Below are positions 1-42,621 of a DNA stretch of 42,621 bases, piece after piece (positions within the stretch are counted from its first letter, which is position 1; every line of letters starts with the position of its first letter). The position numbers were made by a program, and so were the translations under genes. The notes beneath the pieces are model-generated. The model was given only the letters and a program-made list of their open reading frames with translations, did not search any database and was not told the origin of the DNA. The stretch comes from a virus: positions 1-42,621 of IMG/VR virus record IMGVR_UViG_3300021960_000162. The stretch is one strand, 5' to 3'.

Positions 1-937
1 GATTAATTGTAGCTGCATTAATTGTTAATGTATCTCCGCTGGCATTACCTATAGTAGTATTACCATTAGATGCTAAATCACCTGCAACAGTTACGTTAGC
101 GCCTGATAGTGTGATTGCTGTTGCTGTTGATGATTTAATATCATTACCTGTTACAGTCAAATCACCTGCTACTGCAACATTACCTGTTGTGGCAGATAAT
201 GTTAGTGCTGTAGTGGCATCAGAGGCTTTAATATCGTTTCCACCTACAGTCAAATCACCTTCGGCTCTAACATTAGCTCCAGTTAATGTTAAAGCAGCAG
301 TTGGTGTTGCACCTGATTTAATCTGTAGTTCATTGCTTGATTGAGTTAGACTACCATATGTAACTCCCCCGTCTTTCAATACTACGTCAGCTCCACCAGC
401 ATCAAGAGTAATATCATTGTCGGCGTCAATTAAGAAAGTTGCGCCTGAACTATTAATAGTATCAATGTTATTGACAATTGCATTTGAGCTAACTAAAACA
501 ACTGTACCATCAGCATCTATCATAGTAACTGTTCTATCAGCAGTTGGATCTACAACCGTAAGTTGTGTTTCGAATCCATCCTCAGTAGAACCTTCAAAAA
601 ACAAACCACTGGTTATAACAGCAGCATCAAGTGTTTTGTTAGTTAAAGTTTCTGTACCAGTTAAGGTTGCTAAAGTAAGAGTTGTTCCGTTATAAAATTT
701 AAGAGCACCATTATTGTTCCATATGTCGCCTGAAACAGGAGCAGAAGGATCGGCAGATCCTGCTGTAGCACGAATACTGGCAGTTGAAGTACCACTCGCA
801 ACTAGGGTTAATTTACCCGTCATTGCTGTGGTTCCATCTTTTTCAACCTTGTCGTCATTCAAACTACTGAAGTTGTTATCAACCTCAGTATTTGTTAATG
901 GAGTTTGTTTGACAGATCTTAGAGTTAACGTTGACAT
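1..937 (-). CDS. Tail fibre-like protein, C-terminus cut off by window edge
   Basis: The frame is open on the minus strand from an ATG at 935-937 to the left edge with no stop, giving about 312 residues of an incomplete protein. The start has a good ribosome site (GAGGATAG) and lies 2 bases after the stop of the 66-aa gene. The N-terminus (MSTLTLRSVKQTPLTNTEVD) and the segments that follow (DGTTAMTGKLTL, GTETLTNKTLDAAVI) are typical of the N-terminal parts of phage tail fibre and adhesin proteins. Residues from about 210 onward become short repeats of the kind AGDLTVTGNDIKSS. I infer a receptor-binding or tail-side fibre attached to the baseplate. The distal, specificity-determining end lies outside the window. 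Plus-strand frames over this stretch are shadows. Confidence 0.8.
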   Translation of the reverse strand, partial: MSTLTLRSVKQTPLTNTEVDNNFSSLNDDKVEKDGTTAMTGKLTLVASGTSTASIRATAGSADPSAPVSGDIWNNNGALKFYNGTTLTLATLTGTETLTNKTLDAAVITSGLFFEGSTEDGFETQLTVVDPTADRTVTMIDADGTVVLVSSNAIVNNIDTINSSGATFLIDADNDITLDAGGADVVLKDGGVTYGSLTQSSNELQIKSGATPTAALTLTGANVRAEGDLTVGGNDIKASDATTALTLSATTGNVAVAGDLTVTGNDIKSSTATAITLSGANVTVAGDLASNGNTTIGNASGDTLTINAATIN

Positions 938-939
938 TT

Positions 940-1140
940 CTATCCTCTATTTTGTATTATATGTTGGAGCATTTTTTTTATTTCCAAGAGTTCGTTTCTT
1001 ACATTATTTATATCATTTTCTAAATTAGAAATTTTATTAGAATGATTTCTTTGTTTTTTATATGCTTCTAAACCATCAATATCAGAATTTATTATAGCTG
1101 TGCTATGATCATCCCTAATATACTTATGTTCTTTTTCCAT
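940..1140 (-). CDS. Small coiled-coil protein of the virion operon
   Basis: This 66-aa protein sits between a 765-aa structural protein (1-base gap) and the tail fibre (2-base gap), so it is translated within the structural operon. It begins MEKEHKYIRDDHSTAIINSD and continues with a charged, heptad-like C-terminal helix (about residues 35-62) that could form a coiled coil. Small proteins of this kind next to fibre genes are common in marine T4-like phages, but I know of no assigned function. A connector, chaperone or minor virion role for the fibre is inference from context only. Confidence 0.75.
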   Translation of the reverse strand: MEKEHKYIRDDHSTAIINSDIDGLEAYKKQRNHSNKISNLENDINNVRNELLEIKKMLQHIIQNRG

Positions 1141-1141
1141 T

Positions 1142-3439
1142 TTATGCCATCAACGCTAAGGCTCTTAGAGCATAAATTGTTGGTTTTATATAGGTATCAG
1201 AACTTAACATCACGATTTTAATTTGGAAAGTTCCGAATTGGGTATAGGCATTACCACTTACATCTTCATATTCAAAAACACCACTAGAATTTATACCACC
1301 AATTTGTGTGTTTTCATCATGACCGTTCTTGGATAATTTATATACAAATTCACCAGCACCTAAAGTATTTTTATTAATTGTTTTATTCATTAAAGTCCAA
1401 TATCTAGGATCACGGTCACCACGTGCTTGTAATTTCACATAAACACGAACATCGGTTTTTTCAGGCATATCAGCATCTAAGAAAACAATTATATCATCAG
1501 ATTCTTGTCCTGAAGGTAATTGTACGGTCTTAGTATGATATTTTGCATTACCATCAATATCAGATGCTTCATAATCTACTGTACAAATTTCGTTAGTTGC
1601 ATCTACAGTTAGTGCTGCATTTCTTGTTAACGTCAAACTAGTTGCACTTTCAATACTCTTAACAACACCAATAACCTTACCTGCTGTATCTCTTAAAGCT
1701 GATCCTACAGATACCTGGTCAATAAATGCTGTACTTGTTCCAGTAACAGTTGCTGAACCAGTTCCTGCTGCCAATGTACCAGCCAAGGTTTTACGAATAT
1801 TTCTAATATCATAAGCATATGTGAGGACAGCTGCTTTTTCCAAATCAACTACAGGACTTATTGTAGACTTATTGGTTGATAATAAAAGTTCAAATAGATT
1901 TTTTCCTATTCCGCTAGAAGCAGAAAAAACACCTTTTTCACTACCAATTTCTACCATACCTCTTTTTCCAAATGTTTTATAGGTTGAAGGAAGAGTTCCT
2001 GCAACATTTCTTAATTTATGAGCAAAAACAATATTTGTATCATTAAAATCTAGATGTCCTATAGCATTATGTAGTAGATGAAAATTTCTACCTGACATTG
2101 ATGTGCCATATGAATATGGATTATTAACTAATACTGTTGCTGTTTTTGTATATACACCACTAACCGCACCTGCTTCAATCTCATCATTTTCCACGAAACT
2201 TCCACTTGTGACTAATACCTGTGCAACATCTTCAAATGTATCATAAGCTATAACTTCACCTGTACCTGTACGGGTTGTGTTATTAATAAAATCACCAACT
2301 TGTAAAGATGCGCTTTCATTAGCTATTTGAAGATAATCAATATCTTTATTTTCTAATAATAAAGTACCTGAACTTGGTGAGAAATTTGCATTGTAAACAG
2401 TAAATTTAATATCTTTTGTATCAGAAGGTGTCCAATTAATACTATTGGATGAAAGATATAAACGGCCTGCTGAAGGTTGTTTATCAATTACTTCATTAGT
2501 TCCTAGTTTATTTTGCCCCAATTCTGCAGTCCATACTTCATAACTTGTGTTACCACCTGCAGGTAAAAGAACCATTGCATATTCTTCGTTGTTCTTAAGA
2601 TGAACAGGTGATGTGAAAATAAACTTGGTTGGTGCTGAAGCATCAGTTGAAACATTAACATCTTTAGGAAACAAAGTAACTGTACTTAGAGGAATAATAT
2701 TTTGTGATGGATTTCCATTAACAGTTTCTCTTAATTGTAAAGTTATTGGTACATTGCCATCGGTTGGTCTAGATTTAAAATAAACATCAATTTTTGTAAC
2801 GAAAATTCCTTCAAGTTCACCAGACACAAAGAATGTTTGTGCAATAGGATCTTTAAAAGTTTGTCCTGATGGATTTGTAGAAACAAATCTTTCAACGTCA
2901 ATGCTTCTTGGTCTGATAATTTTAGAAAATGTTGATTTGAGTGTTCTTGTTGAACTTGTCTTAGTTCCATCATAAGTTATGGAGGCCATACCAACAAATT
3001 CTGAAACAGCTCTACAATCTGTATCAGCATCAGGATTAGTTGAACTATTGGTTATAACAAAAGTTCTACTACCTGTTTTAAAGGTTCTTGGGGGAATAAC
3101 AAAATAAAAAGTGATAGAACCTTTGCTATCAGTCTTTAATGCTGCACCAAAAGCACCAGAACGAGTTAGCTGACAATTTGATGAAACCGCCTGCCCATCA
3201 AAATATGGATAAACTCTTGTATTTGGTTTCAAACCTTTCGCTGAAACTGTAACAACTATAGGACGAATATAAGGAAGAGGCTCATCAGCAAGAGGTTTTC
3301 TTAGAGGAGGTGGAGCAGTAATACCTGAAGAACTAGAACCAATTGGAGTTCTGTTTTCTGCAGCTTGCCTCCCTCCAGTTATATATTCCCATTCTTCTGG
3401 ATTATTACTACCTTTTCCAGTTATATCATCTCCGCGCAT
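1142..3439 (-). CDS. Large virion structural protein, baseplate/fibre region
   Basis: A 765-aa protein with a strong ribosome site (TTAGGAGAATATAAATG). After a low-complexity Ser/Pro-rich N-terminus (about 1-55) comes a beta-rich segment with the motif SAKGLKPNTRVYPYFDG (about 65-85), seen in many structural proteins of marine myoviruses next to DUF4815 proteins. The middle and C-terminus are beta-rich, with Gly/Thr-rich segments (GTGSATVTGTSTAF at about 555-570) and a final domain rich in aromatic and charged residues. It lies directly downstream of the DUF4815 protein and upstream of the fibre gene. In T4 this position is held by gp9/gp10/gp11/gp12, so a fibre-attachment or outer-wedge role is likely. 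I cannot assign a T4 number from sequence. Confidence 0.75.
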   Translation of the reverse strand: MRGDDITGKGSNNPEEWEYITGGRQAAENRTPIGSSSSGITAPPPLRKPLADEPLPYIRPIVVTVSAKGLKPNTRVYPYFDGQAVSSNCQLTRSGAFGAALKTDSKGSITFYFVIPPRTFKTGSRTFVITNSSTNPDADTDCRAVSEFVGMASITYDGTKTSSTRTLKSTFSKIIRPRSIDVERFVSTNPSGQTFKDPIAQTFFVSGELEGIFVTKIDVYFKSRPTDGNVPITLQLRETVNGNPSQNIIPLSTVTLFPKDVNVSTDASAPTKFIFTSPVHLKNNEEYAMVLLPAGGNTSYEVWTAELGQNKLGTNEVIDKQPSAGRLYLSSNSINWTPSDTKDIKFTVYNANFSPSSGTLLLENKDIDYLQIANESASLQVGDFINNTTRTGTGEVIAYDTFEDVAQVLVTSGSFVENDEIEAGAVSGVYTKTATVLVNNPYSYGTSMSGRNFHLLHNAIGHLDFNDTNIVFAHKLRNVAGTLPSTYKTFGKRGMVEIGSEKGVFSASSGIGKNLFELLLSTNKSTISPVVDLEKAAVLTYAYDIRNIRKTLAGTLAAGTGSATVTGTSTAFIDQVSVGSALRDTAGKVIGVVKSIESATSLTLTRNAALTVDATNEICTVDYEASDIDGNAKYHTKTVQLPSGQESDDIIVFLDADMPEKTDVRVYVKLQARGDRDPRYWTLMNKTINKNTLGAGEFVYKLSKNGHDENTQIGGINSSGVFEYEDVSGNAYTQFGTFQIKIVMLSSDTYIKPTIYALRALALMA

Positions 3440-3457
3440 TTATATTCTCCTAATATA

Positions 3458-6400
3458 TTAGATGAGGTCGTCACTTTGTTGATTGTATGTCCAGGATGTA
3501 CCAGTTGTACTCATATGACTTTCCGAACCCAACGATGTACCACCAGATCCAGTCTTTGGACTGGTCTTAGGTGTTTCAACCACAGGAGCAGGCGAATCAA
3601 CAGGTAACACCGGTTTTACTGCCTCTACCGGAACTACCGGTGTAGATGATACTATGGCTGGTAATGCAATAGATTGTTTCACTACAGGTAATCTAGGACT
3701 ACTGACAGGTGTAGTTGATCTATCTATCTTAACAGCTTTAGATACAATTATTTCAGGTTCAACAGGTACAGCCTTTGCTATCTTGATTGGTGGAGTCTTT
3801 GGTAGAAATACACGGTTAACAACTTTTTTAACTATATCTCTCTGTGCTATTTCTGCTTTATCCATCTGTTTTAATATTGGTGTATTTAAAGGCTTGGAAT
3901 CATCACGGTCAACCTTTGCTGCCACTATAACCGGAGGTTCGGGTAAATCACGATGATCAAACCATATATCTTCTGAAGGAGATAATATTATTTCACCTTC
4001 ATATCCATAAATTACGGTTTCTGTAACTTTGACTGCCTCAGAAGCATATGGGTTTTCCGTATATACTGAATGTGTGTAAGGTAGAGTTGCAATAGTTCCA
4101 TTTGATATAGTAGAAATCAAATCAGGTCTTAGTGTAGTAGCTAACGTTGCTGTCGATAATCCTGCATATGTAATTACACCAGATGAGGATGATGTTCCTC
4201 CTGAAACAGTATAACTTGTTTCAGCAAAAGTACCTGTAACTCCAGTTAGGTATAATCTAATCCATTTATAACTAGAATTTTTTGCAATTTGTACTGCATG
4301 CTCTAACTTACCTGTAGCAGCTGAAGTTGCTTGGGTAATGGTTTCGCCTTTAATAAACTTAGCCTCAGCAACGGGTTGTCTGATTACGATTTGTGCATCA
4401 GCAGGTGCTCTGTATATATTACTTGAGGATGAAAATTCTAGTTCTAAAGGATCTGAATCAATCTTTGCTGTTAGTACACCGTTTCCAACTGTGCAACGAT
4501 TAGTACCGTTTGTGTAATCTAACTTTGTTCCTCTTTCAAACGAATCAACTAAAATACCATTTTTAAATCTTTCATTTCCTGAATCATTATAAAGAAGAGC
4601 ATTAATAGTTTTTTGTTCTAAGAAAGATAGTTTGGTATATTTTTCTAAGTTTGTTAATCTTGTATCAATCTCACCAATATCAGCCATGGTGTATCTGCGT
4701 TGTTGATCTGAAGCAGAGAATCCAGCCTTGTATGCTTTTCTTCCTATTTGCCCTGCAGCCTTAGGAGACATAGCAGGATATGGTGGAAGAGTAAGAATTC
4801 CCAAATCCATTGAATTTGCAGGCTGTAAAGGTATTTCAGGAGCAGTTGCTGCTGTACCTGTAACTGATTTAAACACACCTTCTGTATCTAAAACAACACG
4901 ATCTATTCTTGGGATGTTCCAAGAAATAGGTGTAGTAAATTCTTCTTCTGGATGTGGGAAGTATGTAGGGGTGAATCCAGTAAATGATTTATTAGAATTG
5001 GTGTATCCTGAAGGATTGATAGTAGATGATGTTAAAATTGTAGTTGTTACTGCTGTTGCAGCAACAGTAAATCTAAAATCAATATTATTTCTTAGATCAT
5101 AAAGAACACCGTTCTGTGCTTCATATGTTGGAATCTCATACCAATAAATTTGACCTGACGCAGGATTAACACCCTGTGTAGGTAATGGGTATGAATCTAC
5201 ACAAAAATATACACCTGCGTTATGTTCAAAATGATCTACACGAACAACATATCTTCTGTATTCAGCAAAGGTTCCACGTATTACGCCTAGGTTGTAATTA
5301 TCATCTTCCTGACCATTTGTAACAGTAAAATTGTTAGTTCTGTCTGTACCAGAAGTATTAATTGCTGCCCAATTCGAAGTAGAAGCACCCGCCTTAATAT
5401 AATCCACTTTGAACAAATCATATAAACCTAACGAAGGTTCACTACCTTTAGGGAATGATTTTGTAGCAAGGTCCCAACTAGGATGTGCAACTGTAAAGAA
5501 ATTAGTTCCTGTTGCAGTAGGTGTTCCTGGAATAGTAGTATCACAAGTTACAATATATCTTATAGTGGTACCAGGACCACTGTTATCTGTGCTAAATGAA
5601 GCAACAGTTCCTAAATTAGTAGTTCCGTTATAAACAATATTATCTACAGGACATTCTTCAGAAGTAACCTGTGAACTACTCCATGTAGTTGCAGCAGCTG
5701 CTGTTGGGAAGGCCCAAATTAAATTAGAACCGGAATCACTAGCATCCATGTAGTTACCTTGTGTGAAGAATTGGTAACTATTGCCTGTGCCTGTTAGATT
5801 AATTGCGGTTCCTGCTGTTGCATTAGCTGAACTTGTTGCCAATTTAATTGTATTTGAATCAACAACAATAACATAATATGTTGTTCCATCAGTCAAACCA
5901 CCTAAAGCTGTGCCTTCTGCTGCATAATAAACTAAGTAATTTGTTGTGGTGAAACCATGTGTAGTCCATGTAATTGTATCATTAGCAACAGAAACATCAC
6001 TAGTAGAAATTACTTTGTGTAATAAACCCAACTTTGCAGAAGTTTGTAATCTTACAAATCTATCTTCTCTCAAAGTTTTAGTTCTAGGAACAATATCTTC
6101 TACTGCTACACTAACAATAATAGTTGCGGTTGCACCAACATCTACTCCGCCTGGGCCGTGAATATCAACAGTTAAGTTTTGTGCTGTTAACGTAGTTACA
6201 CCATTATTGGTTGCTGTTAAATCAAATATTTTTCCTGCATCATATACCTTGCTTCCTCCAGCATTTACGTCGGTTTCTGCGATAACAACAATTTCAGAAT
6301 TAATTGTTGCATCCATAGCGGAAGTAAAAGCAAATTTTTCATTTCCTGCACTCAAAGAAACCCTTACCTCACCATCAATGGTTATAGTTTGTCCAGTAAA

Positions 6401-7969
6401 TACTTTTCTGTAAATAAAACTATTATCTACTGGGTCGGTTGGAAGAATTTTAAATGATTTTACATAATCATATGATGTAGGGAAAATTAATGGAGCAAAT
6501 CCTGTTTCCTTTAATTCATAGTCCGTCCCCTGAACGTCAGCATGAAAATCAGGTGAACCGTTGTAATAAACACCACGAACATCACCAATAGAACCAGCAA
6601 CCATTTCAATATCATACAAATATAATCTGTATTTACAGGCAGCTGCGCCTGATGTTCCTGAGATATATTCTAAGTTTGCAATTCTGGCTGTTCCGATTTC
6701 TGAACCTGGAGCAGAAGTACCTGAAAAAGTATTTGCTGTTACTGCGCCTGCTGCAGCACTTCTCAGAGAAACTACTGATCCATCCATAGGAGGCGGACCA
6801 GCAACTTCATCAACAATTAAATAATTTCCGTATGCAGTAGAAACACGAAGACCAGTTGTTGATAAACTATCCGTTGGTTTGTCAACATCTAGATATTTTG
6901 TTGCATTTAATTCATACTCATATCCACGAACATATGCTTTTCCTGGTTCTATACCTACAGCCAACTTACCTGCATCACCACCTTGACCAGAAGTATATAC
7001 ACCACCATTTTCACCATTAACTAAATGTTCACGAATATGATACTTGAAAGGCACAATTACATAATCACCTGATTCATCATATGTTCTACGAGCAAGTGTT
7101 CTATTTAACTCTGCATATTGTGTTCTGTCATATCTGCGACTAATTTCACCTGATTGTACTTCATAAAGTATAGAGAAATTTTCAACTAATTCATTAACTC
7201 CATATGCAGCTAATGTGGTTGATAATTTAAATCTATCAGCACCTTGTGCTGTGTAATTGAAAGCACCTTGTGCAGGATCTAATAATGTTTCATCATCTTC
7301 TGAGTCAACAATAGTTTCATTTACTAAGAACCCAACTTTTTTTGTTGGTGATGAACTAAATGGTTCAAGAATAATGGTTTGTGTGTAATGTCTGATAAAA
7401 TTACCGTTTGCATAAACTACACCATCACCTACAGTAAATAAAGAACCTTTTGTGATGGGAGAAGCTCCGCTATCAGCAACCACAACAGTTATATCTGTGT
7501 CATCTTCTTGTGTTAAAGTTTCACCTGCAGCAAACGTACTTGTGGTTCCTGAATCACCCTGAGAAAGATATTGTAAGAACAAACCCTTAAATGCTAATTG
7601 TCCTAAATCATCTCTACCTGTTTTAACTTTTTTAACTAATGCTCTAACATTATCAGTTGCTCCTACTAAAACTTTCCCAACTAAAGCATTTAATGCTGCA
7701 TCAGAAATTGTTGCACTTGAACTATCTAAGTCTTTAATTTTAACTACATCTACATCGAAATTTGTAGATTCAGGACAACCTGAAATTACACTACCTTCCT
7801 TAAATATATTATCACCAAATCTTTTGATTTGATCTTGGAGGATAGTTTGTAATTGTGTTAATTCTCTAGCCTGTACGGCATATCCTGGCTTGAAAAGAAC
7901 TTTATGAAAATTCTTGTCAAGATCAAAATCGTCGTAGTAAGGATATGTATTTAAGTTTAGCTTAGCCAT
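3458..7969 (-). CDS. DUF4815 giant virion structural protein
   Basis: A 1503-aa protein, the largest in the window. Residues about 1-60 (NLNTYPYYDDFD, FKPGYAVQARELTQLQTIL, RFGDNIFKEGSVI) match the N-terminal signature of the DUF4815 phage family. At about residues 655-735 it contains a module (HGFTTTNYLVYY, GLTDGTTYYVIVVDSNTIKLA) that also occurs three times in the neighbouring gp8-like protein. The C-terminal 200 residues include EGEIILSPSEDIWFDHRDLP and then a long Pro/Val/Lys-rich, probably disordered tail of about 150 residues. It starts 5 bases beyond the stop of the gp8-like gene. DUF4815 proteins are virion components of T4-like marine phages. A peripheral baseplate or fibre-base role is inferred from gene order; no enzymatic motif is seen. 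Confidence 0.85.
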   Translation of the reverse strand: MAKLNLNTYPYYDDFDLDKNFHKVLFKPGYAVQARELTQLQTILQDQIKRFGDNIFKEGSVISGCPESTNFDVDVVKIKDLDSSSATISDAALNALVGKVLVGATDNVRALVKKVKTGRDDLGQLAFKGLFLQYLSQGDSGTTSTFAAGETLTQEDDTDITVVVADSGASPITKGSLFTVGDGVVYANGNFIRHYTQTIILEPFSSSPTKKVGFLVNETIVDSEDDETLLDPAQGAFNYTAQGADRFKLSTTLAAYGVNELVENFSILYEVQSGEISRRYDRTQYAELNRTLARRTYDESGDYVIVPFKYHIREHLVNGENGGVYTSGQGGDAGKLAVGIEPGKAYVRGYEYELNATKYLDVDKPTDSLSTTGLRVSTAYGNYLIVDEVAGPPPMDGSVVSLRSAAAGAVTANTFSGTSAPGSEIGTARIANLEYISGTSGAAACKYRLYLYDIEMVAGSIGDVRGVYYNGSPDFHADVQGTDYELKETGFAPLIFPTSYDYVKSFKILPTDPVDNSFIYRKVFTGQTITIDGEVRVSLSAGNEKFAFTSAMDATINSEIVVIAETDVNAGGSKVYDAGKIFDLTATNNGVTTLTAQNLTVDIHGPGGVDVGATATIIVSVAVEDIVPRTKTLREDRFVRLQTSAKLGLLHKVISTSDVSVANDTITWTTHGFTTTNYLVYYAAEGTALGGLTDGTTYYVIVVDSNTIKLATSSANATAGTAINLTGTGNSYQFFTQGNYMDASDSGSNLIWAFPTAAAATTWSSSQVTSEECPVDNIVYNGTTNLGTVASFSTDNSGPGTTIRYIVTCDTTIPGTPTATGTNFFTVAHPSWDLATKSFPKGSEPSLGLYDLFKVDYIKAGASTSNWAAINTSGTDRTNNFTVTNGQEDDNYNLGVIRGTFAEYRRYVVRVDHFEHNAGVYFCVDSYPLPTQGVNPASGQIYWYEIPTYEAQNGVLYDLRNNIDFRFTVAATAVTTTILTSSTINPSGYTNSNKSFTGFTPTYFPHPEEEFTTPISWNIPRIDRVVLDTEGVFKSVTGTAATAPEIPLQPANSMDLGILTLPPYPAMSPKAAGQIGRKAYKAGFSASDQQRRYTMADIGEIDTRLTNLEKYTKLSFLEQKTINALLYNDSGNERFKNGILVDSFERGTKLDYTNGTNRCTVGNGVLTAKIDSDPLELEFSSSSNIYRAPADAQIVIRQPVAEAKFIKGETITQATSAATGKLEHAVQIAKNSSYKWIRLYLTGVTGTFAETSYTVSGGTSSSSGVITYAGLSTATLATTLRPDLISTISNGTIATLPYTHSVYTENPYASEAVKVTETVIYGYEGEIILSPSEDIWFDHRDLPEPPVIVAAKVDRDDSKPLNTPILKQMDKAEIAQRDIVKKVVNRVFLPKTPPIKIAKAVPVEPEIIVSKAVKIDRSTTPVSSPRLPVVKQSIALPAIVSSTPVVPVEAVKPVLPVDSPAPVVETPKTSPKTGSGGTSLGSESHMSTTGTSWTYNQQSDDLI

Positions 7970-7974
7970 AGTAC

Positions 7975-10662
7975 CTAAAAGTTGATAAAGAATTTGAGTG
8001 TTTCAGTTTGTCCGGTTGTTCTAACTATAGGAGATATATTTGTTAAATGAATTACATCTCCAGAATTTTGTGAAATTTCAGGGGTTGTTAATGTAGTAAT
8101 TGACAACGTGGGGACACCTGTAGTTTCATTTCTTAAAATACTTGTTTGTTGTATACTATTTATCACAGGTTGCAAATAGATTGTATTATCTTTAACATAC
8201 ACCACAGTGAATATACCACCTGAATCAGTAGTGATATTATCATCTAAATTATACTGCGAACCATCCGGCACGGTTATAATGTAGCAACCATTTCCTGTGG
8301 CAGATGAAAACACAGTAGAACTATTATATCCTTTAATATTTTTAATTATTCCGTATTGTCTAAAATCATTATTTAAGAAAAAGTCACTTTGGAAATCTTC
8401 TATATTAGCTATGATAGCTACTTTTGTTGCAAACAATTCTTGAGGAACATTTGAACCATGTCCACCTTGAGGTGAAATAGTTGCCTTTGCTGTAGCACCA
8501 GTTCCTATACCTATAAAAGATATATCTGCATAAGTGTAACCAGTACCACCATCAGTGACTTGAATGGAAGTAATAGCACCAGCTGCAACTGTTGCTATTG
8601 CGGCAGCACCAGAACCATCACCTTTAATAACCACACTAGTAGAATTAACACCAGTATTAGAATATCCAGAACCACCAGCTGTTACTTCTATTTTATTAAT
8701 TTGACCATTAACAGCCACAGCATATCCTGCCACATTTTGATTTACAATATTAGGAAGATCGGTTGTTTCTAATGTTGCTACTGCTGAAGCTCCGGTTCCT
8801 CCCCCACCATAAAAATATACAAACGCAAAACTATATCCTACACCACCCGAGGTAATCGTTAATGTATCTAAAAGTCCTGTAGGAGTAATACTTGCTGTTG
8901 CTGTTGCTCCATTACCATCACCTAATATTATAACATTAGGAGCAGAAGTATAACCCGATCCAACACCAGTTATTGTAATATCTGAAACTGTTCCATTATG
9001 ATCAAATCTTGAAGAGGTACCATAAAATTTAACAGGTATATAATCGGTTGTCAAGAACTTAGTTCTGTCAGCAGAAGGCACTTCATATATTAACTGCCAG
9101 GTATACCCATCAGACAAAACTTTAGGTCCTGCGTCAGAATGTGTAGGTTTAACTGTTGATTGACCATCATTATTGTTATTTAAACACTTGTATATTCTAT
9201 AATTATCTGGATTATAAACATAAAAGTTAAAAGAAGATATGTTTGCATTATCGGCATATTCAGCATAAACCGTACCTGAAACCCAATCTCTTCTAGTTAC
9301 AATTAATGAAACATCACTTGGGTTAATTTTTTTAGTACCTAAAATAGATCTTTTAGCTTCAGAATCCGTAACTCTTGTATCTGTAGGTGTAGGTGGAGAT
9401 ACTTCATTTGTCCAAGCTAAAGGTCTTCCTAAAAATACATGAAAATAATCATTAGGATTCAAGAAATTTGTAATAGAAAAAGTATTAATAGTTACAGTTT
9501 GATTTAAAGGACCTGTTAATGTGAAGGTACCTGGAATAACAACTTCAGAAATTGGTATTTCTGTTCCTGCATTTGCATTAGATAAACTTGTAGCTAATTG
9601 TATATTATAATTATCATTTTTAATGATGAAATAATTAGTGCCGTTAGTCAATCCATTTATAGCAGTAGACCCAGTAACAGAATAAGTTACTTCATCACCG
9701 GTAACTAATGTATGATTTGGTATATGTATTTTATCATTTGCTAAATCTAATGGAAAATCATCCAATCTAACTAATTGAAAATCATTACCAGAACCAGTAG
9801 AAGTTATATTTACTCTAGTGCCTGCAATTGCGTTAGACAATGATGTTGCTAAAGACAAAGTATTATCTGCAACATCAATAACATAATAAGTTGTATCGTC
9901 AACCAATCCACCAGGTACTGTACCTGAATTTACATAAAAATGTACACGATCACCTGTGTTAAAACCGTGTGCATATATTGATATTCTATCATAAGATGTG
10001 GATATAATAGTATCAGAAAATGTTTTTGTAGTTAAAGGAACTAATAGAAAATTAGACCCAGAAGGACCTCCAGCTAAATTAATTCTTTTGCTTATATCAC
10101 CAGATGTAGCTCTTGCATAACCACTACCAGTACCTGAACCAGTTGCTTCTGCTAAGGCAACAACATCTGCTTCGTCTCTTATTGCCCAATATCTTGTATT
10201 ATTTGTTAAATTAGTTATGCCCGCGCTTGCTCCATTTTCCAAGTAAAGAACAACATCACCTGAGTTTAATCCATGAGCAGTAATGTCAATTTCATTATTT
10301 GGGAGATCAACTGCAGTGTCTGCAAATTTTAATGCAGTAACTTGAAAAGTTGTGGTTGAACTACCTATAGCATCATCTAACGTAATGCTAGTTCCATTTG
10401 TAGCAGTATAAGCTGAAGAATTAACTTTCACGCCATCTAGAAATACTTCTACTCTTCCTGGTGTATAACGTAATGTTCTTCCATTAGTATCCGCACCTGA
10501 GAAAGTAACATCTCCCTCAGTGCCGTTATAGTCGAAAACATATCCGTCCAAAGTGGTGAGCGTGTTTAGCTCACCACTTGGGACGTTAATATGGTTTACT
10601 ATGTCTCTATGGAACGAACGTGCTAACTCGGTTCGGAACCTTATAGGTAGTAAAGAAGCCAT
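7975..10662 (-). CDS. 8: gp8-like baseplate wedge protein with large insertions
   Basis: An 895-aa protein, much longer than T4 gp8 (about 334 aa). Residues about 408-550 follow the T4 gp8 order of motifs: a FLGRPLAW segment (T4 has FGRSEPW), a TD/RRDW segment at 455-460, YRIYKCL at 488-494, and SDGYTWQLIYEVP at 517-529 with a DYIPV strand. The last residues (NISPIVRTTGQTETLKFFIN) resemble the end of T4 gp8 (NRPPIIMAMDQTEEINILFT). Added parts are an N-terminal adhesin-like region with three related modules (about 110-390) and a Gly-rich GSGY repeat domain (about 560-735). Gene order gp6, gp7-like, gp8-like also fits T4. The gp8 call rests on remembered motif order, not an alignment. Confidence 0.75.
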   Translation of the reverse strand: MASLLPIRFRTELARSFHRDIVNHINVPSGELNTLTTLDGYVFDYNGTEGDVTFSGADTNGRTLRYTPGRVEVFLDGVKVNSSAYTATNGTSITLDDAIGSSTTTFQVTALKFADTAVDLPNNEIDITAHGLNSGDVVLYLENGASAGITNLTNNTRYWAIRDEADVVALAEATGSGTGSGYARATSGDISKRINLAGGPSGSNFLLVPLTTKTFSDTIISTSYDRISIYAHGFNTGDRVHFYVNSGTVPGGLVDDTTYYVIDVADNTLSLATSLSNAIAGTRVNITSTGSGNDFQLVRLDDFPLDLANDKIHIPNHTLVTGDEVTYSVTGSTAINGLTNGTNYFIIKNDNYNIQLATSLSNANAGTEIPISEVVIPGTFTLTGPLNQTVTINTFSITNFLNPNDYFHVFLGRPLAWTNEVSPPTPTDTRVTDSEAKRSILGTKKINPSDVSLIVTRRDWVSGTVYAEYADNANISSFNFYVYNPDNYRIYKCLNNNNDGQSTVKPTHSDAGPKVLSDGYTWQLIYEVPSADRTKFLTTDYIPVKFYGTSSRFDHNGTVSDITITGVGSGYTSAPNVIILGDGNGATATASITPTGLLDTLTITSGGVGYSFAFVYFYGGGGTGASAVATLETTDLPNIVNQNVAGYAVAVNGQINKIEVTAGGSGYSNTGVNSTSVVIKGDGSGAAAIATVAAGAITSIQVTDGGTGYTYADISFIGIGTGATAKATISPQGGHGSNVPQELFATKVAIIANIEDFQSDFFLNNDFRQYGIIKNIKGYNSSTVFSSATGNGCYIITVPDGSQYNLDDNITTDSGGIFTVVYVKDNTIYLQPVINSIQQTSILRNETTGVPTLSITTLTTPEISQNSGDVIHLTNISPIVRTTGQTETLKFFINF
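10546..10584. repeat. Long inverted repeat inside the gp8-like gene
   Basis: The arms at 10546-10561 and 10569-10584 are 16 bases each, with a single mismatch and a 7-base loop. The core AAGTGGTGAGC / GCTCACCACTT pairs perfectly over 11 bases. It lies about 80-115 bases into the gp8-like coding sequence and is more GC-rich than its surroundings. No T-run follows on either strand, so it does not look like a terminator. Confidence 0.75.
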
Positions 10663-10665
10663 TTA

Positions 10666-11124
10666 TTATGCTAGTGTTACTGTCCAAGTAATAGTCATTG
10701 CGTCAGCAGCGCCTTTGTTAACAGTTGAGAAAACTGTACGGCAAAGCATTGTACCAGCTGAAGCAGCATTGAAAATACCTGCCTCAGTTAATGCGCCTGT
10801 GCCTGTGCCTGCAGGGAATGTGCAAACAAATTCAATTGAATCGTCTGTACTACTTGATGTTGCTTGATTTGATGAAGTAAGAGATGTACGAGAAGCAGCA
10901 ACAGCAGCACCTAATGCTGTATCAGTAACAGCGGCTGCAGTAGAATTTGTACCTACTTCCATGTGTGACATAACAACTTGACCTGTACCAATCATACGCT
11001 CAGTAATGAACTGCAAACCTACATCTGTAACAACGTTAGGAACATGATGCTCTTCCTTAACATTGCCATTTTCGTCGTGAAGGACAATCTTCAAACTGCC
11101 CTTTGCTTTTAATGTGTCTTTCAT
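10666..11124 (-). CDS. Small virion protein between gp7-like and gp8-like genes
   Basis: A 152-aa protein with a ribosome site AGAGGCAAAAATG. The N-terminus (KGSLKIVLHDENGNVKEEHH) followed by NVVTDVGLQFITERM is a pattern I recognise from small phage structural proteins near tail and fibre genes. The rest is Ala/Thr/Ser-rich and beta-prone (HMEVGTNSTAAAVTDTALG, GALTEAGIFNA, TITWTVTLA), as in trimeric or decorating virion proteins. It sits within the wedge gene series, where T4 has no gene, 3 bases before the gp8-like start. Function is not known; a baseplate or fibre decoration role is inferred. Confidence 0.7.
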   Translation of the reverse strand: MKDTLKAKGSLKIVLHDENGNVKEEHHVPNVVTDVGLQFITERMIGTGQVVMSHMEVGTNSTAAAVTDTALGAAVAASRTSLTSSNQATSSSTDDSIEFVCTFPAGTGTGALTEAGIFNAASAGTMLCRTVFSTVNKGAADAMTITWTVTLA

Positions 11125-11150
11125 TTTTGCCTCTAAAAGTTTAAGTTAAA

Positions 11151-13658
11151 TTAAAATATGTAAGTTGTTCCAACATATTGTTCTGCGAAATACTCAGGTG
11201 AGTATGAATTATTGAATATTTCTCCACCAGCATCGGTCGCAGTGGCCGAATCAGAGAGAGATTTATTAGTATTTATAACACTATTTTCTGATGTTGAAGC
11301 AGCATCAGAAACACTTCTACTGAAGGAAATTGCAGGTGAATCTGTTACTGAAACATCATCTTGTAGATCAGATGTTACGTCATCTTGTTGATCAAAAGTA
11401 TAACTTATACCAGAATCGGTTACTGTAACTGTATCAGTAAGATTTACTGGTATAACCACTAAGGTTGATACATTTTCTGAAGTTGTTACAGTCTCAGTAA
11501 ACGGTACGTTAATAGATTTAACTGGTGAATCTGTGACTGATATATCTTCTTGAAGATCTGAAGATATATCATTTTCCTGATAGAAATGTTTTTGTACATT
11601 CTCAGAAACAGGTATTGTTTCAGTTATATTTTTTGCAATATTTAATGAATCAACAGCTTCGGAAGTTGTTACAGATTCGGTAAATGGTACGTTAATAGAT
11701 TTAGCTGGAGAATCTGAAACAGTTGAATTATCACTTATAGGTGTACTAAATGATTTTGCGTCAGATTCAGAAGATGTGACCGTATCAGACAATACCTTAT
11801 CTAATTGGAATACACTATTTTCAGAAACTGCAATATCTTCCTGTAGATCAGATGTTAAGTCATCTTCCTGCGCAAATTCATATCTAGATGATTCTGTAAC
11901 CGCAACTGTTTCTGAAGAAGCAATCACATTTAAGGATTTAATTACATTTTCAGAAACCGTAATATTTTCCTGTAGATCAGAGGTTACGTCATCTTCTTGA
12001 ATGAATTGTTTTCCGACATTTTCTGATACAACAATTGATTCAGAAACATTTAGATTAAAAATCTTTACTTCAGATTCAGAAACCGATACAGATTCCGATT
12101 TTTCTAATGATGTTGAAATAGAATCTACTTCAGAAGAAGTTACCGTTTCAAAGAACTCTCGCAAGTAAGTTAGAGTAACTTCTTCTGAATCTGTAACCGT
12201 AGCAGAATCAGAAATTGGTCTAGTTAAAGACTTAACATCAGATTCAGAAACCGTAACTGTATCTGAGGCTTCTAAGAAAACATGATAATCAACTTCAGTA
12301 ATACTGGATGTTACTGAAGGTGTTACTGAGATCTCACCTTCCAAATTCAATTCAGAAAACAACTTAAATCCAGCAGGGTGAGTGCTTTCTAAGAATGTAG
12401 TATCCCAGTCGTTTCTTTGTTTTGATGATGATACTACATAGGAATATGGTTGATAATAATCATAGTCCTGTAAATGAATATTACTTGATAAGAATCCTTC
12501 ATTATTTTTGAATTCACCAGGCGCATGATATACTAAACCAGTATTGAATGTAACAGTTGCGGATGACCCTGTAATTCTTGGTTCAAATTCAATAGTAAAT
12601 GTTTTTACAGGTTCTCCCGAATCATCACGGAAAGCAAATTTTTCACCTGTATCAATAATGGCTAATCTCTTTAACAATCCAACGGTTGTTGCCTCAGCAT
12701 AATCTCCCGTCAAAACATAATCTTCAGCAAAATATGTTGCCGAAGCTCTTTTTTCTGTTTTTGTAACACGAACAATTGCATTATTTTGTATCAAATCATA
12801 AACATATGCATCAGCACCTGTTAGTATTTCTGTATAATCTCCAGCAAAATAAAGACCCTCAACACCTGTTTCACTAATAAAATATGAATCATCTCTAACA
12901 AAATTTGAACCTTCCTCACCAACCGATGATACAGAAACTAATTGTTTGGTTATAGAACCATATGTAACTCCTGCTTTTTCAACATAAACATGAGTATCAT
13001 GGTTTCCCAATGATGATGTTAAATCAGAATCTAAAGAAATATAATCAGGCCACTCATAGTTTGGATCCAAATCTACTTCTAATTGATAGATGTTAGGACG
13101 AGTTCTGAATACATCATAACATCTAGTAGTTACAGTTCTTTCAATATTTCCTGCACCTGGAATGAATTCCAAATATCTTAATGTGATTATGGAAGCATTT
13201 AAGGCATAGATGTTGTTATTAGAAAAATTAGTATTATTTACTTTAATAAACTTTTTTCTTCTCCAACGACCATCAGAAGCACGAAGTATATAATCGCCAG
13301 GATACGTTACTGCTGCTGTATCATTGAACATGAAACGGAAAAACATTTCCGTAGAATTTTCTGAACCTTTAGATTCATAATATTGATTGATATACTTTAC
13401 TAGCTTTCTCGTAGAAATTTCAATTTGATCGGAGAATTCATTTGCAAATTGTTTTCTAAACTCAGGAATAAAAACATCTAATGTGGCATCAATGTCCATC
13501 CAGTCGTCAGAATTAAGAAGATAATAATGCGATTGTCCGGATTTTTCCATCCATTTGTAATAATGTTCTAGGAAGGTGACAAAATCAGGGTACTCGGCCC
13601 TTACGAAATCAGGGAGCTGCCCTGAAATTAAATGATGCAGTTTCTTCCTAATAGACAT
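11151..13658 (-). CDS. 7: gp7-like baseplate wedge protein with repeat-rich C-terminus
   Basis: An 835-aa protein placed directly after gp6, where T4 has gp7. Residues about 10-130 (LPDFVRAEYPDFVTFLEHYY, YYESKGSENSTEMFFRFMF) resemble the part of T4 gp7 near its C-terminus that reads DSNFEAFCEAYIQYL and FYSTKGIEASYKFLFKVLY. The large N-terminal beta domains of T4 gp7 have no counterpart here. Residues 140-460 are beta-rich and hold repeated Tyr-rich segments (YFAGDY, YFAEDY). Residues 462-811 form a long Ser/Thr/Glu/Asp repeat domain, followed by a short tail (SPEYFAEQYVG). The start abuts the gp6 stop (one-base overlap). The gp7 call is inference from gene order plus the shared motif, so treat it as gp7-like. 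Confidence 0.6.
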   Translation of the reverse strand: MSIRKKLHHLISGQLPDFVRAEYPDFVTFLEHYYKWMEKSGQSHYYLLNSDDWMDIDATLDVFIPEFRKQFANEFSDQIEISTRKLVKYINQYYESKGSENSTEMFFRFMFNDTAAVTYPGDYILRASDGRWRRKKFIKVNNTNFSNNNIYALNASIITLRYLEFIPGAGNIERTVTTRCYDVFRTRPNIYQLEVDLDPNYEWPDYISLDSDLTSSLGNHDTHVYVEKAGVTYGSITKQLVSVSSVGEEGSNFVRDDSYFISETGVEGLYFAGDYTEILTGADAYVYDLIQNNAIVRVTKTEKRASATYFAEDYVLTGDYAEATTVGLLKRLAIIDTGEKFAFRDDSGEPVKTFTIEFEPRITGSSATVTFNTGLVYHAPGEFKNNEGFLSSNIHLQDYDYYQPYSYVVSSSKQRNDWDTTFLESTHPAGFKLFSELNLEGEISVTPSVTSSITEVDYHVFLEASDTVTVSESDVKSLTRPISDSATVTDSEEVTLTYLREFFETVTSSEVDSISTSLEKSESVSVSESEVKIFNLNVSESIVVSENVGKQFIQEDDVTSDLQENITVSENVIKSLNVIASSETVAVTESSRYEFAQEDDLTSDLQEDIAVSENSVFQLDKVLSDTVTSSESDAKSFSTPISDNSTVSDSPAKSINVPFTESVTTSEAVDSLNIAKNITETIPVSENVQKHFYQENDISSDLQEDISVTDSPVKSINVPFTETVTTSENVSTLVVIPVNLTDTVTVTDSGISYTFDQQDDVTSDLQDDVSVTDSPAISFSRSVSDAASTSENSVINTNKSLSDSATATDAGGEIFNNSYSPEYFAEQYVGTTYIF
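11226..12275 (-). repeat. Degenerate SDTVTVSE-type tandem repeats coding the gp7-like tail
   Basis: Residues 462-811 of the gp7-like protein are imperfect repeats of about 20 residues built on a (S/T)-(D/E)-x-V-(T/S)-(V/T)-(S/T)-(E/D) strand plus a linker. A longer element, QEDDVTSDLQE or close variants, appears four times (about residues 554, 596, 694 and 757). The pair SINVPFTESVTTSE and SINVPFTETVTTSE is nearly identical also at DNA level (around 11500 and 11680), which suggests recent duplication within the domain. Confidence 0.8.
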
Positions 13659-15541
13659 TATTCATTAAACGGAACAGAATTAATCACCAAACCTGGTTTA
13701 ATATTTGCTTCAGCAATACTCAAAGAATTATCCAATGTAACAATTGTGTTTTTTGCAGGTAATGCTGTAACAGCAAATTTTGAAATATCAGAAGCACGAA
13801 CCAACCCACTGGTTATATTTTGATATAAAGGTTGAGGTCTGGCATTTAAATATAACTTGTTAACGTTGCCTACATATCTCGTTACTTTTATTTCTTTCAA
13901 AGTAACTATTCCTGTCTCATAGTTTACGGTTCCATAAGAAGTAATTTTTTGTTTATCTTCTTTGTTTACAAAATATAAAGTTCCAGTTCCCGTATCATCT
14001 TGAATTGCTGTATCACTAAAATCTTGTAAATATCCTGTGTATTCTACGCCATTAACTGTAGTAGTAAAAACTGAGCTTACAACAGTTTCAGGATCAATAG
14101 CAGTAAGATAATTCAATACCTGTGAGTATGCAGATGAAGCGCCAGCACCTATTGATAATCTTTTCTGAAGATTCATCTTGAACAATGAACCCACAACTGA
14201 ACGATTTAAATCCTTAACTCTTTGTTGTACTCTAGAAAGAATAAAAGTTCTACTTAATGTACCTAATTCTGTAGAAAAATAAAGTTCAATTTCTGCTTTA
14301 ACTAATGCTGAAAGATCTTTTGCTTTTAATGTAGTTAATTTAGGATCATAGTTAACTGTACCTGTAAGACCCAAATACAAATAATCGGGATCAACAAACT
14401 CATGTTGAATACTCATTACAGAACGCGGTCTTAACAAAGTTTCTGTAATATAATCTTTATCTGCTTCAGTTAAAACTTGCCCTGAAACCGTATCAACAGA
14501 AATGAAAACTTTACCATAAATTGGAGGAGAATTTTCTTCGCCGCCCCAAACGGTAACTTCTCGTGCTTTTGATAAATTTTGTTTGATGATTGTTCTATAA
14601 TCATCAGAAGTTACAGCACGATTTCTATTGGCATTAAATTTAGGAGCATTGTGTCTAATGCTATCAATGGTTTCTTTTTCAGCACCATTTGCAGCTGCAC
14701 TATTAATAGTTAATGTTGCTGTTTCTTCACCATCAATATCACCTATTAATGTGAAAGTTCTTGCACCGTTTGCAACAGAACCCCTGGAAACAATATAAGA
14801 AATTGTAACAATATTTCCTGCTGTTAATTTTGCACCTACATTATCATCACCAAAAACTAATTGAAATTTTCCTTCTTTGTTTTCTTCAACCCAAAATACT
14901 TTACTAGTTGAAGTAACATCAAGAATGTTAGAAGCCTTGGTCCATGTGGTTTCTGTAATATCTGAAACGCTAGTTTGAACAGACACAGAAATTGTAGATG
15001 TATCAACAGAATTATTTGGAATAACTAAAGGACCTGAAACATTATCAGAAACAATTGTGAAAGAGTTAGATAAACGTATACCTTCAATTAAATCAATAGA
15101 TGTAAAAACAAAGTTTCCTGATTGATTTAATGTTGCTGTTTGTGATTCATTAACATTGAATGTAAATGTTTCATCATTAATTGTTGCAGAAAATTTATTT
15201 GAAGGTGTTATGGTTAATGTTACACCCACAGTATCAATTCTTGGTACCGTAATGTTAACGTTTGCTATTGCAGAGGTTGTTGATCTAGGTGTATAACCTA
15301 ACATTTTTGCAATTGATGTTACCGAACTTCTTTTTATTGCAGTATCAATAAACATTTCATTGGCTTGAAGATTAGCCAATACTGCATTATAATGTGTATT
15401 ATATGCTAAAACATCCAACAACAAACTTAATGCTGAACCGTTGAAATCATAATCTGTAAATTCATTTTGGGCAGCAAGATATGTTTTTAAGTTAGTTTTA
15501 ATGTCAGCAAAATCTAATTCGGTAATATTTAATTCCGCCAT
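13658..15541 (-). CDS. 6: Baseplate wedge protein gp6 (Baseplate J family)
   Basis: A 627-aa protein, close to T4 gp6 (660 aa). The N-terminus (ELDFADIKTNLKTYLAAQNE, DYDFNGSALSLLLDVLAYNT, NEMFIDTAIKRSSV) is the clear gp6 / Baseplate_J signature. The middle (APKFNANRNRAVTSDDYRTI) is the conserved crossing point of the family. gp6 forms the wedge ring that ties wedges into the baseplate iris. It starts with TAATG overlapping the gp25 stop and overlaps the gp7-like start by one base, so expression is coupled, as in T4 (gp25, gp6, gp7, gp8). Confidence 0.95.
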   Translation of the reverse strand: MAELNITELDFADIKTNLKTYLAAQNEFTDYDFNGSALSLLLDVLAYNTHYNAVLANLQANEMFIDTAIKRSSVTSIAKMLGYTPRSTTSAIANVNITVPRIDTVGVTLTITPSNKFSATINDETFTFNVNESQTATLNQSGNFVFTSIDLIEGIRLSNSFTIVSDNVSGPLVIPNNSVDTSTISVSVQTSVSDITETTWTKASNILDVTSTSKVFWVEENKEGKFQLVFGDDNVGAKLTAGNIVTISYIVSRGSVANGARTFTLIGDIDGEETATLTINSAAANGAEKETIDSIRHNAPKFNANRNRAVTSDDYRTIIKQNLSKAREVTVWGGEENSPPIYGKVFISVDTVSGQVLTEADKDYITETLLRPRSVMSIQHEFVDPDYLYLGLTGTVNYDPKLTTLKAKDLSALVKAEIELYFSTELGTLSRTFILSRVQQRVKDLNRSVVGSLFKMNLQKRLSIGAGASSAYSQVLNYLTAIDPETVVSSVFTTTVNGVEYTGYLQDFSDTAIQDDTGTGTLYFVNKEDKQKITSYGTVNYETGIVTLKEIKVTRYVGNVNKLYLNARPQPLYQNITSGLVRASDISKFAVTALPAKNTIVTLDNSLSIAEANIKPGLVINSVPFNE

Positions 15542-15939
15542 TATCGTAATCTCTCTAATGTTAGTGATAATGAAGTTGTTTGTGCAATACCAACTACTCT
15601 AAAAAATATTGTAACCTCATATGAATTTGTATCATAATCAGGCAAAACATCTACTTGTTCTATTTTTGCTCTAGGCTCATAGTTTTGAATAACCGTTGTC
15701 ACTGCTTTTTTTAAAGCATTAGCAGAAATATTATCCAGAGGTTCGAACAAAAGATTATATATTCCTGATCCTATTTCTGGCTGAAACAATCTCTCACCAA
15801 ATCTTGTAAATAACAAATTTTTTATAGATTGTCTAATAGCATTAATGTCTACTTTTTTTAAGACATCTTTATTTTGTGGATGTGTCGCAAAAGAAAGATC
15901 TATGTCTTTATATATTTTGCTGGATTTTAAGATAGCCAT
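15541..15939 (-). CDS. 25: Baseplate wedge protein gp25 (lysozyme-like fold)
   Basis: A 132-aa protein, the same length as T4 gp25. The signature is KDIDLSFATHPQNKDVLKKV followed by AIRQSIKNLLFTRFGERLFQP, then IGSGIYNLLFEPLD. This is the GPW/gp25 family, which joins gp6 and gp53 in the wedge core and helps trigger sheath contraction. No canonical ribosome site is seen ahead of the ATG (TATAAATATAAAATAAAATG). The stop overlaps the gp6 start, giving translational coupling. Confidence 0.95.
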   Translation of the reverse strand: MAILKSSKIYKDIDLSFATHPQNKDVLKKVDINAIRQSIKNLLFTRFGERLFQPEIGSGIYNLLFEPLDNISANALKKAVTTVIQNYEPRAKIEQVDVLPDYDTNSYEVTIFFRVVGIAQTTSLSLTLERLR

Positions 15940-15960
15940 TTTATTTTATATTTATATGGG

Positions 15961-17820
15961 TTATACTGGTATTCCGTGTGTACCTGCTAACTGTAATAAT
16001 ACACCGCTGCCATTTTGGGCAGTTTTGTGATTCAAGAAAGTTACTGTGCTTCTTCTTGGTCCTTCTCTATTAAAAGACAAATGAATCCATGGTAATTTAG
16101 AACCAGTGGTTTTATATTCTAAAAGCATTTGATCATAATTAATATTAGCTCTCACCCATTTTGCAATCTCAAAATATTCTACATTAGAAACACCTGGAAA
16201 TTGTATGTCTGCTGCTTGACCACGTAAATGCTGCGACGTTAAAGATCCGCCTTCAGGAACATCCGTTCTAAAACCAGAAGTTATTATCATATTAGGATAT
16301 TTTTCTTTTATTGGATCTAAAACTTGTTCTGCTAATGCCTTTAAATTACAAGCAATTTCCCTTTTTGACAAATTGCCTTGTGCTTTTAATCTTCTTCCAG
16401 GCTCTGCACAAACAGCTTTATATGTTAAATCTTCTATTTTGTAATACTTAGAAATTTGATAATTTTCTGGTATCTCAGGTAAATTATTTATTTCACCGCA
16501 TCCTGGAATTTGTAAAGGCAATTCAGGTGCAGGTGTAGCATCGGTTTCTGATGCTGTACCTGTTGCATTTAATTCGTCTGCATCAATAATACCATCTGAT
16601 ATAGCCTGATTTAATTCTCTGGTTATAATTTCCGCATTAGCTTCAAAATCTTCACCTAAAATATCTAATTTGAAGGTTAATTGTTCTTCTCTGGTTGGAA
16701 CAATCAATTTAGAAAAACGAGGTGATTTTGTAGATTTAGAAGACACAGAATCATTCATTAAAAAAATTGCACCAGGAATAGAAGGTGCAAAAGATTTGAC
16801 TACATACTTTAATCCAACTGTTTTAGTAATCAAACTTTTAATATCAGTTTTTAATCCAAATAAAAATTGATTTGCTCTAGAAAACAATTTCATGTCATCA
16901 GAAGAAAATATTTCCATTTCTTTTTTAGAATGAAGCTCCATATTATCACCTGAGGTAATACTTACTTTACCTGCAACTTTCATTTCATAATCACCGTGAA
17001 TATGATGAGTTAAATCACCATCAACTTCTAGGTTACAATCATTTTTTACATATATGTTAGAGTCACCTTCAATTGTAACATTGGCATTTCCTTTAATAAG
17101 AACATTGTTGTGTCTTAATGAAATTTCATAACTATCACCAACTACCTTTTCTATTTTTGTTCCATTAACATCAATATCAATAAATGTTCCTGACTTATGA
17201 TATAGTGTAATTCTTTCATTATTAGGTGTATCGTCTATTTCAATAACATGACCAGATTCAGATTGATACACATGATTAAAGGGATATGCTGCATTATAAG
17301 ATGTTAATGGTTGATCCCAGTTGTCACCTAAACCAGTAGATATTCTTTTTTCTCTTGAATCATCTTTTGATTTTACAATCGTTGAGGATATTTCTTGGTT
17401 TCTTGCTAATTTATTTGTGTCTGGTTGATCAATATAATCTTGCAAGGGATAGATTTTATTTGGATCTTGAAATCCATAATTACTATTACCTCTTAATTTA
17501 TTATAATAGGTTTGACCTGGAATTCCTCCCATGGTACCTAACATAACAGGCTCTTGACAATCTTCACCGTCACGAAAAAATCCTAAAACCCAAGTGCCTT
17601 CAACAGGACCTAAAGGTGTATGACCTATACCTGACATTGCAGCAGAAGTTATAGGTTGAACAGGATGTGCCCATGGTAAATCTTCCGTAGGCAAAGTAGA
17701 TTTGTTAGGTGTGTGATACCCAACAATTCTAACTTTACATCTACCTAAAAATTGGGGGTCTAAGCGGTCCTCTACAACACCAACCCACCAATGAAAATTA
17801 TCTCCGTATAAATTTTCCAT
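15961..17820 (-). CDS. 5: gp5 baseplate hub/spike with C-terminal M15 peptidase
   Basis: A 619-aa protein. Residues 1-110 match the T4 gp5 OB-fold domain (WWVGVVEDRLDPQFLGRCKV, LPWAHPVQPITSAAMSGIG, GPVEGTWVLGFFRDG). Residues about 190-330 are the triple-stranded beta-helix with short Val/Asp/Gly repeats (VDGDLTHHIHGDYEMKVAGK). T4 gp5 has a muramidase between these parts; none is seen here. Instead residues about 458-600 form an M15-type zinc peptidase: SQHLRGQAAD gives H531 and D538, and LPWIHLSF gives H580. The predicted role is membrane and peptidoglycan penetration, cutting the peptide stem rather than the glycan. It lies between gp27 (2-base gap) and gp25. Confidence 0.92.
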   Translation of the reverse strand: MENLYGDNFHWWVGVVEDRLDPQFLGRCKVRIVGYHTPNKSTLPTEDLPWAHPVQPITSAAMSGIGHTPLGPVEGTWVLGFFRDGEDCQEPVMLGTMGGIPGQTYYNKLRGNSNYGFQDPNKIYPLQDYIDQPDTNKLARNQEISSTIVKSKDDSREKRISTGLGDNWDQPLTSYNAAYPFNHVYQSESGHVIEIDDTPNNERITLYHKSGTFIDIDVNGTKIEKVVGDSYEISLRHNNVLIKGNANVTIEGDSNIYVKNDCNLEVDGDLTHHIHGDYEMKVAGKVSITSGDNMELHSKKEMEIFSSDDMKLFSRANQFLFGLKTDIKSLITKTVGLKYVVKSFAPSIPGAIFLMNDSVSSKSTKSPRFSKLIVPTREEQLTFKLDILGEDFEANAEIITRELNQAISDGIIDADELNATGTASETDATPAPELPLQIPGCGEINNLPEIPENYQISKYYKIEDLTYKAVCAEPGRRLKAQGNLSKREIACNLKALAEQVLDPIKEKYPNMIITSGFRTDVPEGGSLTSQHLRGQAADIQFPGVSNVEYFEIAKWVRANINYDQMLLEYKTTGSKLPWIHLSFNREGPRRSTVTFLNHKTAQNGSGVLLQLAGTHGIPV

Positions 17821-17822
17821 AA

Positions 17823-19067
17823 TTATTTAATTGGTTCTGAGAAAGATTCTTTTACACACTCTAAATCCATTGTGTGTTTACTCATAGCGAACTCGTGCCT
17901 GATATTAGTTATTAAATATTTTCCCGACAAATAAGGATCAAAACTAGCTTCCATGTCATAATTATCTGAATGTGCAATACTCTTAGGTATTGATATGTTA
18001 ATCATACTACCTACTTCAATATCAGTTTTACCTGAAACTTTAATTGATATCTTTAAATTATTCATCTCATACATAATGTGGTTTCTTTGCATTGCCCATA
18101 CTTCATATTTAGGATCTTGATTATTTTCAAACAAACCATATTGTTTTGTTCTAACGTGTATATGAGATTCAGGATTTCTTATAATATCAATTGGGTATGT
18201 GGGAAATGTATCTGTGTGTTCTTTTCTTCTGTGATATTCTAAACCATCAAAGGAAAATTCTTTATATTGTTTTAATGCTATATCATGAGTAACTAATTTA
18301 CTAGCATAAAATCCATAATCCTGTGCTTGTAATACATCAAAGTAATTAATCAAATTAAGTTGTTGTATGAAGGCATATCTTTTTTCTATACTATCATCAT
18401 TACTGCGTCCTGCAGCAGAATAAACATAATTTTGATAAATGTCATTTTTTCCTAAGGTTATTAGTTTATCCAAACTAGTTAAATAAAATTTTTTGTTTCC
18501 TTCAAAAAACAAAATACCTGGTGTGGTTTTGTAACTTCTATTTGTTACCCAATTAATACATTTTAAAGGACTCCAAAATGCAGGTAAAAAAGATAAAGAT
18601 GTATTATGAGATTCTGATACTATTAATTCTTTCTCTATGAAAAGATTTTCATTAAAAATATCTCTAATTATCCTATCTGTTCTGCCGCTATATTTTTTAT
18701 TTAGCCTAACAGAATTATCTAAAAACCCCTCTAAAGAGATAAAATGAACAACGTATATTTGTTCTTTTTCTCCTAAAAATCTTTCATCAATAGATGTGAT
18801 TTGAAAAGTTCCTTCAATTGTTTGTCTGAAACCCGGCGTTCGATATTTTATTCTGATTTTTTCTGTTCCATTAATACCAAACTGAGTTATCATACTAGCA
18901 GCATCAATAAACACAGAATAACCGGTTAAAACATTACTAAAAATATCTTCCTGTATTACAACATTAGCTGCAAAAGTGCGAATATCATAAACAATGTTTC
19001 CTTTTAAAAGAGATATTTCCTCAATTAAAACATCGCCTGCCGCTTTTATGTTTTCTAAATTTTCCAT
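17823..19067 (-). CDS. 27: Baseplate hub protein gp27-like
   Basis: A 414-aa protein, near T4 gp27 (391 aa). The N-terminus (AAGDVLIEEISLLKGNIVYD, VVIQEDIFSNVLTGYSVFID) is the typical tail-hub signature of this family, followed by IRIKYRTPGF and a FQITSIDER strand. gp27 trimers form the hub torus that carries the gp5 spike. The next gene encodes gp5, which agrees with the partnership. It begins with a TAATG overlap with the gp53 stop. No enzymatic motif is seen. Confidence 0.88.
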   Translation of the reverse strand: MENLENIKAAGDVLIEEISLLKGNIVYDIRTFAANVVIQEDIFSNVLTGYSVFIDAASMITQFGINGTEKIRIKYRTPGFRQTIEGTFQITSIDERFLGEKEQIYVVHFISLEGFLDNSVRLNKKYSGRTDRIIRDIFNENLFIEKELIVSESHNTSLSFLPAFWSPLKCINWVTNRSYKTTPGILFFEGNKKFYLTSLDKLITLGKNDIYQNYVYSAAGRSNDDSIEKRYAFIQQLNLINYFDVLQAQDYGFYASKLVTHDIALKQYKEFSFDGLEYHRRKEHTDTFPTYPIDIIRNPESHIHVRTKQYGLFENNQDPKYEVWAMQRNHIMYEMNNLKISIKVSGKTDIEVGSMINISIPKSIAHSDNYDMEASFDPYLSGKYLITNIRHEFAMSKHTMDLECVKESFSEPIK

Positions 19068-19756
19068 TATTTAATCAAGTTTTTAAATTGACCAACAAAT
19101 AATCCAATTAATGCTGAAGGTAAAACTCTAATATGCCTTTTATCGTCATTTTTACTAATTTCATATTCAAAATTACTTACAGCAGTTGCTCCTGAATAAT
19201 CACTATCTACAATATACCCGTCTGAACTTACATAATGATGTGTTTGATTATTAGGATCAGTTATACTTGAAATAGATATACCTGAAATATTTTTAGTAAC
19301 ATTATCTAATGTAACTGAACTTGTTAATGATGCTCTTTTATATTGTGATCTTAGTTTTAATGTAGTTCCTGATATGCTAGAAACTAGAAAATATCCACCG
19401 TTGCTGCTGTTTATCTCGTCGTTTACAGCAAACTGGCTACCATCAGTAACAGTCATTTCAAAATCATAATTTAAATATATTAAATCTGGTATAAATTCAT
19501 TTCCAATAGGCCATTCTGATCGAGGATCAGTAATATCATTCACCATCAATATAACCCAAAAATAATCCACTGAATTATAAAGTTTTTGACTTACTATTTC
19601 AGGTGTTTCACCATCTTTAATTAAATACTTATCCAAAGCAACAGAAGTGTCTCTAAATTTATTAGAAACAGAAACTCTGCGTAAAAAATCTTTAATAATA
19701 ATATTTTTATTATTACTAGTTGTAATTATCTTTGGAAAATTTTTAAAATAAGACAT
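19067..19756 (-). CDS. 53: Baseplate wedge protein gp53
   Basis: A 229-aa protein, close to T4 gp53 (196 aa). The motif YLIKDGETPEIVSQKLYNSV then DYFWVILMVNDITDP corresponds to the conserved T4 gp53 segment (ANAIYGNPQLYWVLLMCND). gp53 is the last wedge component and lets six wedges join around the hub. The middle (about 110-190) is a beta-rich, Ser/Gly-rich insertion. One base is shared with the gp48 stop and one with the gp27 start region, giving a tightly coupled run of genes. Confidence 0.9.
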   Translation of the reverse strand: MSYFKNFPKIITTSNNKNIIIKDFLRRVSVSNKFRDTSVALDKYLIKDGETPEIVSQKLYNSVDYFWVILMVNDITDPRSEWPIGNEFIPDLIYLNYDFEMTVTDGSQFAVNDEINSSNGGYFLVSSISGTTLKLRSQYKRASLTSSVTLDNVTKNISGISISSITDPNNQTHHYVSSDGYIVDSDYSGATAVSNFEYEISKNDDKRHIRVLPSALIGLFVGQFKNLIK

Positions 19757-20973
19757 TAGTAACCTGCCTCTATTCTTTCTCTTGATAGAACTTCTAATTC
19801 TGTAAACGATAGTTTCATATTAATTTCTGCGGGCATACCGTCAGTACCTTTAAATGTAACGAAATCTTTACCACCATATGATACAGACATATCTGTAAGA
19901 TATGAATTTCCTATTCTAAATAAATTGTAATTTGGATTATCTTTATGATAAAATTCAATACCAAATTCTGCAGGATAACCCATAAGTGCTTGTTCTGTAC
20001 CTAATTTGGGGTGCATATATTTTTTAAATGCTTTAATAATTGCAACAACCTGCATATACTCAGATCCGCTTTTAGGTAAGAAAACATAATTGAAATTGAA
20101 TTTTCTGAATCCCATGTTTTGAAATGCTTGTACTTGAAATGGATTAGCTGCAATTCCAGTCGATGTACTGTACAAAGCTCCTGCGTCACCTAATGCACCT
20201 AATACTCCTTCATTTGCATTTTTTAATGCTAATGAACCAGCTGCTCCACCTAGGTTCGCAAAGGAGCTCTTCAGAGCTTCTATTCTTTCACCCGTACTTA
20301 ACTCATCACCAGCGGCGTTCTCGCCCTTGATGGCCTGCTGAAACCCACCTAAAATGTTTCCAAGAGAACCTAAAGCTCCTACATCCTTGGTATCAAAATC
20401 TGCTTTATATGATACTGAAGGTACATCATTTATATAAAGAGCTATAGCAGTTGTTAAAGTTCTACGTTCACGTGCGGTGGCCTGTGCTGTTAAAGTAACT
20501 GCAGCTGCTGTACCTATACCACCTGCTAAATAAGGCTGGATTGTCTTCTGAGCCGATTCGCCCAACGATTGAAGACCAGTTACAGCTTCAACACTACTTG
20601 ATACTCCCTCAGCTATTTCTCCGCCGGCGCGCGCCCCGCCTTCCCCTCCTATTAAGGTTCCCAGAATGGTGGCGCCACCTCTTAATCTATCAGGTCTATT
20701 ACTATTACTAATTTCTATATTAATTGCTTCAGTTAATCTATTATTTACTACTTCACCTTCTCCTATATCAGATTCACGAATCGTAATATAAAACATTGCA
20801 TAATGTGGATATTCAAGATTGTTAGGTGATGCAATGTTTTCAGGATATCTAAAAACCTCTAGATCGTTAAAAGTAGAAGAAATAGGATAATCTGCTCTAT
20901 TTTTTTTATCTTCCTCACCATATGCTAATAATTCACGATTAAGTTCCGTGGTGTCGCCGTAATCCTGAGGCAT
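19756..20973 (-). CDS. 48: Baseplate tail-tube cap protein gp48-like
   Basis: A 405-aa protein (T4 gp48 is 364 aa), first gene of the leftward structural operon, with a good ribosome site (CAGGAGTATTTATG). The N-terminus carries DLEVFRYPENIASPNNLEYP and HYAMFYITIRES. The C-terminal third (about 270-405; KFNFNYVFLPKS, FGIEFYHKDNPNYNLFRIG, INMKLSFTELEVLSRERIEA) has the tail-tube-like fold pattern shared by gp48, gp54 and gp19. Between them, residues 98-265 are Gly/Ala-rich and include a GC-rich patch at about 20620-20680, unlike the rest of the gene. The choice of gp48 over gp54 rests on length, C-terminus and the separate gp54-like gene on the plus strand. Confidence 0.82.
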   Translation of the reverse strand: MPQDYGDTTELNRELLAYGEEDKKNRADYPISSTFNDLEVFRYPENIASPNNLEYPHYAMFYITIRESDIGEGEVVNNRLTEAINIEISNSNRPDRLRGGATILGTLIGGEGGARAGGEIAEGVSSSVEAVTGLQSLGESAQKTIQPYLAGGIGTAAAVTLTAQATARERRTLTTAIALYINDVPSVSYKADFDTKDVGALGSLGNILGGFQQAIKGENAAGDELSTGERIEALKSSFANLGGAAGSLALKNANEGVLGALGDAGALYSTSTGIAANPFQVQAFQNMGFRKFNFNYVFLPKSGSEYMQVVAIIKAFKKYMHPKLGTEQALMGYPAEFGIEFYHKDNPNYNLFRIGNSYLTDMSVSYGGKDFVTFKGTDGMPAEINMKLSFTELEVLSRERIEAGY

Positions 20974-21006
20974 AAATACTCCTGTATTAAAGGCATTAAT
21001 TGAGAA

Positions 21007-21014
21007 TATTTATA
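21007..21014 (-). promoter_or_regulatory. Possible T4-type late promoter for the leftward structural operon
   Basis: An exact TATAAATA lies on the minus strand, 34 bases upstream of the gp48 ATG and ahead of its ribosome site. T4 late promoters use this -10-like box with gp55/gp33. The position in a divergent intergenic gap is sensible, but this octamer is expected several times by chance in such AT-rich DNA. Confidence 0.4.
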
Positions 21015-21475
21015 TGACTTATGCAAAGGATACTTACAAAGGATACTTTGTTCCAATAAATCCACAAAAATATGTGGGTGATCCAGATAATATTATATAT
21101 CGTAGCAGCTATGAACTAAAATTCATGAAGTGGTGTGATAATAATAAATCTGTTATAAAATGGGCTAGTGAAGAATTGGCTGTCCCATATATTAGTCCTA
21201 TAGATAAAAAATATCACAGATATTTCATAGACTTCTTGATAGAAGTTCAGGACCGAGAAGGAAAAATTAAAAAATATATGGTAGAAGTAAAGCCTTACAA
21301 ATATACTCAACCACCTGTCCCACAAGCAAGAAAAACAAAAAGATTTATCTCCGAAGTAAAACAATGGGGAGTTAATCAAGCCAAGTGGGAAGCAGCATCA
21401 ACATATGCTTCTAAACAGGGATGGCAATTCATTATCATTACCGAGAAAGAATTAGGATTAGGAAAAACACTATAA
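21014..21475 (+). CDS. 4: Head completion protein gp4 (nuclease-like fold)
   Basis: A 153-aa protein matching T4 gp4 in length and motifs: NIIYRSSYELKFMKWCD, VIKWASEELAVPYISPIDKK, YHRYFIDFLIEV, and KYMVEVKPYKYTQPPVPQAR, then ITEKELGLG at the end. The conserved ERxF-like helix, the D in FIDFL and the ExK in VEVK are those of a TnsA/VRR-type nuclease fold. gp4 is needed to finish packaged heads before tail joining. It is the first gene of the rightward operon, divergent from gp48 with 40 bases between. No strong ribosome site is seen (TTGAGAATATTTATATG). Confidence 0.92.
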   Translation: MTYAKDTYKGYFVPINPQKYVGDPDNIIYRSSYELKFMKWCDNNKSVIKWASEELAVPYISPIDKKYHRYFIDFLIEVQDREGKIKKYMVEVKPYKYTQPPVPQARKTKRFISEVKQWGVNQAKWEAASTYASKQGWQFIIITEKELGLGKTL

Positions 21476-21478
21476 ATA
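21471..21478 (+). promoter_or_regulatory. Possible T4-type late promoter before the 190-aa gene
   Basis: An exact TATAAATA overlaps the gp4 stop codon and lies 78 bases ahead of the next ATG, which opens the gene run to the terminator at 25143. The remaining intergenic bases to 21555 hold no gene. As with any A/T octamer here, chance matches are expected. Confidence 0.45.
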
Positions 21479-21555
21479 GTAGAGTATTTTATTAATCCCC
21501 GACATAGTGAATTTATCATCGTGTCAATATCTTGTCAAGTATCAATTGAACCAAA

Positions 21556-22128
21556 ATGCCATCAATCAAACCTTTAGATCAGCTCAGAAAGTTAGAAACA
21601 CCTGATAAATCATTCAGGTGGTATTTGAACACGATCAGAAAAGTTGGTTTAGCTAGTTATTCGGCTAATAGGGCAATGAAAACTGATATTGGCGAATTTA
21701 CTGCGGATGTTGAAATAGGAAATATGTATCTGTTTTTATATGACCCTAAAAATAAAGAAACATTGCCATATTATGATGCTGCTCCTTTAGTTGTTGCATT
21801 CCGAACAACCCTAGATGGGTTCTATGGACTGAACCTACATTACTTACCACCAATGATGCGAATGAGATTGTTTGGTAATATGATAGATGCATCAGTTGAT
21901 AAGCTAGATGAGGGTTCTAAAATTATGTTGAAATGGAGTGTCTTGAAAAACATATCTAGATTTCCAGGAAGTAATGTGTGTGTTAAAAAATACTTGTACT
22001 CACAGGTATCTTCTAGATTATTAAAAATTAATCCAAAAGATTGGAGAATAGCTTGTATGTTGCCTATACAAGTATTCGAAAAACGATCCGATAACTTTGT
22101 ATATCAAGATTCTAGGAGTAAAATGTAA
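21556..22128 (+). CDS. Conserved T4-like protein, possible DNA-end protector (gp2) or tail factor
   Basis: A 190-aa protein. The recognisable block is MYLFLYDPKNKETLPYYDAA followed by PLVVAFRTTLDGFYGLNLHY and LPPMMRMRLF (about residues 57-108), which I know from marine T4-like phages. The C-terminal half is basic (SSRLLKINPKDWRIACMLP, FEKRSDNFVYQDSRSKM). It lies between gp4 and gp54. In T4 the gp2/gp50 head-completion genes neighbour gp4, so a gp2-like DNA-end protection role is possible; a baseplate-hub role is the alternative. I cannot choose from the sequence, so no symbol is given. It overlaps the gp54 start by one base (TAATG). Confidence 0.75.
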   Translation: MPSIKPLDQLRKLETPDKSFRWYLNTIRKVGLASYSANRAMKTDIGEFTADVEIGNMYLFLYDPKNKETLPYYDAAPLVVAFRTTLDGFYGLNLHYLPPMMRMRLFGNMIDASVDKLDEGSKIMLKWSVLKNISRFPGSNVCVKKYLYSQVSSRLLKINPKDWRIACMLPIQVFEKRSDNFVYQDSRSKM

Positions 22129-23072
22129 TGACAGATTTAGGTCTAACGTATGGTACACATCAAACCATACCTACATTAGAAAACTTTGTAAGTTTAGTTA
22201 AAGAAAAAAATCTTTCTAGATCTGAGAGATTTTTTGCTTCTTTTGGATATGTAACAACCCAGCAAAAAGTAATGAAAGATTTACAACTGTTATGTGAGGA
22301 CATTAACCTTCCAGGTAAGACTATTAAAAATAAAACCTTGAGAATAAATGGCTTAGATGAAAGAAGAGCACAAACAGCAGAATATGGTGGAGATAACCTA
22401 ACCTTAAATTTCTTAGTGGATACAGATTGGACACCTAGAAAATATTTTGAAGAATGGATGGGTTCATGTGTAGGACCAGTAACCGAAGGTAAAGAAGTTG
22501 GTTTTTATTCTTCTTATGCAAAAAATATTTCTTTGTTTGCGCTGATGCCTGCAGGATTGCCTGGAGAAAAACTATTAAATTTAAGCCCAACCGTAGGTGA
22601 TAATTTAAATTTAGGTGCCGGTTTAACACAAGATGCACGTGCGGGAGCAGCCATAAATAAATTTTTAAACCGTGGGTCACAAAAAATAGTTGATAAAGCG
22701 GTTACAGCAACCAAAGCAGCAACCGTAGGGAGATTAGATTTAGCATCCAATCCCATATTTGAGGCATTCAGAGAAACAGAAAATATAATGTATGAGATAC
22801 ATTTAATTGAGTGTTGGCCAACATCTATAAACGTAATGAATATGAATTGGGCCAATCCAGGATTTTTAAGAATGAGTGTTAATTTTACATTTAAATACTG
22901 GGTTTCTCATGCTTGGAATAATGATGATTATTTAGATAGAGTGGCTGATAGCACACAAACTAGTATTAATGATGCTATGGCAAATTTTGGTCAAAAAATA
23001 AGCAGAAAATTACCTAACTTAGATAACCTAGGATCAGATTTACAGAATAAATTTCGCAATTTTACACGATAA
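22128..23072 (+). CDS. 54: Baseplate tail-tube initiator gp54-like
   Basis: A 314-aa protein, the length of T4 gp54 (320 aa), with a ribosome site (TCTAGGAGTAAAATGTAATG) inside the previous gene. N-terminal half: CEDINLPGKTIKNKTLRING and LTLNFLVDTDWTPRKYFEEW. C-terminal part: YEIHLIECWPTSINVMNMNW then FLRMSVNFTFKYWVSH. Both halves show the tail-tube fold signature shared with gp19. A Gly/Ala-rich linker (about 135-205) splits the two halves, as in the gp48-like protein. It is predicted to sit on the baseplate and start tube polymerisation. Confidence 0.75.
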   Translation: MTDLGLTYGTHQTIPTLENFVSLVKEKNLSRSERFFASFGYVTTQQKVMKDLQLLCEDINLPGKTIKNKTLRINGLDERRAQTAEYGGDNLTLNFLVDTDWTPRKYFEEWMGSCVGPVTEGKEVGFYSSYAKNISLFALMPAGLPGEKLLNLSPTVGDNLNLGAGLTQDARAGAAINKFLNRGSQKIVDKAVTATKAATVGRLDLASNPIFEAFRETENIMYEIHLIECWPTSINVMNMNWANPGFLRMSVNFTFKYWVSHAWNNDDYLDRVADSTQTSINDAMANFGQKISRKLPNLDNLGSDLQNKFRNFTR

Positions 23073-23082
23073 GGAGTGAAAC

Positions 23083-23790
23083 ATGAGTATACCTGTATTG
23101 AAAGTACCAACCTATAAAATGACTTTACCTATATCAAAAGAAGAACATGAATTTAGGCCATTTTTAGTTAAAGAAGAAAAAGTTTTATTAATGGCTAAAG
23201 AATCAGAAGATCCCGTAGAAACTTTTGCAGCATTTAATGATATAATAAAAAGCTGTACTTTTGGAAAATTTGATCCGAAAAAATATTCTTCAGTGGATAT
23301 GGAATATGCTTTTTTGCAAATTAGAGGAAAATCCATAGGTGAGGATATAGAATTAAATTTAATTTGTCCTGATAAAGAATGCAAGAAAAAAACCTTTGTT
23401 AGATTAAACATAAACGACTTTGAAGTAGAGCATGATGAAACTATTAAAAATATTGTTGAATTAGATGATGGTATTAGTGTATCTTTGAGATATCCAGGAA
23501 TTGAAGAAATTGGAAAAATATTAAAAGATCAAAGTGAAGAAACCATAATTAAAGTTATAGCAGAATGTGTAGATTACATCTATAATCAGGAAGAAAGAGT
23601 TGAGATTACAGAAAATGATTATGAGGAAGTTTTACAATTTATTAATAATTTAACCTTGCAAAATTTTTACAAATTTACCGTTTTTTATAAAAATATTCCT
23701 AAATATAAAAAAGATATTATTTTAGATTGCAATTTTTGTGGTAAACAAAGCAAAGTTACCGTGGATGGTATAACAAGTTTTTTCGTATAG
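23083..23790 (+). CDS. 26: Baseplate hub assembly protein gp26-like (zero-frame product)
   Basis: A 235-aa protein with a strong ribosome site (AAGGAGTGAAACATG). The start (VLKVPTYKMTLPISKEEHEF, RPFLVKEEKVLLMAKES) is the signature of the T4 baseplate hub protein family represented by gp26. Two Cys pairs, CPDKEC (about 107-112) and CNFC near residues 219-222, may bind zinc. The gene ends in a run T TTT TTC followed two codons later by TAG, and the -1 frame continues as a gp51-like sequence (see next entries). It lies between gp54 and the tape-measure candidate, the usual position of tail assembly chaperones. Confidence 0.85.
   Translation: MSIPVLKVPTYKMTLPISKEEHEFRPFLVKEEKVLLMAKESEDPVETFAAFNDIIKSCTFGKFDPKKYSSVDMEYAFLQIRGKSIGEDIELNLICPDKECKKKTFVRLNINDFEVEHDETIKNIVELDDGISVSLRYPGIEEIGKILKDQSEETIIKVIAECVDYIYNQEERVEITENDYEEVLQFINNLTLQNFYKFTVFYKNIPKYKKDIILDCNFCGKQSKVTVDGITSFFV
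23778..23784 (+). promoter_or_regulatory. Predicted -1 ribosomal frameshift heptamer T TTT TTC
   Basis: In the gp26 reading frame the codons are agt ttt ttc gta tag, so the heptamer reads T TTT TTC, which fits the canonical X XXY YYZ form. A slip of one base back joins Phe-Phe to cgt ata gct and continues for 56 codons to TAA at 23952-23954. No obvious pseudoknot follows; local DNA is AT-rich. Confidence 0.65.
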
Positions 23791-23954
23791 CTCTTTCTCA
23801 TGATTCGTTAGAAAATTTTTATAAAACAAATTTTTTATTAATGAAATTACACAATTATTCTCTTACAGAACTTGAAAACATGATGCCATGGGAAAGAGAA
23901 ATTTACATAGCTTTATTGTTGGACTATCTAGAAAAAAAGAAACAACAAAAATAA
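23784..23954 (+). CDS. 51: gp51-like extension in the -1 frame of gp26
   Basis: After slipping, the frame encodes RIALSHDSLENFYKTNFLLM, KLHNYSLTELENMMPWEREI, then YIALLLDYLEKKKQQK. The block SLTELENMxPWEREIYxALL is what I know from gp51-type hub assembly proteins of marine T4-like phages. There is no ATG in this frame before 23841. A stop at 23742 closes the frame upstream, and the residues before that ATG (FFRIALSHDSLENFY) look like part of the conserved protein. So it is probably made as a fusion of about 290 residues with gp26. The alternative is a 37-aa protein from the internal ATG at 23841, which has no clear ribosome site. Confidence 0.65.
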   Translation, partial: RIALSHDSLENFYKTNFLLMKLHNYSLTELENMMPWEREIYIALLLDYLEKKKQQK

Positions 23955-23966
23955 AATAGGTTAAAA

Positions 23967-25142
23967 ATGGAAGATAGAAACAAAGCAATTAAGGAAATTG
24001 TTAAAGCAATAACTGGAATATTTTCTTCTAGTATTATGGGTGAGGGAAAGGCGGATAGTCCCAGTAATAGAACCGCCTATGCCGCGGAATCAATCTATGA
24101 AGACCACGGTGAACTACTAGAAAAAAATAACGAGGTTATGAATTCTACCGAGGAAATCCTAGGTGACATCTATGAAGATCATGGTAGTACATTAGAAGGT
24201 ATTTTAGAAGAACTTAAAAAAAGTAATGATACATCCGAAAAGATGGAGCCGGGTTCATCTGAGGGAAAAAAATCTGAGGAAGAATCTGAAGATACACCTT
24301 CTGCTACTTTAGATGAATCAAGTGATGAGCCGTCGGTGATGGATATTTTATATGAAGCCCAAGGGATATCAAGTCCTGACAGCAGCGATAGTGGGTCAGG
24401 TGGGGATAGTCCAGTTGAAGTTATACAAGAAGGAATTACCGATATTGCGGAAAATACCAAAGAGGTAGCAGACAAAAAAAATCCTATTTTAGAGGCTGCT
24501 GGTGAAGTTACGGCGATGCTGGCGAATTCTTTCCTACCTATAGTTATGGGTGTGACCGCGGTCCTGGGATTAATAGCAACATTCAAAGATGAAATTATCG
24601 GTTTCCTTAAAGATCTTTGGGAAACTTTGAAAGGTGTATTATCTAAGGTACCGGTGATTGGGAAATTTTTTAAAACAGATCAAGAGAAATTTGAAGAAGA
24701 AAGAGAAGCGGACACCCAAGCTAGTATTGCAGAACAAGATGAAAAGGCCAGAGCTGAAGGTTTTGAAAATATGGCTGCAAGAAATGAAGCTATTCGAAGT
24801 GGAGAATATACACCACCCGACGCTACATCTGAAGATACAGCCGAAGATATTGCAGGCGAATTTGAAGAAAATGATACAACAACAGCGTCTAGTTTAATGC
24901 CCGAGGCTTCTGTTTCTGGGCCTGAGCAAACATCTAGGAGTGTTGCAACAAGTCAAGTTGAAGAGGCTGGACAAGAAATAAATCAACCTCCGGTTATTGT
25001 TAATAACGTTTCAGCTCCTACAAACAATAATGTTGTTTCTGGAGGAGAATCTAGTTCACCAACCACTGCGATTGTAACCGCAAGAGAAACACATAGTAGT
25101 TACATGAGGTTCCAACAAAGAAGAATGAACCGAGTGTTATAA
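23967..25142 (+). CDS. Acidic helical protein, candidate tape measure
   Basis: A 391-aa protein that I do not recognise by sequence. The N-terminal 150 residues are acidic and helical with a duplicated element (SIYEDHGELLE at about 43 and DIYEDHGSTLE at about 67). One hydrophobic segment (about 175-210; MLANSFLPIVMGVTAVLGLI) could cross a membrane. Residues 225-300 are charged helix (KFEEEREADTQASIAEQDEK), and the end is Ser/Asn/Val-rich. Position is the main clue: in long-tailed phages the gene after the frameshifted chaperone pair encodes the tape measure, and T4 gp29 lies among the hub genes. At 1.5 angstrom per helical residue it would set a tail of only about 60 nm. Start choice: ATG after AGGTTAAAA. 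Confidence 0.6.
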   Translation: MEDRNKAIKEIVKAITGIFSSSIMGEGKADSPSNRTAYAAESIYEDHGELLEKNNEVMNSTEEILGDIYEDHGSTLEGILEELKKSNDTSEKMEPGSSEGKKSEEESEDTPSATLDESSDEPSVMDILYEAQGISSPDSSDSGSGGDSPVEVIQEGITDIAENTKEVADKKNPILEAAGEVTAMLANSFLPIVMGVTAVLGLIATFKDEIIGFLKDLWETLKGVLSKVPVIGKFFKTDQEKFEEEREADTQASIAEQDEKARAEGFENMAARNEAIRSGEYTPPDATSEDTAEDIAGEFEENDTTTASSLMPEASVSGPEQTSRSVATSQVEEAGQEINQPPVIVNNVSAPTNNNVVSGGESSSPTTAIVTARETHSSYMRFQQRRMNRVL

Positions 25143-25170
25143 AAATGGCCGGCCGAAAGGCCGGCCATTT
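25143..25170. terminator. Strong bidirectional terminator hairpin
   Basis: A 12-bp perfect stem (AAATGGCCGGCC / GGCCGGCCATTT) with a GAAA tetraloop lies between the convergent ends of the tape-measure candidate (stop 25142) and gp32 (stop 25176). It is by far the most GC-rich run in the area. A and T tracts flank both sides, so it can serve transcription from either direction. Confidence 0.9.
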
Positions 25171-25175
25171 CCATT

Positions 25176-26060
25176 TTAATCTTCAGCTAACTTAGCAAAA
25201 TAGCTAAGAGTATCATCCTCGTCTTCATCCTCCATTGGAGAAGGAGCACTCCTGATAACAGGAGCTTCCTCTGAAATCTCAGAGATTTGATCTGCTGTCA
25301 TAGCAGAGACAGGATTACCCTTTAAAACCATTTCGAGCTTTCTCTTAAGCTCATCATAACTCTTGAAATTCTTTTCGTCTAAGAATTCCTGTAAAGAGTG
25401 TTGCTGATTCCAAATAACTTCAATATCTGAATCGGAATCTGCAATTGCAGAAGGCGAATCAAACTCGGACTTGTCGTAGTTGCGATAACCCTCAACATTA
25501 CGAATCTTCAGCTTGAAGTCTGCACCAGCCCAGAAGTCAAAAGGATTAATAGGATCTTCATCCTCAAACTGTGGGTGCATTACGTCCTTGATCTTATCAA
25601 AGATTTTCTTACCAAACTTGTATAAGAAAACCTTTCCCTCATTCTCAGGATTAGCTGAATCCTTAACTACGAGAATGTTAGAGATATGACTTAGACGGCG
25701 CTTCTGCTTACGAGCAATTTCCTTATTGCTCTCAACACCTGAATTCCAAAGCTCATTGTTAAGCTCAGAAACAGGATCGGGTTGATTAATAGTGGTCAAG
25801 CTGTTCTCAATATACCAGCGACCTGTGGGACCCTGAAAACCATGATCCCAAACACGAACCCATGGAATCTCCTCACCCTTTGGCGGAGGAAGAAAGCGGA
25901 TCACGGCATAGCCGTTGCCTGCCTTATCAACTGTAGGCTTCCAAAAGCGATCATCACCACGTGGCCTTGATGATGGGTTAGAAATCTTCTCAACCTCTTT
26001 CATGAGGGTTTCGAAGTTGCCACGGCTACTGCGTAAATCTGATAAACTTGAAAATGACAT
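25176..26060 (-). CDS. 32: Single-stranded DNA-binding protein gp32
   Basis: I start at the ATG at 26058-26060 (MSFSSLSDLRSS, 294 aa) because AAGGAGAAATACAATG gives an excellent ribosome site; the longer frame begins 14 codons earlier inside a repeat-rich leader. Motifs match T4 gp32: FWKPTVDKAGNGYAVIRFLP (about 45-65), ISNILVVKDSANPENEGKVF, LYKFGKKIFDKIKD, and KIRNVEGYRNYDKSEF. The C-terminus is acidic (MEDEDEDDTLSYFAKLAED), the protein-interaction tail. T4 gp32 binds zinc through one His and three Cys; no cysteine is present here, so the zinc site is absent. gp32 coats ssDNA in replication and recombination and in T4 represses its own translation. Confidence 0.95.
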   Translation of the reverse strand: MSFSSLSDLRSSRGNFETLMKEVEKISNPSSRPRGDDRFWKPTVDKAGNGYAVIRFLPPPKGEEIPWVRVWDHGFQGPTGRWYIENSLTTINQPDPVSELNNELWNSGVESNKEIARKQKRRLSHISNILVVKDSANPENEGKVFLYKFGKKIFDKIKDVMHPQFEDEDPINPFDFWAGADFKLKIRNVEGYRNYDKSEFDSPSAIADSDSDIEVIWNQQHSLQEFLDEKNFKSYDELKRKLEMVLKGNPVSAMTADQISEISEEAPVIRSAPSPMEDEDEDDTLSYFAKLAED

Positions 26061-26100
26061 TGTATTTCTCCTTGTATAGCGTTGTATGTTGTTGTATAGC
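26060..26100 (-). promoter_or_regulatory. ATACAA iterons in the gp32 leader
   Basis: On the minus strand the hexamer ATACAA occurs four times, starting at about 26097, 26087, 26077 and 26065, at intervals of 10, 10 and 12 bases. The last copy touches the start codon (ATACAATG), and the ribosome site lies between copies three and four. Two copies extend to GCTATACAA. The leader is unstructured and C/A-rich. T4 gp32 represses its own mRNA by cooperative binding to an unstructured leader, so this may be a gp32 operator; that is inference. Confidence 0.55.
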
Positions 26101-26113
26101 ATTTTTCATAATA

Positions 26114-26293
26114 TTATTCATCATCCTGGTCTGTGTAATCCAAGTCTAATGAATCTTCATCAAAATCATCATATTCTTCATCAAGATAATCGTAGACTCT
26201 ACCTTTGTGTTTTTTAAACAAATCCTTATTGTTTCTTTTACTTTGGTGTCTTCTTTCTTGATATTCTTCTTCTTCCCAATAATTGTTACTCAT
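26114..26293 (-). CDS. Small acidic protein between gp59 and gp32
   Basis: A 59-aa open frame, MSNNYWEEEEYQERRHQSKR to a highly acidic end (DEEYDDFDEDSLDLDYTDQD). It overlaps the end of gp59 by 8 bases and stops 53 bases before the gp32 start, so it fills what would otherwise be an intergenic gap in the gp33-gp59-gp32 cluster. The N-terminal half is mixed charge with a basic patch (RRHQSKRNNK), and the C-terminal half resembles the acidic tail of gp32 or a DNA mimic. No homologue is recognised. Support is the tight spacing and uninterrupted frame. Confidence 0.65.
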   Translation of the reverse strand: MSNNYWEEEEYQERRHQSKRNNKDLFKKHKGRVYDYLDEEYDDFDEDSLDLDYTDQDDE

Positions 26294-26876
26294 TATAAAC
26301 CTTTTTTGTAATCATTTGGTATTTTTCTTTCTCAACTGTTAAGAACGGTGAATATTTTTTGATTTTAATAGAAACTTCTGCCCATACTGGATCAAGAAAT
26401 AATTTCTTGTCCAAGTATAATCTAAATTTATATAATTTATTTAGAATTACAAGAGTTTCTAAAGAAACAATTTTACCATAATATAGTTTTAAAATAGGTG
26501 GATGGGTGTTTTCAACTTCCCAAAGTTCTGATAAAACAGGATAATGTTCCTGAATCCTCTGAAGTTCGGATTCATATGTGTATGACATACTTTGTATTCT
26601 TTTTTGCCATTCCAAATATGTGTTCGCACCACCATCATCAAATAAACCACCCCATGTATCACCTGTAATAAAATTTGCAACAAAATATTCCACAAATGCA
26701 TCTTGTGAATTATACTTGGTTTTTATTTTATTTAAATAAATTCCAAACTCTTTTTTAACACCTTGTTTTGGTTTTTTAGGGATTCTTCCTTTTCTTATAT
26801 CAAAATTATCTGAATCCTGTGTGAAATGTAATCTTAAAGCAGTATAAACCTGATATAAAGATTCTACATTGCTCAT
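26286..26876 (-). CDS. 59: Replicative helicase loader gp59
   Basis: A 196-aa protein (T4 gp59 is 217 aa) with the family layout: an N-terminal helix (VESLYQVYTALRLHFTQDSD), a basic region (RKGRIPKKPKQGVKKEF), AFVEYFVANFITGDTWGGLF (T4: LIFISNLVANQDAWIGDISD), and a C-terminal domain with KIVSLETLVILNKLYKF. gp59 loads the gp41 helicase onto gp32-coated forked DNA. Its neighbours, gp33 upstream and gp32 downstream, are the same as in T4. ATGA overlaps the gp33 stop. Confidence 0.93.
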   Translation of the reverse strand: MSNVESLYQVYTALRLHFTQDSDNFDIRKGRIPKKPKQGVKKEFGIYLNKIKTKYNSQDAFVEYFVANFITGDTWGGLFDDGGANTYLEWQKRIQSMSYTYESELQRIQEHYPVLSELWEVENTHPPILKLYYGKIVSLETLVILNKLYKFRLYLDKKLFLDPVWAEVSIKIKKYSPFLTVEKEKYQMITKKVYNE

Positions 26877-27166
26877 GGCAACTTAGGTGTTTTGTTTTTC
26901 TTTAATAAGTTCATTTCTTCAGCTTCAGCTCTAATTTTTTCTTTCAGAGACGAAGTTATAAAACTAGAAACAGCTTGAGGTTCAATATCATTCTCCTCAC
27001 AATATTCTAGTAACATTTCAAAATAGCCCAAACGCCTCAGAACAGCCTGTTCTTCAATATACATTGAAAAATCTATAGCATTATTAAATTCACCTTTGGT
27101 AATAATATATTCCAAAGTTACAACCTCAACTGGTTGAGGTTTTGGTAATTCAAATTCATCCATCAT
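26873..27166 (-). CDS. 33: Late transcription co-activator gp33
   Basis: A 97-aa protein (T4 gp33 is 112 aa) immediately before gp59, as in T4. The core is VTLEYIITKGEFNNAIDFSM and YIEEQAVLRRLGYFEMLLEY, with a short basic C-terminus (NLLKKNKTPKLP). In T4, gp33 binds the RNA polymerase beta flap and links it to the sliding clamp for late promoters, with gp55 as sigma factor. Start choice: ATG overlapping the hydrolase stop (ATGA); a second ATG follows at once. Its presence supports reading TATAAATA boxes as late promoters. Confidence 0.85.
   Translation of the reverse strand: MMDEFELPKPQPVEVVTLEYIITKGEFNNAIDFSMYIEEQAVLRRLGYFEMLLEYCEENDIEPQAVSSFITSSLKEKIRAEAEEMNLLKKNKTPKLP
27122..27141. repeat. 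Perfect inverted repeat in the start of gp33
   Basis: A 9-base perfect palindromic arm pair (AACCTCAAC / GTTGAGGTT) around a 2-base centre lies 25-44 bases after the gp33 start codon. It could fold near the ribosome start region of gp33 mRNA or serve as a protein-binding site. It is not followed by a T-run. Confidence 0.6.
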
Positions 27167-27672
27167 GCACCATCCGCTAATTCATAAAAAATGTGATTTC
27201 CTATTTGTTCAATTTGTTTTGCATAAGGCCATCTTGGATTTACATATGATGCATGAAAGAATAAAGCATCTTTTAAAATATCCAATTCTAAATTATCATT
27301 TAGAAATTTTTCTGCCAAAATATAAGTTTCATTAAAAAGATGCGGTTCAAATCTTGTTCTTGCTCCACAAGTCCAAGAAAACTGACACCCTACATCATTT
27401 TTTTGAAAAACAACCTCACAAATAGAATTAGGATATTGTTTATTTCTAACTCTATTCATAGTAACTGTAGCAACTGCTAATTTTCCTTCATAAGGTTCAT
27501 TCAGGGACTCAAAGAAAATATTTTGAGCCAAACAATTTATTTCTGAACCTTCAAATTCAGATTTTTCAACAATTACCTCAACTACAGGAGGTAAAGTATT
27601 TGGAATATTAGTTGGAAAAACTATTAATACTAAAGACGATAGTACCAAAGTTATAATAATATATCTCATCAT
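27163..27672 (-). CDS. SleB-type cell-wall hydrolase with N-terminal membrane anchor
   Basis: The frame can begin earlier, but the ATG at 27670-27672 has a strong ribosome site (GGGAGGTACTTATG) and lies just after a sigma70-type promoter, giving 169 aa. Residues 1-20 (MMRYIIITLVLSSLVLIVFP) form a signal or signal-anchor. Residues about 45-165 are the Hydrolase_2/SleB domain: NCLAQNIFFESLNEPYEGKL with the catalytic Glu, AVATVTMNRVRN, and CEVVFQKNDVGCQFSWTC. It cleaves peptidoglycan, so it is a likely endolysin, possibly a signal-anchor-release type. It is co-transcribed with gp33 and gp59, which is unusual compared with T4. Confidence 0.88.
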   Translation of the reverse strand: MMRYIIITLVLSSLVLIVFPTNIPNTLPPVVEVIVEKSEFEGSEINCLAQNIFFESLNEPYEGKLAVATVTMNRVRNKQYPNSICEVVFQKNDVGCQFSWTCGARTRFEPHLFNETYILAEKFLNDNLELDILKDALFFHASYVNPRWPYAKQIEQIGNHIFYELADGA

Positions 27673-27693
27673 AAGTACCTCCCTTATTGATGT

Positions 27694-27722
27694 AAGATAA
27701 TACATTACAATTGGTTTGTCAA
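27694..27722 (-). promoter_or_regulatory. Sigma70-type promoter for the hydrolase-gp33-gp59 operon
   Basis: TTGACA (27722-27717), a 17-base spacer, and TATCTT (27699-27694) on the minus strand. The TGA inside TTGACA is the stop codon of the upstream nuclease gene. The predicted transcript start leaves a leader of about 15 bases containing GGGAGG. Confidence 0.8.
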
Positions 27723-28372
27723 GGTTTAAGTTCGAAAAGATCCCTGTAGTATAAAAGACCTTCTACAAAATCATCCCTTTTGCCTTGAAAAGTTTGGACA
27801 AACCCATCTTCGACCACGATAATAATTGTTAAACGATTGATAGGTATATTGGTTCTTTCTTCGAACATTATTGCATATGCTGAGGCTTGCATAAAATAAT
27901 GCAAAATGTGTTCTTTATCTTTTTCTCTTCTGGCAGTTTTAAAATCTATGATAGATAATTTACCATTATATTCAGCTATACAATCTACACGTCCTGCTAA
28001 TCGTAAATGATCAGAATATAACGGTGCCTCAAGGGACCTTATATTATTTATTCTATCAAGTTCCGGGAGTATGACAGAAAACATCTCTTTTTCCATTAGA
28101 GATATGTTTTCTAACTCCTCATTATTGAGATAATTTTCAATAATATTATGTATTCTTGTTCCTCTGTTGGCTGCCTGTCTGGATATTTTATTTGCTTCTT
28201 CCTCACCAACACGTTTGCGCCATTCTTGTATACCTTGTTTAGTATGTTCAGATAACACCGTGGTGACGGAAGGGTAGGATTTACCTTCAGGAGTTTGGTA
28301 AACCCTACCCTTCTCGGTCGTGTAAGCAGTCAAATCCTGTAACTCAACAGGAACATGATTAAATTTTTTCAT
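27719..28372 (-). CDS. RecB/Cas4-like PD-(D/E)XK nuclease
   Basis: I start at the ATG at 28370-28372 (217 aa) with GAGGTGTG before it; a GTG one codon earlier is possible. The fold signature is clear: RGTRIHNIIE (H75), SLEAPLYSDHLRLAGRVDCI (D130), and LSIIDFKTAR (D143, K145), giving the H, D, DxK metal site. A QASAYAIMFEE helix follows, as in Cas4/RecB nucleases. Such nucleases are common in marine T4-like phages, where a role in host DNA breakdown or recombination is assumed. No Cys cluster for an iron-sulphur site is seen. It has its own promoter at 28402-28430. Confidence 0.85.
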   Translation of the reverse strand: MKKFNHVPVELQDLTAYTTEKGRVYQTPEGKSYPSVTTVLSEHTKQGIQEWRKRVGEEEANKISRQAANRGTRIHNIIENYLNNEELENISLMEKEMFSVILPELDRINNIRSLEAPLYSDHLRLAGRVDCIAEYNGKLSIIDFKTARREKDKEHILHYFMQASAYAIMFEERTNIPINRLTIIIVVEDGFVQTFQGKRDDFVEGLLYYRDLFELKP

Positions 28373-28401
28373 CACACCTCAACTTGTTTAATCATACTAT
28401 T

Positions 28402-28430
28402 AATATAATAATAATTTATTCTTATGTCAA
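28402..28430 (-). promoter_or_regulatory. Sigma70-type promoter for the nuclease gene
   Basis: TTGACA (28430-28425), a 17-base spacer, and TATATT (28407-28402). The TGA within TTGACA is the PhoH stop codon. The predicted leader is about 20 bases and includes GAGGTG. Confidence 0.85.
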
Positions 28431-29173
28431 GATGCCATTAACACCATATCGTCGTATGCCAATCTTGCTAAAATATATTCTTTAACAAGGTTGCTTCTAA
28501 CAATATCGGTGATTTCAAATTCTAGCATTTTGAATGTTGACATATGTTTTGTTATACTTATAAACTTATTTAACCCAGACATATCCTGTTTTCTATAAAG
28601 ATCTGTTTGTCTAAAATCTCCACAAAATATAATTCTGGAATTTTTACCAACACGGGTCATGATACTATTAATTTCCATGTCGTTCATGTTTTGGCATTCA
28701 TCAACAATAACAATGGAATTGTCCATTGTTAATCCTCTTACATATGAGGTTGTCATGAATTCAATTAATCCTTGTTCCATTAATTTCATGTATGCAATTT
28801 TTCCAAATCTAGGAATTAAATCTGAACAAATATCCTGATATGGTCGAGAATATATTTCAGTTTTTTCTTTTTCGTTTCCTGGTAAAAATCCTATGTCTCT
28901 GGATGGAACTGCTGATCTTACAATAACAATTTTTTCGTACTCATTATTTTCTATTAAAACTTCATTTAAAGCATTGTACAATGCGATATATGTCTTACCT
29001 GTTCCTGCAACGCCGTGTAATAATATTGCCTCAGTACCCTTGTTGTATAGTTTATAAAACTTGTCTTGGTTAATTGTTAGTGGTTTAATTGATTTTAAAT
29101 CTCCTCTGATAATTAAATTAGGGTTTCTTCCATTAGAATTTTTAACACTTTGGCGATTTTTTTTACGGGACAT
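28427..29173 (-). CDS. phoH: PhoH-like P-loop ATPase
   Basis: A 248-aa protein from ATG 29171-29173 (MSRKKNRQSVKNSNG). A longer frame to 29227 exists but would cross a terminator hairpin. Motifs: GVAGTGKT Walker A (about 54-61), RSAVPSRDIGFLPGNEKEK, YVRGLTMDNS, IVIVDECQN Walker B (about 154-162), and IFCGDFRQTD. This is the PhoH/PhoH2 ATPase family, common in marine phages and thought to act on RNA or in phosphate stress; its role in phage is not settled. The stop codon is built into the -35 box of the next gene. Confidence 0.92.
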   Translation of the reverse strand: MSRKKNRQSVKNSNGRNPNLIIRGDLKSIKPLTINQDKFYKLYNKGTEAILLHGVAGTGKTYIALYNALNEVLIENNEYEKIVIVRSAVPSRDIGFLPGNEKEKTEIYSRPYQDICSDLIPRFGKIAYMKLMEQGLIEFMTTSYVRGLTMDNSIVIVDECQNMNDMEINSIMTRVGKNSRIIFCGDFRQTDLYRKQDMSGLNKFISITKHMSTFKMLEFEITDIVRSNLVKEYILARLAYDDMVLMAS

Positions 29174-29193
29174 TTTAGACTCGCTAGTTAGGG

Positions 29194-29233
29194 TAAAAAA
29201 ATAACTCCCCCAGTGCTTAAGCACCAAGGGAGT
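29194..29233 (-). terminator. Intrinsic terminator between the zinc-ribbon gene and phoH
   Basis: A hairpin with an outer stem ACTCCC/GGGAGT (29204-29209 with 29228-29233), an inner stem GTGC/GCAC and a TTAA loop. On the minus strand it is followed by TTATTTTTTTACC. It should end transcription of the ligase and zinc-ribbon genes. The last U of the tract is only about 20 bases before the phoH start. Confidence 0.8.
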
Positions 29234-29255
29234 ATGTTAAATATTTCGTACTTTT

Positions 29256-29522
29256 TTAAAAGTCGAAACTACTGTTGCTAAGTGTGTTGCCTCTATTATT
29301 TGAATCAATTTTTTGCATCACCTCTTTGAAGCCGCCATCGGGTCTTCTGATTCCTAGTCTTACTGGATCTCCTAAAGCAGGAGCAGAAAATATAACCTTC
29401 TTGACCTGAACCTCACCACAATTAGGACATGGTTCCTCCTCGGGTTGTTTCATGTTAGGAATGCTCAATATCTTTTCAAAATAATGTTCACATTTGTCAC
29501 ACTTGTATTCATAGTTAGGCAT
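29256..29522 (-). CDS. FmdB-like zinc-ribbon protein
   Basis: An 88-aa protein from ATG 29520-29522. A frame beginning 12 codons earlier would use GTG and overlap the ligase stop. The start MPNYEYKCDKCEHYFEK is typical for FmdB-type regulatory proteins, where the ribbon begins at residue 3. C8 and C11 pair with C32 and C35 (EPCPNCGE). The remainder is short, with a DGGFKEVMQKIDS helix and a Ser/Asn-rich tail. Function is unknown; a small regulator or a partner of the host transcription machinery is possible. It shares a transcript with DNA ligase and ends before the hairpin at 29194-29233. Confidence 0.85.
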   Translation of the reverse strand: MPNYEYKCDKCEHYFEKILSIPNMKQPEEEPCPNCGEVQVKKVIFSAPALGDPVRLGIRRPDGGFKEVMQKIDSNNRGNTLSNSSFDF

Positions 29523-29554
29523 ATTTTTATTTATCTCATCGGGTTTTTTACGGT

Positions 29555-30847
29555 TCACTTAATCTTCTTAGAAGAATCTGCTTCGGTTTTATCCTCACGA
29601 ATTTCAAGGAAAACCGGGAGGAACAAACTCTCAGTATCAGAGTTTTTGTCCTTGATTCTTGCATTATATTTAACTGCAACAATCTTACCTACAGTATTAT
29701 CTACTGTGTATTTATCACGCTGTTCATCCGTAAATCCACTACCAACATTAACACGAATTTTCTTGTCAGCAGATTCAAGAACGAGAGCGCCTAACTTACC
29801 AACATTCTTACCTGTGCCTTCTTGCCAATCAATACAAAGCAAATCGCAATCTAACTCACCCTTAAACTTAATTTGATGAGTAGCACGCTTATCTTCCCAT
29901 GGACTATTGATATTTTTTAGGATGATACCTTCCTCACCCTTGTTAAAATATTCCTGAAACAGTGTGTTAGCCTGATCTTCAGATACTACCTCATGATTTT
30001 CAATGATGGAAATTCTGCGAACAGAATTGTATGGATCAACACCTAGCAACTTAGAAAATCTTTGTACATAAGGTGTGTTACAAACACCAACCTTGAAATC
30101 TTGTAAAGGAATAATGTCCCAAATAGTAGCATAAACCATATTTGCTTCCTTGAGAGAGATGGTTCCCTTTACTGCCTTATTAAGGATACCATTACCCTTT
30201 TGTCGGTTCATAATAGAACCATCTGCTTCCTTAACAATAAGCTCTCCATCAAACACACAATTTTCTGTCCCTGCATATGCAAGAAAAGCCTGATTTAATA
30301 CATCATGAAGCTCTATGCTTTTTCCGTTTCTTGACTTTAATTCAATTTTTCCATTTTCTACAATGGCATTGAAACGCATTCCGTCTAACTTTAGTTGAAC
30401 ATATGCGGGATATTCCATTCTAGCCATTAACTTCTCGCTGTATCCAGAAGCTAACATAACAGGGTAGGTTGGAATAAGATTAGGAAAAATTTTGTTAACA
30501 GTTGCGGTAGAAACACCACACTTCAAATCCTTGGAAATAATCCTGGTAACAATGTCTGCATCTTCGGGATGAATATTTTCAAGAATCCAAGTAAGTCGGT
30601 CAATGGCAGCATTACCTGTGATTTTTCTTGTGTAAATTTCTTCCAGATGAAAAAATACATCGTCCCAATTTAGATTAAAGGACTTGTTTTCGTATGCTGG
30701 GATCTTTCTTATGTAAAACTGAGTATAAGGATCCAGAGCAAGAAACATTACGTTCCGCAAAGTTTCATTCATGAAATTAGACCGAAGAATATCCTCTTTG
30801 TCTAATCTAGAAGAAGTTGATTCTAATGCCTTGAAAATATGATACAT
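29555..30847 (-). CDS. 30: ATP-dependent DNA ligase gp30-like
   Basis: A 430-aa protein (T4 gp30 is 487 aa). The active-site motif I is KLDG at 153-156 (K153 takes AMP), followed by VFDGELIV (motif III), EEGIILKN (motif IV), and HQIKFKGELDCDLLCIDW with motif V (IKFK). The helical N-terminal domain (1-125) is shared with T4 ligase (TRIISKDLKCGVSTATVNKI). The C-terminal OB-fold ends at about 415. It seals nicks in replication and recombination. Ribosome site: AAGGAGAAATATATG. It has a strong promoter just upstream. Confidence 0.95.
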   Translation of the reverse strand: MYHIFKALESTSSRLDKEDILRSNFMNETLRNVMFLALDPYTQFYIRKIPAYENKSFNLNWDDVFFHLEEIYTRKITGNAAIDRLTWILENIHPEDADIVTRIISKDLKCGVSTATVNKIFPNLIPTYPVMLASGYSEKLMARMEYPAYVQLKLDGMRFNAIVENGKIELKSRNGKSIELHDVLNQAFLAYAGTENCVFDGELIVKEADGSIMNRQKGNGILNKAVKGTISLKEANMVYATIWDIIPLQDFKVGVCNTPYVQRFSKLLGVDPYNSVRRISIIENHEVVSEDQANTLFQEYFNKGEEGIILKNINSPWEDKRATHQIKFKGELDCDLLCIDWQEGTGKNVGKLGALVLESADKKIRVNVGSGFTDEQRDKYTVDNTVGKIVAVKYNARIKDKNSDTESLFLPVFLEIREDKTEADSSKKIK

Positions 30848-30879
30848 ATATTTCTCCTTGAAGAATCTATTTCTACTTA

Positions 30880-30908
30880 AATATAATACTTCAGGAGTGT
30901 TTTGTCAA
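30880..30908 (-). promoter_or_regulatory. Sigma70-type promoter for the ligase operon
   Basis: TTGACA (30908-30903), a 17-base spacer, and TATATT (30885-30880) on the minus strand, in the 64-base gap after the carbamoyltransferase stop. Predicted leader of about 26 bases with AAGGAGA. Confidence 0.85.
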
Positions 30909-30911
30909 GTG

Positions 30912-32375
30912 CTATAAAACCAAAATATCGTAAACATTACTAAATTCTGTGGCATCCTCTATGGTATTAACCATTGGTTTTCCACGAATATTTAAACTTG
31001 TATTTAAAATCATTGGACAACCAGTTTCCTGTTCCCATAATTTCAAGAATTTATGAAACCCTGGAGAATCATATTCCGAAACAGTTTGGACTCTGGAGCT
31101 TCCATCATGGTGTATGATGGCTGGGAATTCATCTGGTTTTTTACATTGCATTGTGTATTGCATATATGGACTTTCAGATGTACACATATGAAAATAATTT
31201 GATGCTTCTTTTTTAAGAATGGCGGGAGCAAAGGGTCTGAATTTTTGTCTACGTTTAATTTCGTTTACTTTATCTTTTATTTCAGGGCCTCTAGGATCAG
31301 CCAATAAACTTCTGTGACCTAAAGCTCTTGGCCCGAACTCTGCTTTACCATTGGCAATACCAACAATTTTATGTTTTTTTAAAGCATCTACTAATTGTTC
31401 GGCTGGGTACTGACCTTTAATGTCATGTCCTAAAAATGCATTACTAAAAAGCATAGATTCTTTTCTTTGGGCAGCAACAGCACCCAAACTGTTACCTGCA
31501 TCACCTGGGTTAGGCATGATCCACACATTTTTGAAATAAGTATGTGCAATAGAATTAGCTACACAATTTAATGCACAACCACCAGCAAGAACTAAATTAT
31601 CCGAGGGTACTAATTCTTTGGCTTTGTGCAACAAATCATGAAAATATAATTCATAAACAAATTGTGTGGCTGCTGCAATATCATACTTGTCTTGTTCAGA
31701 AGATAATTCACGCCTCCACCACTTACAACCACGATGAAGATTTTCCTTTAACTTAAGATCATGTTTTGTGTCAAAGAAGTCTTCCAATATTATTGGAGCA
31801 TACTTGGATGCGTCTCCATATGCAGCCATGCCCATCAAAATATATTCTTCTTCGTTTGGTTTTAATCCAACACGTTGGGTCATGGCAGAATACCACAATC
31901 CTAAACTATGAGGATATTTAACACTAAACTTCTTGTTTAAATTATTACCATTTCCTTCCCATATTGTTGTAGTATCAAATTCACCTATAGCATCAATTAC
32001 TAAAATAGCAGCATCAGGAAACAAAGAAGTATAATAACCACCTGCGGCATGACTTTTGTGGTGATTACCAAACGTTAAATATTTTGGGTCAATATTATAT
32101 TTCAGTAAATAATTTCTAAAATTATTTTCTTTACCTAACCACCCTTGCCCTGACATGAATTGTCGAAATGTTTTTGTAAATGGATTTTCATACCATACTA
32201 CTTCATCTGGTTTGCCAAAATACAAAGCATCTGAAATTAAATCATGGTGTAAATGAGCATCATTCTTTTTTCTTGAATAACGTTCACTTTGTGCGGCAAA
32301 AAGTATGGTGTTGTGTTTATCCACAACAGTAATTGCTGCATCATGGCTATTTGCTGATATTCCCCAACTAATCAT
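30912..32375 (-). CDS. NodU/CmcH-type carbamoyltransferase
   Basis: A 487-aa protein. N-terminal Kae1-like part: GISANSHDAAITVV (5-18), GNHHKSHAAGGYYTS with H105, H106 and H109, VIDAIGEFDTTTIWEG, and LAGGCALNCVANS (263-275). C-terminal YrdC-like/TobZ-type part: EFGPRALGHRSLLADPRG (346-363), FRPFAPAIL, and a final CPMILNTSLNIRGKPMV. All the signatures of the carbamoyltransferase family that moves carbamoyl phosphate, via carbamoyl-AMP, to a hydroxyl group are present. It overlaps the NadE stop by 8 bases and is last in the accessory cassette. Likely substrates are a sugar hydroxyl or, as reported for a phage-derived family member, 5-hydroxymethylcytosine. Which one cannot be told here. Confidence 0.9.
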   Translation of the reverse strand: MISWGISANSHDAAITVVDKHNTILFAAQSERYSRKKNDAHLHHDLISDALYFGKPDEVVWYENPFTKTFRQFMSGQGWLGKENNFRNYLLKYNIDPKYLTFGNHHKSHAAGGYYTSLFPDAAILVIDAIGEFDTTTIWEGNGNNLNKKFSVKYPHSLGLWYSAMTQRVGLKPNEEEYILMGMAAYGDASKYAPIILEDFFDTKHDLKLKENLHRGCKWWRRELSSEQDKYDIAAATQFVYELYFHDLLHKAKELVPSDNLVLAGGCALNCVANSIAHTYFKNVWIMPNPGDAGNSLGAVAAQRKESMLFSNAFLGHDIKGQYPAEQLVDALKKHKIVGIANGKAEFGPRALGHRSLLADPRGPEIKDKVNEIKRRQKFRPFAPAILKKEASNYFHMCTSESPYMQYTMQCKKPDEFPAIIHHDGSSRVQTVSEYDSPGFHKFLKLWEQETGCPMILNTSLNIRGKPMVNTIEDATEFSNVYDILVL

Positions 32376-33120
32376 ATTTAATCACAGGTATAGGTTTCAT
32401 TTTATGAAGATTTTTTTGATGATACTTATTATATATGTCTAAAACAATTCTCTGTCTATCTGTCAAATCATCTTCGGATCCTGAATACTCCATGGCCCAT
32501 TCTAGTTCATCATAGGATGCTTCCATCTGTTCTTCGTCGGTCCGACCATCTTCCCATAATCCATCGGTTGGTTTTGCTTTTATAATTCTTTTATCTATTT
32601 GTAACTCTTTAGCTATATCATAAACTTGGGATTTAAATAAATGAGCAATTGGTGCAATGTCAACACCACCATCACCATATTTTGTAAAAAACCCAACACC
32701 AAAGTCTTCTACTTTATTTCCTGTTCCAACTACAATACCTGAATGTATTTGTGCTAAATGATAAAGTGTTATCATTCGTAGGCGAGATTTAGTATTTGCT
32801 GATGCTAAATCATTATAAGCTATATCACCTATATTTTTTTGCATTGTTGATATAAAAGAATCATAAACCTCTGTTAAATTAATTTTTTCTATTTGTACGT
32901 TGGAATGTTTTGTCAACCATTTAAGGTGAGCATCAGACAAATTTTCCTGCTCTAGGTTTTGGTGTAATGGCATTCCAATTGCAAAAGTAGGTAATCCGGT
33001 CAAGGCACATAAGGTTGATGTAACTGCCGAATCTATACCACCCGATACGCCAACTATTAAAGAATGAATTTCATTTTCATTGCAATAATTTTTTATCCAC
33101 TGAACAATATTTTGTATCAT
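32368..33120 (-). CDS. nadE: NH3-dependent NAD synthetase
   Basis: A 250-aa protein covering the complete synthetase domain. PP-loop SGGIDS at 26-31, RLRMITLYHLAQIHSGIVVG, GTGNKVEDFGVGFFTKYGDG, APIAHLFKSQVYDIAKEL, and PTDGLWEDGRTDEEQ. These cover the ATP, deamido-NAD and ammonia sites, so the protein looks active. No glutaminase domain is present; ammonia would be the nitrogen donor. It is coupled by ATGA to the methyltransferase-like gene and overlaps the carbamoyltransferase. Possible roles are feeding NAD to the dehydrogenase of the cassette, supporting replication, or refilling NAD during NAD-depleting defence. All three are inference. Confidence 0.92.
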   Translation of the reverse strand: MIQNIVQWIKNYCNENEIHSLIVGVSGGIDSAVTSTLCALTGLPTFAIGMPLHQNLEQENLSDAHLKWLTKHSNVQIEKINLTEVYDSFISTMQKNIGDIAYNDLASANTKSRLRMITLYHLAQIHSGIVVGTGNKVEDFGVGFFTKYGDGGVDIAPIAHLFKSQVYDIAKELQIDKRIIKAKPTDGLWEDGRTDEEQMEASYDELEWAMEYSGSEDDLTDRQRIVLDIYNKYHQKNLHKMKPIPVIKYD

Positions 33121-33773
33121 AGGTCAAAATTACATAGAGCTGTCCAATCATCCCTACCACGCATAGGTTTGGGCAACAGTCTCCATCCTCTTTCTAGTAA
33201 CCAAGGCACAGCAGTTGCTCCTTTTCCATACCAACCATTATGAGGCTCATCTGCTACTAATTCTTTTCTAAATGTAGTTCCTGTTTCTACTTCCCAAGTA
33301 TCATCAAATAATATTATAGATCTTTCTGCCATTTTATCAACCACTTTCATAGTTTGTTTCAAATGTACTTCGGCAGAATTTTCATTGGTTAGTTCCACAC
33401 CAAAATTTTCAACATATCTTTTTTTCTGATCAAATATCCATTGTTGATGTTTACTATCAGGTGGAATATAGTCAAAATTATCTAGATATGCCAAGGAAAT
33501 TGGTTTATCTATCTTATCTAACAATTCTAAACCATCACCACACCAAATATGTATGTTGTTATCTGGTTTATCAAAAAATTTTAATTGATTAATAAGATTA
33601 CAATCCAGATCTATACAATAAAATTCAATATCTTTTCTGTTCATGGCATAAGCACAAAAAAATGGTGTACTTCCCTCGCCTGACATTAAAGGAGAAGCAC
33701 CCATTTCTACAATTACACCTTCAGAAATTTTGTCACAATAATCTACAAGTATATTATATGCTCTAGCACCCAT
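33117..33773 (-). CDS. Class I SAM methyltransferase-like protein
   Basis: A 218-aa protein from ATG 33771-33773 with AGAGAG five bases ahead; a GTG two codons earlier is possible. Motifs: IVEMGASPLMSGEGSTPFFC in the SAM-loop position, FYCIDLDCNLINQL (acidic residue after strand 2), HIWCGDGLELL, ISLAYLDNFD and IILFDDTWE. This matches the Methyltransf_24 group used on sugars and antibiotics, although the glycine loop is atypical. It overlaps the preceding gene by 11 bases and NadE by 4, so it belongs to the cassette. The substrate is unknown. Confidence 0.7.
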   Translation of the reverse strand: MGARAYNILVDYCDKISEGVIVEMGASPLMSGEGSTPFFCAYAMNRKDIEFYCIDLDCNLINQLKFFDKPDNNIHIWCGDGLELLDKIDKPISLAYLDNFDYIPPDSKHQQWIFDQKKRYVENFGVELTNENSAEVHLKQTMKVVDKMAERSIILFDDTWEVETGTTFRKELVADEPHNGWYGKGATAVPWLLERGWRLLPKPMRGRDDWTALCNFDL

Positions 33774-34698
33774 ATTCACTCTCTATAATATTTTTTAAAA
33801 TTACCCATTCATTCTTTACAATTTGATTAAAATTATTTCTATTGTGAAGAATTTTAGGGTATAATTGTTTAAACAAATCATTAAGATCATTTATATTTAG
33901 ATGATCTACAATATCTTTAATTTGTTTAGCTTGTTCTTCATAACTGTTACCTGGGACATATCCAAAATCTTCATTAAATGTTTCAAATCCTTTATCTTGT
34001 AAAAATTTTTCTATTCTAGGTGGCCCATAATGTATAAATGGCCTCATACCTAAAATAGGTTTGAATGTTTTTTCCGATAGAAAAATTGTATCTAAAGGTT
34101 GAACAGTTTCACTTACAATATTCAAAAAACTTTTATTCCATATTTCAAGATTACCTAAAGTAAAAACATCATTAGGCATCATTAAATGTTCGGGAATTTC
34201 ATCATCAGGAATAACTTCTTTAATTCCACATTCAGGATCTAACCCTATATTTAAATTCCTGAAATCTTTATTAGAAATAGTTATTAAACCATCTGAATTT
34301 TGTAAAGTTTCAAATAACAATTCTCGGCTCGAAAAAACTTTTCTCTGATAACAAAGAAATTTATTCTCAAAGGATACAGGCAGAACTTTTTCTATTTCAG
34401 GTATTTGGAAATATTCCCCTACAGCTAATAACCAAAATATAAAGTCTTCACTAGATATATATTTTATTCTGTCACTTTCAGGTAAATGTTCTTTTCTGTA
34501 TTGATCCATCAAAGTTATAAAAACAACTTTATTATTAATGTCTTCTAGTTTTTGAACAGCCTCTTTAACTAAATCTGGAGGTAACCAGGTGCAGCTAATA
34601 GGATAAACATTTTCACTACTGAACATTTCTAGAATTTTATGTTCTAATAAAACAAATCTCCAGGTTTTTCCATTACCACTATATCTTAAAATAGGCAT
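33763..34698 (-). CDS. Putative glycosyltransferase-like protein, family copy 1
   Basis: A 311-aa protein of a family present five times in this cassette. Shared block A: KFLCYQRKVFSSRELLFETL (around 34315-34370). Shared block B: FLSEKTFKPILGMRPFIHYG, then FLQDKGFETFNEDFG (around 33980-34085). N-terminal NGKTWRFVLLEHKILEMF is specific to this copy. The SEKT-x-KP block resembles the C-terminal nucleotide-sugar motif of GT10/exostosin-type GT-B enzymes (xTEKL), so a glycosyltransferase role is plausible but unproven. It is the most divergent copy in block A (no HR pair). It has an 8-base gap to the SGNH gene before it and overlaps the methyltransferase. Confidence 0.6.
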   Translation of the reverse strand: MPILRYSGNGKTWRFVLLEHKILEMFSSENVYPISCTWLPPDLVKEAVQKLEDINNKVVFITLMDQYRKEHLPESDRIKYISSEDFIFWLLAVGEYFQIPEIEKVLPVSFENKFLCYQRKVFSSRELLFETLQNSDGLITISNKDFRNLNIGLDPECGIKEVIPDDEIPEHLMMPNDVFTLGNLEIWNKSFLNIVSETVQPLDTIFLSEKTFKPILGMRPFIHYGPPRIEKFLQDKGFETFNEDFGYVPGNSYEEQAKQIKDIVDHLNINDLNDLFKQLYPKILHNRNNFNQIVKNEWVILKNIIESEYGC

Positions 34699-34706
34699 TT
34701 ATGATA

Positions 34707-35543
34707 TTAGTGTTGGTGTCTTAGGTATGAAAATTTAGGTAAATTTTTAGTAAATGGTTTGGCTTTTTCATAATCAAAAATTTCATGTAAGGTAAAATTT
34801 AAATGTTGTAAAACACAAGAGTCCAACAATTTAAGATCAACCATATTAGTATAATATTCAGGTAATTTTTTTCTACACCATAATTCATGTTGCAATATTG
34901 TTGGATGATAATCCACCCAATCTTGGTCTTCGTTTTTATGTGGAAATTTATAAACGGAATTTTTTTTAAAAATATTTTTTCTTGCTTCCGAAGCAAAACT
35001 TTGCATACTTTCTTTTTCATCAAAATACTTTTCCATATCACTATTATACATTTCAATAAATTCAGATGGCAACCCTAAATTATACTCATTAGGCGACCCT
35101 ATTGTCATATCCTCCATATGTTCACCTGTAATATCAAATGCTTTTGTAATTTTATATTCACATCCTATATTTTCTAATAATAATTTAATTTGTTTTATAG
35201 CAACCCATGTTTGATAATATGCAAAGAGCAAAGACCAATGTTCCTGAAACCATTGTTTTTCCCAATCGGTTTTTATCCAATTAAAAATATTACCATTTCT
35301 AGACCATTCATGACCTGTATAATAATCCAGACGAGGAATGCTTGTGGTCATAATCAAAACTACATCATTTTCATTTATATTATTGATGTGATTACATTCC
35401 ATTAATCTTGTGCTTATAGAATAATTACCAGAGCCTGACGCACCCCAATTTTCATAATAGTCAAAAGACTGTCCTACTATATCTGCCCAAGTAGGCCATC
35501 TATAATTTGTAAAACTACAACCAAAAGTAAATAATCTTTTCAT
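34707..35543 (-). CDS. SGNH-hydrolase-like protein, second copy
   Basis: A 278-aa protein from ATG 35541-35543, which overlaps the previous stop as ATGA; five codons upstream another ATG exists. The order of motifs is that of SGNH/GDSL hydrolases: block I FTFGCSFTNY (nucleophile Ser after Cys), block II NWGASGSGNYSIS, block III DVVLIMTTSIPRLDYY, and a D-x-x-H pair in WVDYHPTILQHELWC. These enzymes commonly add or remove acyl groups on sugars. The C-terminal 60 residues carry no known motif. Cassette context suggests glycan esterase or acyl transfer, but the substrate is not visible. Confidence 0.65.
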   Translation of the reverse strand: MKRLFTFGCSFTNYRWPTWADIVGQSFDYYENWGASGSGNYSISTRLMECNHINNINENDVVLIMTTSIPRLDYYTGHEWSRNGNIFNWIKTDWEKQWFQEHWSLLFAYYQTWVAIKQIKLLLENIGCEYKITKAFDITGEHMEDMTIGSPNEYNLGLPSEFIEMYNSDMEKYFDEKESMQSFASEARKNIFKKNSVYKFPHKNEDQDWVDYHPTILQHELWCRKKLPEYYTNMVDLKLLDSCVLQHLNFTLHEIFDYEKAKPFTKNLPKFSYLRHQH

Positions 35544-36721
35544 TTGTACATTTCCCATTTTGTGTGTCTGAAATCTGTGATTTCAAAAAATCTATTATAA
35601 TTGTGCTCTACTATATCTTTTATATTTAATTGCCATTCGTGCCATTCATCTTCTGTCATGTTACATAATCTTTCTATTTCATCTACAATAGTAATTAATC
35701 TTTTTTTACCATCAATTATTTTATCATATTTTTCATTGATAAAAGGGTGGAAAGTTTTATACCCTCTATCTCTTAATCTTGCTAACATAAAAGCAGAACC
35801 AACCAAAATAAATGGATGTTTAACTGCTATAGGTTTGTAAGTTTTTTCCGTAAAAAATCTATATGATTTATAATCATCAGATAAAGTCATAAATTTATAC
35901 TCATGTGGCTCATAAAAAATTGTTTCTGTCACAACGGAAAAATAACTATTTTCAAAATATTCTAAATCCTTTTGAGATATTTCAACAGGATTAGGTCTGG
36001 ATTCTGAAACTCCACCATCTAGCCTTAGAGGAAAAATATTTTGATTTTCTTTTACTGTATTAAATATTTTTTTATCATGTTCAGGAATTGAAGAATAATT
36101 ATCCAACCACTGTCCCAACCATTCAATATTGGGGCCACGACCTTCGAATGAATAAAAAGATTTATTTAATAAATTTCTATCTATTATGTGTGCCAATAAT
36201 TCCATTCTGTGTAATCTTTCTATCTTATTAAAGCATAGAAATTTTTTTTCTCTTTTCTTAATATGGTAAGAATCATTTTTAGTTATTATATATTGATGAC
36301 CTCTACCAATTCTTTCAAAAACATAATAAGATATTATATTAATCCTCTTTTTGTAATTTAAAACACTACAAAGTTGTTCATAACTTTCTGATCCGTCTAA
36401 AGTTCCGGTTGTCAAAAAAATATTTTTGGAATCAATATCCGTATTTTCTATTGCATTATGGATTTTTTCTATGACAGCTTTAATTATGGCTTCCGAAGAA
36501 AGAAAAAATATTATTTTTTTATTCTCCTTTAAAATAGCTAGAATAATTTCTCTTAATTCTTCATCTGTAAACCTATATATTTCCAAAGCATAAGCACACA
36601 ATGTAAAAAAAATATCTTTGTGTTCTTGCAATTCCTCATAAACTATAGATAACATTTGGAAATATCTATCAGATTCTTCCTGCAAGAAAGTATATTTTTG
36701 ATTTATTTCCCTAAGAGTCAT
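35540..36721 (-). CDS. Putative glycosyltransferase-like protein, family copy 2
   Basis: A 393-aa protein. Block A: KFLCFNKIERLHRMELLAHI (around 36195-36245). Block B: FFTEKTYKPIAVKHPFILVG, then RLRDRGYKTFHPFINEKYDK (around 35735-35855), followed by the common ending EIERLCNMTEDEWHEWQ. The N-terminal third is helical with an AILKENKKIIFFLSSEAI segment. It is closest in layout to the 437-aa copy (both have an ESRP/NSYDN segment before a SVVTETxxYEP motif ahead of block B). It is coupled to the dehydrogenase by ATGA overlap. Enzyme type is inferred from block B and neighbours. Confidence 0.65.
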   Translation of the reverse strand: MTLREINQKYTFLQEESDRYFQMLSIVYEELQEHKDIFFTLCAYALEIYRFTDEELREIILAILKENKKIIFFLSSEAIIKAVIEKIHNAIENTDIDSKNIFLTTGTLDGSESYEQLCSVLNYKKRINIISYYVFERIGRGHQYIITKNDSYHIKKREKKFLCFNKIERLHRMELLAHIIDRNLLNKSFYSFEGRGPNIEWLGQWLDNYSSIPEHDKKIFNTVKENQNIFPLRLDGGVSESRPNPVEISQKDLEYFENSYFSVVTETIFYEPHEYKFMTLSDDYKSYRFFTEKTYKPIAVKHPFILVGSAFMLARLRDRGYKTFHPFINEKYDKIIDGKKRLITIVDEIERLCNMTEDEWHEWQLNIKDIVEHNYNRFFEITDFRHTKWEMYK

Positions 36722-37947
36722 CTTGTATTACCATATTGGATAACGATAGATTCAGGAACATCTTCCCTTTTTAAATATCTCCAAATATCTACAATAATAC
36801 TTCCAGGTAATATATTACAATAGAAATTTTGTGTATCACTACCAATCACATGGCTATGACTATAAGTTGTTGGAGCATGATGAGCAAGAAGAATAACACC
36901 ATGAGCTTCATTTATCATATCATTAGTAAGGGGGTCAATATATATTACCTCATGTCCTTGCTCTTCCACATAATGACCAATTAATAAACTGTAACTGCCT
37001 TCTGTGTATACAACACCTGGCTTATATGCCTTACCATGAATATAAATTTTCATATTATTTTTATTGGCTAGGTCAACCATCTTTTCTGCTACACGTTTGG
37101 CCTGTAGTTCTCTACTATCCATGATGGCGCCAAATAAATCATAACCTAAATTTAATTTTTGTGATAACCAACGTAAAGCAATGTTATCACGAGGATGGCA
37201 AGCACCTGCATCCCCCATACCCGCTCTCATGTAAGAAGGGCCTGTTATGCGACGAGTACTTTGAGCCAATGCTTCGGTTACAACATCAACATTAATATTT
37301 CCTGATATTTCTGCAACATCCTGTATCATGTTGACTAATCCAATTTTAGCAGAGATGAAAGTGTTATAAAAAATCTTGATGCATTCTGCTTCATCCCAAG
37401 TACCTATGACATATCTTGGGTCATTTTGCATAATAGTTTTATAAAAATTTGTTAAAATTTTTGCATCACCTGTAGTGGTTCCATCTTCAGTTCCTATAAT
37501 AACCATTTCAGGATTAATCATGTCCCAGTTTACAGATCCCATTGCAATTAGATATGGGTTGTAAATGAATCTATAATTAGATGTGTGTTTGATAAATTCT
37601 CTGCGAGTGGTTCCTGGAAGAACTGTACTAATAAGAACTATTAGTTGATCTTTAGTGCAATGATTATTCAATTCTTTTAATATATCAATAACTATTGAAT
37701 AATCAAAATCTTTCGGCTCTAAATGTGCTGTGGGTGTTTCACCACCATAAGAAGAGTCATGGGGAGTTGGAACAGCAATGAAAATTAATTCTCTATTTTG
37801 TACCGTTTCTTTTATAGAAGGCAAAACTGGGAATTCTGCTATACCATGATCGACAATATCATATCCTACTACATCATGGCCAGCATTTTTCATTTCGTTT
37901 GCACAAGGTGCTCCTAATTTACCACAACCAATCATTGCAACCTTCAT
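36718..37947 (-). CDS. UDP-glucose/GDP-mannose dehydrogenase family enzyme
   Basis: A 409-aa protein with the full domain order: Rossmann loop GCGKLG at 7-12, IFIAVPTPHD at 55-63, VLISTVLPGTTRREF (104-118), the substrate-binding helix KIFYNTFISAKIGL (191-204), GMGDAGACHPRDN with the catalytic Cys at 250, and a C-terminal cofactor domain containing HGKAYKPGVVYTEGSYSL. The class oxidises a sugar nucleotide from alcohol to acid (UDP-glucose to UDP-glucuronate, or related ManNAc/GDP-mannose cases) using two NAD. The catalytic loop reads GACHPRD rather than the usual GSCFPKD, so the exact sugar is open. Ribosome site: AGGAGATTGATTTAATG. Confidence 0.9.
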   Translation of the reverse strand: MKVAMIGCGKLGAPCANEMKNAGHDVVGYDIVDHGIAEFPVLPSIKETVQNRELIFIAVPTPHDSSYGGETPTAHLEPKDFDYSIVIDILKELNNHCTKDQLIVLISTVLPGTTRREFIKHTSNYRFIYNPYLIAMGSVNWDMINPEMVIIGTEDGTTTGDAKILTNFYKTIMQNDPRYVIGTWDEAECIKIFYNTFISAKIGLVNMIQDVAEISGNINVDVVTEALAQSTRRITGPSYMRAGMGDAGACHPRDNIALRWLSQKLNLGYDLFGAIMDSRELQAKRVAEKMVDLANKNNMKIYIHGKAYKPGVVYTEGSYSLLIGHYVEEQGHEVIYIDPLTNDMINEAHGVILLAHHAPTTYSHSHVIGSDTQNFYCNILPGSIIVDIWRYLKREDVPESIVIQYGNTR

Positions 37948-37951
37948 TAAA

Positions 37952-38944
37952 TCAATCTCCTATTATATGATAATCGTTGTTAAGATTTAACTGCGCATTA
38001 GAAAAAACTGGTTTTACTATATCCGGACAAACTTTTGTTAGTTCTATTGCATGCATTTTATTTGATGTTAATTTATCTTTTATTTTAATATATAGATTAA
38101 ATTGTTCGGAGCGGGACAAAGAATTTAATCTCGCTATTTCCTGTACTCCTGCTTCAAATCTTTCATCATCATTATCTATTGAATCAAATGAGTAATCAAA
38201 CATCTCATCATATAATTCAAATCCTAAGTCTTTCAACCAAAAATTATAATTTTTCTTATTAATCACAATAAATGGTTTTTCTAAAAATAAAGGAATTGCT
38301 GTTTTTTCTGTTAAAAAATAGCAATCCATGGTTGATTCATTTATTACTTGAAATAAAGAAGAGTGATATGATTCTGGTAAATTTTGAAAATGATTTAAAG
38401 TTTTTTCATAATTGTCTTCTAATAATAATTTAGTCTCCTGCCAATAAGAAAAATTATAGGTCAGAGAAGTATTAAATGTGGGTTGTACCCAAGATATTGC
38501 TTGATTATCTATTAAAGAATATTTTCCAAACAAATCCATAAGTTTACAGCGATGCGGGTGGGGTTTATTATTCAGACAAGTAAATGTAAAATTTATGTCC
38601 CTTTCAGAATTTAATTCTGAATTATTCATCCTTACAGTGTGGCTTAAAAATGTTAAATTTAAAAAATATGTTTCCCAAGAAATAATAGAATCAATACAAT
38701 TAAATTTTTCATCATTTATATCATGCATCGGAGGTGTATCTTTTCTCCAACCGTTAACCACGGTTAATTTAATATTTTTTTCATTTACCCAATCCAACAA
38801 AGTGTAAAAATTAAATGTGCCAGCAAAATTCATATAATTATACTCTTCTTCATTCATAAGAACGACATGATCAATATCATTTCTATTTTTTAATTCTTCA
38901 AAATTAACCTGAAATGCTGTTCTTGTTCTAACAAAAGCAATCAT
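37952..38944 (-). CDS. Putative glycosyltransferase-like protein, family copy 3
   Basis: A 330-aa protein. Block A: FTFTCLNNKPHPHRCKLMDL (around 38535-38590). Block B: YFLTEKTAIPLFLEKPFIVI, then WLKDLGFELYDEMFDYSFDS (around 38190-38325). In block B the usual KP is replaced by IP, and the GF-x-TF pair by GFELY, so this copy is diverged. A WVQPTFNTSLTYNFSYWQET segment is shared in style with family members from other marine phages. ATGA overlap with the copy before it; the dehydrogenase begins 4 bases after its stop. Confidence 0.6.
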   Translation of the reverse strand: MIAFVRTRTAFQVNFEELKNRNDIDHVVLMNEEEYNYMNFAGTFNFYTLLDWVNEKNIKLTVVNGWRKDTPPMHDINDEKFNCIDSIISWETYFLNLTFLSHTVRMNNSELNSERDINFTFTCLNNKPHPHRCKLMDLFGKYSLIDNQAISWVQPTFNTSLTYNFSYWQETKLLLEDNYEKTLNHFQNLPESYHSSLFQVINESTMDCYFLTEKTAIPLFLEKPFIVINKKNYNFWLKDLGFELYDEMFDYSFDSIDNDDERFEAGVQEIARLNSLSRSEQFNLYIKIKDKLTSNKMHAIELTKVCPDIVKPVFSNAQLNLNNDYHIIGD

Positions 38945-39954
38945 ATATTTACCGCATTTTCCTTAATTGTTTCAACTATTTTTTCAATTCTTTTTATATT
39001 ATTATCTTCCTTATCATATTTAGTATCACACCAATTAAACAAATCAGACACATCTTCTCCTCTTTTCTCATAGTATTTTATAGTGTTACTAACAAAATTT
39101 TTAGTTCCAAGCACAATCATTTTTTTATTTAATTGTATAGGTTTAGCAACTTTTTCTGTTGGGAAATAAACATCATCATAAGCAAAATTAGATTCACCTA
39201 CCACAACAAAATCAACAGCATCATAATAATCTCTATTATATTGTCTGTTATGAGAAACCTCTCGATCAAATATTTTAGTATCTAGTTTGAAAATAGGATC
39301 AATTCTTCTTAGACCAGTTTTAACCTTATATTTTGTTTTGTTACATAATAATGGATTTGTAAAAATATCGTTAACCTCCACACCAGCTGAAAATTTTATA
39401 TTTTCAATATGATTACCAAAAAAACTTATATGAGCATATTTGTCTATTAAGTTTTCATATGCCAAAAGACCCAACAAAACTAATCTTTCGAATTTATTTT
39501 TACCCACCATATATAAAAATTTTTTAGGTTGTATTTCTAAATTTTTTGTAATTGGTGTGTAATATTCTTTGTATTTCAAAAAATAACAATCGTAATTTAT
39601 TTTTAATCCACGATTTATTAATTCAAATAAATCTTTTTTTCTCCATTCAGGATTTCTTTCTGCGGTAAAAAGAGTTATATTGCTCAGATTTTCAATTTCC
39701 AAAAGACAATCTACTAAAATATCGGGCATAATTTCAACCGTACCATCTATATAAATTTTCCTTTTACGAATTAGTCTCCTAGTATATGTTTTCAAAAAAT
39801 TAATCACTTCATTTTTCATAAATGGATTAAATCTGTACATACTCACACATAACACATCTGCTTCTTCGGGTGTTCTCACTATATTACTAAATCTAAAAGT
39901 TGACATATCATCCTGATGTCCAGCAAATACATAAGCTTTTTCTTTTATCCGCAT
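38941..39954 (-). CDS. Putative glycosyltransferase-like protein, family copy 4
   Basis: A 337-aa protein from ATG 39952-39954, chosen for AGGAAGG six bases ahead, just after the stop of the 437-aa gene; an in-frame ATG nine codons upstream is possible. Block A: KKFLYMVGKNKFERLVLLGL (around 39470-39520). Block B: YFPTEKVAKPIQLNKKMIVL, then KYYEKRGEDVSDLFN (around 39030-39170). T-E-K and K-P are kept but the PFI core is MIV and the glycine is shifted, so this is the most diverged block B. Role inferred from family membership only. Confidence 0.55.
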   Translation of the reverse strand: MRIKEKAYVFAGHQDDMSTFRFSNIVRTPEEADVLCVSMYRFNPFMKNEVINFLKTYTRRLIRKRKIYIDGTVEIMPDILVDCLLEIENLSNITLFTAERNPEWRKKDLFELINRGLKINYDCYFLKYKEYYTPITKNLEIQPKKFLYMVGKNKFERLVLLGLLAYENLIDKYAHISFFGNHIENIKFSAGVEVNDIFTNPLLCNKTKYKVKTGLRRIDPIFKLDTKIFDREVSHNRQYNRDYYDAVDFVVVGESNFAYDDVYFPTEKVAKPIQLNKKMIVLGTKNFVSNTIKYYEKRGEDVSDLFNWCDTKYDKEDNNIKRIEKIVETIKENAVNI

Positions 39955-39956
39955 CT

Positions 39957-41270
39957 TTAACCTTCCTGTAATTTTTTCCAAAATTTAGGAATAATTTTTC
40001 CATAGGTATTTTTTAGTAACTGATAATTATGTTCTACAACCTCCTTTGTGCCCACAATAAAGTTTTGTTTGGTATTTTTATCCCAGTTTGAAATTTGTTT
40101 ACATATATCAGCTATTTTCATCATGCGTTGATGATTATCTGAGATATCATCATAACTTTCATCAAACCATTGAGAAAATGTTCTATATCCTTTGTTTCTT
40201 AGATTTTTCAAAGATCCTTTTTGACCAACCAAGATGAATGGTTGTTTATACAAAATAGGCTTAAAGGTTTTCTCAGTTTCTGCAATGGTGGGTTCATATG
40301 CCGTAGTTTCGGTGACCACAGAAATCAAACTTTTTTCATATAAGTGGGATAAAGTTTGATTGGCATCCATAGTCATAATTTTATGATTATCATAACTATT
40401 GGCTAAATTATCAACCTTTAAAGGAAGAATAGTTTGAAAATTCAACAAATCTTCTTCGGTTAAACCAATATTCTGAGAAAAATTACGATGCACATTATGA
40501 AGAAAAAGTTGATCCGGATGATGAGGATTGCCGGCAGGGATGGAATAAAAAGAATCCTTTAATAAATCATTTTTTAAGAATAATAATGTTAAATCAATTC
40601 TGTGCTGTCTGTATCGGTAATTTAAACAAAGAAAAGATTTTTCAATAATATCTATGTGCCTTTTAGTGACATAAACCTCTTTATTTTGTATTCTTTGTGA
40701 AATTTGATATTCAAAAGAATCCCAAAATAACATTTTCATTCTTTCCGGTCCATGATTTTGTTGAGAACAAAAATCAATATATAATTCTTCCACATTTGGG
40801 CATCCGGTCATGTAAATAATCTTATGTAGAGGAATGTTATGCATTTTGAAATAGTTATGCATTTGGAAAAAGAAGTTGTTGCTCACAAAAGATTCTACAG
40901 CCATATCTAACAGAATATAACCATTTTTATTTCTAATTAGATTTATAGCGTGATCGGAAAAAACAGAACTTTCTATTAATCCTGTGTCTGATCCAAAATT
41001 AAAAAAATCAGGAAAGGATACTCTATGATGCATCTGAAAATCATAAACAAATAAATCATCATCCTTAAGTTGATATACACTAGATAGTTCAAATATATCT
41101 GGATAATGTCTAAAAAAAGTATGAAACAAATATGGAGCGTTATTTCTTTTATTATCTGTAATAATTGTCCCCTCTAAACCATTGGTTAGATCATAAAGGT
41201 TAGGAATTCTATTATTAGAAAGAGGTCCTCTAGGAGATATCCATTCATATGCTATCTTTATTTTCTTCAT
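39957..41270 (-). CDS. Putative glycosyltransferase-like protein, family copy 5
   Basis: A 437-aa protein, the longest copy and the closest to the family consensus. Block A: SFLCLNYRYRQHRIDLTLLF (around 40590-40640). Block B: AETEKTFKPILYKQPFILVG, then NLRNKGYRTFSQWFDESYDD (around 40150-40290). Before block B it has SLISVVTETTAYEPT, shared with copy 2. The N-terminal 240 residues are distinct (NGLEGTIITDNKRNNAPYLF, KIIYMTGCPNVEELYIDFC) and might hold an acceptor-binding domain. It overlaps the end of the first SGNH gene by 26 bases. Confidence 0.65.
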   Translation of the reverse strand: MKKIKIAYEWISPRGPLSNNRIPNLYDLTNGLEGTIITDNKRNNAPYLFHTFFRHYPDIFELSSVYQLKDDDLFVYDFQMHHRVSFPDFFNFGSDTGLIESSVFSDHAINLIRNKNGYILLDMAVESFVSNNFFFQMHNYFKMHNIPLHKIIYMTGCPNVEELYIDFCSQQNHGPERMKMLFWDSFEYQISQRIQNKEVYVTKRHIDIIEKSFLCLNYRYRQHRIDLTLLFLKNDLLKDSFYSIPAGNPHHPDQLFLHNVHRNFSQNIGLTEEDLLNFQTILPLKVDNLANSYDNHKIMTMDANQTLSHLYEKSLISVVTETTAYEPTIAETEKTFKPILYKQPFILVGQKGSLKNLRNKGYRTFSQWFDESYDDISDNHQRMMKIADICKQISNWDKNTKQNFIVGTKEVVEHNYQLLKNTYGKIIPKFWKKLQEG

Positions 41271-42156
41271 TTTTTATGATGTTTGTAATTGGTTCTGAAT
41301 ATAAGTGCTGATGTTGTGGTCCTATGTGTGATCCATCTGCTGCGGGATTAAACGTTCCCCCTTTAGGCAAAGGCATCCAACCTTCTTTAAGGTTTACATC
41401 TAACCAATGACATCTTATACTGGTCAAATTTTCTATTACATCCACACTGGATACATTCCAACCTACATATGAAGAAAGAAAATTGTAAATTGGTATTTTT
41501 AAACTGTTTGCTAAAACATTAACAGCAGTTAAATCTGTTATAAATTCGTTACTCCATATAAGATTTGCTTTAATTTTTTCAGCATAAACATGATTAAGTA
41601 AATAATCATGTTCATCAAAACAATCATCTATTTTCCAATGTATATTATAATGAATTAAAGAACCTGAAGATCTTACATAGGTGTACCTAGTAGGTTCAGT
41701 CCAACATACTACTATTCTTCTAGGTTTAGGACGGTTTGATAAAAACCAAGAAAATAAAGAATTTTTCATATTGTTGTTACTATTACCGCCTTTAGCTAAA
41801 TTAACGGTTTTAGCATTTAAAATTTTTTCGTACTGCGAAACCCACATTTCAGATTTTCTCAATCCTATACCTTCTACATGAGAACACCCTAGTATCATAT
41901 CAAAATTATTTTCTTCATATGTTTCAAATTCATCGGTCCTATAACCATAAGAATTATAAAAATAAAAATCATCTTCTAATTCATAATAAGGCCAAACTTC
42001 TTCACTAACATTTAAAGATTTGGCTTTCTCTAAAGTTTGATTATGTAAGATTTGGTCCCATGGTCCAGAAAATTTACCGGAACGGCCAAGACCATAAAAA
42101 TTCGTATAATGAAATAGATCATTGGTTTTTTGTGATGGTATAAAATCTAAATTCAT
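41245..42156 (-). CDS. SGNH-hydrolase-like protein, first copy
   Basis: A 303-aa protein. Block I MILGCSHVEGIGL (Ser after Cys), block II KGGNSNNNMKNSL, block III RIVVCWTEPTRYTYV, and the catalytic D-x-x-H region AADGSHIGPQHQHLYSEPI near residues 273-291. All three elements of the SGNH triad and oxyanion layout are seen. It differs from the second copy in length and in the middle, so it is not a recent duplicate. Start TAATG overlaps the stop of the radical SAM-type gene. A role in acylation or deacylation of a glycan is inferred from the cassette. Confidence 0.7.
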   Translation of the reverse strand: MNLDFIPSQKTNDLFHYTNFYGLGRSGKFSGPWDQILHNQTLEKAKSLNVSEEVWPYYELEDDFYFYNSYGYRTDEFETYEENNFDMILGCSHVEGIGLRKSEMWVSQYEKILNAKTVNLAKGGNSNNNMKNSLFSWFLSNRPKPRRIVVCWTEPTRYTYVRSSGSLIHYNIHWKIDDCFDEHDYLLNHVYAEKIKANLIWSNEFITDLTAVNVLANSLKIPIYNFLSSYVGWNVSSVDVIENLTSIRCHWLDVNLKEGWMPLPKGGTFNPAADGSHIGPQHQHLYSEPITNIIKNEENKDSI

Positions 42157-42621
42157 TATATTTTTCTCTTAGGTAGGATAATATCGGTTCCGCAAACACA
42201 GTGATATTTATCGCAGATTACGCTTTTAGGTTCAACAAGGTCAAGGTCATTTAAAATGTGCCCAACCACACCAGAAACACCACAACTAGCCATGGTAATA
42301 AAACCTGCAGGATTAATGAAAACTGAATCTCCTATATCACATTCCCAACCCGTAAAAAAATTCTGGCGAGCAATGATAATTTCATTACTGTTCATAAATT
42401 TGTCTGTACCGTCTGACCATTTACCATAGGAAACAGCAACGCTATCCTTAAATGGTTTATTAGGAGCAAACTTAACTTCAAGATCCTGATGATTTTCTAT
42501 CCATTCGTTTTTAGCAGGATCTTTGTACTCCCAAGGTTTTGCAAAAGCAGACATTTCATCAAACAATGGTGTCCATTCCATATAATAACCAGGTAATTCT
42601 CGCTTTAACATTTCACCATAT
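42156..42621 (-). CDS. C-terminal part of a radical SAM/SPASM-type protein, cut by window edge
   Basis: The frame stays open to the right edge (codons TAT GGT GAA precede an internal ATG at 42609-42611), so this is probably the end of a longer gene, not a 151-aa protein. Visible motifs: GWECDIGDSVFINPAGFITM, ASCGVSGVVGHILNDLDL, and ICDKYHCVCGTDIILPK. The Cys spacing (five Cys in the last 70 residues) and the layout match the C-terminal auxiliary domain (SPASM/twitch-like) of radical SAM enzymes found in phages and in polysaccharide loci. The CxxxCxxC radical SAM core would lie outside the window, so the call is provisional. Confidence 0.6.
   Translation of the reverse strand, partial: YGEMLKRELPGYYMEWTPLFDEMSAFAKPWEYKDPAKNEWIENHQDLEVKFAPNKPFKDSVAVSYGKWSDGTDKFMNSNEIIIARQNFFTGWECDIGDSVFINPAGFITMASCGVSGVVGHILNDLDLVEPKSVICDKYHCVCGTDIILPKRKI

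Follow-up and report, generated by a model that had tools for sequence, protein, structure and literature searches.

The window, that is, the whole stretch of 42,621 nucleotides analysed here (IMG/VR record IMGVR_UViG_3300021960_000162), is a genome fragment of a T4-like phage whose close relatives are mostly marine. Its gp26 ORF, encoding the putative short tail assembly chaperone TAC-N, lies on the plus strand at 23083-23790 (235 AAs), directly downstream of a good Shine-Dalgarno (SD) sequence (AAGGAGTG). The product matches PHROG 150 (2.4e-53) and PF12322 (T4_baseplate, 1.5e-52), the latter with 178.9 bits against a cut-off of 24.5, which makes it by sequence a member of the T4 gp26/gp51 family; it is the single gp26-like match in this 42.6 kb fragment.

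The 3' end of the gp26 ORF reads AGT TTT TTC GTA TAG. It contains the canonical slippery heptamer T TTT TTC at 23778-23784 (plus strand; zero-frame codons TTT and TTC), in register for tandem -1 slippage, with the zero-frame stop codon TAG (23788-23790, plus strand) one codon past it. The -1 frame is closed upstream by a TAA at 23742-23744, is open from 23745 to 23951 and ends with a TAA at 23952-23954. Its part downstream of the heptamer (23784-23954, plus strand) encodes a C-terminal extension of 56 AAs plus stop that matches PHROG 634 (1.5e-23), labelled “baseplate hub assembly catalyst” (gp51), as well as positions 235-276 of PHROG 150, and would be the gp51-like part of a long chaperone, TAC-NC. 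The first ATG of this frame is found at 23841-23843 (plus strand), and neither GTG nor TTG occurs before it. The preliminary description of this DNA had read the heptamer, the gp51 block in a -1 frame of 56 codons, the closure at 23742 and the first ATG correctly. The predicted slip product comprises 234 + 56 = 290 AAs. A long form encoded by a fused gene of its own, as in T4, was not found in this fragment, in which the extension sits in the -1 frame.

Upstream of gp26 there is a tail tube-like ORF (22128-23072; PHROG 45, 4.5e-25), and downstream an ORF of 391 AAs (23967-25142, plus strand), a tape-measure candidate by position only. The locus had been likened to the place before the tape measure in lambda-like phages; the match to the lambda G/GT type of chaperone stands, while the tape-measure identity of the next ORF is tentative (PHROG 27190, tape measure, E = 0.016). 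At 391 AAs this ORF is short for a tape measure, and among the fetched loci a homologue occupies the same place only in the closest relative (L021). HTVC008M has, two genes downstream, a gene with the annotation “putative tail tape measure”. At the far end of the window (30912-42611), the minus strand carries ORFs that by eye resemble a carbamoyltransferase, an NAD synthase and a sugar-nucleotide dehydrogenase, together with several unassigned ones, which is unusual beside T4-like tail genes.

Conservation of the heptamer and the -1 frame

Relatives were collected from IMG/VR contigs with a gp26 profile, an extension profile and the gp26 of pf16, and named loci were added. This yielded 255 loci with both parts; since the set contains the window and some contigs that were found twice, cluster counts are safer than locus counts. 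The extension lies in the -1 frame in 252 loci, in a single ORF with gp26 in two (T4 and a Klebsiella phage) and in the +1 frame in one (S-SCSM1). Of the 252 -1 frame loci, 250 (179 clusters at 90% identity, 151 at 80%) carry T TTT TTN in the zero frame at the junction, the last base being C in 166, T in 72, A in 11 and G in one, and the distance from the heptamer to the stop codon is that of the window in 179 of the 250. One of the two loci scored as lacking the heptamer (L165) actually has the motif behind a broken upstream ORF; it is also the single exception among 80 loci retrieved with the extension only, the other 79 having been scored with the heptamer. The other is the Kuttervirus PhaxI. 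Seven loci were left unscored: YB07, whose extension diverges too far to be matched by the profile although the heptamer is there, K469, and five contigs that break off close to the junction. The background frequency of zero-frame T TTT TTN in the rest of these genes is about 6 per 10,000 codons, so that its presence at the junction is far beyond chance.

The T-run begins at a third codon base in 151/151 clusters. The codon preceding it ends in T in all clusters (AGT, GAT, AAT, TCT, CAT, rarely GCT or ACT), against a background of only 54% T-ending codons for Ser, and the first Phe codon of the heptamer is always TTT (background 74%); both figures are conditional on the motif, which only two loci fail to show. 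In tblastn searches of phage records with each piece separately, the two sets of matches from cyanophages, pelagiphages and methylophages adjoined at one and the same base. At 19 inspected junctions (the window and 18 named phages), gp26 ends with T TTT TTC, T TTT TTT or T TTT TTG except in PhaxI and K469, and the named carriers include Kyanoviridae, Schizotequatrovirus, Chakrabartyvirus, Emdodecavirus, Menderavirus, Emmerichvirinae and Pootjesviridae. The alignment of gp26/gp51 loci proposed earlier as a check thus shows the heptamer and the -1 frame to be kept and the position of the ATG not, and the comparative evidence strongly supports a -1 frameshift that fuses gp26 to the gp51-like segment.

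The Ackermannviridae-type phage PhaxI (about 2216-2241 of its locus) and Vibrio phage K469 (about 2199-2223) have gp26 and a plausible -1 PWHL extension, with GAG ATT TTC ATT TAA and ACG CTT TTT GCG TAA, respectively, in place of a T6 heptamer; they must use another slip site or mechanism. In S-SCSM1 (2205-2260 of its locus) the heptamer is present and the gp51-like extension follows in the +1 frame, possibly owing to an error of one base in the sequence or to a second shift.

Selection on the extension

The extension has a median length of 62 codons in the relatives. Its -1 frame shows a dN/dS of about 0.13 in the codons ahead of the position of the window's ATG and of about 0.06 in codons 20-45, after that position, while pN/pS in the other frames is 0.9-4.7; these ratios are rough, because they pool non-independent sequence pairs and synonymous sites are near saturation. 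The stretch ahead of the first ATG is under purifying selection, in agreement with the earlier remark on conserved-looking residues there.

This bears on the possibility that gp51 is a separate short protein initiated at an internal ATG (23841 in the window), its overlap with gp26 being incidental. An ATG is indeed present at 23841, and GenBank records annotate short gp51 genes from assorted internal codons. Among the cyanophage and pelagiphage records L002-L009, gp51 appears as a separate short gene with assorted start codons or is missed (S-CAM1, L002), and in none of those inspected are gp26 and gp51 annotated as joined by ribosomal slippage. The position of the start, however, varies widely: in 144 clusters with a locatable PWERE-like motif, the first ATG lies from 37 codons to 1 codon ahead of it, 11 clusters have no ATG before the motif, and seven have neither ATG, GTG nor TTG. 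No SD-like sequence precedes 23841. A free gp51 made by its own initiation is therefore unlikely as a conserved product, and 23841 was rejected as the main gp51 start. With strong selection on residues that an internal start would leave untranslated, a heptamer register that is kept almost throughout, and a T4 gp51 that is the full fusion, we consider the internal-start explanation very improbable, and -1 frameshifting at the heptamer is retained as the very probable source of the gp51-like segment.

Possible stimulatory signals

An SD-like element, GGATGGT (23763-23769, plus strand), lies 8 nt before the heptamer of the window and is a candidate stimulator; it pairs with the anti-SD with one bulge at -6.9 kcal/mol, the family mean at this offset being about -5.8. 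Relatives have GAGG or a similar sequence 8-9 nt upstream of the heptamer, with a mean predicted anti-SD energy of -6.47 versus -5.18 when the codons of these peptides are resampled (standard deviation between set means 0.10), and the Glu codon before the heptamer is GAG in 58/81 cases versus 26% in the rest of the gene. Codon choice thus builds an SD-like element before the heptamer in the relatives. Downstream, the window offers only a weak hairpin as a possible structure (23791-23840, plus strand; MFE -2.3 kcal/mol for the 51 nt from 23787). In relatives the folding energy of nucleotides 5-65 downstream has a mean z of -1.43 versus -0.3 at control positions, and stems are strong in many of them, at differing columns; RNAalifold on 151 aligned 66-nt segments detected no common conserved hairpin, stem registers differing between lineages. 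The SD-like element and the downstream hairpins may stimulate slippage, an arrangement that recalls the internal SD plus hairpin of Escherichia coli dnaX.

The fusion could in principle also arise by slippage of RNA polymerase on the T-run, the site being a run of 6 to 8 T, and not by ribosomal frameshifting. The run, however, is just 6 T in 111 of the 151 clusters, and 6 T is short for slippage by a bacterial RNA polymerase. Its invariable start at a third codon base is the register that tandem tRNA slippage needs, whereas most other runs of at least six T in these genes have a different phase, and the SD-like element and the hairpins point to ribosomes. Transcriptional slippage hence appears as improbable as an internal start. 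That the frame break is a homopolymer error of sequencing or assembly in a truly single fused ORF can practically be dismissed, homopolymer run or not, as the same break in the same register recurs in 250 loci (151 clusters at 80%), named isolates included. Ribosomal -1 frameshifting is left as the preferred reading.

Relation to the two-gene arrangement of T4

T4 gp26 (208 AAs) covers positions 14-235 of the 282 of PHROG 150, T4 gp51 (249 AAs) positions 13-280, and the gp26-gp51 fusion of the window positions 5-276. Both T4 proteins match PF12322. Judged by the profile coverage and the shared PF12322 domain, T4 gp51 is a paralogue of gp26 with this same extension built into a single ORF; T4 gp51 and the long gp51 of the Klebsiella phage are each one ORF, collinear with gp26 followed by the extension. 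The heptamer is absent from the end of the short gene in each of the six phages that encode the fused form separately (T4, Aes012, Cronus, D6b, phi1_146007 and phiTY18), and throughout the sample the heptamer and a -1 frame extension occur together, PhaxI and K469 being the exceptions. Vibrio phage phiTY18 (L265, about 1500-2700) has a third arrangement, unannotated tandem genes of which one is short and gp26-like and the other full-length, fused and gp51-like; its short gene reads GGT TTC TTC at the place of the heptamer in the others.

On balance, we favour the proposal that -1 frameshifting, by a conserved three-part signal (the heptamer T TTT TTN, an internal SD-like element some 9 nt ahead of it and a downstream hairpin), was ancestral in the whole T4-like gp26/gp51 system, and that in T4, Aeromonas, Pseudotevenvirus-type and phiTY18-type phages it was replaced, perhaps more than once, by gene duplication into a short and a fused copy with loss of the heptamer.

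Fold of gp26 and proposed mechanism

A sequence search found no solved homologue of gp26. An AlphaFold2 model of the protein, built with 56 sequences, has a pLDDT of 92.8. The best solved matches to this model all fall on residues 1-95: 3FGX (Z 7.9), 2OB9, the tail assembly chaperone of HK97 (Z 7.2 over 83 aligned residues, rmsd 3.8), and YqbN (3KLU, Z 6.6), with the next, unrelated structure scoring 3.9. Foldseek alone also places 2OB9 first, with a weak E of 0.37. The model is suggestive of a chaperone (TAC) fold of the N-domain of gp26, Z values below 8 being of moderate strength and not proof; the match supports such a fold independently of the literature.

The conserved register, the selection on the extension, the collinearity with T4 gp51 and the chaperone-like fold together make it highly probable that gp26 is TAC-N and the gp26-gp51 fusion TAC-NC, made by -1 frameshifting at T TTT TTC. 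Most ribosomes would terminate at 23788 and release the short chaperone of 235 AAs, and a fraction would slip one base back on the heptamer at 23778-23784 and read on to 23954, giving the 290-AA fusion. Slippage at this site and its efficiency are inferred. By analogy with lambda gpG and gpGT, the short form may coat the tape measure, and the extension of the long form may recruit tail tube subunits; this division of labour is carried over from lambda.

Comparison with known systems

Xu, Hendrix and Duda (2004) reportedly described a conserved -1 frameshift of tail assembly genes. The locus of the window resembles lambda gpG/gpGT in having a short form and a predicted -1 extended long form just before a candidate tape-measure region, and in the chaperone-like fold of the gp26 N-domain; it differs in the heptamer, which is T TTT TTN in the family of the window and G GGA AAG in lambda. 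The HK97 chaperone differs in that the T4-type protein of the window is longer, with further domains past the matched first 95 residues.

Tail assembly chaperone genes of T4-like phages were reportedly identified by Vladimirov, Gautam and Davidson (2022, Virology 566:9-15). In passages of later papers, poly-T -1 signals in the TAC-N genes of T4-like phages (PMC12846349), as well as T4-like phages with one short and one fused gene instead of frameshifting (PMC10885494), are credited to Vladimirov et al. 2022. The literature searched, to which that report did not belong, gave no description of a cyanophage gp26/gp51 frameshift. The preliminary description had known of none for the T4-type genes 26 and 51; this probably does not hold, judging by the passage of PMC12846349 that cites Vladimirov et al. 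2022. The predicted gp26/gp51 frameshift is well supported but not unprecedented, and falls within a kind of phage gene already described. Possible novelties are how widely it is conserved, its setting of SD-like element and hairpin, and the association of heptamer loss with gene duplication.

The TAC genes of Vandenendeviridae/Andersonviridae (phage Adele) have a poly-T -1 frameshift with a GTTTTT motif (PMC12846349). Adele shares with the window a T-rich slippery site at the 3' end of TAC-N and an open -1 frame, and differs in its motif and in belonging to another phage lineage. P-SSM2, S-PM2, HTVC008M and Mosig have the same arrangement and the same heptamer as the window, but their gp26 and short gp51 are annotated as two genes. 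It was remarked in 2010 that cyanophage and marine vibriophage gp51 is without the first ~200 residues, cyanophage gp51 being ~20% of the length of others (PMC3037559); a -1 frameshift would explain the ~200 N-terminal residues absent from cyanophage gp51. The “short gp51” of hundreds of mostly marine T4-like phages would then be a misannotation of what is one chaperone gene with two products.

T4 gp26/gp51 belongs to the same family as the system of the window (PF12322, PHROG 150) and likewise comprises a short form without and a long form with the same C-terminal extension. T4, however, has two separate paralogous genes and no heptamer, whereas one gene of the window would yield both forms by frameshifting. 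The T4-like phages would thus provide a natural experiment, the same two proteins being obtained by translational frameshifting in some and by gene duplication in others.
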